Source: SAR116 cluster alpha proteobacterium HIMB100
Lineage (GTDB): Bacteria; Pseudomonadota; Alphaproteobacteria; Puniceispirillales; Puniceispirillaceae
Assembly: GCA_000238815.2 (NCBI GenBank)
Contig: AFXB01000010.1
Coordinates: forward strand, 434,001-498,000
DNA length: 64,000 nucleotides
Reading direction: 5' to 3'
Below the pieces are notes generated by a model. It worked only from the letters and a program-made list of their open reading frames with translations. It did not search any database and was not told the origin of the DNA. Below are positions 1-64,000 of this stretch, piece by piece. Within the stretch, counting starts at the first letter, position 1, and each line of letters starts with the position of its first letter. The translations under genes and the position numbers were made by a program.

Positions 1-1747
1 GATCCTGGCTGATATGGCGGTTATAGCAAGGGTTGCGCAGCCCTTCCCCAGGCCAGGGGGATAAGCGTTCCGGCGGACCAAAACAGGCTTCAGGAGCAGC
101 AGGGTGCGGGTTCTGATGCACAGGCAGGTCAAGATGGCCAGAATGCAGGGTCAGACACACCGCCTGGGGCGAGGGCCAGACAAACGGAAAATAGCTGGTC
201 GACACAGCCAGGCGCAGGCGATGACCGCGGGGCAGAACATAGCTGGTCTGATCCAGCGTCACAATCATGTCATAAGGCCTGTCCGGAATCAGCGGCGCGG
301 GATCAGAACAGCTGTCCCGATGGGCCAGATTCAGCATGCCATGGGCGATACGGGTTGACGCCCCGTCAGGATGAACATCACACAGCCGGACAAAGAGTTG
401 TGCCTGAGGGGTGCTGCTGGACAGGCGCAGATGAAGATTTGCCGCACCCAGAACCGCGATATCCTGTTCCAGAGGGGCAGTATCAAAACAAAGTGACAAG
501 GCATCATCGCTGCGCTGATCGCCGGGCAGTTCAGGCGGACCGGACGTGTTATGATCATCTGCGGCAAGGGCCATCGGGAAATATTCACCAGCCCCCAACC
601 CGCAATGTTGTGGTGAGGCGATCAGCAGTTCCAGCTGGTCAGGACAATTTGTCGTTTCGCTCAGACCATGAGCCGGGGTCAGGCTAAAGCTTTGCGTCTT
701 TACACGCGCGGACGGCCAGTCCGGTTCAGCCCGCCAGAGCCCGGGCCGGGCATGATAATGACGGTGCGGGCGCACAGAGCCTTGCTGAAAATAGCGTAAA
801 GCAGGCAGCTGATCCGCGCCGGTATCCCGGCCTTTCAGCCAGTGATCCCACCAGTTCAGAATCTGGTGCAGAAAATCAATCCGTGGTTCAGGAGCCGCCA
901 TATGCGGATATTGATGGCCCCAGGGCCCGATAATGGCAGCCACAGGCGCATCCAGACCGGTAAGCAGATGTGCTGGTGCATTCATATAATTATCAGCCCA
1001 GCCCGCAAACACCAGAACAGCTGCCTGAATATCAGCATAAGATTCGCACACAGAACCATGCTGCCAATAGCTGTCACGGCGCTGATGAGCCAGCCAGTTC
1101 AGGGCCAGAAACGGTTCCGCCACCAGCCGGTCCTGCCACAGGGCACGCCAGTCATCAGGCCGGATCAGCGGGTCAGGCGGGCGGGCAGAATAGGCCAGCA
1201 TCACCGCCCCCCAGCGCAGATTATCCCCCAACAGGCAGCCGCCTTTATAATGAATATCATCGGCAAAGCGGTCAGTGGTTGTATAGCCTGCCACCACCGC
1301 CTTTAACGCAGGCGGCGCAAGGGCTGCGGTCTGCAACGCATTAAACCCGCCCCAGCTTTTGCCCATCATGCCCACCGCCCCTGAACACCAGGGCTGGGCC
1401 GCAATAAAGGCAATCACATCACAGGCATCGGCAAGTTCAGTTGCGGTATATTCATCTGTCAGCAGCCCGTCACTGTCGCCTGAGCCGCGCAAGTCAATGC
1501 GCAGACACACATAGCCATGTTCAGCAATAAACGGATGGATTTGTTCATCCCGGGCAATGGTGCCATCGCGTTTGCGATAAGGGATATATTCGAGGATTGC
1601 AGGATAAGGTGTATCCGCCGCCCCTTCCGGCATCCAGACCCGCGCAGACAAGGTCAGCCCGCCGGACACCGGAATGCGCATATCTTCTGTCACAGATACA
1701 GACAGGGGACCAGAGGCAGGAGCGGCGGCATCAGGCAGGCTGGTCAT
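1..1747 (-). CDS. CocE/NonD-type alpha/beta hydrolase, partial
   Basis: Probable serine hydrolase of the X-Pro dipeptidyl-peptidase (S15)/CocE family, which cleaves esters or acyl groups; the substrate cannot be read from sequence. About 582 codons are visible and the 3' end lies beyond the left edge. Seen: nucleophile motif GKSWGG with Ser131, Asp252 in a GWADNY segment and His278 in GPWGHQY, the order expected of the catalytic triad. Past residue ~340 the sequence fits the C-terminal jelly-roll domain of the family, ending near PGEGLRNPCYNRH. The start overlaps the stop of the upstream MetY fusion gene by four bases (ATGA), so the two are probably translationally coupled. I infer a cytoplasmic enzyme because no signal peptide is visible. 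Confidence 0.85.
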   Translation of the reverse strand, partial: MTSLPDAAAPASGPLSVSVTEDMRIPVSGGLTLSARVWMPEGAADTPYPAILEYIPYRKRDGTIARDEQIHPFIAEHGYVCLRIDLRGSGDSDGLLTDEYTATELADACDVIAFIAAQPWCSGAVGMMGKSWGGFNALQTAALAPPALKAVVAGYTTTDRFADDIHYKGGCLLGDNLRWGAVMLAYSARPPDPLIRPDDWRALWQDRLVAEPFLALNWLAHQRRDSYWQHGSVCESYADIQAAVLVFAGWADNYMNAPAHLLTGLDAPVAAIIGPWGHQYPHMAAPEPRIDFLHQILNWWDHWLKGRDTGADQLPALRYFQQGSVRPHRHYHARPGLWRAEPDWPSARVKTQSFSLTPAHGLSETTNCPDQLELLIASPQHCGLGAGEYFPMALAADDHNTSGPPELPGDQRSDDALSLCFDTAPLEQDIAVLGAANLHLRLSSSTPQAQLFVRLCDVHPDGASTRIAHGMLNLAHRDSCSDPAPLIPDRPYDMIVTLDQTSYVLPRGHRLRLAVSTSYFPFVWPSPQAVCLTLHSGHLDLPVHQNPHPAAPEACFGPPERLSPWPGEGLRNPCYNRHISQD

Positions 1748-3549
1748 GCCGGACACCGGTCAAGCGCGGCCGCCAGATCAGCAATCAGATCCGCACTATG
1801 TTCAATCCCGACAGACAGCCTGACCACAGCATCCCCCACACCAGCAGCCATCCGCTGGTCAGCGGTCAATTGACGATGGGTGGTCGAAGCGGGGTGAATG
1901 ATAAGAGACCGCGCATCCCCGATATTGGCCAGATGCGAGAACAGGTTGCAATTTTCCACCAGCGTCTGGCCTGCGGCAAACCCGCCGGTCAGGGTTACGG
2001 TGAAGACAGAGCCTGACCCGCCGGCAAGATAGGTTTGTGCATTATGATGATAAGGGCTGTCCGGCAAGCCGGCCCAGGACACCGCTGCCACCTTGTCATG
2101 GTCGGTTAAAAACCGGGCGATTTTTTCCGCATTTTCATTATGCTGGCGCATCCGCAAAGGCAGGGTTTCAAGACCGGTTAAGGTCAGCAGCGCATGTAAC
2201 GGGGCCATGGTCGGGCCCAGATCCCGCAACACGCTGGCATGACAATAGGTAATATAGCCAAGCGGGCCAAACGTTTCGGCAAAGGTAATCCCATGATAGG
2301 CCGGATCAGGCGTGGTCAGGGCCGGATAATCGCGCCCCGAAAACCAGTCAAACCGGCCTGTGTCAACAACCGCACCACCCATCGCCATACCATGACCAGA
2401 TAAAAATTTGGTGGTGGAATAGACAATCAGATCAGCACCATAATCCCCCGGACGGCACATCACCGGTGTCGCCATTGTGTTATCAATCACAAGCGGCAGG
2501 CCCGCATCATGCGCAATCGCCGCCAGCGCTGAGAGATCTGGTACATTCCCGTCCGGATTGGCCAGGCTTTCAGCAAATAAAACCGCCACATCCGATGCAG
2601 ACACAGCCGCCCGTACCGCATCCAGATCATGAATATCCACGAGCTCTGCTGACCAGCCAAACCGGGTAAAGGTGGTGGTGAGCTGGGTGATGGTTCCGCC
2701 ATAAAGCTGGCGGCTGGCGACCACCTTTTTGCCTGGCTGCATCAGCGGGTACAGCGCGACAAGCTGGGCCGCATGACCAGAGGCCACACAAACCGCCCCT
2801 ACCCCGCCATCAAGCGCGGCCAGACGTTGTTCCAGCGCTGCCGTGGTCGGGTTGGACAGACGGCCATAGATATTGCCGGGTTCCTGGAGGTTATACAGGC
2901 TGGCGGCCTGATCCGCATCATCAAAGGTAAAGGCCGTGGTCTGATATAAGGGGGTAATCCGTGCACCTGTGGCCGGGTCAGGACGGGTGCCGGCATGCAC
3001 CGCCAGGGTTTCAATATTTTGTGATTTCACAAAACCGCCATCACGTGCCGGTGCCGGTGGCGGGCGCACAGCCCCGCGCCGGGATGAAATCAGCCCAGAA
3101 TAAAACCCGCCCATGCCCAACAGACCGGACAGGCGCGAATGTTCAATTTTCGGGCATCTGTCCATAATCACGTTCAGCCCGGCTGCTTCGGCCAGGGTGC
3201 GGGCCTCATCACTGATCACACCAATTTGCAGCCATAAGGTTTTTGCCCCGATTGCCGCCGCCTGAGCCGCGATGGCCGGCGCATCTTCAGCCCGGCGGAA
3301 CACATCAACCATATCCACAGCAAACGGAATATCGGTCAGATCAGCATAACAGGTCTGGCCCAGAATGTCGCGCCCCGCATAGCGCGGATTCACCGGCACA
3401 ATGTGATAGCCCTGTTTCAGCAGATATTTCATCACAAAATAGACCGGGCGTTTCCAGTTATCCGATGCCCCGACAACCGCAATCACATTTGTTTTTGCTA
3501 AAATATCCGCAAGGAAAAAATCATCATCTGGTGGGGCAGTATCTGTCAT
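1744..3549 (-). CDS. CoA-binding domain fused to O-acetylhomoserine sulfhydrylase (MetY-like)
   Basis: This 601-residue protein is about 170 residues longer than a normal MetY. Residues ~13-150 form a Rossmann CoA-binding domain of the YccU type (VVGASDNWKRP near 25-35; the typical CPK segment at 132-134). A proline-rich linker follows at ~155-172. Residues ~178-601 are a Cys/Met-metabolism PLP enzyme with YGR at 228-230, Asp356 in DNTMATP and the PLP lysine Lys381 in STTKFLSGHG. The family makes homocysteine from O-acetylhomoserine and sulfide. In some alphaproteobacteria I recall the two domains as adjacent genes; here they are one frame with no stop between. The fusion may let acyl-CoA status influence sulfur assimilation, which is inference. 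No SAM-II riboswitch was recognised in the 111-base leader. Confidence 0.9.
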   Translation of the reverse strand: MTDTAPPDDDFFLADILAKTNVIAVVGASDNWKRPVYFVMKYLLKQGYHIVPVNPRYAGRDILGQTCYADLTDIPFAVDMVDVFRRAEDAPAIAAQAAAIGAKTLWLQIGVISDEARTLAEAAGLNVIMDRCPKIEHSRLSGLLGMGGFYSGLISSRRGAVRPPPAPARDGGFVKSQNIETLAVHAGTRPDPATGARITPLYQTTAFTFDDADQAASLYNLQEPGNIYGRLSNPTTAALEQRLAALDGGVGAVCVASGHAAQLVALYPLMQPGKKVVASRQLYGGTITQLTTTFTRFGWSAELVDIHDLDAVRAAVSASDVAVLFAESLANPDGNVPDLSALAAIAHDAGLPLVIDNTMATPVMCRPGDYGADLIVYSTTKFLSGHGMAMGGAVVDTGRFDWFSGRDYPALTTPDPAYHGITFAETFGPLGYITYCHASVLRDLGPTMAPLHALLTLTGLETLPLRMRQHNENAEKIARFLTDHDKVAAVSWAGLPDSPYHHNAQTYLAGGSGSVFTVTLTGGFAAGQTLVENCNLFSHLANIGDARSLIIHPASTTHRQLTADQRMAAGVGDAVVRLSVGIEHSADLIADLAAALDRCPA

Positions 3550-3660
3550 AAAAAGGCCTGTCTATCTGCTGCCGGACATGGTCAGACACATCATCCTAGA
3601 CCTGATGCTGTACAGATGCCAAGCCCGTAAAGCCGGACCGTACATTCTGCAGGCGGCGCG

Positions 3661-4422
3661 TTACGTCTTCAACCGGTAGCCGGTTTTAAAAATCCAGCTG
3701 ATAATGGCAATACAAATCACAGAAAAGATAAAAATTGCCGCCAGTGAATAGCCCACCGCCACGTCCGCTGTATCAAAAAAGGACCAGCGGAAACCAGACA
3801 CCAGATAGACAATCGGGTTAAATAGGGTCGCGGTCTGCCAGAACGGCGGCAGCATGGAAATGGAATAAAAACTTCCCCCCAGAAACACCAGCGGGGTGAT
3901 GATAAGAGAGGGCACCAGATTCAGCTGTTCAAAATTCCGCGCCCAGATGCCAATGATAAAGCCAAGCAGGCTGAAGGACAGGCAGGTCAGAACCAAAAAG
4001 CCCAGCATCCAGAACGGATGCGCAATCTGGACCGGCACAAATAAAAAAGAGGTCGCCAGAATAATCAGCCCGATCACAAATGATTTGGTTGCCGCTGCCC
4101 CCACATAGCCAATAACAATTTCAAAATAAGACACAGGTGCAGATAAGGGCTCGTAAATCGTGCCAATAAATTTCGGAAAATATATCCCGAATGAAGCGTT
4201 GGTCACAGATTGCATCAGCACAGTCAGCATAATCAGCCCCGGCACAATAAAAGCGCCATAGCTGACCCCTTCGATTGCGACCATGCGTGAACCAATCGCC
4301 GAGCCAAATACAATGAAATAGAGCGCGGTGGAAATCACCGGCGAGATAATAGACTGCAGCAAAGTGCGGAAGGTGCGGGACATCTCAAAAGTGTATATTG
4401 CCCGGATAGCATAAAAATTCAT
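3661..4422 (-). CDS. ABC-2 type transporter permease
   Basis: Inner-membrane permease of an ABC-2 exporter, 253 residues, the usual size for the YadH/NodJ group. Six hydrophobic segments are visible, with a short amphipathic N-terminus and the conserved [12 protein letters not shown] region near residues 205-215 that marks this family. It begins 6 bases after the ATPase gene ends, so the two form one transport unit. The cargo cannot be told from sequence; relatives export polysaccharides, drugs or lipids. Nothing in the flanking genes (otnC upstream, the MetY fusion downstream) identifies the substrate. Confidence 0.88.
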
Positions 4423-4428
4423 GGCCGG

Positions 4429-5349
4429 TCAGTCCTTTACTAGATCAACAAAAATATCTTCAAGTGAGCTTTGCGAGGTCTGCAGGTCCTGCAAGGTCAG
4501 CCCTGCTGCCGATAAATCATTCAACAGCCCGGTAATGCCGGTCCGCCCGGCCTTGGTATCATAAGCATAGACAAGCTGGCGACCATCAGCAGACAGCCGT
4601 AAATCATACCCCGCCAGGCTGTCTGGCAGGGCGGTGATGTGATCCTGCAGATCAATGCGCAATTCCTTGGTCCCCATCTGGGCCATCAGCTTGGCTTTTT
4701 CTTCAACCAGCAAAATTGACCCGCCTGTGATCACCCCGACCCTGTCTGCAATCGCCTCAGCTTCTTCGATATAATGGGTGGTCAGCACAATGGTCACCCC
4801 ATCTGCCCTCAGCCCGTCCACAATCTGCCACATATCTTTACGCAATTCGACATCCACACCGGCAGTCGGTTCGTCCAGAAACAGGATTTTCGGCTGATGG
4901 CTGAGGGCTTTGGCAATTAGCACGCGCCGCTTCATCCCGCCAGACAGTTCTTTTATCGGGGTGTTGCGTTTATCCCATAACGACAACTGTTTCAGCAGCC
5001 GTTCAATATAGGCCGGGTCAGGTGGCAGACCGAACAGCCCGCGCGAAAATCTGACTGTATTCACGACCTTTTCAAACGGTTCCAGCGCGACTTCCTGCGG
5101 CACCAGCCCAATCAGCGAACGCGCCGCCCGGTAATCGGCCAAAATATCATAACCGCCAACAGTAATCTGGCCGGAGGTCAGTGCGGTCAGCCCGCAAATC
5201 ATGGAAATCAGTGTGGTTTTCCCTGCCCCGTTCGGGCCCAGCAAGGCCAGAATTTCGCCACGACGAATGTCCAGATCAACTCCGGTCAGCGCCACATTGC
5301 CAGAGGGGTAGGTTTTGTTCAGTCCGGTGACCGAAATAATGATATCCAT
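4429..5349 (-). CDS. ABC transporter ATP-binding protein (exporter)
   Basis: ATPase partner of the downstream ABC-2 permease, about 306 residues. Walker A GPNGAGKT lies at residues ~38-45 of the chosen start, the signature is LSGGMKRR, and Walker B LFLDEPTAGVD is followed by an H-loop TTHYIEEAE. The domain order and the ~80-residue C-terminal extension match the NodI/YadG/CcmA-like exporters. I chose the ATG at 5349 because an AAAGG lies 9 bases upstream. A GTG at 5364 would add five residues but overlaps that site. The gene lies 61 bases below otnC and could be read through from it. Confidence 0.9.
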   Translation of the reverse strand: MDIIISVTGLNKTYPSGNVALTGVDLDIRRGEILALLGPNGAGKTTLISMICGLTALTSGQITVGGYDILADYRAARSLIGLVPQEVALEPFEKVVNTVRFSRGLFGLPPDPAYIERLLKQLSLWDKRNTPIKELSGGMKRRVLIAKALSHQPKILFLDEPTAGVDVELRKDMWQIVDGLRADGVTIVLTTHYIEEAEAIADRVGVITGGSILLVEEKAKLMAQMGTKELRIDLQDHITALPDSLAGYDLRLSADGRQLVYAYDTKAGRTGITGLLNDLSAAGLTLQDLQTSQSSLEDIFVDLVKD

Positions 5350-5410
5350 CAACAGACCTTTCACAAGTGACAGAATTTTTTCGCGGTTATGTCAGGATCT
5401 GGCGCGATGG

Positions 5411-6055
5411 TCAGTCCCAGTCAATGTCAAAATGGTCTTTCAGATCCGCAATGTGAAGGCCGGTCAGAAGATTAGGCTGTTGCCCGCGCAGCATCATCGC
5501 CAGCCTGGCGGTCTCTTCCAGCTCTTCTATCGCAAAAACAGCCGCTTCCAGTTCCAGACCCGCAACCACCGGCCCGTGATTGGCCAGCATCACCGCCGAA
5601 CGTTTCCCTGCTAAAGACCGCACCGCATCGCCCATCGCCGGATCCCCTGGCCGGAAATAAGGCAGCAGAGAGACCTTGCCCAGACGCATCACAGAATAAG
5701 CGGTCAAAGGCGGCAGGAAACAATCCGGGTCATGCCCGTCCAGCATCGAAAGCGCCACAGAATGAGACGAATGCAGATGCACCACCGCCCCGGTTTGTGC
5801 CCGGGTTTCATAAAACGCAGCATGAAGCGGCATTTCCTTGGTCGGGGCATCGCCTGAGAGCAGTCGCCCGTCAGCATCAAGATGAGACAAAGCCGCCGGA
5901 TCAAGACGGCCAAAACAGGCCCCGGTTGGGGTGACCAGCAAGCTGCCATCATCCAGACGTACCGAAATATTGCCGCTGGCCCCGGCGGTCAGGCCGCGGT
6001 CATACATGGATTTTGCAAGGGTGCAAATCTGGTCTCTGTGTTTGGCGTCTGTCAT
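5411..6055 (-). CDS. otnC: Class II aldolase: 3-oxo-tetronate 4-phosphate decarboxylase
   Basis: Zinc-dependent class II aldolase/adducin-family enzyme of 214 residues. In the tetronate pathway OtnC decarboxylates 3-oxo-tetronate 4-phosphate to dihydroxyacetone phosphate. Seen: glycine-rich SGNIS at 27-31, catalytic Glu74 in KEMPLH, and metal ligands His93 and His95 in VHLHSSHS with His160 in ANHG. It lies 6 bases after the kinase gene otnK, its usual pathway partner, which makes OtnC more likely than fuculose-phosphate aldolase. The 2-dehydrogenase and the isomerase OtnI, which normally complete the pathway, are not in this window. Confidence 0.87.
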   Translation of the reverse strand: MTDAKHRDQICTLAKSMYDRGLTAGASGNISVRLDDGSLLVTPTGACFGRLDPAALSHLDADGRLLSGDAPTKEMPLHAAFYETRAQTGAVVHLHSSHSVALSMLDGHDPDCFLPPLTAYSVMRLGKVSLLPYFRPGDPAMGDAVRSLAGKRSAVMLANHGPVVAGLELEAAVFAIEELEETARLAMMLRGQQPNLLTGLHIADLKDHFDIDWD

Positions 6056-6061
6056 TTCTGT

Positions 6062-7351
6062 TTACTTTCCTGTGACGGGGCGACCCGAAAGACATGCCGC
6101 GGCTTTTGCAAAAAAATCAACAGCGCCGAAATTACCGCTTTTCAGCGCGACCACCAGATCCGCCCCTGAAGCCGTTTTTGCCCGCAAAGCCGGCACGCCA
6201 GGATCAATTTCAGGGCCAATTTCAAGCTGATCCAACAACAGGCCATCAACAACCGCCCCTGAAGTTTCGCCGCCAGCAACCAGCAGGCGGGTGACCTGTT
6301 CAGCAACCAGCATTTGCGCAAGACCAGAGAAAAAATCTTCAAACGCTTCTGCTGCATGCTGCCGGCCATAGGCCGCCTGTATTTGTTTCAGCTGATCCGG
6401 TTCAACCGCGCTGCAGATAAGCGGCAGAGTATCAGGGTCATCGCGCAGACAGGATAACGCCCAGTCACGCGCATTGGCCGCTGTATAGTCTTTGGTAATC
6501 ACTGCTTCTGGATCAAGAGGAAGTGTCGGATAAGCAGCCTTATGTGCAGCGATTTGCTGGCGCGTGGCTGTTGCACAAGACCCGCTGATGGCCACACAAG
6601 GACCAGCCTGGCCCTGCCACTGGCTGGCCTGATCAGACACAAGTTCAATGCCCTCGAAATTCGCCGGCAGACCCATTGCAATCCCTGAGCCGCCTGTTAC
6701 CAAAGGCAGGCCTGCTGCTGCACGGCCGATTTCAATTAAGTCTATATCTGTGATCGCATCCACAATAATGTCGCGGCGGCCCGCATGCTGTTCAGCCTGC
6801 AGCGCTGCTTTGATCGCAGCTGCCCCGACAAAGACCGTATCAGCGGCAACATGGCCGACAGGCTGGCCGGTCTGCAGGCTCAGCCAGCGGCGCAGATCAG
6901 AGTCAGTCATCGGGTTCAGGGGGTGATCTTTTAACGGGCTGTCCGCGAGCAGCTGGTCGCCCACAAATAAATGGCCCTGATAAACAGACCGGCCCGTGGT
7001 CGGAAAAGCCGGGCAGAACATCACCTGATGCGCGTCAAGCGCTTCCGCCAGCGCCGCCGCCACAGGCCCGATATTGCCTTCAGGGGTGGAATCAAAAGTT
7101 GAGCAATATTTAAATAAAATCTGCTGGCAGCCTTGCGCACGCAGCCAGTCAAGAGCAGCCAGAGACTGGGCAACAGCGTCAGCCACCGGAACAGACCGTG
7201 ATTTCAGCGCGACAATACCGGCCTGAACAGACGCATCCGCAGGGCAATCCGGGACGCCGGAATATTGCACCACCCGCATGCCCGCCTTGGCCAGAGTGTT
7301 GCCCAAATCGCTTGAACCGGTGAAATCATCGCCAATACATCCCAGATACAT
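6062..7351 (-). CDS. otnK: Four-carbon acid sugar kinase (3-oxo-tetronate kinase)
   Basis: DUF1537-type kinase of 429 residues, the normal length for the family, phosphorylating a 3-oxo-tetronate at O-4 with ATP. The N-terminal substrate domain starts with GDDFTGSSDLGNTLA (residues 7-21), where the Asp pair is conserved. The C-terminal nucleotide domain carries the glycine-rich VAGGETSGAVVDGL stretch near residue 355. The gene follows pgi by 15 bases and precedes otnC by 6, so it appears to be the fifth gene of the Entner-Doudoroff operon. The best AGGGG ribosome site lies about 12 bases upstream, a little far. The exact acid used (erythronate or threonate) cannot be decided here. Confidence 0.88.
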   Translation of the reverse strand: MYLGCIGDDFTGSSDLGNTLAKAGMRVVQYSGVPDCPADASVQAGIVALKSRSVPVADAVAQSLAALDWLRAQGCQQILFKYCSTFDSTPEGNIGPVAAALAEALDAHQVMFCPAFPTTGRSVYQGHLFVGDQLLADSPLKDHPLNPMTDSDLRRWLSLQTGQPVGHVAADTVFVGAAAIKAALQAEQHAGRRDIIVDAITDIDLIEIGRAAAGLPLVTGGSGIAMGLPANFEGIELVSDQASQWQGQAGPCVAISGSCATATRQQIAAHKAAYPTLPLDPEAVITKDYTAANARDWALSCLRDDPDTLPLICSAVEPDQLKQIQAAYGRQHAAEAFEDFFSGLAQMLVAEQVTRLLVAGGETSGAVVDGLLLDQLEIGPEIDPGVPALRAKTASGADLVVALKSGNFGAVDFFAKAAACLSGRPVTGK

Positions 7352-7366
7352 GCTGTCGTTTAACCC

Positions 7367-8872
7367 CTATTTATCAAGTGTGGATAAAAAGGCCTGTGCA
7401 GAGCGGCTGAAGCCTTTGCCTGAGGCATCCTTGCTCAGCTGACTGGCCATCTGCTTGCCCAGCTCAACCCCCCATTGATCAAAACTGTTCAGCCCCCATA
7501 TAAAACCAGAGACCACCGTTGTATGTTCATATAAGGCCAATAGCCGCCCCAGCGCAAATGGTGTGGTCCGATCCCAGCTGATCAGAACAGATGGCCGGTT
7601 GCCCTCAAAATGACGATGCGGCTGGTCAGTATTGCTGGCCCCCAGCGCAAGAGCTTCTGCCTGGGCCACCGCATTAATCGCCAGGGTACGGTGGCTGTCT
7701 GCTGCCCCGCCGAACTGGTCAATACCATGCGGGTGGCGCGGCACAAGAATATCAACAGGCACAATATCTGTGCCCTGATGCAGCCATTGAAAAAAACTGT
7801 GCTGGCCATTGGTGCCTGGCTCGCCCCAAATCAGCGGGCCTGACCCCATCAGCAAAACATTGCCCTGACGATCAACAGATTTCCCGTTGCTTTCCATTTC
7901 CAGCTGCTGAGCCCAGGCCGGCAGACGCCCCAGACGCTGATCATAAGGCATCAGCCCATATGAGGTCCGGTTCAAAAAGCTTCTGTGCCAGACCCGGAGC
8001 AGCCCCAGCAGAACCGGAAGATTTTGCGCCAAATCAGCGGTGGCAAAATGAGCATCCATTGCATGAGCACCGTCCAGAAGCTGGCAGAAATGGTCTGTGC
8101 CAATCCCCAGCATCACCGCCAGACCGACAGATGACCATAAAGAATAGCGCCCGCCCACCCCTTCATCAAAGGCAAAGATACGGTCCACATCAAGGCCCCA
8201 TTCAGCCGCCCGTTCAGGTGCGGCGGTCACCCCTGCCATATGATCAGAGGCCCGGCAGCCTGCGGCATCCAGCCAGCCTCTGGCCAGGGCAGCATTGGCC
8301 ATGGTCTCGGCCGTGGTAAAGGTTTTTGAGGTGATGACAAACAGTGTCGTTTCCGGCTGACACAGTGCCAGCACATCATTCAGATCAGAGGGATCAATAT
8401 TGCCGACAAAATGAACCGCCGGACCGCTGTGACAGGCCGTCAGGCCCCGATAAACCATCGCCGGCCCCAGATCAGACCCGCCAATACCAATATTCACAAC
8501 ATGCTGATAACAGCCCTGTGCCCGGATATCGTCAACAAAGCTGCATAACGCGGCAAATTCGTCTGTTGTGCGGTATTCAGGGCTGCGCAGAACAGTATGA
8601 ACAGCTGGCCTGTTTTCGGTAAGATTCACCGGCTGACCGGCAAGCATATCATCAATATTCTGTTTCAGCCCGGCAGCGTCTGCCAGCTGGAGCAAGCCAG
8701 ACAGGCTGGCCGGCGTAACCGGCTGGCGGGTCATATCCACGCTGAGATCATCAAGGCTGAAGACCAGCTGGTCACGGTCAGGACGCGCCATTAAGTCAGC
8801 CAAAACATTTCCGGCTTCAGCAGCCGCCAGCTGTTTCAATCTATCGATTGCCGCCTGTTGTGTCGTGGTCAT
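7367..8872 (-). CDS. pgi: Glucose-6-phosphate isomerase
   Basis: Interconverts glucose 6-phosphate and fructose 6-phosphate in the cytoplasm. The product has 501 residues, within the usual range of 440-550. Family features seen: the IGIGGSDLGP segment near residue 126, the SKTFTTAETMANA phosphate-binding region, FAFDEGVGGRYSLWSSVG containing the second PGI signature, and GLNSFDQWGVELGK near the C-terminus with the catalytic lysine. A longer frame reaches 8989 but would overlap eda. I chose the ATG at 8872 because AAGG lies 7 bases before it and 7 bases separate it from the eda stop. In this operon it can recycle fructose 6-phosphate into the Entner-Doudoroff route. Confidence 0.95.
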   Translation of the reverse strand: MTTTQQAAIDRLKQLAAAEAGNVLADLMARPDRDQLVFSLDDLSVDMTRQPVTPASLSGLLQLADAAGLKQNIDDMLAGQPVNLTENRPAVHTVLRSPEYRTTDEFAALCSFVDDIRAQGCYQHVVNIGIGGSDLGPAMVYRGLTACHSGPAVHFVGNIDPSDLNDVLALCQPETTLFVITSKTFTTAETMANAALARGWLDAAGCRASDHMAGVTAAPERAAEWGLDVDRIFAFDEGVGGRYSLWSSVGLAVMLGIGTDHFCQLLDGAHAMDAHFATADLAQNLPVLLGLLRVWHRSFLNRTSYGLMPYDQRLGRLPAWAQQLEMESNGKSVDRQGNVLLMGSGPLIWGEPGTNGQHSFFQWLHQGTDIVPVDILVPRHPHGIDQFGGAADSHRTLAINAVAQAEALALGASNTDQPHRHFEGNRPSVLISWDRTTPFALGRLLALYEHTTVVSGFIWGLNSFDQWGVELGKQMASQLSKDASGKGFSRSAQAFLSTLDK

Positions 8873-8879
8873 CTGTACC

Positions 8880-9506
8880 TTATCCTGTGGCAAGAGCCGC
8901 CGCCGCCCGGGCCCGGCGCGTGATTTCAGCAAAATCAGCCTGTGCAATGAGGTCAGACGGGGCCACCCAGCTGCCGCCAACACAAACAATATTCGGCAAA
9001 GCCAGCCAGTCAGCAGCGGTATCCGGGGTAATCCCGCCCGTCGGACAAAAGGCCAGATCAGGCAATGGGCTGGCCAATGACTTGATCAAGCCAAGACCGC
9101 CGGAAGCTGTCGCCGGAAAGAATTTCAGCTTTTGATAGCCCTGTTCAGACAAGGTCATCATTTCAGACACAGTGGCCGCGCCAGGCAGCAGCGGTAATCC
9201 GGCTTCTGCACAGCCCGCCAGAATAGCAGCAGTGGTGCCCGGGCTGACCGCAAAGCATCCCCCTGCCGCCGCAACTTGCCGGGCCTGCTGAACGGTGCGG
9301 ACAGTCCCTGCACCAACGGTAATATCCGGGCAATGTGTGGCGATCGCCTGAATCGCCGCAAGCGCCGCAGATGTGCGCAATGTCACCTCAGCTGTAAAGA
9401 TGCCGCCTTCAAGCAGGGCTTCTGCCAGCGGGACCGCCTGTGCCGCATCGTCAATGACAATGACCGGCATGACCGGCCCACGTGCCAAAATTTCGTCAAT
9501 GGTCAT
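8880..9506 (-). CDS. eda: 2-keto-3-deoxy-6-phosphogluconate aldolase
   Basis: Class I aldolase splitting KDPG into pyruvate and glyceraldehyde 3-phosphate. It is 208 residues, a typical trimeric Eda length. Glu40 in AEVTLR is the proposed general base and Lys128 in KLKFFPA is the Schiff-base lysine; GAGTVR (65-70) and TGGIT bind phosphate. It starts 2 bases after the stop of edd and pgi begins 7 bases after it, so it is embedded in one operon. The enzyme would also receive KDPG made by the 2-keto-3-deoxygluconate kinase at 18906-19826 if that kinase is active on KDG. Confidence 0.95.
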   Translation of the reverse strand: MTIDEILARGPVMPVIVIDDAAQAVPLAEALLEGGIFTAEVTLRTSAALAAIQAIATHCPDITVGAGTVRTVQQARQVAAAGGCFAVSPGTTAAILAGCAEAGLPLLPGAATVSEMMTLSEQGYQKLKFFPATASGGLGLIKSLASPLPDLAFCPTGGITPDTAADWLALPNIVCVGGSWVAPSDLIAQADFAEITRRARAAAALATG

Positions 9507-9508
9507 AA

Positions 9509-11347
9509 TTATGCCTCTTGGTTATATCCTGCCAGCATGGACAAGCCCGCACCCTGTTCAGCGTCGCTCGCCCGATTGCGCATCAATGCGGTCAGGCCCC
9601 GGCCAAAGCCCGTTTGCGGCAGGTGGTTCGGAATAAAGGCCGGACGGTCATTCAGATCAGCCTGGCAGGTCAGGCGGCCAGAGGCCGCGTCAAGCGTGAG
9701 GATATCGCCATCGCGTATCTTGCCTATCGCCCCGCCATTTACAGCTTCAGGACAAAGATGAATTGCCGCCGGAACCGTACCAGATGCCCCTGACATCCGC
9801 CCATCCGTGACCAGGGCAACAGCATAGCCCTTATCCTGAAGCGTGGCCAGTAACGGGGTCAGGCTGTGCAGTTCCGGCATGCCGCAGGCCTGCGGGCCCT
9901 GAGCGCGCACCACAACGATACAATCTTTTTCCAGCTGCCCTTCAGCAAAGGCCGCTTTGACCCCCGCTTCAGTTTCAAACACAACGGCAGGCGCGGAAAT
10001 CACATGCCTGTCTTCGGCAACCGCTGATATTTTAATCACAGACCGGCCGACATTCCCGTCCAGCATTTTCAAGCCGCCAGTCGGCGCATGCGGCGCAGAC
10101 ACGCCGCGCAAAATCGTCTGGTCGAGGGATTTTTCGGGCGCATCAACAAATACAAGCCCGTCTGCGGTCAGTTGCGGGTCAACCGCATAAGCAGACAAAT
10201 CCTGCCCCCAGACCGTCGCCGCATCACCATGCAGCAACCCTGCGCCCAATAATTCGCGCATCACAAATCCCATCCCGCCAGCCGCATGAAACTGATTCAC
10301 ATCTGCTGTGCCGTTCGGGTAAACCCGCGCCAGAAGCGGCACAATATCTGATAAATCGGCAAAATCCTGCCAGCGCAAATCTATCCCGGCGGCAGCCGCC
10401 ATCGCCGGCAGATGAAGGGTGTGGTTGGTCGACCCGCCCGTGGCATGCAGCCCGACAATCGCGTTCACAAAGCTGCGTTCATCAAGGCAATGACCGATCG
10501 GGCGGGGGGCTGCTGAGCGCAGGCTGATTTCAGCAGCACGCTGTGTGGCCGCAACCGTCAGCGCATGACGCAGATCCGTATGCGGATGCACAAAAGCCGC
10601 ACCAGGCAGATGCAGGCCCATCACCTCCATCAGCATCTGATTTGAATTGGCCGTGCCATAAAAGGTACAGGTTCCGGGCCCATGATAGGCCGCACTTTCG
10701 GCCCTGAGCAGCTCTTCGCGGCCGACCTCGCCTCTGGCAAAGGCCTTGCGGATATTGGCTTTTTCCGCATTTGGCAGACCAGATGACATCGGCCCGGCAG
10801 GCACAAAAATCACCGGCAGATGACCAAAGCTGAGCGCCCCCATTACCAGACCAGGCACAATTTTATCGCATACGCCCAGACATAAGGCCGCATCATATAC
10901 ATTATGAGACAGCGCCACACCTGTGGACATGGCAATAATATCACGGCTGAATAAGGACAGCTCCATGCCCGGCCGGCCTTGTGTGACACCATCACACATG
11001 GCAGGCACACCGCCGGCCACCTGTGCTGTTGCCCCGGCCTGGCGGGCCGCCGCTTTGATCAGCTGCGGAAACCCTTCATAAGGCTGATGCGCAGACAACA
11101 TGTCATTATAGGCGGTGACAATCGCAATATTGGGTTTCAGCGACCCCGATTGTGAGAGTATATCCGACTGATCCTCGCCAGCAGCCGCTGCAACATGGGC
11201 CATGTTAGAACAAGAGACCTGGCGGCGATCGGTATCAGCGTTGGCCGCCATCTGGTCAATCTGGTCAAGATAGGCCCTGCGCGTATGCCGGCTGCGGCGG
11301 CGGATCCGGTCAGTGACTTCAGTCAGGCGATCATGGCATTCAGGCAT
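9509..11347 (-). CDS. edd: 6-phosphogluconate dehydratase
   Basis: IlvD/Edd-family Fe-S dehydratase converting 6-phosphogluconate to KDPG. At 612 residues it matches Edd and is longer than most dihydroxy-acid dehydratases. Seen: NDMLSAHQPYE near residue 81, the cluster-binding MCDGVTQGRPGMELS with its Cys, a CLGVCDK segment with another Cys, and GRMSGASG near residue 507. All are typical of Edd rather than IlvD, and the zwf/eda neighbours settle the call. It begins 20 bases downstream of zwf. No odd feature was noticed. Confidence 0.96.
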   Translation of the reverse strand: MPECHDRLTEVTDRIRRRSRHTRRAYLDQIDQMAANADTDRRQVSCSNMAHVAAAAGEDQSDILSQSGSLKPNIAIVTAYNDMLSAHQPYEGFPQLIKAAARQAGATAQVAGGVPAMCDGVTQGRPGMELSLFSRDIIAMSTGVALSHNVYDAALCLGVCDKIVPGLVMGALSFGHLPVIFVPAGPMSSGLPNAEKANIRKAFARGEVGREELLRAESAAYHGPGTCTFYGTANSNQMLMEVMGLHLPGAAFVHPHTDLRHALTVAATQRAAEISLRSAAPRPIGHCLDERSFVNAIVGLHATGGSTNHTLHLPAMAAAAGIDLRWQDFADLSDIVPLLARVYPNGTADVNQFHAAGGMGFVMRELLGAGLLHGDAATVWGQDLSAYAVDPQLTADGLVFVDAPEKSLDQTILRGVSAPHAPTGGLKMLDGNVGRSVIKISAVAEDRHVISAPAVVFETEAGVKAAFAEGQLEKDCIVVVRAQGPQACGMPELHSLTPLLATLQDKGYAVALVTDGRMSGASGTVPAAIHLCPEAVNGGAIGKIRDGDILTLDAASGRLTCQADLNDRPAFIPNHLPQTGFGRGLTALMRNRASDAEQGAGLSMLAGYNQEA

Positions 11348-11367
11348 AAGGCAATATCCGTTACAGG

Positions 11368-12864
11368 TTAGTGATCATTATCAGCCCTGGATTCAGCATC
11401 GGGACCGGCTTTGGCATCAGCCTTCGGATCAATCCAGAAACCAGGGCCATAGCCAGACAGATCATCAACTGGCCCAAATGTGCCTGCTTTATATAGGGCA
11501 GGCGGCTGTTCGGCAGCACGCGCCAAAATGGGATCAATAAATGACCAGGCCGCCAGCACCTCGTCATGGCGCATAAATAAGGTCTGATTGCCGCGCGCAG
11601 TATCCATCAGCAGCCGTTCATATGCATCAGGCAGACGCCCGCCAAACGTATCATCAAAAGACAGGTTCAGCTCAGATGGGAACAGCCGCATCCCCCCTGG
11701 TCCGGGTTCTTTTGAGATCAGCTGCAGACGCACACCTTCTGCTGGCTGCAGGCGGATAATCAGACGGTTCGGCAGGTCATCTTCTGTACCGCTGAGCGGG
11801 GTTTTGGAAAAAATATCATGTGGTTTGCGCTTAAAGGTGATCACAATTTCAGAAGCCCGCATCGCCAGCTTTTTGCCTGTGCGCAAATAAAAAGGCACAC
11901 CCGCCCAGCGCCAATTATCCACCCACAGCTTCATCGCCACATAGGTTTCGGTATTTGAGGCCTCGCCCAGTTCAGTTTCGTAATCCTGATACTGGCCCCG
12001 CACCACCTCGTCAGCCGCCGGCGCGCGCAATGCCCGCAATACACGCAGTTTTTCATCACGGACCTGATCTGCATCAAAAAAGGACGGCGGTTCCATGGCC
12101 ACCAGACAGACCAGCTGCAGAATATGATTCTGGACCATATCACGGACCGCCCCACTGGTGTTATAATAGGATGCGCGCTGGCCGACACCGACCGTTTCCG
12201 CCACCGTAATCTGGACATGTTCAATCGCGGTATTGTTCCATTGAGATTCAAAAATCACATTGGCAAAGCGCAGGGCCATAAGATTCTGGACAGTTTCTTT
12301 GCCCAAATAATGATCAATCCGGTAAATTTGCTTTTCATCAAACACCGCACGCAGCTCGTCACCGATCGCCTGGGCTGAGGCGTAATCATGACCAAGCGGC
12401 TTTTCGACAACCAGGCGGCTTTGTGGCAGGACAAGACCCGCTGACTGCAGCACCCGGCAGGACGGCCCGAACAGTTGCGGGGCAACCGCCAGATAAAAAA
12501 TACACGGTCTGTCTGCGCTGGTTTTCTGTTGCAGGAAGGCAGAGAGATCCGCCGCCCCCTCGCCCGTCAGAATATCCAGCTGGACAATATGGGCAAGCTG
12601 AATAAAGGCATCAAATGCAGCTGCGTCAGTATCAGGATGGTCAAGCGCGTCACGGCAGAACGGCCGGAGTTTTTCAGCAAATTCGGCCAGGCTGATCGGC
12701 TGGCGGGCAGCGGCCACCAGCCGGAAGGCAGAGGTCACCTGGCCATCCAGAAACCGCCAGAACAGGGCCGGAAAAATTTTCCGCAATGCCAGATCGCCTG
12801 TGCCGCCAATAATCACATAATCACTGGCAGGCACCAGTGCGCTCTGGGGCATCATTTCAGCCAT
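11368..12864 (-). CDS. zwf: Glucose-6-phosphate 1-dehydrogenase
   Basis: First enzyme of the oxidative Entner-Doudoroff and pentose-phosphate routes; oxidises glucose 6-phosphate to 6-phosphogluconolactone with NAD(P)+. It has 498 residues, the usual length. Nucleotide motif GGTGDLA lies at 20-26, the EKPLGHD segment at 154-160, and the substrate signature RIDHYLGKE at 182-190 with the catalytic histidine region. The start follows an AGAAGGATAGG ribosome site. It is the first gene of the zwf-edd-eda-pgi operon. No 6-phosphogluconolactonase (pgl) gene is present, so the lactone must be opened by an enzyme encoded elsewhere or spontaneously. Confidence 0.96.
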   Translation of the reverse strand: MAEMMPQSALVPASDYVIIGGTGDLALRKIFPALFWRFLDGQVTSAFRLVAAARQPISLAEFAEKLRPFCRDALDHPDTDAAAFDAFIQLAHIVQLDILTGEGAADLSAFLQQKTSADRPCIFYLAVAPQLFGPSCRVLQSAGLVLPQSRLVVEKPLGHDYASAQAIGDELRAVFDEKQIYRIDHYLGKETVQNLMALRFANVIFESQWNNTAIEHVQITVAETVGVGQRASYYNTSGAVRDMVQNHILQLVCLVAMEPPSFFDADQVRDEKLRVLRALRAPAADEVVRGQYQDYETELGEASNTETYVAMKLWVDNWRWAGVPFYLRTGKKLAMRASEIVITFKRKPHDIFSKTPLSGTEDDLPNRLIIRLQPAEGVRLQLISKEPGPGGMRLFPSELNLSFDDTFGGRLPDAYERLLMDTARGNQTLFMRHDEVLAAWSFIDPILARAAEQPPALYKAGTFGPVDDLSGYGPGFWIDPKADAKAGPDAESRADNDH

Positions 12865-12983
12865 GATGTCCTATCCTTCTGCTTTTTTTTCATGGATTGA
12901 CTATGTCTAAAACTATCACGACCCGAAAATCATGTCTTCACCAAAACGGTCATTTTCTTCAAACATAATCAAAAAATGTCTGC

Positions 12984-13325
12984 TTATTCCGGTTCCGTGG
13001 AAAGCGTGACAGGCTGACCGTGAGGGGTCGCCAAATAGGCCGCCGCCCAGCGTTCAGACATCGCCTGAATATGATCACAATCTGTTATGGATTTGTCCTG
13101 AAGACAGGCTGTCAGGGCGGCCATCCAGGCCAGATAATAGCTATCCTCTTCAGCCCGGGCGTCATCGTCAGGCAGATCAACAGCCAACTGACGACCAAGC
13201 GCCGCGGTCCATTCCGGCCAGGTAAACACGCCCTGATTATATAAATGAACGGTTAAGGCAAACAGCTGGGCATGCCAGACTGCGCTGAACCTCTGTGCAG
13301 ATGAAAATCCTTCAGATCCGGTCAT
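12984..13325 (-). CDS. Nitrile hydratase accessory protein
   Basis: A 113-residue protein of the nitrile hydratase activator type (beta-like N-terminal fold), which helps insert cobalt or mature the alpha subunit. The central W-x-E-WTAALG pattern and the motif EEDSYYLAWMAAL fit the family, whose members share remote similarity with the N-terminal half of the beta subunit. Its start overlaps the stop of the beta gene by four bases. It is the last gene of the operon. I infer a cobalt role because the alpha subunit carries the Co-type motif. The identification rests on position and overall pattern. Confidence 0.8.
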   Translation of the reverse strand: MTGSEGFSSAQRFSAVWHAQLFALTVHLYNQGVFTWPEWTAALGRQLAVDLPDDDARAEEDSYYLAWMAALTACLQDKSITDCDHIQAMSERWAAAYLATPHGQPVTLSTEPE

Positions 13326-14029
13326 GACGGGTCAGCCGGCACAAGATATGACTGCCACAGATCAAGACAAACCTCATCCCCTTCATGGCCCGCCCCTGGC
13401 CAGAGATCTGTCGCCGCAAAGCGGACACCATAAAGATGTTCAGGGGATTCGCCCAGCCCATGCGCATTGGAATCGGGAAGAACATGGCTGTGATGATGGC
13501 TGATGATCTGGCCTGTCTGGCCGGCAATATAGCCCGGCAAGCGGGTATGGCCGTTCGGGTGACGGGCCACCTGATCCGGGTCAAGGACAGTGACCTGCTG
13601 GCCAACAGAAAAGCGCGGCACGGTCAGATCAGGCCGTAATGACGGGCCGCCCCTGGCCAGAGCAGCCGCAACCTTGTCAGCTGTGGCCGCCTGAGGCAGG
13701 GCCGGGTCAGGCGGGCCAAGCGCACGGCCTGTGCGCAGCTCTTCGGTTGAGACCAGCTTTGTTTCCACCAGCAGGGTCGCCAGCCCGGCCAGCCATTTTT
13801 CATAATAACTAAAGGCCTGATAATCATCAGCAGGCAGACGTTCACGGGCATGACGGGATGTGTCCAAATTCCAGCGGCCCAGCCCCCCTGCCGCCACCGT
13901 GATGGCCAGCGCGCGGGCATGCCAGTCTTCGGCAAAAACAGGCGTGTCCGGCGGATCTACCGGAATGCGGCCGCCAGGCTGGCCACCCATATCATGAGAT
14001 TTATTTTTCCGGCAAGACGCAGCCATCAC
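13322..14029 (-). CDS. Nitrile hydratase subunit beta
   Basis: Beta subunit of the alpha-beta metalloenzyme that hydrates nitriles to amides in the cytoplasm; 235 residues. The near-N-terminal HDMGG (residues 12-16) and the F-AEDWHARALAI segment are beta-subunit hallmarks. The C-terminal SH3-like barrel shows FSVGQQVTVLDPD, RLPGYIAGQTGQI and HLYGVRFAATDLWPG, as expected. Start and stop overlap its two neighbours by four bases each, giving a tight alpha-beta-accessory unit. The first eleven residues before HDMGG are longer than usual, so a start a few codons later, at the Met of HDMGG, is possible. Confidence 0.92.
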   Translation of the reverse strand: MMAASCRKNKSHDMGGQPGGRIPVDPPDTPVFAEDWHARALAITVAAGGLGRWNLDTSRHARERLPADDYQAFSYYEKWLAGLATLLVETKLVSTEELRTGRALGPPDPALPQAATADKVAAALARGGPSLRPDLTVPRFSVGQQVTVLDPDQVARHPNGHTRLPGYIAGQTGQIISHHHSHVLPDSNAHGLGESPEHLYGVRFAATDLWPGAGHEGDEVCLDLWQSYLVPADPS

Positions 14030-14667
14030 GCCCCCTGATCCCGGGGCGCGGCTTCAGGCGGGGCAACAGGCAGGCCAGCACCGATCATACAATCACGGGT
14101 CACCCAGCGGGCCAATTCCTGTTCTGAGAGTCCGTCTGTGCCCTCAGGGCGCTGAGGCAGCACAAGATAGCGGATTTCCGCAGTGGAATCCCACACCCTG
14201 ATTTTGGTCTGTTGCGGCAGAACAAGGCCAAATTCAGACAGGACAGCCCGTGGTTCACGCACCGCCCGGCGGCGGTAATTATCTGATTTATACCAGCCTG
14301 GCGGAATCCCCAGTAACGGCCAAGGATAACAGCTGCATAAGGTACAGACGACCAGATTATGAATATGATCTGTATTTTCCACCACCACAACATGTTCACC
14401 CTGACGGCCATTATGATCCAGCTCGTCCAGAAGCGCGTCTGTATCATTTACAAGCCGTGCCCTGAACCCTTCATCACACCAGGCACGGGCGACCAGAGCA
14501 GCGCCAATCTGGGGGCCGATTTTATTCTGATATGTATCAATGATCAGCTGCAGGGCAGCCGGATCCACAAGATTTTTTTCAGTCAAGATGGTTTCCAGGG
14601 CCTGAACACGCAATTGGGGTTCAGGCGGAAGCAGACTGTGCGGATGGTCGTGATGATCATGTGGCAT
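14026..14667 (-). CDS. Nitrile hydratase subunit alpha, cobalt type
   Basis: Metal-binding subunit of nitrile hydratase, 213 residues. The claw motif VCTLCSC lies at 107-113. Thr at position 109 is the established marker for the cobalt form; iron enzymes carry Ser there. Cys111 and Cys113 would be the oxidised ligands. The C-terminal YLVLPQRPEGT-GLSEQELA-WVTRDCMIG is also family-typical. I chose the ATG at 14667, since upstream codons lack family similarity and the His-rich start (HDHHDHPH at 3-10) resembles other Co-type alphas; that histidine run might aid cobalt loading, which is inference. The gene is divergent from the amidase unit. Confidence 0.94.
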   Translation of the reverse strand: MPHDHHDHPHSLLPPEPQLRVQALETILTEKNLVDPAALQLIIDTYQNKIGPQIGAALVARAWCDEGFRARLVNDTDALLDELDHNGRQGEHVVVVENTDHIHNLVVCTLCSCYPWPLLGIPPGWYKSDNYRRRAVREPRAVLSEFGLVLPQQTKIRVWDSTAEIRYLVLPQRPEGTDGLSEQELARWVTRDCMIGAGLPVAPPEAAPRDQGA

Positions 14668-14705
14668 GGATAAAGACTGGCACAAAGTTGCCCCCGCGTC
14701 CAGAA

Positions 14706-14740
14706 CCTGACATGGTGTGAGACAGGATGAACATGACAGG
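14706..14740. repeat. Imperfect inverted repeat between nitrile hydratase and amidase genes
   Basis: CCTGACATG at 14706-14714 faces CATGACAGG at 14732-14740, matching at 8 of 9 positions around a 17-base spacer. It lies in the 90-base divergent gap, so it could be an operator serving both units. No regulator gene is nearby. The call rests on symmetry and position only. Confidence 0.3.
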
Positions 14741-14757
14741 GATAAGGCACAGTAAAC

Positions 14758-14955
14758 ATGACGCAGACAGATGAGCATAGAGACGCCCTTTGTGATGCGC
14801 TGAGGCAGGCCGGGGTGGCAGAGACCCAAATCACGCTGGCGCTGGAGACCAGTGCAGTGCTGCTGGACCAGCTGGCCAGCACCCCGCTGGATGACAGCCA
14901 GACGCGAAGCGTGCATGACATCTTTCAGCGTTATGTCCCTTCTGCAGGAGACTGA
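14758..14955 (+). CDS. Small GatC/AtzG-like protein upstream of the amidase
   Basis: A 65-residue acidic helical protein. The pattern is an N-terminal helix, a middle LDQLASTPLDD segment and a C-terminal FQRYVPSAGD tail. It resembles AtzG (DUF4089), the small GatC-like partner that wraps around amidases of the AtzE type, though similarity is too short to be certain. The gene ends three bases before the amidase start, the usual atzG-atzE arrangement. AAGG sits about 11 bases before the ATG. I infer that it stabilises the amidase as a subunit. Alternatively it is an unrelated small protein; its placement argues for a functional partner. Confidence 0.6.
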   Translation: MTQTDEHRDALCDALRQAGVAETQITLALETSAVLLDQLASTPLDDSQTRSVHDIFQRYVPSAGD

Positions 14956-14958
14956 CAG

Positions 14959-16380
14959 ATGAGCCTGTATCAGTCTGTTGACGCCTATCGCGCAGCCCAT
15001 CACACCCAGCCCGGCGAGACAGCAGCGCGGGTACAACAGGTGCTGGATCAGCTGAACGGACTGGGCCGCCGGTTAGCGGCAGTCCGGTTCACAGATGAAG
15101 ATTTTGCGCTGGACCAGGCAGGTCAGCTGGCCGCATCCAAACAGGCAGATCAGCATCTGGCTGGTGTGCCGCTGGCCCATAAAGAGCTGTATGGACGAAC
15201 CTTTACCGACAGGCCGGGCTGGCCAGATGAGGGTGGATCGAAATCCTATCAGGGCCAGACCGCCCGCCGCACCGCCACCGTGATTGACAAGCTGGATACA
15301 GCCGGAGCGATTGATTGCGGGCGGCTGGTATCGGTGGAATATGCGCTGGGGGTAACCGGCCATAATGCGTTTGCCGGCACCCCAAAAAACCCCTGGAATG
15401 CTGCGTATATCTGTGGCGGGTCATCATCCGGGTCAGGGGCCGCTGTGGCGGCCGGCATTGTGCCCGCCGCGCTGGGCAGCGATACAGGCGGGTCCATTCG
15501 CCTGCCAGCGGCAGCCTGTGGCCTGGTGGGCATCAAGCCAACCCAGGGGATGGTTTCTCGTGCAGGTGTATTTGCCTTGTCAAATGCGCTAGATACGGTC
15601 GGGCCGCTGAGCCGGTCAGTTCGGGACGGCGCCCAGATATTTGCCGCCCTGACCGGTTATGATGGCGCAGATAATCAGAGCCTGCATTCCCCACCAGCAG
15701 ATTATCTGTCAGGGCTGGAAGACGGGCTTCAGGGCATCAGGATGGGGCTGGCAGAGCGCTATTTCCTGAGCGGAAGTGAGGCAGAGGTTGCAGACCCGGT
15801 CGCCGCCTGTTTTGAGCAATGTGCCCGGGCCGGTGCCTATTGCAGAGATATTGACATTACCGGCATTGAGGCGACCAACCCGCTGAATGTGCTGCTGATC
15901 GCAACAGAAGCTGCACAGATTCATAAAGATGTGGTGCTGGACAGGCCAGACCAGCTGAATGACCAGACGCTGATGCGGATCCTGACCGGTATCTTTACCC
16001 ATGATGAGGCCTATCAGCGTTTGAAGGCCGCCCGGGCAGAATGCATTATGCGGACAGTCGATGAGGTATTTGCCGATATAGATATGTTCATGACCCCAGT
16101 CTGGCCATTTGCGCTGCCGACAATTGAACAAAGTGATGTTGGTGCGCATCCAGAGGCGGCACCGCTGATGCAACGCATTGGTCATAATACACGGCCGGTA
16201 AATTTTTTGGGTCTGCCTGCGGTCTGTCTGCCGATTGGGTTTGACCGGAACGGGCTGCCGGTATCGGTACAGCTGGTTGGCAGGCCGTTTTCAGAAACGT
16301 TATTGCTGCGGGCAGCACGGGCGATTGAACGGGACTATGATTTCTGGTCAGCGCGGCCAGACCTCAGCCAGTTTGATTAG
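14959..16380 (+). CDS. Amidase (amidase-signature family, AtzE-like)
   Basis: Amidase-signature hydrolase of 473 residues. The Ser-cisSer-Lys triad is visible: Lys75 in PLAHKELYG, cis-Ser155 in CGGSSSGSG and nucleophile Ser179 in DTGGSIRLPA. It is likely to convert the amide made by the divergent nitrile hydratase to acid and ammonia; the pairing of the two enzymes is well established in other bacteria. With the preceding 65-residue protein it also resembles the AtzE/AtzG pair, which acts on carboxybiuret in cyanuric-acid breakdown, so a urea-like substrate is an alternative. Its stop shares the four bases TTAG with the convergent SCO1 gene. Confidence 0.88.
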   Translation: MSLYQSVDAYRAAHHTQPGETAARVQQVLDQLNGLGRRLAAVRFTDEDFALDQAGQLAASKQADQHLAGVPLAHKELYGRTFTDRPGWPDEGGSKSYQGQTARRTATVIDKLDTAGAIDCGRLVSVEYALGVTGHNAFAGTPKNPWNAAYICGGSSSGSGAAVAAGIVPAALGSDTGGSIRLPAAACGLVGIKPTQGMVSRAGVFALSNALDTVGPLSRSVRDGAQIFAALTGYDGADNQSLHSPPADYLSGLEDGLQGIRMGLAERYFLSGSEAEVADPVAACFEQCARAGAYCRDIDITGIEATNPLNVLLIATEAAQIHKDVVLDRPDQLNDQTLMRILTGIFTHDEAYQRLKAARAECIMRTVDEVFADIDMFMTPVWPFALPTIEQSDVGAHPEAAPLMQRIGHNTRPVNFLGLPAVCLPIGFDRNGLPVSVQLVGRPFSETLLLRAARAIERDYDFWSARPDLSQFD

Positions 16381-16982
16381 AGCCGGGCGACCAGCTTTTT
16401 CAGCTTGGCTTCAACCACATCCTGTGATTCAGCAATATCGATGGTGCCGGTCATCCGCCCCTGGCCGTTCAGCAAGAACACTGTTGCGGTATGATCAAGC
16501 GTGTAGCTGCCATCTGTGGTATCTGACCGCTCCCAGAAAATGCCCCAGGCCTTGGCCAGCGCCAGAACATCTGTTTCCGCCCCGGTAATGCCGGTGATGT
16601 TCTCGCCAAAATAGGGAATATAGTCTTTCAAGACAGCGACCGTGTCACGGGCCGGATCAAGGGTGATAAAGATGATCTGGAGGTCATTTTTGGCCGGGCC
16701 GACAGTTTCACGCGCGGTCGCCAGGTCATTCAATGTGGTCGGGCAGATTTCAGGACAATGGGTGAAGCCGAAAAAGACAGCTGATGCTCGGCCGATAAAA
16801 ATCTCTTCGCTGACCTGCTGGCCGTTATGATCGGTCAGGGTGAAGGGGGCACCGATTTCAAAACCGGTCTGATCACGCGGCACCCACTGGCGGGCCAGAT
16901 AGTCAGACACGCCATATGCCAGACCAAGAAGACAAACAAACCCAAGCCCCCAAAGCGCAAATGAACGTGTGGTCTGTGTCAT
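16377..16982 (-). CDS. SCO1/SenC copper-delivery protein
   Basis: Membrane-anchored thioredoxin-fold protein of 201 residues that helps load the CuA site of cytochrome c oxidase. An N-terminal membrane anchor spans residues ~9-28. The copper ligands are visible: Cys76 and Cys80 in THCPEICP, and His164 in TLDHTATVFL. It is transcribed after the PCuAC gene with 19 bases between, and the two proteins commonly work together in copper transfer. Its stop overlaps that of the convergent amidase. The oxidase genes are not in this window. Confidence 0.93.
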   Translation of the reverse strand: MTQTTRSFALWGLGFVCLLGLAYGVSDYLARQWVPRDQTGFEIGAPFTLTDHNGQQVSEEIFIGRASAVFFGFTHCPEICPTTLNDLATARETVGPAKNDLQIIFITLDPARDTVAVLKDYIPYFGENITGITGAETDVLALAKAWGIFWERSDTTDGSYTLDHTATVFLLNGQGRMTGTIDIAESQDVVEAKLKKLVARL

Positions 16983-17001
16983 GGTCGCAACTCACTCCAG
17001 G

Positions 17002-17517
17002 CTAATGATTGTGTGAATGGCTGTGTTTATGGGCTTTGCGCTGGCCAGGCGTGGTCACCACCAAGAACGGCATGGTCACGTCCCCACAAGGGGTGAAGGT
17101 CAGCGTAATCTGGTAGCTCTGCTCTGGTTTCAGCTGCCGGTCGAGCCCCATAAACATCAGATGGCGCCCTTTTGGCTGCAGGGCGACCGTCAACCCGTCA
17201 GGCAGCACCAGCCCGCCGTCAATCTGGTGCATTTTCATCACCCCATTTTCATGTTTCATGTCATGAATTTCCGCAGTTTCTGAAAATGGAGCCGCAGCAG
17301 AAACAAGGGTCTGGGTCTGGCCGGTCATATTGGTGATCTGAAGATAGCCTGCCGAAACAGGGGCATTCGGGGCGGTGGCGCGGATTTGTGTGTGTTCCAG
17401 CATCAGCCCCGTTTCAAGGCAAGAGGCCGCAACAGGAGCGGCCATTAGACAGACCCCTGCAAAAGCCAGAGCCACTGACCGGTACAGGCGGGTGATCAAA
17501 CTATTGAGCGGGCGCAT
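17002..17517 (-). CDS. Periplasmic copper chaperone PCu(A)C
   Basis: Small secreted copper(I) chaperone of 171 residues. A signal peptide is visible at 1-31 (hydrophobic stretch ending PVAAS). The mature domain is a cupredoxin-like fold with the family's spaced ligands His85, Met96, His119 and Met121 (HLM). An unusual His-rich tail, KHSHSHNH, closes the protein and may add extra metal-binding capacity. It is first in a two-gene unit with SCO1. It likely receives copper in the periplasm and hands it to cytochrome oxidase, as established for the family. Confidence 0.92.
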   Translation of the reverse strand: MRPLNSLITRLYRSVALAFAGVCLMAAPVAASCLETGLMLEHTQIRATAPNAPVSAGYLQITNMTGQTQTLVSAAAPFSETAEIHDMKHENGVMKMHQIDGGLVLPDGLTVALQPKGRHLMFMGLDRQLKPEQSYQITLTFTPCGDVTMPFLVVTTPGQRKAHKHSHSHNH

Positions 17518-17685
17518 ATCTGTCTCTTTATTTTGTCAGATGCATGTTGTGTGATTTGTGCTGACTAGCATAAAACAGCTTACAGATACAGATTGGACAA
17601 AGATATTTTTTGACTCTGCGACAATATCGCCCAAAACTGGTGATCAGGTCCCCTCGGTGATGCAGACGATAAATGAGAGAGAGCC

Positions 17686-18909
17686 ATGTGCGCACAGATT
17701 TACCCGGCCCAGCCGGCAGAAAAACATTATGATGTGGTGATTATCGGCGGCGCAATTGTAGGGTCATCCATCGCCTGGTTTTTATCGCAGCAGTCTGATT
17801 TTACCGGGCGGATTCTGGTGGTTGAACGTGATCCCAGTTATGAATTTGCATCAACATCACGCACAAATTCATGTGTGCGCCAGCAATTTTCAACAGAGAT
17901 CAATATCAAAATCTCACAATTTACCGCAGAATATGTGAAGAATTTCCGCAAGCATATGGGCGGCGGGGCAGATATTCCTGATCTGGTGCTGGATGCGTTT
18001 GGGTATATGTATCTGGCAGATAATGAGGAATTTGCCGCCCAGTTGCGCGTCAATCAGGCCCTGCAGGCGTCCCTGGGCGCAGGCACAAAGCTGATGAGCC
18101 CAGAAGACATCACAACCGATTACCCGTTTTATAACACTGATGATATTGTGCTGGGCAGTCATAATCTGGTGGATGAGGGGTATTTTGAAGGCAGCACCAT
18201 GTTTGAATGGTGGCGCCGTATGGCCCGCAAAGCCGGTGTGGACTATATCCAGAACGAGGTGGTCGGGCTGGAGATGGCGGCAAACGGGCGCAGCGTTAAC
18301 GGTGTCAGGCTGGCCTCTGGAGAGATGATCGCCGCCGGGCTGGTGGTCAATGCGGCTGGCCCGCGCGCAGCGGTGGTTGCCGATATGGCAGGGATTGCCC
18401 TGCCGGTAGAACCGCGCAAACGCTATACCTGGATTTTTACAGCTGAACAGCCGCTGGACCGGCCCCTGCCCCTGACCATTGACCCGTCCGGGATACATCT
18501 GCGCCAATATGGCAAAACAGATTATATGGCCGGCAGCCCGCCGCATATTGACCCGGCTGTGGCGTTTGATGATTTTGTCGAGGATCACGATATATGGCAG
18601 GATCATGTCTGGCCGCTTATTGCCAGCCGTATCCCCCAATTTGAAGCGATTAAGGTGACTTCATCCTGGGCCGGTCATTATGCCTATAACACATTGGATC
18701 ATAATGCTGTGCTGGGCCCGCACCCTGAGGTGGGTAATTTCATCTTTGCAAACGGGTTTTCAGGTCACGGGCTGCAGCAGTCACCTGCGGTCGGGCGCGG
18801 CATTTCAGAGTGGATCACGCATGGGGCTTGGCAAAGCCTGGATTTAAGCTGTTTTTCATATGAACGGATTGCCGCAAACAAGCCGCTGCTTGAAAAGGCC
18901 GTGATTTAA
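17686..18909 (+). CDS. FAD-dependent oxidoreductase, DAO family
   Basis: A 407-residue flavoprotein of the D-amino-acid oxidase/glycine oxidase fold. The dinucleotide-binding region YDVVIIGGAIVGSSIAW begins at residue ~15, a VVNAAGPRAA segment binds FAD, and the C-terminal GFSGHGLQQSPAVGR (near 360) is the usual second FAD contact. It resembles sarcosine or dimethylglycine oxidase-like proteins, but no folate domain or partner subunits are present and the substrate is open. The ATG is preceded by GAGAGAG. It stands alone on the plus strand and its stop shares TTAA with the convergent kinase gene. Confidence 0.85.
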   Translation: MCAQIYPAQPAEKHYDVVIIGGAIVGSSIAWFLSQQSDFTGRILVVERDPSYEFASTSRTNSCVRQQFSTEINIKISQFTAEYVKNFRKHMGGGADIPDLVLDAFGYMYLADNEEFAAQLRVNQALQASLGAGTKLMSPEDITTDYPFYNTDDIVLGSHNLVDEGYFEGSTMFEWWRRMARKAGVDYIQNEVVGLEMAANGRSVNGVRLASGEMIAAGLVVNAAGPRAAVVADMAGIALPVEPRKRYTWIFTAEQPLDRPLPLTIDPSGIHLRQYGKTDYMAGSPPHIDPAVAFDDFVEDHDIWQDHVWPLIASRIPQFEAIKVTSSWAGHYAYNTLDHNAVLGPHPEVGNFIFANGFSGHGLQQSPAVGRGISEWITHGAWQSLDLSCFSYERIAANKPLLEKAVI

Positions 18910-19826
18910 TCTGCGATAAAGGCCTCTACCCTTGTGCGGTCCGGCATCGGGGCCACTGCCCCATAGCCGGTTGTGGACAGTGCCGCTGCGGCATTGGCAT
19001 AGCGGGCTGCCGCAAAAGCATCACGCCCGGCCAGTATTTCCGCCAGAAACGCCCCGTCAAACGTATCCCCGGCGGCCGTCGCATCGACCGCATCAACCGG
19101 AAAGGCCGGAATGATATCCCGTCTGTCAGATGTCGCGATTAAGGTGCCTTTTTTACCGAGGGTTAAGGCAACAATTTCTGCCCCCAATTTCAGATAAAAT
19201 TCGGCAATATCATCAGGCGCATCACAGCCGGTGAGCACCTGTGCATCATCAAGTCCGGGAAGCGCAATATGACACATCGCCATGGCCTGGTGAATGACAG
19301 AACGGGCCTTATCCAAGGGCCATAATTTCAACCGCAAATTCGGATCATAGCTGATCCGCCCGCCAGCAGCCCGCACCGTTTCCATCGCCGCAAAAGCGGT
19401 ATCCGCCGCGATATCTGATATCCCCTGAGAAATGCCGGAAAGATGCAAAATCCGGCAAGAGGACAGAGCAGAAGATACAGGAGCAGCTGCCAGATCAGCC
19501 CGGCTCATCAGGCTGGCCGCACTGCCCGCACGGCGGTAGGAAAAATCATGCCCTGCATCAGAATGGGTAACAAAATAAATCCCCGTCGATACCCCCTCAA
19601 CAGAAGATACAGCAGATATATCCACCGATTCCCTTATCCAGAGATCCAGAATTTTCTGGCCAAACGGGTCAGCACCCAAATGAGTCAGGCAGCCCACAGA
19701 CGCCCCCTGACGTGCAGCCGAAATGGCACAATTCGAGGTATCCCCGCCAAAGCCTTCCAGCCAGAGCCCGTCCGGTTGCTGGTTAAATTCCAGCATCGGT
19801 TCACCAAGACAGAGCAGATCAGCCAT
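18906..19826 (-). CDS. kdgK: PfkB-family sugar kinase, likely 2-keto-3-deoxygluconate kinase
   Basis: Ribokinase-family kinase of 306 residues. The N-terminal substrate part has the FGGDTSNCAISAARQG segment (residues ~28-43), and the C-terminal ATAAGDTFDGAF near residue 250 holds the catalytic Asp and anion hole. Overall pattern best fits KDG kinase, which makes KDPG for eda. It overlaps the stop of iolE by one base (TGATG), so it is the last gene of the inositol operon, where a KDG kinase is not a standard member. It could alternatively phosphorylate a deoxy-ketogluconate from the iol route, but iolC already covers that step. Confidence 0.75.
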   Translation of the reverse strand: MADLLCLGEPMLEFNQQPDGLWLEGFGGDTSNCAISAARQGASVGCLTHLGADPFGQKILDLWIRESVDISAVSSVEGVSTGIYFVTHSDAGHDFSYRRAGSAASLMSRADLAAAPVSSALSSCRILHLSGISQGISDIAADTAFAAMETVRAAGGRISYDPNLRLKLWPLDKARSVIHQAMAMCHIALPGLDDAQVLTGCDAPDDIAEFYLKLGAEIVALTLGKKGTLIATSDRRDIIPAFPVDAVDATAAGDTFDGAFLAEILAGRDAFAAARYANAAAALSTTGYGAVAPMPDRTRVEAFIAD

Positions 19827-20734
19827 CAGCCTGTCCGTTCATCAACCTGATAGCCCGCCTTGCCCAAAGCAGAGGTCAGCGCGTCATGTCCCATCTGTGC
19901 ATAGACCAGCGGATTGGCTTTGGCCGGATCCTGTTCAGCTTCAATAATCACCCAGCCTTCATAGCCGGTTTCATATAAGGCCGCCATGATCGGGTCATAA
20001 TCAATCAGCCCGTCACCCGGGACAGTAAATACGCCGTCCAGCACGCAATCAAGGAAGCTTTGTTTGTCCTTATCCACCGCGGCCAGAATATCGGCCCGGA
20101 TATCCTTGGTATGAACATGATTGATACGGGACCCATGTTTGTTAATCACCCGTAGATTATCGCCGCCCGCAAAGACAAGATGGCCGGTATCCAGCAACAG
20201 ATTCACCGCCTCGCCCGTATGGGCCATCAGCTCGTCAAGTTCAGTTTCGGTTTCCACGGCCGTGCCCATATGATGATGAAAGGTTAGGGGCACGCCCTGA
20301 TCCGCACAATGTTCAGCCAGCGCAGTCAGACGGCGGCCATAAGCGGCGATGTCAAAATCAGCCAGTTTCGGGCGGCTGTTCAATGGGCGTTCCTGGCGGT
20401 TCTGGACTGTCTCATAGGTCTCGCCATAGACAAGCACAGCTGCGCCACATTGCCTGAACAGCTCCAGCTGGGCCGCGATTTGGTCAAGTTCAGCTTCGAG
20501 GCTGTTATTGATCAGCGTGCCGGAATACCAGCCGGAAACAAGGGCCAGATCATGATCAGCCAGAACCGCTGACAAAGCCGCCGCCTGTTTCGGAAATTTG
20601 CCGCCTGTCTCGGTACCGGTAAAACCCGCCTGACGGGTTTCGATCAAACAGGTTTCCAGGCTGGTTTCGCCGCCAAGCTGGGGCAAATCATCATTGGTCC
20701 AGGAAATCGGGGACATGCCCAAACGCAGTTTCAT
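19826..20734 (-). CDS. iolE: Inosose dehydratase
   Basis: TIM-barrel enzyme of the xylose-isomerase-like family, 302 residues, converting 2-keto-myo-inositol to the trihydroxycyclohexanedione used by IolD. The N-terminal MSPISWTNDDLPQLGG and the TGTETGGKFP segment (~39-48) are typical of IolE. Metal-site residues appear in HHHMGTAVET, DTGHLVFAGGD and HTKD. The iolB and iolD genes upstream support the assignment. An alternative, a general sugar epimerase, is much less likely in this context. Confidence 0.92.
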   Translation of the reverse strand: MKLRLGMSPISWTNDDLPQLGGETSLETCLIETRQAGFTGTETGGKFPKQAAALSAVLADHDLALVSGWYSGTLINNSLEAELDQIAAQLELFRQCGAAVLVYGETYETVQNRQERPLNSRPKLADFDIAAYGRRLTALAEHCADQGVPLTFHHHMGTAVETETELDELMAHTGEAVNLLLDTGHLVFAGGDNLRVINKHGSRINHVHTKDIRADILAAVDKDKQSFLDCVLDGVFTVPGDGLIDYDPIMAALYETGYEGWVIIEAEQDPAKANPLVYAQMGHDALTSALGKAGYQVDERTG

Positions 20735-20779
20735 CTTTTCAACTCTCTTTTCTTTTCTGATCAGTCCGCAACAGGCCGG

Positions 20780-21580
20780 TCAGCCCGTGATGATCCATTC
20801 ATGATCAGGATCATTGTGAAATTTCCATATCCGCTTCGGACCAGCCATAACATTTAAATAATAGCTTTCATAGCCATGTGGCGCGCCAACAGGATGATAG
20901 CCTTCAGGCACCAGAACAACAGACCGGTCAGGCGCGGCCATCACCTCATCCAGGCTGCGGTCATCAGTATAGACCCGCTGCAGCACATAGCCCTGCGGCG
21001 GGTTTATGCGGTGATAATAGGTTTCTTCCAGCAAGCTTTCATGTGGCAGATTATCTTTGTCATGCTTATGTGGCGGATAAGAAGACCAATGCCCAGACGG
21101 GGTAATAACCTCTACCACAAGCAGGCTGTCCGCAGCTTCTGTTTCCGGCAGAATGTTACAGACAAAACGCGTATTTGTGCCGCTGCCGCGCTGTTCAAGA
21201 GGCATCTGATCAGGCGTGATCATACGGGCGGGGTGATCATCGCTGCGGCCCGGGGCTCGGCAGATGGCGATTTCAGAATCTGTGGCAGCACTGACCGACC
21301 AGCTGGTCCGGCGCGGCACATAAACCGCATGTGGCGGGGTCCGGTCAAACACAGAAGCGCGCCCGTCAACCCGGCCAAAATCCTGATCCCCTGCGCTGAA
21401 TTCAGCTGCACCAGAGAGCAGGACAAGACAGATTTCCTGATCCGTTCCGGTGGCTGAGATAGTCTGGCCAGCGGCCAGATCATGCACCGCAAAACCAACA
21501 TGTTCCCAGCCCGCAGAGGCAGGGGTAATATCCTGCACAAGTGAAGAGCCGGCTTTTGGGTTTATCAGCAGAGAAGACAT
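20780..21580 (-). CDS. iolB: 5-deoxy-glucuronate isomerase
   Basis: Double cupin of 266 residues that isomerises 5-deoxy-glucuronate to 2-deoxy-5-keto-gluconate. The metal-binding pattern PPHKHDKDNLPHESLLEE sits in the C-terminal cupin, and the product ends with the family's WKFHNDPDHEWI. I chose ATG 21580 because AAGG lies 8 bases upstream; an ATG at 21601 is in frame but lacks a ribosome site. It lies between iolD and iolE in one transcription unit. Confidence 0.93.
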   Translation of the reverse strand: MSSLLINPKAGSSLVQDITPASAGWEHVGFAVHDLAAGQTISATGTDQEICLVLLSGAAEFSAGDQDFGRVDGRASVFDRTPPHAVYVPRRTSWSVSAATDSEIAICRAPGRSDDHPARMITPDQMPLEQRGSGTNTRFVCNILPETEAADSLLVVEVITPSGHWSSYPPHKHDKDNLPHESLLEETYYHRINPPQGYVLQRVYTDDRSLDEVMAAPDRSVVLVPEGYHPVGAPHGYESYYLNVMAGPKRIWKFHNDPDHEWIITG

Positions 21581-21627
21581 CTGGTTCACCTTTTTTGTCA
21601 TTTATGTGGTGCGCGCCTATTTCTGGC

Positions 21628-23475
21628 TTATTTCTGGCCCATTTTCTGGCCTTGGCGGCCCTGTTCGTAAGTGCTGCGGATAGCGGCTATACCCGGCCGG
21701 TCAGAGACCGCAGGCGGTGCCACATCCCACCAGGTCCCGCCTGCCGCAGTTGACGGGCCGGGGTCAGTATCGATCACGATCACCTGAACACCGCCCGCCG
21801 CCACAGCCCGCGCAACCTCATCTTCAAGTGCTGCAATGGTTTCAACCTTTACTGCATTTGCCCCCATAGAGGCCGCATGAGCCACATAATCAATATCGGG
21901 AAGCTGTTGATGATGAGAATCACTGAACAGATTATTGAACGGGGCCCCGCCAGTGGCAGCCTGGAGCCGGTTGATACAGCCAAAGCCGCGATTATCGGTA
22001 ATCACCAGCGTAAAAGAGACACCCATCATCACCGCGGTGGTCAGTTCAGAATTCATCATCAGATAGGAGCCGTCACCGGCAAACACAATATTGGGCCGGT
22101 CCGGGCAGGCCATATTTACGCCAATTCCGGCGGCAACCTCGTAGCCCATGCAGGAAAAGCCATATTCCATGTGATAACCATCAGTCTGGCCAGTCTGCCA
22201 TAATTTATGCAGCTCTCCTGGCATAGAGCCTGCCGCACCAACCACAATGGCCTGGTCCGGGGCTGCCCGGTTCACCGCACCGATAACCTGGCTGTCGCTT
22301 GGCAAATGATTGCCTTCAGGTGCGAGGGTCACGGCTGATACATCTGCTGCCCAGGCCTGTTGCAGGCTGCGGATTTCATCTGCATAAGCCGCGCTGATGC
22401 ACAGATCAGGCAACGCGTCCTCTAGCGCGGCCAGTGTTTCATCTGCATCCCCCACCAGTGCCAATGCGCCCTGTTTGACAGCGTCATGGGTCTGCACATT
22501 GATGCTGATCATCTGACCCGAAAACAGCGCATTTGACCCGGTGGTGAAATCCTGCAGACGGCTGCCGACAGACAGGATCAGATCAGCAGAGGCCGCAAGC
22601 GTATTTGCCGCACTGGCCCCGGTCACACCAAGAGAGCCAACCGCCTGATCATGGCTATCTGGCAGAGATGATTTCCCGGCTTGTGTTGCCGCCACAGGAA
22701 TGCCGGTGCGTGCCGCTAAGGCCGCCAGACGGGGCTGTGCACCTGAATAGCGGACCCCGCCACCAGCGACAATCAGGGGCCGTTTTGCCTTGCGCAGCTG
22801 GTCAATCGCGGATGCAAGCTGATGTTTGTCGGCACGCGGGCGCGGGATTTCCCACACTGTTTCTTCAAAAAAAGCGGCCGGAAAATCATAGGCCTCAGAC
22901 TGGACATCCTGACATAGGCTGAGGCAGACCGGCCCGCACATGGCCGGGTCAGTAAATACAGACATCATTTTCGGCAAAGCTTTGAGCAGCTGCTCAGGCC
23001 GGGTGATGCGATCAAAATAGCGGGTGACCGGCCGGAAACAGTCATTGGCTGAGACTGTGCCATCAGAGAAATCTTCGATCTGCTGGAGGACCGGATCAGG
23101 CCGCCGGTCGGCAAACACATCACCCGGGAGAAAAAGAACAGGCAGGCGGTTCACATGCGCCAGCGCCGCGGCCGTGACCATATTGGTTGCCCCTGGCCCG
23201 ATTGACGAGGTGACCGCCATAATACGGCGGCGGTTGTGCTGTTTGGCATAGGCAATCGCCGCATGTGCCATTGATTGTTCATTATGACCGCGATAGGTCG
23301 GCAAACGGTCTTTTTCTGCGTAAAGTGCCTCGCCCAGACCGGCCACATTGCCATGGCCAAAAATCGCCCAGACCCCCGCAAAGGCTGTTTCTGTGCTGCC
23401 GTCAAATTGTCTGATCTGCTGAGCGGCGAGATATCTGACCAGCGCCTGGGCCATTGTCAATCTTAGCATATTCAT
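21628..23475 (-). CDS. iolD: 3D-(3,5/4)-trihydroxycyclohexane-1,2-dione acylhydrolase
   Basis: Thiamine-diphosphate enzyme of 615 residues that opens the cyclohexanedione ring to 5-deoxy-glucuronate. The N-terminal pyrimidine domain has the catalytic Glu in YRGHNEQSMAHAA, and the C-terminal domain has the ThDP motif starting GDGSYLMMNSELTTA and ending in DN about 28 residues later. The family is often mislabelled acetolactate synthase, but length and the iol neighbours favour IolD. AGGAG lies 7 bases before the ATG. It follows iolC by 51 bases. Confidence 0.94.
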   Translation of the reverse strand: MNMLRLTMAQALVRYLAAQQIRQFDGSTETAFAGVWAIFGHGNVAGLGEALYAEKDRLPTYRGHNEQSMAHAAIAYAKQHNRRRIMAVTSSIGPGATNMVTAAALAHVNRLPVLFLPGDVFADRRPDPVLQQIEDFSDGTVSANDCFRPVTRYFDRITRPEQLLKALPKMMSVFTDPAMCGPVCLSLCQDVQSEAYDFPAAFFEETVWEIPRPRADKHQLASAIDQLRKAKRPLIVAGGGVRYSGAQPRLAALAARTGIPVAATQAGKSSLPDSHDQAVGSLGVTGASAANTLAASADLILSVGSRLQDFTTGSNALFSGQMISINVQTHDAVKQGALALVGDADETLAALEDALPDLCISAAYADEIRSLQQAWAADVSAVTLAPEGNHLPSDSQVIGAVNRAAPDQAIVVGAAGSMPGELHKLWQTGQTDGYHMEYGFSCMGYEVAAGIGVNMACPDRPNIVFAGDGSYLMMNSELTTAVMMGVSFTLVITDNRGFGCINRLQAATGGAPFNNLFSDSHHQQLPDIDYVAHAASMGANAVKVETIAALEDEVARAVAAGGVQVIVIDTDPGPSTAAGGTWWDVAPPAVSDRPGIAAIRSTYEQGRQGQKMGQK

Positions 23476-23526
23476 CTGTCTGCTCCTGTTTCTTTATCGC
23501 TGGCAGCTGCGCCAGCCTTCCCCCCC

Positions 23527-25428
23527 TCAGGCGGCCTGCCATGCCGCAATCAGCCCGGCAAAGCCAGCAGCCATCTGGCGGATGGCGGCCTGATCATCAC
23601 AGCGGCCGGCAAACCAGTCTTCAGCCGGCCCCCAGAAAATCGTACGGCCAATCGCAAAGCCCTTGACCATTTCATCTGTCTTGGCAGCAGCGAACATTGC
23701 TGCCAGCTGGTCAGACGGCATCTGTTTGCCCAGCACAATAATGCCCTGAGCATAGGGATCAAATGTTCTGACCACCGCGCCACATCGCTGCCAGAAGGCA
23801 GCCTGTTCAACCGGTTCCAGCTTCCACCAGTCAGGATAAATCCCCTGATGGTAGATATGTTCCATAATCACAGGAATATCATCAGCCGCCACAGGCTGGC
23901 CAGAATGCGATGTAATAATCTCAACCAACAGCTCGCGCCCAGCCGTGCGGCAGGCATCATAAAGCCGGGCCAGCAGCTGATCATGATGGTCGCGTATATC
24001 AGCAGGATCATCCAGCCGGTAAGGCAGCAGCAGCTTGACTGTCTGCGTCACCGGCCATTCTGCCAGATGGGTGCCGATATCCGGACCCATATTCAATGCC
24101 AGCGGGTAAACCCCGGATGCTTCGGCAGGCCGTCCGGTCCAGAGCCCGCTGTCAGCTGAGCTGTGCAAAGCGGTCTGGCCCTGCTCATCATCAACCAGAA
24201 GGCCAACACCGTTTGTGTCAGCGGCAACTTGCCGGACCGCCTGGTAAGCCAATGCCTTGAACTGGCCGATGGCAGCTGTATCTCGGCCAGTGCGGCTGGC
24301 CAAATCATCAAACTGGTGACGGTGGTCAAAGGCAAAGGCAAACAGCCTGTCATAACGTCTGCGGCGCAAGCTTGACCAATGCAGCTGATTCAATTCAGGG
24401 TCTTTGCGCAACGCAAAATATTCACTGCCCTTATCCAGCAGATGCCGCAATTCAGGATAAGACGGATAGGAGGGGGCACAGCCATGACGTGAGACCGCCA
24501 GCGCACCACACATATTGGCATAACGGGCAGCGACCGCCAGCCCTTCATCACGCAGCCAGCCGCGCAAGAATCCGGCCATAAAACCGTCCCCTGCGCCGAG
24601 CACATTATAGACCTCAATTTCGCGTACAGGAGACGAAATGCCAGAGTCCCAGCCCTTGATTTCGCCTTCAAACACCACACAGCCCATCGCCCCGCGCTTG
24701 CACACAAAAACCGCATCACTCAACGCGCGGGCCGTGCGCAGGGCAGCCAGCGTATCAGTGCTGCCCCCGGCGATGTGCCATTCTTCTTCAGTGCCAACAA
24801 TCAGATCACAAAGCGGCAGAATCTGTTGCAGGTGCGCGGTTACAAAGGCAGATTCACGGAATCGGCCCTCACCATCCCCATGGCCGCCAAGGGCCCAGAG
24901 ATTCGGCCGGTAATCAATATCAAATGCGACCTTGCGGCCAGCATTGCGGGCGCAGTGCATCGCATAGGTGGAGGCTTCTGCGACCTGAGGCGTGCTGAAA
25001 TGGGTGCCGGTCACCACCACAGCTTTTGCAGAGGCAATAAAATCAGGGTGAATATCATCTTTGTTAAGCGCCATATCAGCACAGTTTTCACGGACAAAAA
25101 TCAGCGGAAATTGTTCTGCGTTACGAATCCCCAACAGCACAAGTGCGGTCAGCCGTTCAGGATCAACCAGAGTATGTGAGATATCCACCCCTTCGCGGAT
25201 CAGCTGTTCGGTAACAAAGCGGCCCATATGTTCATCCCCCACCCGGGTGATGAGCGCTGACCGCAGCCCTAAACGTGACGCACCAATAGAAATATTGGTC
25301 GGGCTGCCCCCGACATATTTGTCAAAGCTGGCCATATCTTCGAGCCGGCCGCCTGTTTGCGTGCCATACAGATCAACAGATGACCTGCCGATGCAAATCA
25401 CATCAAGCGCAGAAGAAGATGCCGTCAT
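23527..25428 (-). CDS. iolC: Bifunctional 5-dehydro-2-deoxygluconokinase with C-terminal DUF2090 aldolase-like domain
   Basis: A 633-residue two-domain protein. Residues ~1-320 are a PfkB kinase: GGSPTNISIGASRLG at 40-54 and NVLGAGDGFMAGF near 280 with the catalytic Asp. It phosphorylates 2-deoxy-5-keto-gluconate. Residues ~335-633 are a DUF2090 domain related to class I LacD-type aldolases, with Lys536 in DWWKLEP as the likely Schiff-base lysine. I infer that the second domain splits the phosphorylated product (the IolJ reaction), which would explain why no iolJ gene is present. Such fusions are known in proteobacteria. It comes 17 bases after the ABC ATPase. Confidence 0.92.
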   Translation of the reverse strand: MTASSSALDVICIGRSSVDLYGTQTGGRLEDMASFDKYVGGSPTNISIGASRLGLRSALITRVGDEHMGRFVTEQLIREGVDISHTLVDPERLTALVLLGIRNAEQFPLIFVRENCADMALNKDDIHPDFIASAKAVVVTGTHFSTPQVAEASTYAMHCARNAGRKVAFDIDYRPNLWALGGHGDGEGRFRESAFVTAHLQQILPLCDLIVGTEEEWHIAGGSTDTLAALRTARALSDAVFVCKRGAMGCVVFEGEIKGWDSGISSPVREIEVYNVLGAGDGFMAGFLRGWLRDEGLAVAARYANMCGALAVSRHGCAPSYPSYPELRHLLDKGSEYFALRKDPELNQLHWSSLRRRRYDRLFAFAFDHRHQFDDLASRTGRDTAAIGQFKALAYQAVRQVAADTNGVGLLVDDEQGQTALHSSADSGLWTGRPAEASGVYPLALNMGPDIGTHLAEWPVTQTVKLLLPYRLDDPADIRDHHDQLLARLYDACRTAGRELLVEIITSHSGQPVAADDIPVIMEHIYHQGIYPDWWKLEPVEQAAFWQRCGAVVRTFDPYAQGIIVLGKQMPSDQLAAMFAAAKTDEMVKGFAIGRTIFWGPAEDWFAGRCDDQAAIRQMAAGFAGLIAAWQAA

Positions 25429-25445
25429 GTTATCTGTCCCGGATA

Positions 25446-26231
25446 TTAAGATATTGCCAGTTCTTTGGCCAAATCACCAATTTCCGCCCCGCCTGCCATC
25501 AGCCGCTTGATATCATCGCCTTCAAGATCTTTGGCCGTGCCTTCGCCGATGACCTCGCCAAGGCTGAGGAAGGTAAAGCGATCCGCAATCAGACGGGCAT
25601 GAATTTCGTTATGGGTGATCAGAATAATCGCAATATTGCCCAGCGCCTGGACCCGGCGGATGGTTTTCAGCACTTCCATCTGCTGTTTCTGACCAAGGGC
25701 GGAGGTCGGCTCGTCCAGAATCAGAACCTTGGCGCCAAAATAAATCGCCCGTGCAATCGCCAGGGTCTGACGCTGGCCGCCTGACATGGTGCCGACAGCC
25801 TGTTCAGGATCAGCAATGTTAATGCCGATTTTAGCCATTTCAGCAACAGCGATCTGATGCATCTCATCCATCTTCAGCAAGCCAAATGGCGAGTTAAAGC
25901 GAGTCAGCTCGCGCCCCAGAAAAAAGTTCCGCGTCACCGAAGTCAGCGGGTTCAGGGCCAGGTCCTGATACACTGTGCCGATACCCGCATCAGTGGCATT
26001 GCGCGGCGAGGCAAAATTAACCGGCTCGCCTTCAACCTTGATCTGGCCATCGGTTGGCGGGAACACACCAGACAGAATTTTAATCAGGGTGGATTTCCCG
26101 GCCCCGTTATCCCCCAGAAGCGCGTGAACCTCGCCTGGATAGACTTTCAAAGAGACCCCGTTCAGGGCTGTAAAAGAGCCGAATTTTTTAACCAGGCCTG
26201 TGGTTTCAATAAGTGGCGTTTTGCTGCTCAT
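25446..26231 (-). CDS. Sugar ABC transporter ATP-binding protein
   Basis: Single-domain ATPase of 261 residues for sugar import. Walker A GDNGAGKS lies at 40-47, the signature is TMSGGQRQT, and Walker B is VLILDEPTSALG. Most ribose-type systems have a double ATPase of ~500 residues. The short form is found in CUT2-like importers for inositol or other polyols, where it works as a homodimer. The ATG at 26231 starts one base after the permease stop; an upstream start at 26270 would overlap the permease and lacks homology. Confidence 0.92.
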   Translation of the reverse strand: MSSKTPLIETTGLVKKFGSFTALNGVSLKVYPGEVHALLGDNGAGKSTLIKILSGVFPPTDGQIKVEGEPVNFASPRNATDAGIGTVYQDLALNPLTSVTRNFFLGRELTRFNSPFGLLKMDEMHQIAVAEMAKIGINIADPEQAVGTMSGGQRQTLAIARAIYFGAKVLILDEPTSALGQKQQMEVLKTIRRVQALGNIAIILITHNEIHARLIADRFTFLSLGEVIGEGTAKDLEGDDIKRLMAGGAEIGDLAKELAIS

Positions 26232-26232
26232 A

Positions 26233-27813
26233 TCAAATCGTCCCCATAATCCGTTTGCGGATATTTTCATTCAGCAAGGCAGAGGCGATGATCACAAGCC
26301 CCAAAAATACGCGATAGAAAGAGCCGTCAATGCCAGGGATATAGAAGAACGCCTCTTTGGCGATGCCGAAAATAAAGGCCCCGACAATAATGCCTAAAAT
26401 GGTGCCGAAGCCGCCGGTCATCACAATGCCGCCAATCACCGCAGCCGCGATGGCTTCCAGCTCTTTTAAGTTCCCTTTCGCGGCATCTGCTGTATTCACC
26501 TCAAACACCTGGCAAGTCGCAAATATGGTTGCGCAAAAAGCAGAGAACATAAACAGCGATATTTTCACCTTATCTGTGGGCACGCCATTTGCCTTGGCCG
26601 CATTCAGATTGCCGCCTGTGGAATAAATCCAGTTGCCGGCCTGGGTGCGGCTGAGCACGACATAGCACAATACTGACAACAACACCCAAATCATCACACA
26701 AGAATATAAGCCTGGAGCAAACTGGTTGCCGAAATTATTGGTGTTCCAGTCAATCGGATAATACAGCCAGTCAAACACAGGCTCCAAAATATCCCCGCCA
26801 AAGAAATTCGCCACAGGCCGGGCAGTGACCACAGAATCAATGTAGGCCCTGGCCACATCAATATCTGTCACTGATTTCGGTACCGCAGGAGTGACCTTGA
26901 AATTGGCGATTTTATCCTGGATGGTGGCAACCATGGTATCATTGCCGGATTCGAGAGCATTTTCCAATGCACGTTCCAGCGGCCGCACCCCTTTGGACGC
27001 CATAATTTCTGTCTTGGCATCAGCAATGCGCTGATAGGTATATTGCAGCCGGTCTGTAATGCTGGCGACTTTATCCGCAGGCAGTGCATTCACAAGTGCT
27101 GTCAGGTCAGATTCAGGCAGAGCCTTTGCCGCCTCGCGTTCAATTTCGCCATGGCCGGGCAGATTAATGATATTTTTGATATCCGGAATTTCGGTGACGG
27201 TGGTGGCCCCTTTGACCTGATCCGGGCGATGATTAAAAGACCGCAAAGAGACTTCGGTCAGGCCGCGCAGGAAAAACAATCCGCCAAGCGTGACAATAAA
27301 AGACGGCAGGCCAGACCGCACCACGATATAGCCTTGCAGCCAGCCAAAAAACAGGGTGAAACACAAGGTGATGAGAATCGCCCCTATCGGCGAGACATCA
27401 GAGAGATAAAAAACAGTAAAAAATTCAATATGGACGCCGCCATCAAAAGACAGATACGGGATCACAACAGCAAATCCCCAGCGCAAAATCATGGCCATAC
27501 AGGCCCCGGCAAATCCGATCATAGAGCCGATAGACAGGTCAAATTCGCCCGCAATGATCAACAGACCCGCACCAAGGGCAATAATCCCTAATTGCGAGAT
27601 CACGCGCAGGTTATTTCTGATTCCCAGCGCATTAAAGCCTTCACCAGCAAAAGGGTTTAACGAGAACTCACCTGCCGGAATGGAAAAATAGCCCAACATG
27701 CCAAACAGGACCAACATAACGCCGATTGGACCAATTTCAGGTCGATTGAACAACGCCGCGAAACGGCCCTTTGTTTCATGCCGGTCGGATTCCTGTCGTG
27801 TCGCTGCAGACAT
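26233..27813 (-). CDS. Sugar ABC transporter permease with a large insertion
   Basis: CUT2/ribose-type permease of 526 residues, about 200 longer than RbsC (~320). Segments before residue ~190 and after ~370 look normal, including IIAGEFDLSIGSMIG at 86-100, the GLPSFIVTLGGLFFLRG segment, and the C-terminal GGIVMTGGFGTILG near 461. Residues ~195-340 are a charged, mostly helical stretch with no membrane segment, probably facing the periplasm. I infer that it contacts the binding protein or gates access. The gene is preceded by an attenuating hairpin after the binding-protein gene. Confidence 0.88.
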   Translation of the reverse strand: MSAATRQESDRHETKGRFAALFNRPEIGPIGVMLVLFGMLGYFSIPAGEFSLNPFAGEGFNALGIRNNLRVISQLGIIALGAGLLIIAGEFDLSIGSMIGFAGACMAMILRWGFAVVIPYLSFDGGVHIEFFTVFYLSDVSPIGAILITLCFTLFFGWLQGYIVVRSGLPSFIVTLGGLFFLRGLTEVSLRSFNHRPDQVKGATTVTEIPDIKNIINLPGHGEIEREAAKALPESDLTALVNALPADKVASITDRLQYTYQRIADAKTEIMASKGVRPLERALENALESGNDTMVATIQDKIANFKVTPAVPKSVTDIDVARAYIDSVVTARPVANFFGGDILEPVFDWLYYPIDWNTNNFGNQFAPGLYSCVMIWVLLSVLCYVVLSRTQAGNWIYSTGGNLNAAKANGVPTDKVKISLFMFSAFCATIFATCQVFEVNTADAAKGNLKELEAIAAAVIGGIVMTGGFGTILGIIVGAFIFGIAKEAFFYIPGIDGSFYRVFLGLVIIASALLNENIRKRIMGTI

Positions 27814-27837
27814 GATGACGTTTCCCCCTCATTTCTT

Positions 27838-27873
27838 AAAAAAGAAGTGGGTAGCCCGTATCGCGCTACCCAC
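27838..27873 (-). terminator. Attenuating terminator between binding-protein and permease genes
   Basis: On the minus strand a perfect 9-bp stem (arms 27865-27873 and 27847-27855) closes a 9-base loop, followed by TTC and six T residues (27838-27843). This is a standard intrinsic terminator in the 80-base gap after the substrate-binding gene. It should let the binding protein be made in excess over permease and ATPase, with partial read-through. Confidence 0.8.
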
Positions 27874-27893
27874 CAGAAGATTAAGTTTTGTGC

Positions 27894-28802
27894 TTATCTG
27901 TCTACGCCAGCAAGTGCAGCAACAGATGATGCATTTGACTTGTCAACAAAGCCCGGGCCAGATGGGATGTTTGCCCCTGGCAGCAGGCCTGCACCATTAT
28001 TATACAGATGCAGCACGATCACAGGCATGTAGCCCTGCAGACGCTGCTGCTGATCGATTGTGTACTGAACCTTGCCTGCATTGATCATATCCATGACAGG
28101 TGGGCTTAAGTCAAAGCATGAGTGGTGAACAGACATGCCCAGCTCGTCAATCGCCTGCTGCACACCTACACAGACGTGTGGGCCAACAGACAGAACCGCA
28201 TCAATATCCGGGTTTGCCTGCAGACCAGCAGCCGCACGTGTCGGGATGGTGGCCGGGTCATTTGAGCTGTCGACCAGCTTTGTCGGCACAGATTCACCAT
28301 AACCGTTACACCGGTCATTCAGTGCTGTGTTGTACGCTTCCTGGATAAAGCAAAGGGCCTTTGTGGCGCCTTCAGCTTTCGCGCGTGCACCAGCTGACTG
28401 ACCGGCCAGGAATTCTGGCTGACCCACATGCATCAGTGCGCCAACTTCCTTGGATGATTCAAGGCCAGAGTTCATGGTGACCACAGGAATACCGGCTGCA
28501 ACAGCAGCTTTGATCGCCCCGCCCAGCGCGTCTGGATCAGGCAATGACACCACAATACCGTCTGGCTGTGTTGCCGCAGCAGCTGTGATTGATTTTGCCA
28601 TATCACCCATGTCTCCTGATGGGTTGAAGATATATTCAAAATCTGCACCAACAGCACGTGCAGCATCTTCACCGCCCTTTTGCACAACTGGCCAGAAAGG
28701 GTCTTTACCTTCGCCATGTGTGACCATAACGTAACGTTCTGCCTGAGCAGCACCAGCGACCATAGTCACAGCGGCTGTCAGCGCAAAAATAAGCTTTTTC
28801 AT
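27894..28802 (-). CDS. Sugar ABC transporter substrate-binding protein
   Basis: Periplasmic binding protein of the ribose/LacI-type fold, 302 residues. A signal peptide spans residues 1-21 with cleavage after AQA. The mature protein starts with a RYVMVTHGEGKDPFW strand typical of family members that bind monosaccharides or inositol. It is first in the operon with iolC, D, B and E, so inositol or a related polyol is the likely ligand (inference). ATG at 28802 follows GGAGG by 7 bases; a GTG at 28814 overlaps that ribosome site. A terminator separates it from the permease gene. Confidence 0.92.
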   Translation of the reverse strand: MKKLIFALTAAVTMVAGAAQAERYVMVTHGEGKDPFWPVVQKGGEDAARAVGADFEYIFNPSGDMGDMAKSITAAAATQPDGIVVSLPDPDALGGAIKAAVAAGIPVVTMNSGLESSKEVGALMHVGQPEFLAGQSAGARAKAEGATKALCFIQEAYNTALNDRCNGYGESVPTKLVDSSNDPATIPTRAAAGLQANPDIDAVLSVGPHVCVGVQQAIDELGMSVHHSCFDLSPPVMDMINAGKVQYTIDQQQRLQGYMPVIVLHLYNNGAGLLPGANIPSGPGFVDKSNASSVAALAGVDR

Positions 28803-28827
28803 ATTATCCTCCACAAGATGAATTCAA

Positions 28828-28837
28828 CTCGATCGAG
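28828..28837. promoter_or_regulatory. Palindrome in the divergent iol/dehydrogenase gap, possible operator
   Basis: CTCGATCGAG is a perfect 10-base palindrome 25 bases above the binding-protein start. On the minus strand an AT-rich TAATAT lies just upstream. On the plus strand a TTGACA occurs at 28892-28897. The 214-base gap must hold promoters for both directions; this palindrome is the best candidate for a repressor site. No regulator gene is present in the window. Confidence 0.35.
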
Positions 28838-29016
28838 CTAGAAATATTAATTCTGATTCGCTGGTGAATGTAAACAGTGATTTCCATTTTATTGACAGAA
28901 ACAGATATTATTTTTGCAGCCCCTGGCGGGACGCCGCGTTTTGGGTCTTGCCAAGCAGACCGCATCTTCGCCATAACAAGAGCAGACGAAATTCAGGAAA
29001 CAAGGCGTTAAGGTCA

Positions 29017-30159
29017 ATGTCAGCTTCAGTTCAGGATAAATCAATCGGGGTCGGTGTCATCGGCACGGGTTTTATGGGTAAGGCCCATTCCATTGCGTAT
29101 AGCGCGTCAGCATCTGTGTTCGGCACAGGCCTGCGGCCACAGCTGGAAATTGTATGCGACCTCAGCCCGGAGCGTGCCAGCCAGCGCGCCACTGATCTGG
29201 GCTTTTCGCGTTACAGCGATAACTGGCGGGATGTGGTTGAAGATGAGCGTGTTGAGCTGGTCTCTATCTGCACACCCAATGACACTCATGCTGAAATCGC
29301 AATTGCCGCGCTGAAAGCAGGCAAGCATGTCTGGTGTGAAAAGCCCATGTCAACAACCCTGGCCGATTCAACTGCTATGGCAGCGGCAGCGGCAGCATCA
29401 GCAGGCCAGACCATCATCGGCTATAATTATACCAAAAACCCGGCTGTCACCCACGCCCGCCGCCTGATCGAACAAGGCGCCATTGGCAGGGTATCAGGAT
29501 TTTTCTGTCGGTATGATGTGGATAATGAAGCAGATGGCAGCCGGCCCTGGTCCTGGCGGATGTCACGTGAGCAGTCCGGAACAGGGGCAAATGGGGATGT
29601 GCTGTCGCATGTCATTTCCGTGGCGCATTTCCTGACCGGGTCAACCATTTCCCGGGTTGCCGGTGATTATGCCATTGTGCATGAACAGCGGGCTGATGCC
29701 GAAAATGATGGCCAGACCAAGGCTGTTGATAATGATGATATGGTCTCTGCTCTGGTGCATTTTGAAAATGGGGTCAAAGGCCATATCGGGGCCAGCCGTG
29801 TGACCTGGGGACGCAAATGTGGCCTGCGCTGGGAAATCCATGGCACAGAAGGCACCATTTTATATGATCAGGAGCGGCTGAATGAGCTGAAGCTGTTTAC
29901 CCGTCAGGATGACCCGGCAACAGATGGGTTCCGGACCATCCTGACCGGCCCGCTGCATGAGCCTTATGCCGCTTTTCTACCGAATGGCGGTCATTCGCTG
30001 GGGTATATGGATGTGAAAATCTGTGAGCTGCATGAGCTGCTGGGCGCAATTGAACAGGGAACAGCTGTCTGGCCCAGCTTTGCAGACGGGCTGGTGATCG
30101 AAAAAGTCATGGATGCGGTTGACAGATCTGCCCAGTCAGGGGCCTGGGCAGAGGTGTGA
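29017..30159 (+). CDS. Gfo/Idh/MocA-family sugar or inositol dehydrogenase
   Basis: NAD(P)-dependent dehydrogenase of 380 residues. GTGFMG at 16-21 is the nucleotide-binding loop and EKP at 108-110 the family lysine motif. It is divergent from the iol operon and is the best candidate for the first oxidation of inositol to inosose (iolG or iolX role), which otherwise has no gene here; that is inference from position. I chose ATG 29017, preceded by AAGG, because 51 further upstream codons have no family similarity. Other polyols or sugars are possible substrates. Confidence 0.85.
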   Translation: MSASVQDKSIGVGVIGTGFMGKAHSIAYSASASVFGTGLRPQLEIVCDLSPERASQRATDLGFSRYSDNWRDVVEDERVELVSICTPNDTHAEIAIAALKAGKHVWCEKPMSTTLADSTAMAAAAAASAGQTIIGYNYTKNPAVTHARRLIEQGAIGRVSGFFCRYDVDNEADGSRPWSWRMSREQSGTGANGDVLSHVISVAHFLTGSTISRVAGDYAIVHEQRADAENDGQTKAVDNDDMVSALVHFENGVKGHIGASRVTWGRKCGLRWEIHGTEGTILYDQERLNELKLFTRQDDPATDGFRTILTGPLHEPYAAFLPNGGHSLGYMDVKICELHELLGAIEQGTAVWPSFADGLVIEKVMDAVDRSAQSGAWAEV

Positions 30160-30205
30160 GTGGTGTAAATCTGTCTGCAGAACAGGCAGATGCGCCAGGC
30201 CTTGA

Positions 30206-30964
30206 TCAGACCCAACCACCATCCACAATATAGCTCTGGTTAGAACAGGCCCCGGCTTCATCAGACGCCATAAATAGGACAAAGCGGGCAATGTCTTCAG
30301 GCACCAGCTTGCGTTTCACACATTGCCGCTGCATCAGCTCTTTTTCGCTTTCTTCGGTCAGCCACATATCCACCTGGCGCTGTGTCATGATCCAGCCCGG
30401 AATCACAGAATTCACCCGGATATTGTCGGGGCCCAGATCACGGGCAAGACCTCGGGTCAGCCCCTGAACCGCTGATTTCGCGGTGGTGTAACAGGGCATG
30501 CCGCCCTGGCCGATCAGCCAGCTGGTCGAGCCCATATTAATGATCGAACCGCCGCCCGCTTCTGCCATCTGCGGGGCGACCGCCTGGGCGGCAAACAGCT
30601 GGTGTTTCAGATTAGTAGCGATACGTTCATCAAAATATTCCGAGGTCACGCTGGCCAGACTATGGCGGTCATCACGGGCCGCATTATTGACCAGAACGCG
30701 GATGGCGCCCAGCTGTGCAGACACCGCCCTGACGCTGGCCTGAAGCGCGTCTATATCGCGCAAATCACAATATTCAAAATGCAAATTCGGGCTGTTGATA
30801 TCAGCGATAAGGGCTTGTGACGCCTGTTGGTCATAATCCAGAAACCCGACCTTTGCGCCCTGATCAATAAAGGCCCTGGTCAGCGCTTCGCCAATGCCTG
30901 AACCACCGCCGGTGATAAGGACCGTTTTGCCTTTTAATGAAGGATAAATTGCGTCAATTGCCAT
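30206..30964 (-). CDS. Short-chain dehydrogenase/reductase
   Basis: Classical SDR of 252 residues. TGGGSGIG at 18-25 binds NAD(P); NNAARDD, a conserved Ser in INMGSTSW, and the YTTAK catalytic Tyr/Lys are present. It ends in SYIVDGGWV, the usual SDR tail. The ATG at 30964 is favoured because the 22 upstream codons do not fit. It is divergent from the SMP-30 lactonase gene and together they could form a sugar dehydrogenase-lactonase pair (inference). Confidence 0.9.
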   Translation of the reverse strand: MAIDAIYPSLKGKTVLITGGGSGIGEALTRAFIDQGAKVGFLDYDQQASQALIADINSPNLHFEYCDLRDIDALQASVRAVSAQLGAIRVLVNNAARDDRHSLASVTSEYFDERIATNLKHQLFAAQAVAPQMAEAGGGSIINMGSTSWLIGQGGMPCYTTAKSAVQGLTRGLARDLGPDNIRVNSVIPGWIMTQRQVDMWLTEESEKELMQRQCVKRKLVPEDIARFVLFMASDEAGACSNQSYIVDGGWV

Positions 30965-31043
30965 CGTGTCTGCCCCAAAGAGATATGAAATGGTAAGCCG
31001 GAAACCGGTTCTGTTTCCAGCGTTGACCATAACGGAAAAAACC

Positions 31044-31060
31044 GCTGATAATCAATCAGC
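31044..31060. repeat. Short dyad between SDR and lactonase genes
   Basis: GCTGAT at 31044-31049 mirrors ATCAGC at 31055-31060 around five bases, centred in the 130-base divergent gap. Position and symmetry suggest an operator, but arms this short occur by chance, so confidence is low. Confidence 0.25.
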
Positions 31061-31094
31061 AAAATAAGCAGATTTAAAATGACAGAGGTGTGAT

Positions 31095-31967
31095 GTGACA
31101 TATGAGGTGGCTTTTCCGGTGCAAAATGAGCTGGGTGAAGGGCCGGTCTGGGATGACCGGGCGGGATGTCTTATCTGGTGTGATATTCTGGGCCAGACCC
31201 TGTTTATCGGAGATGTGCAAAGCGGGCTTATCCGCACCTATGGCTTTGGTGAGCCGGTTTCCGCTGCCTTTCTGAGCGAGGCAGATCAGCTTTATGTGGC
31301 CGGGGCAAGCGGGCTGTATATGCTGGAGCCTGAAACCGGCGCACGCCAGCTGGTCATGCCCATAGAACAGGATAACCCGGTGACACGGGCCAATGACAGC
31401 CGCGTGGCCCCGGGCGGGGCCATCTGGTTCGGGACGATGGGCCGCAAGCTGGAGGCAGATGCAGGAGCGGTCTATCACGTCAAAAACAACAAGATTGAGC
31501 CGCTGTTCGCGCCTGTCTCTATTCCCAACGCTACCTGTTTTTCACCAGATAGCCGGACCGGCTATTTCTGTGACACGCCAAAGCAGGTCATTCTGCAGGT
31601 AGAGATTGACCCGGAAACCGGACGGCCCGTGGCCGCGCCGCGCCTGTTTGTGGACTTATCCGCAGAAGGGCTGAACCCTGATGGCGCAGTGATTGACGCA
31701 GAGGGCTGTTTATGGAACGCGCAATGGGGAGCCGGCCGGGTGGCCGGATATGATCCGGCCGGCAAATTTATGCACGCGATTAACCTGCCTGCTGCGCAAA
31801 TCACCTGTCCGGCCTTTGGCGGGGCTGATCTGAAAACCTTATATATCACCTCAGCCAAGGAAGGGCTGAGCACAGCTGATCAGGCGGATCAGCCGCTGGC
31901 CGGGGCGGTGTTTGCCGTGGACATGGAGGTCGCCGGACTTGCTGAGCGGCGCGTGCCCGTATTTTAG
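31095..31967 (+). CDS. SMP-30/gluconolactonase-family lactonase
   Basis: Six-bladed propeller lactonase of 290 residues that hydrolyses sugar lactones to aldonic acids. The metal ligand Glu15 is in LGEGPVWDD, Asn in RANDSRVAPGG and Asp in LNPDGAVID; GAIWFGTMG is family-typical. The start is GTG with AGAGG 5 bases upstream; no ATG is in frame nearby. Combined with a dehydrogenase and the KDG kinase/eda downstream it would support a non-phosphorylating sugar route, but a sugar-acid dehydratase is not present here. Confidence 0.9.
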   Translation: MTYEVAFPVQNELGEGPVWDDRAGCLIWCDILGQTLFIGDVQSGLIRTYGFGEPVSAAFLSEADQLYVAGASGLYMLEPETGARQLVMPIEQDNPVTRANDSRVAPGGAIWFGTMGRKLEADAGAVYHVKNNKIEPLFAPVSIPNATCFSPDSRTGYFCDTPKQVILQVEIDPETGRPVAAPRLFVDLSAEGLNPDGAVIDAEGCLWNAQWGAGRVAGYDPAGKFMHAINLPAAQITCPAFGGADLKTLYITSAKEGLSTADQADQPLAGAVFAVDMEVAGLAERRVPVF

Positions 31968-31977
31968 GACAGGCTGT

Positions 31978-33618
31978 TCAGGCGGGCAGAATTTCAGGGT
32001 CAAGAGGCGGTCTGCCCAAAACAAGGTCAGCACCTTTTTCGCCAATCAGCATCGCACCTGCATTCAGATTGGCAGACAACATGGTCGGCATGATAGATGC
32101 ATCAATTACCCGCAGGCCGTTCAGCCCATGCAGGCGCAGCTGATCATCAACCACGGCTGTGGGATCTGTAGCCGGGCCCATCCGGCAGGTCCCCATCATA
32201 TGATAAGTCGTGGTGCCCCGTTGCCGCGCGACCTGAAGCAGCTCATCATCAGAGCTGATATCCGGGCCGGGATAGACTTCGTGATCAAGATAAGGCGCAA
32301 GTGCAGAGGAATGCATCAGCTGGCGAGCCAGCTTCATGCCGGCAAGCACCACCCGCCTGTCTTCTTCAGCATCCAGATAATTGGGCTGAATAACCGGCTT
32401 ATCGTAGGGATCAGACGTTCGGGCATGGATGAAGCCGCGTGATTCCGGCCGCTGCTGCCAGGCCGCACAGGTAAAGCCAGGCTCTGTGTCAATTTCAGAC
32501 TGAACCCCTTCTTTATAGCTGGCCGGAGCGAAAGTCAGCTGCAGGTCATGATTGCGTATGGCTGGGTCCGAATGCCAGAAACAATAGACCAGCGTTGGCC
32601 CCAGCCCGAGAATAGACGGCCGGCCAAACAAATATTTACCCACCTCACCCAGCAATTTGGGGCCGCGTGTCAGCTCATTGATGGTGGAGGTGTTCCTGGC
32701 CCGGCCAGTAAAACGCGGTGCATAGTGATCACGCAGATTTTCGCCCACACCAGGCAGATGATGGACCACATCAAGACCAAGCGCGCGAAGATGATCGCCA
32801 TTGCCAATACCCGATAATTCAAGCAAATGAGGCGATCCCACCACACCAGAGGATAAAATTACCTCACGGCTGGCCAGAAGGCGTTGTTCAAGGCCATGCC
32901 GCCCGCCTTTTGAGAAGGTCACCCCGGTGGCGCGGCCGCCTTCAACCTGGACAGAGGTGGTATGCGCATCTGTGATGATATGCAGATTCGGGCGCGCCTT
33001 TACCGGTTTCAGAAACGCCCTTGCCGCGCTGTAGCGGAACCGGCCCTTGGCGGTACGCTGGACATAGGTCACACCTTCCTGGGTGCGGCCGTTATAATCG
33101 GCATTCAGCGGCATGCCCATATCAAGCGCCGCCTGGACAAAGGCCTCACACAAAGGATGCCGCCATTCCAGATCTGTTATCACCTGTTCACCGGACTGGC
33201 CCCGGTAAAGCGGGTCTCCCTTGCCCAGCCGCGTTTCAAGACGTTTATAATAGGGCAGAATATCGGCATAACCCCAGCCGCGGTTGCCCAGCTGGGCCCA
33301 GGTGTCAAAATCCATCGACTGGCCCCGGTTATACACAAGACCATTGATCGAGCTTGAGCCGCCAAGCGTCTTGCCCCGGGGGGCAGCGATCACCCGCCCG
33401 TTTGTGCCCCAGCTGGGCTGCATATCAAACAGCCAGTTCACAGACGGGTCCTTCAGGGTTTTTACAAATCCGGCCGGAATATGGATAAAGGGGTTTCGGT
33501 CTGGCGGTCCGGCTTCCAGAAGACAGACCTTGTGATTTGGATTTTCAGACAGCCGGTTCGCCAGCACACATCCCGCAGACCCTGCCCCGACAATCACATA
33601 ATCAAACCGATCTGCCAT
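31978..33618 (-). CDS. GMC-family FAD oxidoreductase (choline dehydrogenase-like)
   Basis: FAD-linked alcohol dehydrogenase of 546 residues. GAGSAG at 11-16 begins the FAD domain; GKTLGGSSSINGLVYNRG is GMC signature 1, GVVGSPHLLELSGIG signature 2, and TTYHMMGTCRMG holds the catalytic His. Relatives oxidise choline, polyethylene glycol or other alcohols. No betaine-aldehyde partner is adjacent; an aldehyde dehydrogenase lies 3.4 kb away at 37043. ATG 33618 follows a GGGAAGGG ribosome site. Confidence 0.92.
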   Translation of the reverse strand: MADRFDYVIVGAGSAGCVLANRLSENPNHKVCLLEAGPPDRNPFIHIPAGFVKTLKDPSVNWLFDMQPSWGTNGRVIAAPRGKTLGGSSSINGLVYNRGQSMDFDTWAQLGNRGWGYADILPYYKRLETRLGKGDPLYRGQSGEQVITDLEWRHPLCEAFVQAALDMGMPLNADYNGRTQEGVTYVQRTAKGRFRYSAARAFLKPVKARPNLHIITDAHTTSVQVEGGRATGVTFSKGGRHGLEQRLLASREVILSSGVVGSPHLLELSGIGNGDHLRALGLDVVHHLPGVGENLRDHYAPRFTGRARNTSTINELTRGPKLLGEVGKYLFGRPSILGLGPTLVYCFWHSDPAIRNHDLQLTFAPASYKEGVQSEIDTEPGFTCAAWQQRPESRGFIHARTSDPYDKPVIQPNYLDAEEDRRVVLAGMKLARQLMHSSALAPYLDHEVYPGPDISSDDELLQVARQRGTTTYHMMGTCRMGPATDPTAVVDDQLRLHGLNGLRVIDASIMPTMLSANLNAGAMLIGEKGADLVLGRPPLDPEILPA

Positions 33619-33717
33619 ACAGCCCTTCCCCTCATTCCTTCTGGCCGGTCTGTCTATCACACAAAAAACAGCAGAGATGGTCAAGCTGTTTGAGGCTGAT
33701 GAGGCAGAGGCAGGCTT

Positions 33718-33745
33718 TTGACTTCTGCTGTACAGAACCTACACT
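33718..33745 (+). promoter_or_regulatory. Candidate sigma-70 promoter of the reductase gene
   Basis: TTGACT (33718-33723) and TACACT (33740-33745) are spaced by 16 bases, about 50 bases upstream of the ATG at 33795. Match to consensus is 5/6 and 4/6. Reasonable but not tested. Confidence 0.4.
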
Positions 33746-33794
33746 GGTGCTGAAAAGCGGCGTTGACAATGCAGACGCACAGAAAGGGAAAATC

Positions 33795-34715
33795 ATGAAG
33801 ATTGCAATTATCGGCACCGGGGCAATGGGATCTGTCTATGCGGCGCTGCTGGCAGATGCCGGACATGAGGTCTGGGCCGTAGACAGCTGGGCAGAGCATA
33901 TTGATCAGATCAAAAAAACAGGTCTGCAGCTGGAGGGGGCCAGCGGCGGCAGAACCGTCACGCAGCTGCATGCAACAACAGAACTGGCTGAGGCAGGGGC
34001 ATGTGATTTATATGTGATTGCCACCAAAGCAGACGGGGTTGGTACAGCGGCTCAGGCCGTGGCTAGATCTATGCGTGAGGACAGCCTGATCCTGACCATT
34101 CAGAACGGGCTGGGGGCCGGTGAGCGGATTGCAAAATTCATTGACACAAAAAATGTACTGTTAGGCGTGGCTGAAGGGTTTGGCGCTTCGATGAAAGGGC
34201 CGGGCCATGCCCATCATAATGCAATGCGCCAGATTCGCATCGGCGAGATGACAGGCGGGATGACAGACCGGCTGCAAGCCCTGCAGGAGGTCTGGCGCGG
34301 GGCCGGGTTCACGGCCAATGGCTTTGCTGATATTCATCAGCTGATCTGGGAAAAATATATCTGTAATGTGTTTTTGAGCGCGCCCTGTACAGTGTTTGAC
34401 TGTACCATCGGCGGATTGGTGAACCATGAGGCCAGACGCGAGATTGCGCTGGGCTGTATGAGAGAGGCGTATCAGGCAGGACGAGCCAGGGGGATCAATT
34501 TTTCATTTGATGATGCAGATGCTTATGCGCTGAAATTTGCGTCTGTGATGCCAGACGCCAGCCCGTCTATGCGGCTGGACCATCTGGCCAGGCGCAAGTC
34601 AGAGATTGATGCGATTAACGGCATGGTCCCTGTGGTCAGTGCTGAGGCCGGCCTTGCCGCACCTTATAATGAAACCCTGTCTGCGGTGGTGCGCAAACGT
34701 GAAGAGGCGTTTTAA
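33795..34715 (+). CDS. Ketopantoate reductase-like (ApbA/PanE family) protein
   Basis: NADPH-dependent reductase fold, 306 residues. IGTGAMGSVYAALLADAGH at residues 5-23 is the dinucleotide loop; TIQNGLGAGERI and the C-terminal PSMRLDHLARRKSEIDAINGMV (split across the family's Lys and Asp sites) fit ApbA/PanE. Many paralogs reduce substrates other than 2-dehydropantoate, and no pan genes are near, so panE is not certain. ATG 33795 is preceded by AAAGGG. Its stop shares TTAA with the convergent molybdoenzyme gene. Confidence 0.85.
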   Translation: MKIAIIGTGAMGSVYAALLADAGHEVWAVDSWAEHIDQIKKTGLQLEGASGGRTVTQLHATTELAEAGACDLYVIATKADGVGTAAQAVARSMREDSLILTIQNGLGAGERIAKFIDTKNVLLGVAEGFGASMKGPGHAHHNAMRQIRIGEMTGGMTDRLQALQEVWRGAGFTANGFADIHQLIWEKYICNVFLSAPCTVFDCTIGGLVNHEARREIALGCMREAYQAGRARGINFSFDDADAYALKFASVMPDASPSMRLDHLARRKSEIDAINGMVPVVSAEAGLAAPYNETLSAVVRKREEAF

Positions 34716-37027
34716 CTGCCCGCTTCTGATGTGATTTCTGGTGCTGTTTCTGGCAAAATTTCGGGCGGGATAAAGGCGGTCACCGGCGGCAGGCTGTTCT
34801 GATCCACTGTTTCTGCCTGAACAAGACAGGAATGGGCCGCAGGCCCTTGTGCCAGCTTTGAGGTGGGCCGGTCAGGGGTCAGCATATTCGGGTTGCCATG
34901 CTTGCATAAAGACGGGGTGTCGGGATCAGGATCAAGCCAAGCCCCGGTCGGAACCACCACAACCCCGGGCCTGATATGGTCAATTATCCGCACCCCTGCA
35001 TAAATCGCGCCGCGCGCGTTAAAGATGCGGATGATCTGGCCTTCTTCAATCTGGCGTGCCACAGCATCATCTGGGTGCATAAAGGCTTCTTCACGGCCCT
35101 TTATTTTTGCTGCAGCCGATACCGGGCCCTGGTCAAGCTGGCTGTGCAGCTTGGTCCGGGGCTGGTTCGAGAGCAGATGAAGCGGGTAGTCTTTATCAGC
35201 TGTGCCCAGCCATTCAGGCGGCGCGAGCCAGACCGGATGACCAGGACAATCCTGATAAGAAAAGCCCGCCACTGTTTCAGAAAAAATTTCAATCCTGCCA
35301 GATGGTGTTTTTAAAGGATGTGCGTCCGGATCAGCCCGGAAATCAGCAAACATCACATGCGGCGTATCAGGCAGCGGCAGTTTATGCCAGCCTGCCGCAC
35401 GGAACTGATCATAAGAAGGCAGCTCCAGCCCTGACTGGGCCAGCCGCTGCTGGCTGACCTCATACAGCCAGCGTTGCCAGTCTTCAGCTGTCCTGCCTTC
35501 AGTAAAGGCCTCTTCCACCCCAAGGCGGCGGCTGAGGGCAGTGAAAATATCATAATCATCACGGGCAAGGCCAACAGGCAAAATCGCCTGTTCCATTGAG
35601 ACCAGATAAGGGTCAATCGGGGTCATGGCAATATCACGCCGTTCAACGGGAGTGGTGACCGGCAGCACGATATCGGCATGACGGGCAAGACTGTTCCAGC
35701 ACCAGTCATGAACAATCACCGTCTGCGGGATTTGCCAGGCGTCAACCAGACGGGCCAGATCCTGGTGATGATGAAACGGATTGCCCCCGGCCCAATAGAT
35801 CAGCTTGATATCCGGATAGCTGTAGGTGCCGCCATTATAGTCAAAATCTGTGCCTGGCCTGGTCAGCATATCAGTGATCCGGGCGACCGGAATAAAGTCT
35901 TTTACCGGATTTATCCCCTGCGGCAGTGCGGCCAGAGACAGCCGGTGCAAATCATACCCGACCCGGTTCACCGCCGAATAGCCAATACCCACACCCCCGC
36001 CGGGACGCCCGATCTGGCCCAGCATTGCGGCCAGCACAATGCCTGCCCACATGGGCTGTTCACCATGGGCCTGACGGGTCAGAGACCAGCTTAAGGAAAT
36101 CATCGTCCGGCTGGTGGCCATCCGGCGGGCAAGCGCACGGATATCATCCGCCGGTAAGCCGCAAATGTCAGCTGCCCATGAGGCTGTTTTCGGCAGGCCG
36201 TCTGCTGTGCCGTCCAGATAGCCCGCAAAGGCATCAAAACCCACACAATAACGGGCCAGAAACCCCGTATCATGCAGACCTTCATCCAGCAGCGTATGGC
36301 AAAGGCCCAGAATAAGGGCTGTATCGGTATTCGGCCGGACAGGCAGCCAGTCAGCATCAAGTTCGTCTGGCATATCGGTGGCCAGAGGCGAGATATTGAC
36401 GAACCGGACCCCGGCATCATAGGCAGCCGTGGCAAAGCCCTTTTGCACATGCCCGCCTGTACCGCCCTGATTGATCTGGGCATTTTTCAGGGGCAAGCCG
36501 CCAAACCCGACAAATAACTCGCCTTCATCACAAATGGACTGCCAGCTGGTCTGATCATAAATAAAACCGCGAAAATCGCCCAGAACATGCGGGATGATGA
36601 CTTCTGCAGCAGCAAAGCTGTAGGTGTTTACTGATTTCACATAACCGCCAATACAGTTCATAAAGCGGTGAATCTGGCTTTGGGCATGATGAAACCGGCC
36701 CGCGCTGGCCCAGCCATAACAGCCTGCAAAAATCGCCTGATTGCCCTGTTCAGCTTTCACCCGGGTCAGCTCGTCAGCGACCAGCTGTTCAGCAAGCTCC
36801 CAGGAAACCTCGACAAATTCGTCTGCGCCGCGCCGGCCTGACCGGCCCTCCAGCCAGTCTTTGCGGACCATCGGGGCTGTTATTCGGGTAGGCCCGTCAA
36901 CCGCACCAACCAGCCCTTTGCCGATAGCAGAAGGGTCTGCATCTTCTGCAAAAGGGGCCATATCCACCAGCCGGCCATCTTTGACAATAGCGTTATACGT
37001 TCCCCAATGTGAGCTGGTCAGTGGCAT
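34712..37027 (-). CDS. BisC/DMSO-reductase-family molybdopterin oxidoreductase
   Basis: Molybdenum enzyme of 771 residues. GCYGWASAGRFHHAQSQ near residue 102 carries the likely serine ligand region of biotin sulfoxide, DMSO and TMAO reductases. YGWASAG replaces the more common YGWKSxG. No N-terminal four-cysteine Fe-S motif and no twin-arginine signal are visible, so the enzyme should be cytoplasmic like BisC. The C-terminal domain has HLLSNQPRTKLHSQLD, family-typical. Likely reduces an S- or N-oxide; the donor and exact substrate are unknown. Confidence 0.88.
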   Translation of the reverse strand: MPLTSSHWGTYNAIVKDGRLVDMAPFAEDADPSAIGKGLVGAVDGPTRITAPMVRKDWLEGRSGRRGADEFVEVSWELAEQLVADELTRVKAEQGNQAIFAGCYGWASAGRFHHAQSQIHRFMNCIGGYVKSVNTYSFAAAEVIIPHVLGDFRGFIYDQTSWQSICDEGELFVGFGGLPLKNAQINQGGTGGHVQKGFATAAYDAGVRFVNISPLATDMPDELDADWLPVRPNTDTALILGLCHTLLDEGLHDTGFLARYCVGFDAFAGYLDGTADGLPKTASWAADICGLPADDIRALARRMATSRTMISLSWSLTRQAHGEQPMWAGIVLAAMLGQIGRPGGGVGIGYSAVNRVGYDLHRLSLAALPQGINPVKDFIPVARITDMLTRPGTDFDYNGGTYSYPDIKLIYWAGGNPFHHHQDLARLVDAWQIPQTVIVHDWCWNSLARHADIVLPVTTPVERRDIAMTPIDPYLVSMEQAILPVGLARDDYDIFTALSRRLGVEEAFTEGRTAEDWQRWLYEVSQQRLAQSGLELPSYDQFRAAGWHKLPLPDTPHVMFADFRADPDAHPLKTPSGRIEIFSETVAGFSYQDCPGHPVWLAPPEWLGTADKDYPLHLLSNQPRTKLHSQLDQGPVSAAAKIKGREEAFMHPDDAVARQIEEGQIIRIFNARGAIYAGVRIIDHIRPGVVVVPTGAWLDPDPDTPSLCKHGNPNMLTPDRPTSKLAQGPAAHSCLVQAETVDQNSLPPVTAFIPPEILPETAPEITSEAGS

Positions 37028-37042
37028 GGATAAACAGCCCCT

Positions 37043-38518
37043 TCATTTCATGATGAACGGGTTCGCAGCACTGGTTTCTGTGGCAATCCAAACCGATTTT
37101 TGCTGCAGATAGGCCATAATCGCCTGCTGGCCATTTTCACGGCCAAGGCCGCTGCGCTTGTAGCCGCCAAATGGCGTCATATAGCTGACCACGCGGTAAG
37201 TGTTGACCCAGACCGTTCCGGCCCGCAGCCGTTCTGACATCCGGATGGCCCGGCCCATATCAGAAGTCCACACCCCGGCAGCAAGCCCGAAATGAATATC
37301 ATTCCCGATCTGAACCGCTTCATCTTCATCATCAAAAGGGATCACAGACAGAACCGGGCCAAACACCTCTTCCTGGGCGATACGCATATCATTGGTGACG
37401 CCGGTGAAAATGGTCGGCTGGACAAACTGGCTGCCCTTGGCCCCTTCACCGGTATAAGCCCCGCCACCAAGAATACAATTTGCGCCCTCAGCCTTGGCAA
37501 TATCCAGATAATCCATCACCTTTTTGAATTGTGGCGGGGTGGTTACCGGCCCGACATGGGTGTCCAGCGACATCGGATCGCCAATTTTAGCGGTTTTGGC
37601 CACCTCAACCAGACGAGCCACAAAATCATCATGAATAGAGCGTTCAACCAACAGGCGTGAACCCGCAATACAGGTCTGGCCGGTCGCTGCAAAAATGCCG
37701 GAAATCGCGCCCATGACAGCGGCTTCCTGATCGGCATCTGCAAACACGATATTCGGGGATTTTCCGCCCAGCTCCAGAGTGACGGGAATCAGTTTCTTTG
37801 CGCCTTGCTCATAAATTTTCTGGCCTGAGGCGTCAGAACCGGTAAAGGCAATTTTTGATACATCAGGATGATCAACCAGAGGGCCGCCTGTTTCCGCCCC
37901 GAAACCGGTCACCACATTCACCACCCCATCCGAAAAGCCCGCTTCGGCAATCAGTTCCATAAATTCAAGAGTAGAGGCTGAGGTAAATTCAGACGGTTTA
38001 ATCACAGCTGTGTTGCCCGCTGCCAGAGCTGGGGCCAGTTTATAGGCCACCAGCAGCAAAGGCGAATTCCACGGTGTAATCAGGCCGACCACGCCAAAGG
38101 GCTCATAGCGGGTGAAATTGAACATATTCGGCTTGTCTGTGGGGATCACGGTGCCTTCAATTTTATCGGCCAGGCCACCAAAATAACGATACCATTCACC
38201 GATATATTTGGTCTGGCTGCCCATTTCAGCCAGCAGCTTGCCATTGTCGCGGACCTCCAGATGGCCGAGACGATCTGCCTCACGGTCAATAATATCTGCC
38301 AGACGGCACAGCAATTTGCCGCGATCAGTTGGATTTGACGTGCCCCAGCCGCCCTCAAAAGCAGCTTTGGCGGCGGCAACGGCCCTGTCCACATCAGCCG
38401 CATTGCCCCTGGCGATTTTCGCCCACACCTCGCCTGTATAGGGGTTTTCAGTGTCAAACCAGCTCCCGCTGTCCGGGTCTGTCCACTGGCCATTTATATA
38501 GTGCTGATATTGTTTCAT
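37043..38518 (-). CDS. NAD-dependent aldehyde dehydrogenase
   Basis: ALDH-superfamily enzyme of 491 residues, normal length. Asn151 in TPWNSP, Glu249 in LELGGKSPN and nucleophile Cys283 in GQTCIAG are all in place. I chose ATG 38518, preceded by AGAGG, since 55 upstream codons lack similarity. The alcohol dehydrogenase upstream (64 bases away) suggests a two-step alcohol-to-acid oxidation. The substrate is not defined. It precedes the molybdoenzyme by 15 bases. Confidence 0.93.
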   Translation of the reverse strand: MKQYQHYINGQWTDPDSGSWFDTENPYTGEVWAKIARGNAADVDRAVAAAKAAFEGGWGTSNPTDRGKLLCRLADIIDREADRLGHLEVRDNGKLLAEMGSQTKYIGEWYRYFGGLADKIEGTVIPTDKPNMFNFTRYEPFGVVGLITPWNSPLLLVAYKLAPALAAGNTAVIKPSEFTSASTLEFMELIAEAGFSDGVVNVVTGFGAETGGPLVDHPDVSKIAFTGSDASGQKIYEQGAKKLIPVTLELGGKSPNIVFADADQEAAVMGAISGIFAATGQTCIAGSRLLVERSIHDDFVARLVEVAKTAKIGDPMSLDTHVGPVTTPPQFKKVMDYLDIAKAEGANCILGGGAYTGEGAKGSQFVQPTIFTGVTNDMRIAQEEVFGPVLSVIPFDDEDEAVQIGNDIHFGLAAGVWTSDMGRAIRMSERLRAGTVWVNTYRVVSYMTPFGGYKRSGLGRENGQQAIMAYLQQKSVWIATETSAANPFIMK

Positions 38519-38582
38519 AACTGACCTCTGCTTTGCGTTTACTGTCTGTTTGGTACTGTTCGTGATATTGGCGTCTGGCCGT

Positions 38583-39659
38583 TCAGATGCCGGCGGTGGG
38601 GTCAAACACAATCCGGCCAGTGACCTGGCCTGATTCAAGTTCTGCAATCGCCTGATTAACCTGTGATAAGGGCCGTGTTTCAACCGGTATCGGTTTTAAT
38701 TTACCCTGCCGGAACATCTCTACCAGGGTACGCAAATGGCCAGAATTGCCAACATGGCTGCCCCGGACCGTCATGGCTTTTTGCGGCAGCCAGATCTGGG
38801 GCATTTTGAAATCACCGCCATGCTGGCCAACCACCACATAGCGGCCTGATTTTGCCAGCGCGCCTACTGCCAAATTGGCGGTTTGCTCGCTTCCGAACGT
38901 GTCCAGAACAGCAAATAACCGGTTATCTGTAGCCGCTTGCAGCGCGTCCACAGCGTCTTCAGCAGATGAAGAATTTATGATTTTATCTGCGCCCATATCG
39001 CGGGCAGCAGCCAGTTTTTTATCATCAATATCCACGGCCAGAATCTGCTGAAAGCCCATCGCCCTGGCAATGGCAATCGCATTCAGACCCAGCCCGCCTG
39101 CGCCCAACACCGCCAGCCATTCGCCAGAACGGGTCAGCCCGGCTTTCAGCAAGCCATTATAAACAGTGATGCCAGAACAGGCGTATGGGGCAATAATTGC
39201 CGGGTCCAGCCCGTCAATATCCACCAGAAATTTTTCATCCTCAACCACCACATGGCTGGCAAAGCCGCCATTCCGGTGAATGCCGATGATGCGCATGGCT
39301 GAACAGTCACTTTCCCTGTCCTCAGCACAAGCCAGGCAGCTGCGGCAGCCAATCCAGGGAAACACCACGACAGCCTGGCCCGGTTTGACATCTGACACAG
39401 CTGAGCCGGTTTGTTCAACGATACCTGCAATTTCATGACCAAGGGTCAGCGGCAATTTGGCCCCGCGCTGGGTAAAGGTCAGCTTGCCGCGCTCGCCCAA
39501 ATCCATAAAGCCTTTTTTGATATGCAGATCAGAATGGCATAAGCCAGCAGCTGTTACCCGCACCAGAACCGCCTCGTCAGACAGCACAGGCAGGCCATGC
39601 TCTGCTTTTTCAAAAGGCTGGCCCCAATCAGTCAGATCATAACTTTCGCATTTTGTCAT
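38583..39659 (-). CDS. Zinc-dependent alcohol dehydrogenase
   Basis: Medium-chain dehydrogenase of 358 residues. Catalytic zinc ligands Cys41 and His75 (GHE), structural-zinc cysteines 105, 108, 111 and 119, and the GAGGLGLNA nucleotide loop near residue 178 are visible. It likely oxidises an alcohol to an aldehyde for the ALDH immediately downstream. An 8-bp inverted repeat lies just upstream of the start. Confidence 0.92.
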   Translation of the reverse strand: MTKCESYDLTDWGQPFEKAEHGLPVLSDEAVLVRVTAAGLCHSDLHIKKGFMDLGERGKLTFTQRGAKLPLTLGHEIAGIVEQTGSAVSDVKPGQAVVVFPWIGCRSCLACAEDRESDCSAMRIIGIHRNGGFASHVVVEDEKFLVDIDGLDPAIIAPYACSGITVYNGLLKAGLTRSGEWLAVLGAGGLGLNAIAIARAMGFQQILAVDIDDKKLAAARDMGADKIINSSSAEDAVDALQAATDNRLFAVLDTFGSEQTANLAVGALAKSGRYVVVGQHGGDFKMPQIWLPQKAMTVRGSHVGNSGHLRTLVEMFRQGKLKPIPVETRPLSQVNQAIAELESGQVTGRIVFDPTAGI

Positions 39660-39684
39660 TGCCGGTCATCTCCTGGTTAGCTGT

Positions 39685-39724
39685 CAGGGCAGATCCTTAG
39701 TCTGGCAAAAAATCCCCTGCCCTG
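39685..39724. repeat. Inverted repeat upstream of the alcohol dehydrogenase
   Basis: CAGGGCAG (39685-39692) and CTGCCCTG (39717-39724) are perfect 8-bp arms around a 24-base loop. It lies between the acyl-CoA dehydrogenase stop and the alcohol dehydrogenase start. No T-run follows either way, so it is not a clear terminator; a leader hairpin or operator is possible. Confidence 0.4.
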
Positions 39725-39747
39725 CAATTGGCATCCCGCAGCACGAG

Positions 39748-40905
39748 TCAGAAAGAGCGCGGCATGTCCAGAACATGTTCAGCAATATAGCTGAGGATCA
39801 AATTGGTCGAAATCGGGGCAACCTGATACAGTCGTGTTTCCCGGTATTTGCGTTCAACATTATATTCAGTGGCAAAGCCAAAACCGCCAAAGGTCTGGAT
39901 ACAGGCCTCTGCGGCCTGCCAGGACGCATCTGCTGCCTGCAGCTTGGACAAATTGGCTTCTTCCCCTGGATTCTGGCCTTGCTCATAAAGCTGATAGGCC
40001 TTTTGCAGCATAAGTTCAGCTGAACGCATGGCAGAATAGGCCCGGGCAATCGGAAACTGAATGCCCTGATTCTGGGCAATCGGGCGGCCGAATATTTCGC
40101 GCGCACAGCCATAGGCGCGGGCCTGCTGGATAAACCATTTCGCATCCCCGATACATTCAGCAGCGATCAGCATGCGTTCGGCATTCATGCCAGACAGAAT
40201 ATAACGGAAGCCTTTGCCTTCCTCGCCGATCAGACTGGCAGCGGGAACCGGCATATCATCAAAAAATAATTGGGTGGTGGAATGGTTCATCATGGTAGAG
40301 ACCGGCTGTATGGTCAGCGATGTGCCCAGCACATCCCGCATATCCACCAAAAATACAGATAAGCCATCTGTTTTCTTGCCCCCTTGCGGGACCGGGCTGG
40401 TGCGGGCCAGCAGGATCATCAGATCAGACTGGGCCGCACGTGAGGTCCAGATTTTCTGGCCATTAACAATATAGTGATCGCCCTGTTTGCGGGCTGTGGT
40501 TTTCAAAGCTGATGTGTCTGTGCCGCTGGTTGGTTCGGTCACGCCAAACGCCTGCAACCGCAGCGCGCCAGACGCGATTTTCGGCAGCCAGTTTTGTTTC
40601 TGGGCCTCATTGCCATGGCGCAGCAGCGTGCCCATAGTATACATCTGTGCATGACAGGCCGCCGCATTGCCGCCAGAGCGGTGAATTTCTTCCAAAATCG
40701 CCCCGCCCGCAGATAAAGGCAGGCCCAACCCGCCATAGGCTTCGGGGATCAGAGCGGCAAGATAGCCTTCAGAGGTCAGCCGGTCGACAAAGGCAGCCGG
40801 ATAGGCATCCTGCTGATCACAATCCTGCCAGTATGCGCCGCCGAAATCCTGGCATAATTTTGTGATCCCGTCTCTGATCTCCTGATGGTCCAGATCGTAG
40901 GTCAT
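39748..40905 (-). CDS. Acyl-CoA dehydrogenase
   Basis: FAD enzyme of 385 residues, the standard length, introducing an alpha-beta double bond into an acyl-CoA. The AFGVTEPTSGTDTSALKT segment (signature 1) and QTFGGFGFATEYNVERKYRE (signature 2 region) are clear. The start overlaps the stop of the CoA transferase gene by four bases, so both work on the same acid, activated as CoA ester. The exact chain cannot be read off. Confidence 0.92.
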   Translation of the reverse strand: MTYDLDHQEIRDGITKLCQDFGGAYWQDCDQQDAYPAAFVDRLTSEGYLAALIPEAYGGLGLPLSAGGAILEEIHRSGGNAAACHAQMYTMGTLLRHGNEAQKQNWLPKIASGALRLQAFGVTEPTSGTDTSALKTTARKQGDHYIVNGQKIWTSRAAQSDLMILLARTSPVPQGGKKTDGLSVFLVDMRDVLGTSLTIQPVSTMMNHSTTQLFFDDMPVPAASLIGEEGKGFRYILSGMNAERMLIAAECIGDAKWFIQQARAYGCAREIFGRPIAQNQGIQFPIARAYSAMRSAELMLQKAYQLYEQGQNPGEEANLSKLQAADASWQAAEACIQTFGGFGFATEYNVERKYRETRLYQVAPISTNLILSYIAEHVLDMPRSF

Positions 40906-42029
40906 GAGAATTCCTGTCTGATTTTCTGGCTGTGTTCGCCCAGTAACGGGGCCTTGTCAACAGACCCGCCAAGACGGCGGACCGGCAGATCAGCAATATC
41001 AATAACGGTATCGCCCATGCTGACTGAACGGTTCTGCAAAAAGGGATGGACAGAGACATCCTCTACCGTATTCAAGCTGGCACAGGCTATGCGCGTGTCT
41101 TCCAGCATTGATAACAGCGTGTCTTTGTCATAAGCAGCAAACGCCTGATTTATAATTTCTGTCATTGCCTCGCGGTTGGCGTACCGGTCAGGATTATGAC
41201 GGTAGAGCGGGTCATCAGCCAGTTCAGGCCGTTTCAGAATCGCAGCACAGAAATCAGCCCATTCACGGTCATTTTGTATCGATAACAAAAGCTGCTTGCC
41301 ATCACCTGTATCAAAAGCCCCATAAGGCGCAACAAAGCTGTGGGTAAGGCCAGTGCGGCCCGGCGCGCCGCCGAAATAGCGGTGCCCGCATAAGGCCATA
41401 TTCATCCAGTCTGCCATCACATCAAACATGGTGACTTCCACATCAACCCCCCGGCCAGTCCGGTAACGCTGATGCAGGGCCCGCAAAATTGCCGAAAAGG
41501 CCGTCAGACCGGTGGACAGATCAGTTAAGGACACGCCAACACGGGCAGGCTGGTCATCGGTACCGGTGACCGCGACCACACCGCTTTCGCCCTGAACCAG
41601 AAAATCATATGCTTTTTTCGTTGCTGCTGGCCCTGTTGAGCCATAGCCGGAAATTTTAGCGGTAATCAGACCAGGATTAACCTTTCGCAGCGCCTCGCCG
41701 GTCAGGCCGCGCCGCTCCATCGCGCCGGGAGAGAGATTGGAAATCAGCACATCTGCTGTTTCCAGCATCCGTTTCAGCACGGCAAAATCATTTGCCTCAG
41801 ACAAATCAAGACAGACCGATTCCTTGCCCCTGTTCAGCCAGACAAAAATGGAGCTTTGCCCATCTGCACCTGTATCATAACGCCGCGCAAAATCCCCTTC
41901 AGGACGTTCAATTTTAATGACTCGTGCACCCGCATCAGCCAGCAGCAACCCGCAATAAGGGGCCGCAACCGCCTGTTCAACAGAGACCACAACCACCCCG
42001 GCCAATTCATTTTCTAACCCTGTTCCCAT
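40902..42029 (-). CDS. Class III CoA transferase (CaiB/BaiF family)
   Basis: Family III CoA transferase of 375 residues. The typical knotted-fold markers are seen: IKIERPEGDFAR near residue 35, LNRGKESVCLDL, and VSLTDLSTG with the catalytic Asp near residue 168. It moves CoA from a donor such as succinyl-CoA to an organic acid. The downstream acyl-CoA dehydrogenase is coupled by a four-base overlap. Members are often annotated as formyl-CoA transferase, but no oxalyl-CoA decarboxylase is present. Confidence 0.92.
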   Translation of the reverse strand: MGTGLENELAGVVVVSVEQAVAAPYCGLLLADAGARVIKIERPEGDFARRYDTGADGQSSIFVWLNRGKESVCLDLSEANDFAVLKRMLETADVLISNLSPGAMERRGLTGEALRKVNPGLITAKISGYGSTGPAATKKAYDFLVQGESGVVAVTGTDDQPARVGVSLTDLSTGLTAFSAILRALHQRYRTGRGVDVEVTMFDVMADWMNMALCGHRYFGGAPGRTGLTHSFVAPYGAFDTGDGKQLLLSIQNDREWADFCAAILKRPELADDPLYRHNPDRYANREAMTEIINQAFAAYDKDTLLSMLEDTRIACASLNTVEDVSVHPFLQNRSVSMGDTVIDIADLPVRRLGGSVDKAPLLGEHSQKIRQEFS

Positions 42030-42087
42030 CAGCTTATTTATCTATCCTTAACCTCTGAACGCAGCACTTATCTGGCCGGAGCTGTTC

Positions 42088-42093
42088 TTGACA
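42088..42093 (+). promoter_or_regulatory. Possible -35 element upstream of enoyl-CoA hydratase
   Basis: A perfect TTGACA lies 69 bases before the ATG in the 132-base divergent gap. The best partner TAATCA is 15 bases downstream and weak, so this is only a candidate. Confidence 0.25.
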
Positions 42094-42161
42094 AGCCTTA
42101 CAAAATCTTAATCATCAATCAGGCCCATAGGCAAGATGCCTGAAAGATAAGGAGAGCCCAG

Positions 42162-42959
42162 ATGGTGAAAACAGCCTATCAGACCGTGCGGGTCAGCCAG
42201 CCTGAGCCGCATATCCTGAAACTGGAGATGAACCGGCCAGAAGCAGCAAATGCCTTTAACACGTTAATGGCAAGCGAGCTGGTCGAGCTGTTTGAAGCCC
42301 TGGCTATGGCGTATGATGATTGCCGCGTGGTGATCCTGACCGGCAGTGGGAACAAGGCTTTTTGTGCCGGCGGGGATTTAAAAGAACGACACGGCATGAG
42401 TGATGCGGCCTGGCAGGCCCAGCATCTGGTCTATGAGCGGATGGTGCGTGCAGTGATGAGCTGTCCGATACCGGTGATAGCAGCGGTGAACGGGGCAGCT
42501 TATGGCGGCGGATGCGAGCTGGTGGCGATGGCCGATTTTGCCTATGCCGCCCGCACCGCCCGCTTTGCGCAGACAGAAGTGAAATTAGGCATTATCCCGG
42601 GCGCAGGCGGCACGCAAAATCTGGCCCGGGCGGTAGGGGAGAGACGGGCAAAAGAGCTTATCCTGAGTGGCCGTGTCTTCAGCGCTGATGACGCCTGCCG
42701 CTGGGGGCTGGTGCTGGATGTCAGCGAACCAGAACAGCTGCAGGATGACGTGATGAGCTGTGCCCGCCAGATTGCGGCAAACGGCCCGATCGCCGTGCGA
42801 CAAGCCAAACAGGCGATATCGCGCGGCCTGCAGATGTCATTGGCAGACGGGCTGGCCTTTGAAATTGAGGCCTATAACCGGACCATACCGACCACAGACC
42901 GGCGTGAAGGGGTTGCCGCCTTTAACGCAAAACGCGCACCCAAATTTACCGGCAGTTAA
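42162..42959 (+). CDS. Enoyl-CoA hydratase/isomerase family protein
   Basis: Crotonase-fold enzyme of 265 residues. The two catalytic glutamates are conserved, one in GGGCELVAMAD and one in TEVKLGIIPGAGGTQ, so true hydratase activity is likely. It is divergent from the CoA transferase/acyl-CoA dehydrogenase unit and convergent with the CitE-like lyase, suggesting one acyl-CoA pathway. AAGGAGAG lies just before the ATG. The acyl substrate is unknown. Confidence 0.93.
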   Translation: MVKTAYQTVRVSQPEPHILKLEMNRPEAANAFNTLMASELVELFEALAMAYDDCRVVILTGSGNKAFCAGGDLKERHGMSDAAWQAQHLVYERMVRAVMSCPIPVIAAVNGAAYGGGCELVAMADFAYAARTARFAQTEVKLGIIPGAGGTQNLARAVGERRAKELILSGRVFSADDACRWGLVLDVSEPEQLQDDVMSCARQIAANGPIAVRQAKQAISRGLQMSLADGLAFEIEAYNRTIPTTDRREGVAAFNAKRAPKFTGS

Positions 42960-42985
42960 CGTCTACAGCTGGTAAAGATGCAAAA

Positions 42986-43852
42986 TCAGGCGTCTTTGCC
43001 AGCAGCCCTGGCCAGGGCCAGTATCCGCTGTATTCTGTCCACGACCGGTTTTTCAACCAGGCGGCCATCCAGAACCGTCACCCCGGTTGTTGACGCCTGA
43101 TAGGCAGCGACAATTTTTCGGGCATAAGCAATTTGTTCTTCTGCAGGGGTGAAGGCCTGATGAATGGCAGCAAGCTGGGCCGGATGAATGGCTGCCTTGC
43201 CGGTAAAGCCAATATGGGCGGCGGCCCGGGCTTCTGTTGCTAACCCCATTTCGTCAGCAATATTCAGATAAGGCATATCCATAATATCAATCCCGGCTGC
43301 CGCTGCGGCATGGACCAGGCGCTGGCGCGCATATAACAGCGGCTCCCAGGCAGGTGCACAGCGCAAGGCCGTGGCCAGATCAACACCGCCAAACAACACC
43401 ATCTCCAGCCGCTGTGAGGCCTGCAGAATGTCAAAACAATGCTCCAGGCCAGAGGTGGTTTCAATCAAGATGTAGAGGCGGCCGTCACAGCCGCCAGAGC
43501 TGAGCTGTTCATCAACTCGGCGCAGCTCGTCAGGGCTGCTGATTTTCGGGATCATCACCCCCGCAGGAAAAGCCGCTGCAGAGGTGATTGCCTCCAGATC
43601 GGCTTTGCCGTCATCAGTGTCGGGATGATTGATGCGTACCAGCACCTCTGGGCGGATTTGTGCCAGGCTGCCCATCTGGTCAAAAAAGCGGAGCATATGT
43701 TCGCGGGCGATTTGTTTTTGATCAGGGCCAACCCCGTCTTCCAGCTCAATACAGACCATATCTGCCGGCCCTGACAAGGCCTTGGCAAATAGCTGCGGCC
43801 GATTGGCAGGAACAAACAGCAAGCTGCGCCGGACATGCATGTCAGCCATCAT
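42986..43852 (-). CDS. HpcH/HpaI-CitE family CoA-ester lyase
   Basis: TIM-barrel lyase of 288 residues related to the citrate lyase beta subunit. RSLLFVPANRPQLFAKA at the start, CIELEDGVGPDQK, and the metal site Glu in ILIETTSGLE and Asp in FGGVDLATAL are present. The C-terminal GKAAIHPAQLAAIH is typical of malyl-, citramalyl- or beta-methylmalyl-CoA lyases. Together with the CoA transferase and hydratase it may cleave a hydroxy-acyl-CoA to acetyl- or propionyl-CoA and a keto acid (inference). Confidence 0.9.
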   Translation of the reverse strand: MMADMHVRRSLLFVPANRPQLFAKALSGPADMVCIELEDGVGPDQKQIAREHMLRFFDQMGSLAQIRPEVLVRINHPDTDDGKADLEAITSAAAFPAGVMIPKISSPDELRRVDEQLSSGGCDGRLYILIETTSGLEHCFDILQASQRLEMVLFGGVDLATALRCAPAWEPLLYARQRLVHAAAAAGIDIMDMPYLNIADEMGLATEARAAAHIGFTGKAAIHPAQLAAIHQAFTPAEEQIAYARKIVAAYQASTTGVTVLDGRLVEKPVVDRIQRILALARAAGKDA

Positions 43853-43993
43853 CAGAACTCCTTTTCAGCACCCCTCAACGCCCCAGCCTAACATGGCGGC
43901 TGACAGGGATGAAGACAAATGCATCTTGTCATTGAAAAATCAGCATTTCCGCTTATTTAGAAGACTGTCAGTAGTTCAGCTATGAGGAATAAA

Positions 43994-44479
43994 ATGATTA
44001 AAGGCCTTCATCACGCAGCGTTCAGATGCGAAAATTCAGAACAAACCCGGGCATTTTATGAAGATTTCTTAGGCTTATCCCTGGCTGGTGCCTTGGAAAT
44101 CAAAGAAACCAAGACCGGCCGCGAGGCGTCTGTTCTGCACAGTTTTTATCAGCTGGATGACGGATCTTTCATCGCGTTTTTTGAAGCCCCTGAGCAACCG
44201 TTCGAATTTGTTGAACGACATGATTATGACCTGCATCTGGCGCTGGAAGTATCGCAGGATCATCTGAAGGCCATGTTCGAAAAAGGCAAACAAGACGGTA
44301 TCCCCACAAGAGGCATTTCAGATCATGGATTTATTTCATCAATCTATTTCCGTGACCCCAACGGTTATGTAGTAGAATTGACAGCAAAAGAAGATAATCA
44401 TGATGATCATCTGCAGCCGAACAATTTGTCTGCCCGCACATTACTGAAAGACTGGACAGAGCGGTTCCACGCAGGTTAA
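43994..44479 (+). CDS. VOC (glyoxalase/dioxygenase fold) family protein
   Basis: A 161-residue vicinal-oxygen-chelate protein. GLHHAAFRCENSEQTRAFYEDFLGL at the N-terminus (split by the family's first metal His) and DPNGYVVELT at the C-terminus with a Glu ligand are typical; HLALEV holds the middle His. Start chosen at ATG 43994, 8 bases after GAGG; the ATG at 43982 has no ribosome site. It stands alone on the plus strand ahead of the ccm genes. The function could be a lyase, epimerase or dioxygenase. Confidence 0.85.
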   Translation: MIKGLHHAAFRCENSEQTRAFYEDFLGLSLAGALEIKETKTGREASVLHSFYQLDDGSFIAFFEAPEQPFEFVERHDYDLHLALEVSQDHLKAMFEKGKQDGIPTRGISDHGFISSIYFRDPNGYVVELTAKEDNHDDHLQPNNLSARTLLKDWTERFHAG

Positions 44480-44512
44480 GGCACAGAGTAAAAGCAGAAG
44501 GGTTGCCGGGGG

Positions 44513-44947
44513 GTGACAGGAAAATCAAAACGACTGGCGGTGCTCGCGGTTCTGGCTGTGCTGATATCAGGGGCGGTCTGGCTGGTCTTGTCTGCCCTGC
44601 AGGACAATATCGTGCTGTTTTATGCACCGTCTGAATTATCAGAAGCTGACAAAACCGGCCGGCAATTGCGTGTCGGCGGCCTGGTCCAGGACGGGTCTGT
44701 GCAGATTGACGGGCTGACCGCGCAATTTGAGATCGGAGATGGTGAGGCTGTGGTGGCGGTTGTGTATACAGGTGCGCTGCCTGATTTATTCCGTGAAGGA
44801 CAAGGCATTATCGCCCAAGGTAGTTTTGATGGCGAGCTGTTCAAAGCCACAAGCGTTCTGGCGAAACATGATGAAAATTATATGCCGCGTGAAATTGCCG
44901 ACAGCCTGAAAGATAAAGGGGTCTGGCAGGGAGAGGCAGGGAAATGA
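44513..44947 (+). CDS. ccmE: Cytochrome c maturation heme chaperone
   Basis: Periplasmic, membrane-anchored heme chaperone of 144 residues. An N-terminal membrane helix spans ~8-29, an OB-fold body follows, and the heme-binding His119 lies in LAKHDENYMP with Tyr123 four residues on. It uses a GTG start; no ATG is available near the membrane helix, and the ribosome site is weak. The stop overlaps ccmF by four bases. CcmABCD, which load heme onto CcmE, must be encoded elsewhere. Confidence 0.93.
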   Translation: MTGKSKRLAVLAVLAVLISGAVWLVLSALQDNIVLFYAPSELSEADKTGRQLRVGGLVQDGSVQIDGLTAQFEIGDGEAVVAVVYTGALPDLFREGQGIIAQGSFDGELFKATSVLAKHDENYMPREIADSLKDKGVWQGEAGK

Positions 44948-46908
44948 TAGCTGAGCTGTCTCATTTCGCTTTGTTCCTGGCACTTATAGCCAGTGGCTGT
45001 CAGGCGATCCTGCCGCTTTATGGCAGCCTGGTGCACACCAGCGGCACGCCGGTTACGCGCTATCTTATCCGATCTGCTGATCTGTTTGCCCTAATCGCCG
45101 CAGCAAGTGTGCTGCTGGCCTTTGCCGGTCTGGTCTGGTCGTTTGTTGTTTCTGATTTTTCTGTGGCGCTGGTGGCCAGCCATTCGCATTCCGCCAAGCC
45201 CCTGATTTATAAAATTTCAGGAACCTGGGGCAATCATGAAGGCTCATTATTATTATGGATTGTGATTTTGGTGCTGTTCAGTGCGGTGCTGAGCCTGAGC
45301 CGGCAACAGATGACGGCTTTGCTGAAAGCGCGGGTGCTGGCGGTGCAGGGCATTGTGACAACTGCCTTTCTGGCCTTCAGCCTGTTTACGTCAAACCCGT
45401 TTGAGCGGCTGGAGCTGGCCCCTGTTGACGGGCGCGGACTGAACCCGATCCTGCAGGATATCGGCCTCGCCTTGCATCCGCCGATGCTGTATCTGGGCTA
45501 TGTGGGGCTGTCGATGGCGTTTTCCTTTGCAGTTGCCGCATTGATCAGCGGTCAGGCTGACAAGGGCTGGGCACGGGCTATGCGCCCCTGGGTATCTGCT
45601 GCTTGGTGTGCGCTGACCCTGGGGATCGCGCTGGGCAGCTGGTGGGCATATTATGAGCTGGGCTGGGGCGGCTGGTGGTTCTGGGATCCAGTTGAAAATG
45701 CGTCACTGATGCCCTGGCTGGCGGCAACCGCCCTGTTGCATTCTATTCTGGTGGTAGAAAAATCCGGACAGCTGAAAAGCTGGACCATTTTGCTGGCGAT
45801 CATGGCGTTTTCGCTGTCGCTGGTCGGGACCTTCATTGTCCGGTCTGGTTTGCTGACCTCAGTACACAGCTTTGCCAGCGATCCTGCCAGAGGCGTGTTT
45901 ATTTTAGGGATATTGCTGGTCTCAATCGGCATCCCGCTGGTGTTGTTTGCCTGGCGCGGGCCACAATTGGCAAGCCAGACACAGGCCAGCCTTCTGAGCC
46001 GGGAGGCCGGTCTGATCGCAAATAATTTTCTGCTGACCGCCGCAACGCTGATTGTGCTTATCGGCACATTTTATCCGCTGGGACTGGAGGTGGCGACAGG
46101 TGCCCGCATCACCGTCGGCCCGCCTTATTTTGATGCCACCTTTAATCCGGTTATGGGCCTGTTGGTGGTCTGCATGGCTGGTGGCCCGTTATTGGTCTGG
46201 CGGGCCGGGGCCCTGCCCTCTGCCCGCACAGCCCTGATTGCAGGCGGCATCGGGGCCGGTATTTTGGTTGTGGGCGGCGCCACGCTGGTCGCTGGCCTGT
46301 CTGCAGCAGCATTGGCCGGACTGGCGCTTGTCGGCTGGCTGGGGCTGTCCATCGGCGGCGATATCATTGCCCGGCTGAAGCCCATTCATTCCGGGTCTCT
46401 GGCCGGACGGCTGGCTCACATTACCGGACCGGTCTGGGGTATGTGGATTGCCCATTTTGGCATGGTTGTCTTTCTGATTGGGGCGCTGGGTGAAGGGCTG
46501 TTCCAGACAGAAGTAATCACACGGGCCAAACCCGGTGACACCATCATGCTGGCAGGGCGCACAGCCACCTTTACCGGCATTGAAGCCAGGCAAGGACCGA
46601 ATTATCAGACGGAAACAGCACTGATTGAATTACGTGATGAAGGCCAGCTGGTCAGTGTGATGACGCCAGAAAAGCGGTTTTATCCGGCCGCCCGCCAGAC
46701 CACCACAGAAGCCGCCATACGCAGCCGTTTTAACGGCGATGATTATATGGTTCTGGGAGATGGCGATGCGGCATCCGGCTATACGCTGCGGCTGTATCAC
46801 AAACCGCTGGTCAGCTTTATCTGGCTGGGGGCGGTGATGATGGCCCTTGGTGCGCTGGTTGCGATTTTCACCAGGCCACGCCACCGCCAGACCCGCATGG
46901 AGGTCTGA
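44944..46908 (+). CDS. ccmF: Cytochrome c heme lyase subunit
   Basis: Large multi-pass inner-membrane protein of 654 residues that transfers heme from CcmE to apocytochrome c. GTWGNHEGS at 93-101 and the tryptophan-rich WGGWWFWDPVENAS at 241-254 bind heme; about 14 membrane segments are visible, with a large periplasmic domain near the C-terminus. It is translationally coupled to ccmE and followed by ccmG. Confidence 0.96.
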   Translation: MIAELSHFALFLALIASGCQAILPLYGSLVHTSGTPVTRYLIRSADLFALIAAASVLLAFAGLVWSFVVSDFSVALVASHSHSAKPLIYKISGTWGNHEGSLLLWIVILVLFSAVLSLSRQQMTALLKARVLAVQGIVTTAFLAFSLFTSNPFERLELAPVDGRGLNPILQDIGLALHPPMLYLGYVGLSMAFSFAVAALISGQADKGWARAMRPWVSAAWCALTLGIALGSWWAYYELGWGGWWFWDPVENASLMPWLAATALLHSILVVEKSGQLKSWTILLAIMAFSLSLVGTFIVRSGLLTSVHSFASDPARGVFILGILLVSIGIPLVLFAWRGPQLASQTQASLLSREAGLIANNFLLTAATLIVLIGTFYPLGLEVATGARITVGPPYFDATFNPVMGLLVVCMAGGPLLVWRAGALPSARTALIAGGIGAGILVVGGATLVAGLSAAALAGLALVGWLGLSIGGDIIARLKPIHSGSLAGRLAHITGPVWGMWIAHFGMVVFLIGALGEGLFQTEVITRAKPGDTIMLAGRTATFTGIEARQGPNYQTETALIELRDEGQLVSVMTPEKRFYPAARQTTTEAAIRSRFNGDDYMVLGDGDAASGYTLRLYHKPLVSFIWLGAVMMALGALVAIFTRPRHRQTRMEV

Positions 46909-46912
46909 CGAG

Positions 46913-47464
46913 ATGAGCAGATTTTCGCCACGGCTGTCTTTTTTCCTGCCCCTGTTCGGGTTTGTTCTGTTGCTGGCCATATCGGGTATTGCGCTGTTCA
47001 GCACCTTGTCCGGAACACGGGACATCACCCAGCTGCCGTCTGTTCTGATCGGCAAACAGCCGCCACAAACAGATTTGGCATTATTATCTGATGCTTCAGG
47101 CTTTGTTGATTTTTCTGCCTTCAATGGTGAGGTGATCGCGGTAAATTTCTTTGCCAGCTGGTGTGCGCCCTGCCGTGCTGAGGCCCCGGCCCTGGAGGCG
47201 CTCAGCAAGACGCTGCCCATTATCGGTATCGCTTATAAAGACAAGGCTGAAGACACCAATGCTTTCCTGCAGCAATATGGAAATCCCTTTAGCCAGATTG
47301 GGATGGATGCAGATGGACGCACAGGGCTGGCCTGGGGGCTGTATGGGGTTCCTGAAACCTATCTGATTGACCAGAGCGGAAAGATTATTCTGCGTCACGC
47401 CGGTCCGGTGAACAAACATGTGATGGAGGAGCTGATCCTGCCTGCCATCGCCGCCGCCAAATGA
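46913..47464 (+). CDS. ccmG: Thiol:disulfide interchange protein of cytochrome c maturation
   Basis: Membrane-anchored thioredoxin-fold protein (DsbE/CcmG) of 183 residues. An N-terminal anchor spans ~9-31 and the redox motif WCAPC lies at 83-87. It keeps the CXXCH cysteines of apocytochrome c reduced. ATG 46913 is preceded by GGAGG; a longer frame from 46847 would overlap ccmF. The stop overlaps ccmH by four bases. Confidence 0.94.
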   Translation: MSRFSPRLSFFLPLFGFVLLLAISGIALFSTLSGTRDITQLPSVLIGKQPPQTDLALLSDASGFVDFSAFNGEVIAVNFFASWCAPCRAEAPALEALSKTLPIIGIAYKDKAEDTNAFLQQYGNPFSQIGMDADGRTGLAWGLYGVPETYLIDQSGKIILRHAGPVNKHVMEELILPAIAAAK

Positions 47465-49065
47465 CCGCCGCCACCCGTATAGGCCGGACAGCTCAGCTGG
47501 CCATATGGCTGATTATGGGGCTGTTTTATGCCGGACCTGCCAGCCTTATCGCGCCTTCAGCATATGCATTGACCGCAGAAGAAAAATTGGCAGATCCTGT
47601 GCTGGAAGACCGGGCAAGAGCCCTGTCAAAACAGCTGCGTTGTCTGGTCTGCCAGAACCAGTCGATTGATGATTCAGATGCTGAACTGGCAAAAGACCTG
47701 CGCCGTGAAGTGCGCACACGTCTGCAGACCGGGGCAAGTGATGCAGAAATCCTGCGCGCAATTCAGCAGACTTATGGTGATTATGTGCTGCTGAAGCCGC
47801 CTGTATCCAAACAGACCTGGCTGTTATGGCTGACCCCTGTGCTGGTGCTGGCGGGCGGGGCGATTGTGATGGGCCTGTCCTTGCGCCGGACCGGCCAGAA
47901 CAGGCCTGAACCACAAACCTCTGAAAAAGGGGCAGATATACACACCGCTCAGCAGCAAGAACAGGCTCTGCCCCTAGGCTATATGATCAGTGCCGGGATA
48001 GCTGTGCTGGTTCTGGCCGGTGGTTTATATCTGTTTTATGGGCGGCCTGATCTGCCTGATCAGCCGCTGGCTGAACGCGCCGCCGAGCTGGCCGAAAAAG
48101 ACGCTGATGCGGCAGCGGAAACTGCGGCGCTGACTGCCGCCTTTACCGCTGCCCAACAAGCCACAACAGAGCAGCCAGACAATCTTGATGCTTGGCTGCA
48201 GCTGGCGCTGGCCGCGGCCAGACGCGGCGATGCGCAGACAGAAATAAAGGCCTTAACCACTGCGCTGGCACTGACAGAAGGCGCACCAGAAATCAAGGCG
48301 ATGATAGCAGAAGCGATGAGCCGGGATGCCGGTGGACAGGTCACGGTTCCGGCCCGCCAGCTGGTTGAGGAGATTTTAAGCGAAAACCCTGATGAGCCAA
48401 GAGCGTTATTTTTATCTGGCCTGGCTGCCTATCAGGATGAGGCGTTTCAGCTGGCGATTGACAGATGGATGTATTTATATTCGCTGTCAGCGGCAAACGC
48501 GCCCTGGCTGGCCACACTGGAAGAAAATATCAGCCGTGCGGCTGAGGATGGCAATCTGGCCCGGCCTGACTTCGCTGCCGCCCGCGCAACTGATGCACAG
48601 TCAGATATTGCCGCGCTGCCGCAAAGCCAGCAGCAGGAGATGATCGCGCAGATGGTCGACGGGCTGGCGGCCCGGCTGAAAGATGAGCCAGATGACCGTA
48701 AAGGCTGGTTGAGGCTGGCCAGGTCCTATCAGGTTCTGGGCCGTGTTCCAGACCAGATAGATGCGCTGTTCGTCGCGGCCGCCCTTGATTTATCTGATCA
48801 TGAGCTGGTGATATATCTGGCAGAAGTGATTTTGCAATCTGGCCAGAGTGAAGCCTATGCAGGACAGATTGGCGCCCTATTGGACCAGCTGGCGCCCACC
48901 GCAAAGCAGCGTCCGCAATGGCAGTTTTTCAGAGGCCATTATGCGCTGAGTGAAGGCCAGACTGAATTGGCCCGCAGCAGCTGGACCGCCTTGCTGTCCA
49001 GTCTGCCTGCCGGCTCTGAGCTGGCGCAGCTGATTCAGCAGAAAATCGCTGCGTTACCAGACTGA
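47461..49065 (+). CDS. ccmH: CcmH with fused CcmI-like TPR region
   Basis: A 534-residue fusion. After a signal segment (~12-36), LRCLVCQNQ at 59-67 carries the CXXC of CcmH/CycL, followed by a membrane helix at ~119-139. A second helix near 178-200 starts the CcmI part, whose C-terminal ~310 residues form helical TPR-like repeats that hold apocytochrome c. In many alphaproteobacteria ccmH and ccmI (cycH) are separate; in E. coli they are fused. The gene is convergent with speB, with only ten bases between the stops. Confidence 0.92.
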   Translation: MTAATRIGRTAQLAIWLIMGLFYAGPASLIAPSAYALTAEEKLADPVLEDRARALSKQLRCLVCQNQSIDDSDAELAKDLRREVRTRLQTGASDAEILRAIQQTYGDYVLLKPPVSKQTWLLWLTPVLVLAGGAIVMGLSLRRTGQNRPEPQTSEKGADIHTAQQQEQALPLGYMISAGIAVLVLAGGLYLFYGRPDLPDQPLAERAAELAEKDADAAAETAALTAAFTAAQQATTEQPDNLDAWLQLALAAARRGDAQTEIKALTTALALTEGAPEIKAMIAEAMSRDAGGQVTVPARQLVEEILSENPDEPRALFLSGLAAYQDEAFQLAIDRWMYLYSLSAANAPWLATLEENISRAAEDGNLARPDFAAARATDAQSDIAALPQSQQQEMIAQMVDGLAARLKDEPDDRKGWLRLARSYQVLGRVPDQIDALFVAAALDLSDHELVIYLAEVILQSGQSEAYAGQIGALLDQLAPTAKQRPQWQFFRGHYALSEGQTELARSSWTALLSSLPAGSELAQLIQQKIAALPD

Positions 49066-49075
49066 TAGTCAGGTT

Positions 49076-49960
49076 TTAGCGCCGGCCTGCAGCAAGCGCG
49101 ATCAGATGATAGGTGATGAGCGCAGCTGTAAAATCGCTGGCGGGATGTGCAGGTGACGGGGCCAGTTCAACCACATCCATACCCACAATGCGGCGCCCGG
49201 AACAGGCCGAGCTGACCAGATCAAGGGCCTGATAAAAGCCCAGGCCGCCGGGAACAGGTGTGCCGGTCGCCGGCAGCACAGACGGGTCAAGCCCGTCCAG
49301 ATCAAAGCTGATATAAATCTGTTCCGGAAAATCGTCAGGCAATGTGAGGTCTGTGATCTGATGGCGGACCAGTTCGCCCGCATCACGATAACCGACATTG
49401 TAACGCCTGCGCGCTTCTGCCTCTTCAGCACAGAACGCCCGGACGCCAAGCTGATAAATCGGAATGCCGTCTTCAGAACATAAATGCATCACACTGGCAT
49501 GAGAATGAGCCTCGCCCTGATAAGCAGCGCGCAAATCTGCGTGTGCATCAATCTGCAGAATGCCGAACGGCGCATCAAGGTTGTCTTTCATGCCCATCAC
49601 CGCGCCGTAGGTCAGGCTGTGTTCGCCGCCAAGCGTCACCGGAATATGACCACGTCCCACACAGGCTGCAATGTGCTGGCGCAGCACATCCAGAACCTGT
49701 TCAATCGGGCCGGATGTGTCAATTTCAGGATGCGTGAACACGCCATGCCGGCACGGCTCATCCCCGTCAATAAGCCGTTCCAGCTGATGGCTGGCCGCAA
49801 TAATGGCCGCTGGTCCTGCAGCTGTGCCTGCGCCATATGAGACGGTCTTTTCTAGCCCGCAAGACATGACCTCAAACAGGGCCTGATCAAGGCTGTTTTC
49901 AGCAGCTGATAATTCCTCACCCAAAAATTGTGATAAGAGCGGATCTGCAGGTCCGGTCAT
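49076..49960 (-). CDS. speB: Agmatinase
   Basis: Binuclear manganese ureohydrolase of 294 residues that turns agmatine into putrescine and urea. Metal ligands seen: His114 in GGEHS, Asp138, His140 and Asp142 in DAHADLR, and Asp220 and Asp222 in SFDLDGLDPS. It follows nspC with a four-base overlap and lies in one operon with arginine decarboxylase, which makes agmatine; that rules in agmatinase over arginase. Confidence 0.93.
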   Translation of the reverse strand: MTGPADPLLSQFLGEELSAAENSLDQALFEVMSCGLEKTVSYGAGTAAGPAAIIAASHQLERLIDGDEPCRHGVFTHPEIDTSGPIEQVLDVLRQHIAACVGRGHIPVTLGGEHSLTYGAVMGMKDNLDAPFGILQIDAHADLRAAYQGEAHSHASVMHLCSEDGIPIYQLGVRAFCAEEAEARRRYNVGYRDAGELVRHQITDLTLPDDFPEQIYISFDLDGLDPSVLPATGTPVPGGLGFYQALDLVSSACSGRRIVGMDVVELAPSPAHPASDFTAALITYHLIALAAGRR

Positions 49961-51135
49961 GACAATCTGCTTTCAAAATCAGCATAGGAGAATTCACGCA
50001 CCAGTGAGAGATCACCTGAACGGCTGTCCCATAACGCCAGCGCGGGCAATGGCACCCCGTTAAACATGGTTGTCTTGACCATCGAATAATGCGCCTGATC
50101 CAAAAAGGCCAGCCGCTGGCCTGGGACCGGGATCTGGTCAAACCGGTAATCCCCGATAACATCGCCCGCCAGACAGCTGGGCCCGCCCAAGCGCACCAAA
50201 GGGCCCGTTTCAGATTCGGCCAACAGGCCCGGCCGGTACGGCGCTTCCAGCACATCCGGCATATGGCAGGTGGCGGAGATATCAATGATAGCAACCGGCC
50301 CGTCATTATCCATAACATCCAGAACTTCACCAACCAGAATGCCTGCATCAAAGGCAATTGCGGTACCCGGTTCCAGATAAACATCCAGCTGATAGGTCTG
50401 GCGCAAATCAGTAAGACACGCCACCAGACCAGCCCGATCATAATCAGGAGCGGTGATCATATGGCCGCCCCCCAGATTAAGCCAGGACAGGCGTCCGTCT
50501 GCACGGTCCAGAAGCGGGCGAATAACCTCAACCAGCCGGGCCAGCTCCTCAAACCCCTGTTCACACAGGCTGTGTATATGCAGACCAGAGATGTGATTAA
50601 AGAGGTCATCATCCAGCTGGTTTATTGGCAGGCCAAGGCGGGAACGCGGTGCGCTGGGGTCATATTTTTCAACCTCACCCAGCGGCAGGCCGGGGTTGAT
50701 CCGCAGACCGATTTCCGCACCACCAGCACAGGCTTGCGCAGCAAAGCGGGCGATCTGTTGCGGGCTGTTGAAAATGATGTGATCGCAGATATCCGCCAGC
50801 TCAGCTATTTCCTGAGGCTTGTAGGCCGGCGCAAAACAAGACACAACCCCGGCATCAGCAGAGCGGACATAATGGGCGCGGGCCAGGCGGGCTTCATATA
50901 AGCCGGACGCACAGGCCCCATTCAAATAGCGGCTGACAAGAGGCGCAGCAGACCACAGCGAAAATGCCTTCAGCGCGGTCAGTATTTGTGCACCAGACTG
51001 ATCAGCCACCTGCTTCAGAACCGCTAGATTTTCTTCCAGACGGGCAAGGTCAGTGACAAAAGACGGGCTGGGAACAGCAGTCAGATCAAAGCTGGCAAAC
51101 CGGCCCGGACCAGCAGTTTTGGTCTGCATCACCAT
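49957..51135 (-). CDS. nspC: Carboxynorspermidine/carboxyspermidine decarboxylase
   Basis: PLP enzyme of the alanine-racemase fold, 392 residues. Lys56 in LTALKAFSLW is the likely PLP lysine, and the C-terminal half has the YLEPGTAIAF and GPSCLAGDVIG segments typical of NspC. It decarboxylates the carboxy-polyamine made by the dehydrogenase gene one base upstream, producing spermidine (or norspermidine). It lies between that gene and speB in the operon. Confidence 0.93.
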   Translation of the reverse strand: MVMQTKTAGPGRFASFDLTAVPSPSFVTDLARLEENLAVLKQVADQSGAQILTALKAFSLWSAAPLVSRYLNGACASGLYEARLARAHYVRSADAGVVSCFAPAYKPQEIAELADICDHIIFNSPQQIARFAAQACAGGAEIGLRINPGLPLGEVEKYDPSAPRSRLGLPINQLDDDLFNHISGLHIHSLCEQGFEELARLVEVIRPLLDRADGRLSWLNLGGGHMITAPDYDRAGLVACLTDLRQTYQLDVYLEPGTAIAFDAGILVGEVLDVMDNDGPVAIIDISATCHMPDVLEAPYRPGLLAESETGPLVRLGGPSCLAGDVIGDYRFDQIPVPGQRLAFLDQAHYSMVKTTMFNGVPLPALALWDSRSGDLSLVREFSYADFESRLS

Positions 51136-51136
51136 C

Positions 51137-52342
51137 TCAGAAAGACAGCGCCTTATCCAGCATCTTTACCTGCCAGGGCAAACCATGTTGATTCAGCATC
51201 GCCATAAAGGGATCAGGGTCAAATTGTTCCATATTGAACACGCCTGTGCCAGACCATGTGTTCGTGGCCATCATGGCCGCCCCGATCATCGCCGGCACGC
51301 CTGTGGTATAGCTAACCGCCTGTGATCCCACCTCGGCAAAGCAGGCTTCGTGATCACACACATTATAGACATAAGCGGTGCGTTCCTCGCCATCCTGGCG
51401 GCCAGTGACGATGGTACCGATACAGGTCTTGCCCGTGGTGGTTTTGCCTAAATCACCCGGGTCAGGCAGAACCGCTTTCAGAAATTGCAACGGCACGATT
51501 TCTTTGCCTTCATAAATAATCGGTTCAATCGAGGTCAGGCCAACATTCTGGAGCACTTCCAGATGCTTCAGATAAGCATCACCAAAGGTCATCCAGAAGC
51601 GGGCCCGTTCCAGTTCCGGAAAATGTTTTGATAATGATTCCAGCTCTTCATGATACATCAGATACATATTGCGCGGACCGACTTCCGGAAAATCAAAGCT
51701 GTGCTTGAATGACAGGGCTGGTGTTTCCACCCAGCCGCCCTGTTGCCAGTGACGGGCAGGTGCTGTGACCTCGCGAATATTAATCTCAGGATTGAAATTC
51801 GTAGCGAAATGCTGGCCGTGATCCCCGCCGTTACAATCCAGAATATCCAGCGTTTTCATCTGGCTGATCAGATGTTTTTTGGTATAGGCCGTAAACACAT
51901 TGGTGACACCGGGATCAAAGCCTGAGCCCAGCAAGGCCATCAATCCTGCTTCAGCAAATTTATCCTGATAGGCCCATTGCCAGTGATATTCAAATTTGGC
52001 CTCATCAATGGGTTCGTAATTGGCCGTGTCCAGATAATGCGCCCCCGCCATAAGGCACGCATCCATGATGGTCAAATCCTGATAAGGCAGGGCCAGATTG
52101 ACGACCAGTTCGGCCCCTGTCGATTCAATCAGACGGGCCGTGGCATCTGTATCATCAGCATCCAGTTCAGCTGTTTTAATCTGTGTGCCGACCCGTTCTT
52201 TCACAGACGCCGCGATATCCCTGCATTTGAATTCACGGCGGCTGGCCAGGGTGATATCGGAAAACACCTCAGGCAGCATCGCCATTTTATGGACCGCAAC
52301 AGAACCGACACCGCCGGCACCAATGACAAGAATCTTAGTCAT
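51137..52342 (-). CDS. Carboxynorspermidine/carboxyspermidine dehydrogenase (saccharopine-dehydrogenase family)
   Basis: NADPH-dependent enzyme of 401 residues that condenses aspartate semialdehyde with a diamine. GAGGVG at 8-13 is the nucleotide loop; the LDCNGGDHGQHFATNFNPE segment and YNVCDHEACFAEV are typical of this branch rather than lysine-forming saccharopine dehydrogenase. The nspC and speA neighbours fix the assignment. This is the SAM-independent route to spermidine from putrescine. Confidence 0.92.
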   Translation of the reverse strand: MTKILVIGAGGVGSVAVHKMAMLPEVFSDITLASRREFKCRDIAASVKERVGTQIKTAELDADDTDATARLIESTGAELVVNLALPYQDLTIMDACLMAGAHYLDTANYEPIDEAKFEYHWQWAYQDKFAEAGLMALLGSGFDPGVTNVFTAYTKKHLISQMKTLDILDCNGGDHGQHFATNFNPEINIREVTAPARHWQQGGWVETPALSFKHSFDFPEVGPRNMYLMYHEELESLSKHFPELERARFWMTFGDAYLKHLEVLQNVGLTSIEPIIYEGKEIVPLQFLKAVLPDPGDLGKTTTGKTCIGTIVTGRQDGEERTAYVYNVCDHEACFAEVGSQAVSYTTGVPAMIGAAMMATNTWSGTGVFNMEQFDPDPFMAMLNQHGLPWQVKMLDKALSF

Positions 52343-52384
52343 GATTGAGTTGTCCTTTATCTGTTATCTGATGATTGTCTGGGG

Positions 52385-54268
52385 TTAATGATCCGAATGT
52401 TCGAAATAGGTATAGCCGTTCAGGCTGTCTGTATAGGCTTTGATCATCTGGCGTCTGTCTGACGGGCTGACCTTGCCTTTTTTCACAGCTGTTTCCACGA
52501 TCGCCTTGAATGAGGAGAGTAGCCGTTTCGGCTCATATTCTACATAGGACAGAACCTCAAAAATAGTATCCCCGTCCTGTTCTTTTAAAATTTCAAACCC
52601 GCCATCTTCGCTGAGCCCGATGGTGACCACATTGGTATCCCCGAACAGATTATGCAGATCACCCAAGGTTTCCTGATAAGCGCCGATGAAAAATACGCCG
52701 AGGAAATAATCTTCATCGATTTTCAGATCATGCACCGGCAGGGTATCAGACACCCCGTCCCCCAGCACAAATTTATCTATCTTGCCATCTGAATCGCAGG
52801 TGATGTCGCTGAGGATAGCAACCCGTTGCGGGGGTTCATGCAGACGCTGAAGCGGGGCCAGCGGATGTATCTGGTCAATTGCCCACACATCCGGCAGGCT
52901 CTGGAACAGGCTGAAGTTACAGTGATAAATATCGGCAACCTGAACAAGGGCCTGTTTCATATCCTCTGTCATCGCTTCAGGGTCACGCAAGACCTGTTTG
53001 ATTTTCATAATCAGATACAGATAGGCCCGCTCAGACCGCGCGGTGACCGCCAGTGAGACCTGATTCCGACGGAACAAAGCACGGATTTCATCACGGTAAT
53101 ATTTCAGATCATTCCAGCATTCCTGTACCCTCTCGCGGGTCAGATAGGTCTGAATTTCCAGCATCTTTAAAAGATAGGGATGATCATCATCTTCGGCTGT
53201 AATCTCAACCTCGCTGTCAAAATGGGTCGCCTCAAGTACATTGAAAATCAGCAGTGAAGATTGCGCCACACAAGCACGGCCGCTCTCGGTGATAATAACA
53301 GGATGGTCAACGCCATTGCTGTCCATCATATCTTTCACGGTTTCAATGATGTTCAGACAATATTCGCGAAGCGTGTAATTGATAGAATTGGCTGAGGCGG
53401 TTTTCTCTCCGGTATAGTCAATCCCCAGGCCGCCCCCCAGATCAAGATACCGCAACGGCACACCTTCCCGCCGCAATTCGGCAAAGAACTGGCAGGCTTC
53501 CTGAACCGATTTTCTGATCTCGATAATATTGGGAACCTGGCTGCCGAGGTGGGAATGCTGCAGACACAGACAATCCAGATACCCTTCAGATCGCAGCGTA
53601 TCTATAACATCCATAATCTGGGCAATGGTCAGCCCGAATGTTGATCTGTCGCCGCTTGATTCTGCCCAATTGCCGCTGACTGTGTTGGTGAGTTTAATGC
53701 GCACCCCTAATTGTGGGCGCACATCCACCCCGCGCACCACATCCAAAACCAAATCCAATTCGCGCGGGCTTTCCAGCACAATGAAAATATTAAAGCCCAA
53801 CTTCAAAGACGAGATCGCCAAATTCAAAAATTCACTGTCTTTGATGCCATTACAGATTATCGCCGCTTCTGCTGGCAGATCCAGCGATAAAGCGATCAGC
53901 AATTCAGCCTTGGAGCCCACCTCAAAGCCGAAATTATAAGGGCGGCCATAATCAGCGATACGTTCAATAACCTCAGCCTGCTGATTGACCTTGACCGGGA
54001 AGACGCCCTGATAGCTGCCCTGATAGTCCATTTCAGCAATCGCATCAGCAAAGCTGAGATTAATTTCTTCAATCCGGCGTTTCAGAAAATCGGTGACCCT
54101 GATCAGAACCGGCGTGGCAATGCCGCGCTGACCCAGATTTTGAACCAGGCTGAGCAAATCTGTCGGCTGGGCGTCAGGCCGGTCTGGATGACATAAGCCT
54201 ATATGGCCATTATCCAGAATACGCAGCAGACCATCACCCCAGTCTTCAATGCCATAAATATCTGTCAT
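52385..54268 (-). CDS. speA: Biosynthetic arginine decarboxylase
   Basis: PLP decarboxylase of ~627 residues, the usual SpeA length, producing agmatine from arginine. Lys93 in FPVKVNQQ is the PLP lysine; GGGLGIDY and the C-terminal GAYQETLGDLHNLFGD region match the family. Two starts are close: ATG 54268 and GTG 54274, the latter nearer to GAGG. It opens the speA-dehydrogenase-nspC-speB operon. A candidate terminator for the preceding gene lies about 120 bases upstream. Confidence 0.95.
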   Translation of the reverse strand: MTDIYGIEDWGDGLLRILDNGHIGLCHPDRPDAQPTDLLSLVQNLGQRGIATPVLIRVTDFLKRRIEEINLSFADAIAEMDYQGSYQGVFPVKVNQQAEVIERIADYGRPYNFGFEVGSKAELLIALSLDLPAEAAIICNGIKDSEFLNLAISSLKLGFNIFIVLESPRELDLVLDVVRGVDVRPQLGVRIKLTNTVSGNWAESSGDRSTFGLTIAQIMDVIDTLRSEGYLDCLCLQHSHLGSQVPNIIEIRKSVQEACQFFAELRREGVPLRYLDLGGGLGIDYTGEKTASANSINYTLREYCLNIIETVKDMMDSNGVDHPVIITESGRACVAQSSLLIFNVLEATHFDSEVEITAEDDDHPYLLKMLEIQTYLTRERVQECWNDLKYYRDEIRALFRRNQVSLAVTARSERAYLYLIMKIKQVLRDPEAMTEDMKQALVQVADIYHCNFSLFQSLPDVWAIDQIHPLAPLQRLHEPPQRVAILSDITCDSDGKIDKFVLGDGVSDTLPVHDLKIDEDYFLGVFFIGAYQETLGDLHNLFGDTNVVTIGLSEDGGFEILKEQDGDTIFEVLSYVEYEPKRLLSSFKAIVETAVKKGKVSPSDRRQMIKAYTDSLNGYTYFEHSDH

Positions 54269-54385
54269 CGCCACAATGACCTCTGATCCTGTTTAAACGG
54301 TCATGGCCTGAGGATATCCCTACCCGCAGCCCGTCAGCGCAGAGATGAATACCGAAAAAATATCATAAAAGCTAATAAAATGCGC

Positions 54386-54421
54386 ATCCCGTCAGGCAGA
54401 CAGATTTTTGCCCGCAGGGAT
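54386..54421 (-). terminator. Candidate terminator after the PhyH-family gene
   Basis: Arms 54410-54421 and 54386-54397 pair at 10 of 12 positions (one G-U, a two-base internal loop) with a 12-base loop. On the minus strand they are followed by GCGCATTTTATTAGCTTTT, a loose T-rich tail. It would end the transcript of the dioxygenase gene before speA. Confidence 0.5.
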
Positions 54422-54451
54422 TTGAATTTGTGTGCTGGCTGACAGCGCTGT

Positions 54452-55330
54452 TCAGGAATATAAGTTTGATTTTCCTGTTGCACCCTTCATCATCGCCTGA
54501 CGCTGGGCTTCGCGCATATCTTCATACAGCTTTAAATCCCGATCCGCAAACAAGCCTGACGGCGGGGCATAATTGATGAAATTGCGCTTGATATCTGCGC
54601 CGCGAACAATCATCGCATAATCAGTTTCGGCAACTTCCTGCATCACATCAGGATTGATGTAGCGCACCACAAACCCTATGCGTCTGTCGCTTGAGCTGTT
54701 CGGGCCTGAGCCATGGATGGTCAGCCCGTGATGCAAAGACATCTGGCCAGGCTGGAGGACAATATCTGTACGATCTTGCTCAGCAATGTCAGCCTGAACT
54801 TCCTGCCCCCTGGACAACAGGTTATTGTCTGCATAGCTGTCATGATGGGGCAGGATTGGGTTTTTGTGCGAACCAGCCGCAAATTGCATACAGCCGCTTT
54901 CAGTTGTGACCGGTGATAAGGCAATCCAGGCGGTGACCAGATTTTCGGTAGCCCCCAGCCCCCAATAGGTCAGATCCTGATGCATAGAGACAATCTGCGG
55001 CGAGTTTGGTTCCTTGATGAAAAATTCGGCAGCATAAATCAGGATATTCGGGCCCAGAATCCCTTCGACAATATCCAGAACAGACGGCATGGTCGCCATC
55101 TGATAAGCAAAAGGCATCACACATTGCGCATTCACCCGCTTATAGGTGTTGAGCGCGCGCGGCAGCTTCACATCACCCCAGTCCTGTTCCATATCTTCAA
55201 GCTGGGCCCGCCAGTGGCCCGCTTCTGCCGGGCTCATCACATCAAGGGGGAATAAAAACCCGTCCCGCCAATAGTTGTCAATCTGGGCCGGAGATAGAGC
55301 CTGTTTCGGCTGTGTCACAACTGTATCCAT
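54452..55330 (-). CDS. Phytanoyl-CoA dioxygenase (PhyH) family protein
   Basis: Fe(II)/2-oxoglutarate oxygenase fold, about 292 residues. The HxD pair in SMHQDLTYWG, the distal His in LHHGLTIHGSGPN and an Arg in SSSDRRIGFVVRY give the complete iron and 2-oxoglutarate site, so it should be active. ATG 55330 has the best spacing from GAGG; GTG 55336 and ATG 55333 are alternatives. It sits downstream of the sulfopropanediol/TRAP cluster but separated by 86 bases from the small secreted protein gene. The substrate is unknown. Confidence 0.88.
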   Translation of the reverse strand: MDTVVTQPKQALSPAQIDNYWRDGFLFPLDVMSPAEAGHWRAQLEDMEQDWGDVKLPRALNTYKRVNAQCVMPFAYQMATMPSVLDIVEGILGPNILIYAAEFFIKEPNSPQIVSMHQDLTYWGLGATENLVTAWIALSPVTTESGCMQFAAGSHKNPILPHHDSYADNNLLSRGQEVQADIAEQDRTDIVLQPGQMSLHHGLTIHGSGPNSSSDRRIGFVVRYINPDVMQEVAETDYAMIVRGADIKRNFINYAPPSGLFADRDLKLYEDMREAQRQAMMKGATGKSNLYS

Positions 55331-55416
55331 CATCACACCTCACTCTAGTGCTGCTGGCTGGTCTTTCAGCTCAAAACAGTATCTGGCTTTATCTGTTCTG
55401 ACAATCTTGTTTTGGC

Positions 55417-55788
55417 CTAATTAGCACAACCATATGCATCTGAGACGGCGCCCCAGATCAGCAAGGTCGCGGCAAATTCCAGATCCGTCTCAGGCCGCTC
55501 CAGCCAGGCCAGCGTGACATCTTTCAGCTGATCCGGGCCAGCTGTGTCAGGCAGACAAAAGCGCGGCGCTGCCCCGCTGGTTTTCTGGCCCATCAGATCA
55601 ATCGTGGTAAAGGCATCCACAGCCCCGGTGATATAAACAACACAGATCGCATCATCCTGCGGGTTTTGCGAGGTACAATATAAGCGCAGTTGCTGGCCGT
55701 TCAGCGCATCAGCCGCGGCAAAATTAAAGCTGGCAAACAGCATCACCATGCCGGCCAGAACGCCCTTTATAGTATGGTTAAATGTCAT
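55417..55788 (-). CDS. Small secreted Rap1a/Tai-like protein
   Basis: A 123-residue secreted protein. A signal peptide spans 1-26 (cleavage after AAA). The mature part has LRLYC, a DDAICVVYITGAVDAF segment, RFCLP and a terminal YGC, four cysteines in the spacing of the Rap1a/Tai family. Family founders are immunity proteins for type VI secretion amidase toxins, but most relatives in alphaproteobacteria stand alone with unknown role. No type VI or toxin gene is near. Its start follows AGGAGA. Confidence 0.75.
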   Translation of the reverse strand: MTFNHTIKGVLAGMVMLFASFNFAAADALNGQQLRLYCTSQNPQDDAICVVYITGAVDAFTTIDLMGQKTSGAAPRFCLPDTAGPDQLKDVTLAWLERPETDLEFAATLLIWGAVSDAYGCAN

Positions 55789-55814
55789 CTGAGGGTCTCC
55801 TGTCCGCGTCAGGG

Positions 55815-56810
55815 TTAGAGGTCTGTGTTCAGGATGATTTTGGGGCCTGCCCGGCCTTCATCAATGTCAATAAAGGCTTGCGGGCCGTCTTTCAGCGGGC
55901 GCAGCTCTGTCCAGCCTGCCCCGGTGATGGTTTGATTAACCAGCAGATCAACAGCCAGCTGAAAATCACTGTCCCGGTAACAATAGCTGCCCTGAAAGGT
56001 GATTTCCTGCAAAGTAAGGCGGCGGGTATCCAGCCCATCCAAATTATCCTGAAGGCCAATATGGACAATCACACCGCCTGGCCTGACCAAAGCAGAGGCC
56101 GCCTTTCGCGTTGCTGCAGAGCCCACCGCATCAATGATGATATCACAATTTGCAGCCGCATCCGGAACAGCGTCCACAGGGTTATAGGTGGTTGCAGTTG
56201 TGACCTGTTCCAGCACCTGGCGGCGGGTGTCATTGGTCTCCGCCATCAGAATATCTGTGCAGTCATAATAGTGTGCCGCCAGAGCCGTCAAAAGGCCAAT
56301 CGCCCCGCCGCCCAGAATGACCATACGCTGATCAGATAAAGGTGAGGACAGCGCCGCCTGGCCAAGGTGAATTGTATGCAGTGCACAAGCCAGCGGTTCC
56401 GCCAAAGCGATATCAGCCAGATTCACCCCTTCAGGCAACAGTGTCAGGTTCGCGGTATCAATGGCCACAGATTCAGCAAAAGCGCCGGGAACGCGCATGC
56501 CCATCAATTCACGTGAAGGGCAGAGATGTTCATCCCCGCGCGTGCAGGCAGGACACGTCCCGCACCGCATTAACGGGTTGATCGCCACCAGCCGGCCCGC
56601 ATGAGGGCCATTTAGGGCCCGGCCAACGGCCTCATGCCCCAGGACCAGAGGCGGGATACGCCGTTCATCCTTGCCATGCCAGGCATGCATATCAGACCCG
56701 CAAATCCCGCAAAAAGACAGATCAATAATGGTCTGGCCATCTTGTGTAACAGGGGCATCCACATCCCTGAAGGCGGAGGCATGATCCCCTGTATAGACAA
56801 CCGCTTTCAT
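55815..56810 (-). CDS. Medium-chain zinc dehydrogenase
   Basis: Zinc alcohol/polyol dehydrogenase of 331 residues. Cys37 in GICGSD and His59-Glu60 in GHE form the catalytic site; Cys83, 86, 89 and 97 bind structural zinc; GGGAIGLL near residue 160 binds NAD(P). It starts 24 bases after the hpsN-like gene with a GGAGG site, so it belongs to that operon. It may interconvert sulfopropanediol enantiomers through the ketone (HpsO/HpsP-type role), which is inference. Confidence 0.88.
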   Translation of the reverse strand: MKAVVYTGDHASAFRDVDAPVTQDGQTIIDLSFCGICGSDMHAWHGKDERRIPPLVLGHEAVGRALNGPHAGRLVAINPLMRCGTCPACTRGDEHLCPSRELMGMRVPGAFAESVAIDTANLTLLPEGVNLADIALAEPLACALHTIHLGQAALSSPLSDQRMVILGGGAIGLLTALAAHYYDCTDILMAETNDTRRQVLEQVTTATTYNPVDAVPDAAANCDIIIDAVGSAATRKAASALVRPGGVIVHIGLQDNLDGLDTRRLTLQEITFQGSYCYRDSDFQLAVDLLVNQTITGAGWTELRPLKDGPQAFIDIDEGRAGPKIILNTDL

Positions 56811-56834
56811 TTGTTGCCTCCTGCCGCTATCTGA

Positions 56835-60379
<3,545 letters not shown>

Positions 60380-60469
60380 CACTTATATCCTACTTCTGTG
60401 GCTTTATGTTCTAAAATGACCCGCACAAGCAAAGCCGCCGGGCCAGCGTCATCTGTCTTAAAAAAATGA

Positions 60470-60512
60470 ATTAAAAATATGCCGCCCCCACCTTCGCACG
60501 CAAAGATGGGGG
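60470..60512 (-). terminator. Attenuating terminator between dctP and dctQM
   Basis: On the minus strand a 10-bp stem (60503-60512 with 60485-60494, one G-U pair) closes an eight-base loop and is followed by CGGCATATTTTTAATTC and a run of seven T. It lies just after the dctP stop and should reduce transcription into the membrane subunits. Confidence 0.78.
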
Positions 60513-60530
60513 AGACAAAAAGGTCTGAAT

Positions 60531-61640
60531 TTACTTCACGCTGTCTGCGTAAGCCTTACCCAACATGGCGTTGGATGTCTGTGCACCTGCCCAGAACGGT
60601 ACCGCAATACGAGCGAAATCTTTCTGAGACTGCCACACTTCGGCGAAGAATTCGTTCTCTGCAGCGTTCTTTTCCAGCAGGGCATTCGCCGCATTCATAT
60701 ATGCAGGGAAGTAATCTGCTGGTGTGTCATGCAACTGAACACCGTGGTTTTCTGTCAGATCCAGCAAGGCTTCACCATTTTCATAGATCCGGCGAGCAAC
60801 CATCTTCATCAGAGACGCGTTTGCAGCCACTTCCATGGCCTTTTTCTGATGGTCTGTCAGCTTGTTGTAGACATCTTTGTTCAGGTACATGTCAGCATTC
60901 ACAACAACCTGGTGCAGGCCTTGCAGATAATAATGCTTCAGAACTTTCTGGAAACCAAAGTCTGAGTCAGGCTTTGGACAACACCATTCAGCTGCGTCAA
61001 TTGTGCCTTTTTCCAAAGCAGGCAGGATATCACCGCCGCCCATAGCCACAGACGCTACACCAATGTCCTTATAGGTCTGACCAGGCAGGCCAGGAGGTGT
61101 GCGGAAACGGTATTTGCGGAAATCTTCCATTGAGTTGATCGGCTCTTTAAACCAGCCAAGAGCTTCCGGGCCAACCGGCTGCAGCATGAAGCCTTTGACA
61201 TTCACGCCCATTTCGTCCCACAGCTGATCATACAGCTCTTTACCACCGGCATTCATGAACCATGACATAAACGCAATGTTATCGATACCCACACCGGCAC
61301 CTGCAACAGGTGAGCCGAACAGCATCGCTGCCGGATGCTTGCCTGACCAGTAATGTGTCCAGGCAAAACCGCCGTCAATCAGACCAGAATCAACCGCATC
61401 AAGTGTTTCACGAACACCGACAACCGCGCCTGCTGGCAGAATTTCAAATGTCACTTCACCATTTGTCAGATCAGTAACATCATCCATGAAGTCACGCAGC
61501 ATGGCGACTTCAGATGTTTGTGTGCCCAGAACAGCCTGAACGCGGATATGAACGTTATCTGCATAAGCCATCATAGGCGTAATCACTGCTGCTGCACCTG
61601 CAGCCGCTGCGATCAGTCCTTTTTTGAGAAAATTAGACAA
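60531..61640 (-). CDS. TRAP transporter substrate-binding protein (DctP family)
   Basis: Periplasmic solute-binding protein of 369 residues. A signal peptide spans 1-27 (AYA cleavage). PAGAVVGVRETLDAVDSG and the RTPPGLPGQTYKDIGVASVAMGGGDILPALEKG region (arginine-containing ligand site) are typical of DctP/TakP. The start is TTG at 61640: a strong GGGAGG lies 7 bases upstream and it gives a proper signal peptide. Starting at 61754 instead would add 38 residues with no signal. It opens the TRAP/hpsN-like operon. Confidence 0.92.
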   Translation of the reverse strand: MSNFLKKGLIAAAAGAAAVITPMMAYADNVHIRVQAVLGTQTSEVAMLRDFMDDVTDLTNGEVTFEILPAGAVVGVRETLDAVDSGLIDGGFAWTHYWSGKHPAAMLFGSPVAGAGVGIDNIAFMSWFMNAGGKELYDQLWDEMGVNVKGFMLQPVGPEALGWFKEPINSMEDFRKYRFRTPPGLPGQTYKDIGVASVAMGGGDILPALEKGTIDAAEWCCPKPDSDFGFQKVLKHYYLQGLHQVVVNADMYLNKDVYNKLTDHQKKAMEVAANASLMKMVARRIYENGEALLDLTENHGVQLHDTPADYFPAYMNAANALLEKNAAENEFFAEVWQSQKDFARIAVPFWAGAQTSNAMLGKAYADSVK

Positions 61641-61685
61641 TTTTTCCTCCCAGTTTAAAGCTGCCTTCTGTTCCACGTTTCCGGC

Positions 61686-61716
61686 TGACAAATGGCGAAG
61701 GCAAAGACATTTGTCA
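61686..61716. repeat. Dyad in the leader of the TRAP operon
   Basis: TGACAAATG (61686-61694) and CATTTGTCA (61708-61716) are perfect 9-bp arms around 13 bases, about 46 bases above the dctP start. The right arm overlaps GACATTTGTC, itself a short dyad. It may be an operator or a leader hairpin; no T-run fits a terminator. Confidence 0.5.
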
Positions 61717-61836
61717 TTTCGTTTTAAGTGCCGAATCCATGTTCTGTTTTTCATCAGTGTCTTTTGTTTTTGTTGTTATGATCAACACTGAATCTAATCT
61801 TAAGTCTTGTTCCTCTCTCCAGCCTGCCGCCACGCC

Positions 61837-62496
61837 TTATGCGAACAGGCTGTCAATCAGGCCTAAATCCACCAAACCATCATGCAGCATCATGCCCGTC
61901 AGGTAAACCAACAGCACCAGGCCCAGCCAGGACAGCCATCTGTATTTCAGCATAATACGCATAATCACACCGGCAAAAAACGCCATAAAGGCAATCGCCA
62001 GCGCCAATCCAAACACCAGCAATGTGGTGTTGTCCCGCGCAATCGCTGCAACCGCCACGATATTGTCAATCGACATTGACACATCTGCCATTAAAATGGT
62101 GATGAGCGCGCGGCCAAATTTGCTGTCATCAACTTCAGCGTCTGAGCCGGTGTCCTCAGCCTCGTCAGGCACATCCAAAACAGACGGGTCATTAAATTCT
62201 TTTAAGTCATTATAGAACCGCCAGCACACCCAGGCCAGAAGCGCGGCCCCGACTAGCAAAATGCCTTTGATGGCCAGAAGATAAGTGGCGGTAATCGCAA
62301 ACAGGATTCGCAAGCCCGCCGCCAGCGCCATACCGATGAAAATCGCCCGTTTGCGCAGCTTAGCCGACAGGCCCGCCGCAGCCATACCAATCACCAGAGC
62401 ATTATCGCCAGATAAGACAATATCCGCGAATATGATCTGAATGACATCAACCACAATTTCGAATGACATGTCTTCCCCGATAATGCCCAATAGCAT
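61837..62496 (-). CDS. TerC family integral membrane protein
   Basis: Seven-helix TerC/YkoY/YjbE-type membrane protein of 219 residues. IIFADIVLSGDNALVIGMA near residue 26 and ADVSMSIDNIVAVAA near 140 carry the family's acidic membrane residues. Members are linked to tellurite resistance and manganese export; function here is open. A loop of ~35 charged residues (110-130, SVLDVPDEAEDTGSDAE) lies mid-protein. ATG 62469 is a possible later start. I did not recognise a manganese riboswitch upstream. Confidence 0.9.
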   Translation of the reverse strand: MLLGIIGEDMSFEIVVDVIQIIFADIVLSGDNALVIGMAAAGLSAKLRKRAIFIGMALAAGLRILFAITATYLLAIKGILLVGAALLAWVCWRFYNDLKEFNDPSVLDVPDEAEDTGSDAEVDDSKFGRALITILMADVSMSIDNIVAVAAIARDNTTLLVFGLALAIAFMAFFAGVIMRIMLKYRWLSWLGLVLLVYLTGMMLHDGLVDLGLIDSLFA

Positions 62497-62517
62497 CTGT
62501 TCCCCAAACGCGAATAG

Positions 62518-62555
62518 ACGCTAACAGTTTTTTCTAGAAAGGCAAGCATTAGCGT
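62518..62555. repeat. Nested dyad upstream of the TerC gene
   Basis: ACGCTAA (62518-62524) and TTAGCGT (62549-62555) enclose the palindrome TTTCTAGAAA (62531-62540); the two dyads are nearly concentric. It lies 22 bases before the TerC start. An operator or a leader hairpin is possible. Confidence 0.4.
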
Positions 62556-62597
62556 AAAGCCATTCTAAGAATCACAAAAACAGACAAAAAGATGGCG

Positions 62598-63908
62598 CTA
62601 AGAGGATAAAATCCGGTCCTGTTGCGCCAGACGAAGACGCACCGCAGAAGAGGTCTGGTCACTGTCAATATGATGCCAGCAGACCGGCTGACCAGCCGGA
62701 ATATCCGCTGTCAGCCGAACCTGATGCGCAAGACCGATAGGCAACGCATTTAACGCCACCGACCGGGCCGCCGGATACAGCTTGCCCCAGACCGTAAAGC
62801 CGCCTTCCCCATCCAGTATTTCCCCTGCTTTCAAGTCCCGTTTGGCGATGGCCACCACATCACCTGTAAAGGTTCTGGTGGTTCCCGTAGGCTGGCCCAG
62901 CAGAGCGGCAGACAATATGGAGATGTTCAATTCCAGCCCGATCAGATGAAACGGTTTGTACATGGCTGAATATTGGCCAGTGGAATCGGTGTTCATACCA
63001 TATTGCCGGAAACAGGCCGCCGCATAATCATTCGGCGCCTTCAGCACCACATAGACCCCCCAACGCAAGTCCCGAAACACTGGCCGCCCATCCCGCTCAA
63101 GAGTAGAGACCACTTCAACCTGGCCAGCTGCATCCAAAACGCCGCCCTCAGCAGCAGGCCGCAGAATATGGGCCAGATCATCCATGCCCGCAGCGGGAAA
63201 TTTCAACCCGTCTTCAGGACAGGACAGGCCTGTGGCATTTGCAATCGCTGCCATTTCCAGAGCAGATTTAGTGCCATCCAAAAAGCTGTTGAACATCTGG
63301 CTGTTCATGCCTGCCTGGGCGGCTTGCTCTGCAGTCAACCCATAATGATCCCAGACCGTATCCGGGGTTGCGTGATGATAGCTGGGCAGATATTTTGTGC
63401 CTTTGCCTGCGGCCACCACTTCAAACCCGCAAGACCGCGCCCAGTCCACAAGCTCTACCGTCAGGGCAGGCTGGTCACCATAGGCCATCGAATAGACCGT
63501 GCCGGCAGCACGCGCCGCCTGTGCCAGCTCAGCCCCTGCCAGAACATCAGCTTCGACATTCACCATAACAATATGAAGCCCGTTCGCAATCGCCAGTTCA
63601 GCATGATACAGCCCGGCAACAGGATTGCCGGTCGCCTCTACCACCACATCAGGCGGTGTGGTCCGCATCATCTGTTCAGCGTCATCTGTAACGCTGACCG
63701 CCGCAATCTGGTCTTCTGTCCAGCCCACCATGCGGCAGGCCGCCCTGGCCCTGTCCGGCGCGAGATCAACGATCACAGAGACCTCCAGCCCGGGGGTGGT
63801 CGGGACCTGGGATAAAAACATAGAGCCAAATTTACCTGCCCCGATAAGGCCAACCCGAACCGGATTATCTGAATCAGCACGGCGCAGAAGATCAGCATAA
63901 ATATACAT
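62598..63908 (-). CDS. NAD(P)-binding dehydrogenase with C-terminal SAF domain
   Basis: A 436-residue protein with an N-terminal Rossmann domain (VGLIGAGKFGSMFLSQ near residue 17) of the homoserine-dehydrogenase type, and a C-terminal SAF-like domain (from ~345: VVAIAKRDLKAGEILDGEGG). The family is often mislabelled homoserine dehydrogenase or FlgA. Relatives occur near four-carbon sugar-acid kinases and catabolic transporters, so a role in a sugar-acid pathway is plausible but unproven. ATG 63908 follows AAGGGG; GTG 63914 is too close to it. It is not contiguous with the otn genes. Confidence 0.8.
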   Translation of the reverse strand: MYIYADLLRRADSDNPVRVGLIGAGKFGSMFLSQVPTTPGLEVSVIVDLAPDRARAACRMVGWTEDQIAAVSVTDDAEQMMRTTPPDVVVEATGNPVAGLYHAELAIANGLHIVMVNVEADVLAGAELAQAARAAGTVYSMAYGDQPALTVELVDWARSCGFEVVAAGKGTKYLPSYHHATPDTVWDHYGLTAEQAAQAGMNSQMFNSFLDGTKSALEMAAIANATGLSCPEDGLKFPAAGMDDLAHILRPAAEGGVLDAAGQVEVVSTLERDGRPVFRDLRWGVYVVLKAPNDYAAACFRQYGMNTDSTGQYSAMYKPFHLIGLELNISILSAALLGQPTGTTRTFTGDVVAIAKRDLKAGEILDGEGGFTVWGKLYPAARSVALNALPIGLAHQVRLTADIPAGQPVCWHHIDSDQTSSAVRLRLAQQDRILSS

Positions 63909-64000
63909 CAGCACAGCCCCTTATTTTGCTAGTCATGGGCCTGTGTCGGTATGACCAGAACCTGATTTTATCATCCGGCTCAGCCACGGGATCATCACCG
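63909..64000. other. Right-end intergenic stretch
   Basis: The final 92 bases hold the upstream region of the SAF-domain gene with its ribosome site. I see no start of another gene, no terminator and no RNA element in it. Confidence 0.6.

Follow-up and report, generated by a model that had tools for sequence, protein, structure and literature searches.

What does a long hydrophilic stretch do in the middle of an importer permease of the CUT2 family, whose members are usually regarded as bare membrane proteins? The question is raised by a minus-strand gene at positions 26233–27813 of the window, by which we mean the whole 64,000-nucleotide stretch of DNA from SAR116 cluster alpha proteobacterium HIMB100 that was analysed. 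Its open reading frame is intact, with 526 codons, an ATG at 27813 and a stop codon ending at 26233. The product is a CUT2-type ABC importer permease of 526 residues. PF02653 (BPD_transp_2) matches it with 123.3 bits against a gathering cut-off of 26.8, in two separate stretches, the best of which covers residues 360–511. The permease stays below the NCBIfam cut-offs of the named CUT2 equivalogs listed (RbsC, MglC, AraH, YjfF, GguB and others), the best being GguB (133.3 bits, cut-off 450). About ten membrane segments are read from the hydropathy peaks, all outside residues 195–340, where the top 19-residue Kyte-Doolittle mean is 0.72. The hydrophilic stretch runs unbroken between predicted membrane segments five and six. 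The first-pass annotation had described a 526-residue CUT2-type permease with no hydrophobic segment within residues ~195–340, and both observations are borne out.

Aligning the permease with three insert-free sisters at 54–57% identity (L171 from a Sinorhizobium meliloti megaplasmid, NZ_CP146207.1; L163; L164) defined the boundaries of the added sequence. The main insertion covers residues 215–330 in loop 5 (about 116 residues; 26824–27171, minus strand), and a small insertion of 7 residues lies in the same loop (195–201; 27211–27231, minus strand). Together with the loop lengths, the alignment also places 19 extra residues in loop 3 (117–135; 27409–27465, minus strand) and 11 in loop 1 (45–55; 27649–27681, minus strand). 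The loop 3 insertion forms two strands in a low-confidence full-length AlphaFold model. In all, the permease carries about 150 more residues per subunit than its sisters, confined to loops 1, 3 and 5, which lie on one membrane side. These loops have 37, 12 and 78 residues in the sisters, against 48, 31 and 202 in the window permease. An insertion of ~145 residues had been claimed earlier; it is real, but its main piece is shorter and is accompanied by the additions in loops 1, 3 and 5. The ~320-residue RbsC-type size used for comparison does not suit this permease, whose nearest insert-free relatives have 377–386 residues.

Loop lengths were taken between anchor residues on 144 permease rows, which differ from one another in their last 190 residues. 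Loop 5 reaches at least 202 residues in 62 of the 144 rows, and in 61 of these it has exactly 202 or 203. Fifty-nine long-loop rows show 48, 31 and 202 or 203 residues in loops 1, 3 and 5; the others are a contig-end fragment (40/31/202), a fragment with loop 5 only, and L192 (49/22/256). Loop 3 is included in 61 of the 62 rows and has 22–31 residues there, as against 3–12 in the insert-free rows, one fragment apart. In another fragment (L026), loops 1 and 3 are long, and loop 5 runs off the fragment end. In the remaining 81 rows, loop 3 has 3–12 residues (0 in one fragment) and loop 5 has 41–136. Loop 1 separates the groups less cleanly, as a few insert-free rows reach 50–55 residues. Across 30 aligned rows, the main insert varies in length by at most one residue. 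Meanwhile, three distant CUT2 permeases at 27–30% identity (L187, L188, L189) combine a loop 5 of 114–136 residues with a short loop 3, and these may be independent enlargements.

The distribution of positive charge favours an orientation with the N-terminus inside, an orientation also known for RbsC. On one side, the mean K+R counts are 5.5 in the N-terminus, 0 in loop 2, 1.0 in loop 4, 2.6 in loop 6, 0 in loop 8 and 3.0 in the C-terminus. On the other side, they are 1.0 in loop 1, 0.4 in loop 3, 2.0 in loop 7 and 0 in loop 9. Loop 5 is net negative, with means of 17.7 basic and 24.3 acidic residues. Loops 1, 3 and 5, and with them the main insert, are hence predicted to be periplasmic. The added module had been proposed to be either periplasmic or cytoplasmic; the charges, and the position of all three enlarged loops on one side, narrow this to a predicted periplasmic one. 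Loop 6 is the coupling loop, and the insert sits just ahead of the membrane segment leading into it. Searching by sequence with four queries, we found no solved CUT2 permease for placing the insert; one query gave seven matches only (E 0.014–0.45), all unrelated proteins.

AlphaFold on loop 5 alone, using 66 rows, predicted the insert with a pLDDT of about 90 over residues 218–327, and disorder was rejected on this prediction. The mean pLDDT of this model is 73.8 and its pTM 0.55, with both loop ends below 50. It contains two strands (215–218, 222–225) and five helices (226–230, 234–243, 246–289, 292–304, 317–327). The predicted shape combines a small base with a long helical hairpin, in which a 44-residue helix (246–289) is followed by shorter helices. 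The full-length permease model is poor (mean pLDDT 56.3, pTM 0.51), and its most confident part is the insert.

Pfam scans at E up to 10, covering the window loop, the L192 permease with its insert and part of the insert of another system (L165), gave nothing credible beyond the permease family. The scan of 66 aligned loop rows gave scattered matches only and no credible family; among the best 25 of 39 families, the top E-value is 0.0059 and none occurs in more than 11 of the 66 rows. A by-eye likeness to the MgtE-N/FliG-type helical motif is unsupported by these scans. Foldseek against solved structures returned no match at E 0.001 or better, either for the loop-alone model or for the poor full-length model. 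For the loop model, the best VIA-align Z is 6.6, with an rmsd of 7.6 over 86 residues, and the top rows include ESCRT-III proteins, seryl-tRNA synthetases and designed bundles. We dropped kinship with these proteins, since such values are common for helical hairpins. A weak or missing structural match does not show the insert fold to be new. An intein was judged unlikely by eye, because the insert appears to lack intein end motifs.

Estimated from nine pairs, dN/dS is 0.03–0.07 in the insert versus 0.01–0.03 in the rest of the permease; these values are rough, because synonymous change is high and near saturation in several pairs. Over 46 rows, the mean entropy is 1.1–1.3 bits in the insert segments, 0.4–0.5 in the membrane halves and 0.5–0.6 in the loop parts flanking the insert. 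The insert thus evolves faster than the membrane core, and its middle is variable. Invariant residues are present inside it across 66 rows. The ratios indicate that the main insert is under purifying selection. They bear on the idea of a near-neutral loop expansion that is simply tolerated and has no more than a structural role. A dN/dS above that of the core, the variable middle and the different insert length in L192 are consistent with such an expansion. Yet loop 5 keeps 202 or 203 residues in 61 of the 62 long-loop rows, the insert dN/dS is well under 0.1, the invariant residues persist, the fold is confidently predicted and short insertions occur in two other loops on the same face. We consider a near-neutral expansion quite improbable.

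A scan of genome contigs yielded 144 confirmed relatives. The best 80 of the 144 share 68–92% identity with the window permease and match it nearly all at full length, which shows that the protein is no chance product. By their titles they come from SAR116, HIMB59, Pelagibacteraceae, Rhodobacteraceae, Paracoccaceae and a large number of unclassified Alphaproteobacteria, with three labelled Deltaproteobacteria. Among named relatives, the closest, with 92% identity, come from two SAR116 cluster genomes (L031, L032). An insert-bearing permease occurs in 18 of the 61 genomes formed by the window's own and its relatives, a count that includes a copy interrupted by an in-frame TGA, a gene split between two contigs and a copy cut at residue 500. 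Among 385 genomes drawn from the class Alphaproteobacteria, it occurs in 6. A profile of loop 5 gave six matches at E 1e-5 or better in these 385 genomes, all within permease frames of 530–561 residues. Searching for the insert alone, as the first-pass annotation had suggested, thus leads back to this permease each time in this sample, and a free-standing or shuffled domain was rejected because all six matches sit at permease loci. In the phylum sample, 34 of 398 genomes match the permease profile with E-values of 1e-30 or lower. One of them, the window's own, matches over the whole profile, and the other 33 cover only its C-terminal part, so that a diverged insert could be hidden among them. 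The listed open frames of these 33 have at most 465 residues, except L224, which has 579 residues, yet a short loop 5 (80 residues).

We built a maximum-likelihood tree from 62 chosen permease rows with the insert columns left out. Insert-bearing rows were chosen at less than 93% core identity among themselves; for insert-free rows the limit was less than 80%, with 33% or more to the window permease. The 24 insert-bearing rows all lie on one side of one branch (support 100/99), a placement that indicates a single origin of the insert on the sampled tree. Closest to them among the insert-free rows are L118 with L171, followed by L117. One row (L019) has an end branch of 3.9 and is flagged as possibly misplaced. 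The insert-bearing clade comprises SAR116, HIMB59, Pelagibacteraceae and Rhodobacteraceae titles and one diverged, longer alphaproteobacterial version, L192. This deepest insert-bearing row has a loop 5 of 256 residues, with extra sequence within the insert. The middle of its insert scores 28.0 bits against the insert profile, as against 8.4 for the best of the shuffles (1000 made, 961 reported). The match is mainly one 46-residue stretch and covers the first part only, leaving the central hairpin of the others unmatched; in the whole-loop comparison, the conserved flanks contribute much of the match.

Several loci show further peculiarities. One genome (G847; 8.5 Mb, 7% contamination) holds L192:1465-3207, L207:7735-11333 and an insert-free relative, L208. 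The copy with an in-frame TGA is L016, the gene on two contigs is L018/L026, and in L191 an open frame runs from a shifted frame of the substrate-binding protein (SBP) into an insert-free permease. These oddities in L016, L018/L026 and L191 may be assembly errors or decay.

The permease gene sits between the genes of an SBP and an ATPase. The SBP (27894–28814, minus strand) belongs to Peripla_BP_4 according to Pfam and has a signal-peptide-like start; judged by eye, as was the signal peptide, its start codon is probably the ATG at 28802, inside the longest ORF. The ATPase (25446–26270, minus strand) has one ABC_tran stretch and 274 residues, in agreement with the single-domain partner reported earlier. 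By comparison with one homologue, its start is probably an inner ATG at 26231, just past the permease stop. Downstream on the minus strand follow an iolC-type kinase/aldolase fusion (23527–25428; NF047869, 691.6 bits, cut-off 600), iolD (21628–23475; TIGR04377, 883.7 bits, cut-off 715), iolB (20780–21601; TIGR04378, 348.8 bits, cut-off 205) and iolE (19826–20734; TIGR04379, 403.3 bits, cut-off 290), so that all four genes alongside the trio score above their cut-offs. The best NCBIfam model for the SBP is the rhizopine SBP NF052284, with 238.5 bits under a cut-off of 420. Its best solved relative is 4ru1, which we take to hold myo-inositol. Judged by the iol genes beside it, the substrate of the importer is most likely myo-inositol or a close cyclitol.

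Among the best 80 of the 144 relatives, the SBP-permease-ATPase trio is complete and in order at 75 loci; three are without the SBP (L036, L084, L106) and two without the ATPase (L040, L044). At 57 of the same 80 loci, the fetched flanks contain an iolB/C/D/E relative of at least 39% identity, as they do at 47 of the 58 loci of at least 9 kb. No such relative turned up within 19 kb of fetched sequence around L192, whose neighbours include glutamate synthase genes, nor in the fetched flanks of the insert-free sisters L171, L163 and L164. The first-pass annotation had named two observations that would speak against it, a disordered insert with no conservation, or one common among annotated inositol permeases. 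The insert is neither predicted to be disordered nor unconserved; it is, however, common in marine relatives, and mostly beside iol genes. A Gfo/Idh dehydrogenase (28864–30159), closest to levoglucosan dehydrogenase (338 bits, cut-off 650), is divergent from the SBP gene, and such a dehydrogenase adjoins the trio in many SAR116-type loci. In the portions of a SAR116 paper available to us, inositol is mentioned only as an osmolyte derivative (PMC12262181).

The neighbourhood also bears on the possibility that the insert binds another periplasmic partner, such as peptidoglycan, an outer-membrane porin or another envelope protein, and so places the transporter in the envelope. The insert is predicted to be periplasmic and helical, it evolves faster than the core, and its 44-residue helix would span about 65 angstroms at 1.5 per residue. 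Against this, inspection by eye found no single further gene beside the trio in all 80 loci (flanks of at most 5 kb, often cut), and no peptidoglycan-binding or other family matches the insert credibly. An envelope partner seems to us rather improbable.

Our preferred reading, to which we give slightly less than even weight, is that the permease of a probable inositol importer has an enlarged periplasmic face, on which the insert contacts the loaded SBP. As the membrane subunit of the importer, the permease would form a homodimer served by two single-domain ATPases. The helical domain of ~116 residues in loop 5 and the short additions in loops 1 and 3 would be ancestral gains, all on a single branch of the tree. 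As a permease homodimer has been modelled for B. subtilis RbsC, we infer two inserts per transporter, and these copies would flank the SBP docking site. There the insert of each subunit could contact one lobe of the loaded SBP and so capture or orient that protein, in a role and position like those of MalF P2 and with a different ancestry. The contact is favoured by the insert position and by the analogy with MalF P2, on which SBP docking appears the best mechanism. A more far-reaching version holds that a CUT2 importer acquired a periplasmic SBP-capture domain a single time and independently of MalF P2, and that this domain speeds docking and aids cyclitol scavenging; we regard this version as doubtful.

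Comparing the partner proteins gave mixed results for SBP docking. The SBPs have 305–307 residues in the window, L165 and L207, which are insert-bearing, versus 307–310 in the three insert-free sisters, and no added domain or matching insertion was found in the insert-bearing systems compared. Nineteen SBP alignment columns, including a two-residue deletion, split the insert group (same state in at least 90% of 80) from the three sisters, and at those columns L165 and L207, the insert-bearing systems that branch most basally, often share the residue of the sisters. Both the lack of a matching SBP insertion and the sister-like residues count against docking, and the longer, partly unmatched insert of L192, without iol neighbours, counts against the preferred reading as a whole, as do the faster evolution of the insert relative to the core and the poor full-length model. 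In the main marine clade, SBP residues ~34–37, 157, 161 and 176 are changed, near the DPFW motif, along with the two-residue deletion. Most of these changes are missing from the deepest insert-bearing systems and are possibly a later change of substrate.

Across 46 systems, the partial distance correlation of the insert with the SBP is 0.34, and 0.40 without L165 and L207 (p 0.001); with the ATPase it is 0.11, and 0.04 without these two (p 0.06–0.23). Loop 3 correlates with the SBP at 0.38 and with the ATPase at 0.25–0.26, and parts of the insert also correlate with the ATPase. The cytoplasmic N-terminus, taken as a control, gives 0.25–0.27 with the SBP (p 0.001) and 0.30–0.31 with the ATPase. 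With the insert held constant, the membrane core correlates with the SBP at 0.64, and the insert at 0.28 in the same run. Partial Mantel tests are known to overstate significance. Because the N-terminus shows part of the SBP signal, the co-divergence of insert and SBP is not specific. These values are suggestive of an insert that leans towards the SBP, though much of the effect is background. SBP docking, as first proposed, is plausible, though the SBP has gained no counterpart.

A link between the insert and the single-domain ATPase, as the first-pass annotation had implied, is not supported. By ORF length, it is single-domain-sized in all eight insert-free relatives checked, with open frames of 272–281 residues in L163, L164, L171, L167, L169 and L172, 256 in L170 and 269 in L208. 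Another reading of the insert is a clasp of the homodimer, in which the hairpins of the two subunits would pair on the outer side of the membrane, keeping the dimer together or restricting how far it opens. The layout of the long helix 246–289 and the shorter helices is common in self-associating hairpins, and the dimer is presumably symmetric, as each trio has one such permease gene. However, the insert-free relatives adjoin the same kinds of partner genes, and the hairpin part is unmatched in L192; we rate a clasp as unlikely.

The importer is otherwise ordinary, and its conserved domain, specific to one clade, is real; the function of this domain is what we infer. A marine clade carries this domain, which has no credible Pfam match, at the predicted docking face. 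Insert-bearing permeases and their close insert-free sisters form a natural pair for testing how permeases recruit SBPs, and the same pair could show whether such domains matter in nutrient-poor water. If SBP capture is true, the domain would raise the docking rate of the loaded SBP, a step that could limit uptake at scarce nutrients. It would then be an advantage in cyclitol scavenging for ocean alphaproteobacteria (SAR116, HIMB59/SAR11-labelled lineages, Rhodobacteraceae).

Within the open-licence PMC papers searched, as far as their text was available to us, we found no description of this permease insertion. The window permease shares PF02653, about ten membrane segments and partner SBP and ATPase genes with CUT2 permeases such as RbsC, and differs by the ~150 extra residues per subunit, predicted to be periplasmic. 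In RbsABC, the ATPase RbsA has two domains, in contrast to the single ABC_tran stretch in the 274 residues of the window ATPase. As the insert-free relatives also have single-domain-sized ATPases, this contrast is a property of the wider subfamily, and the ATPase form does not exclude the permease from the CUT2 family. L171, L163 and L164 encode an SBP, a permease and such an ATPase in the gene order of the window. FrcA of S. meliloti is likewise single-domain. The S. meliloti fructose importer FrcBCA resembles the window trio in that its SBP, permease and ABC genes share one locus (PMC10433430). Alphaproteobacterial myo-inositol ABC importers are described for Caulobacter (IbpA-IatA-IatP) and S. 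meliloti (SMb20712-20714) (PMC2597717, PMC3454389); their order is SBP-ATPase-permease, whereas that of the window is SBP-permease-ATPase. The homodimer of B. subtilis RbsC was modelled with one RbsA (PMC11466899). MalF P2 of the E. coli maltose importer (CUT1) is likewise a large periplasmic domain of a sugar-importer permease, present in some relatives; it has 180 residues between TM3 and TM4, occurs only in some MalF lineages (PMC2246101) and contacts MalE (PMC3150292). It belongs to another permease family, and its position differs from that of the window insert, which lies between TM5 and TM6. Profile comparison detected no homology between the two (hhalign probability 0.1%). By this comparison, the insert is best described as analogous in position, not homologous, to MalF P2.
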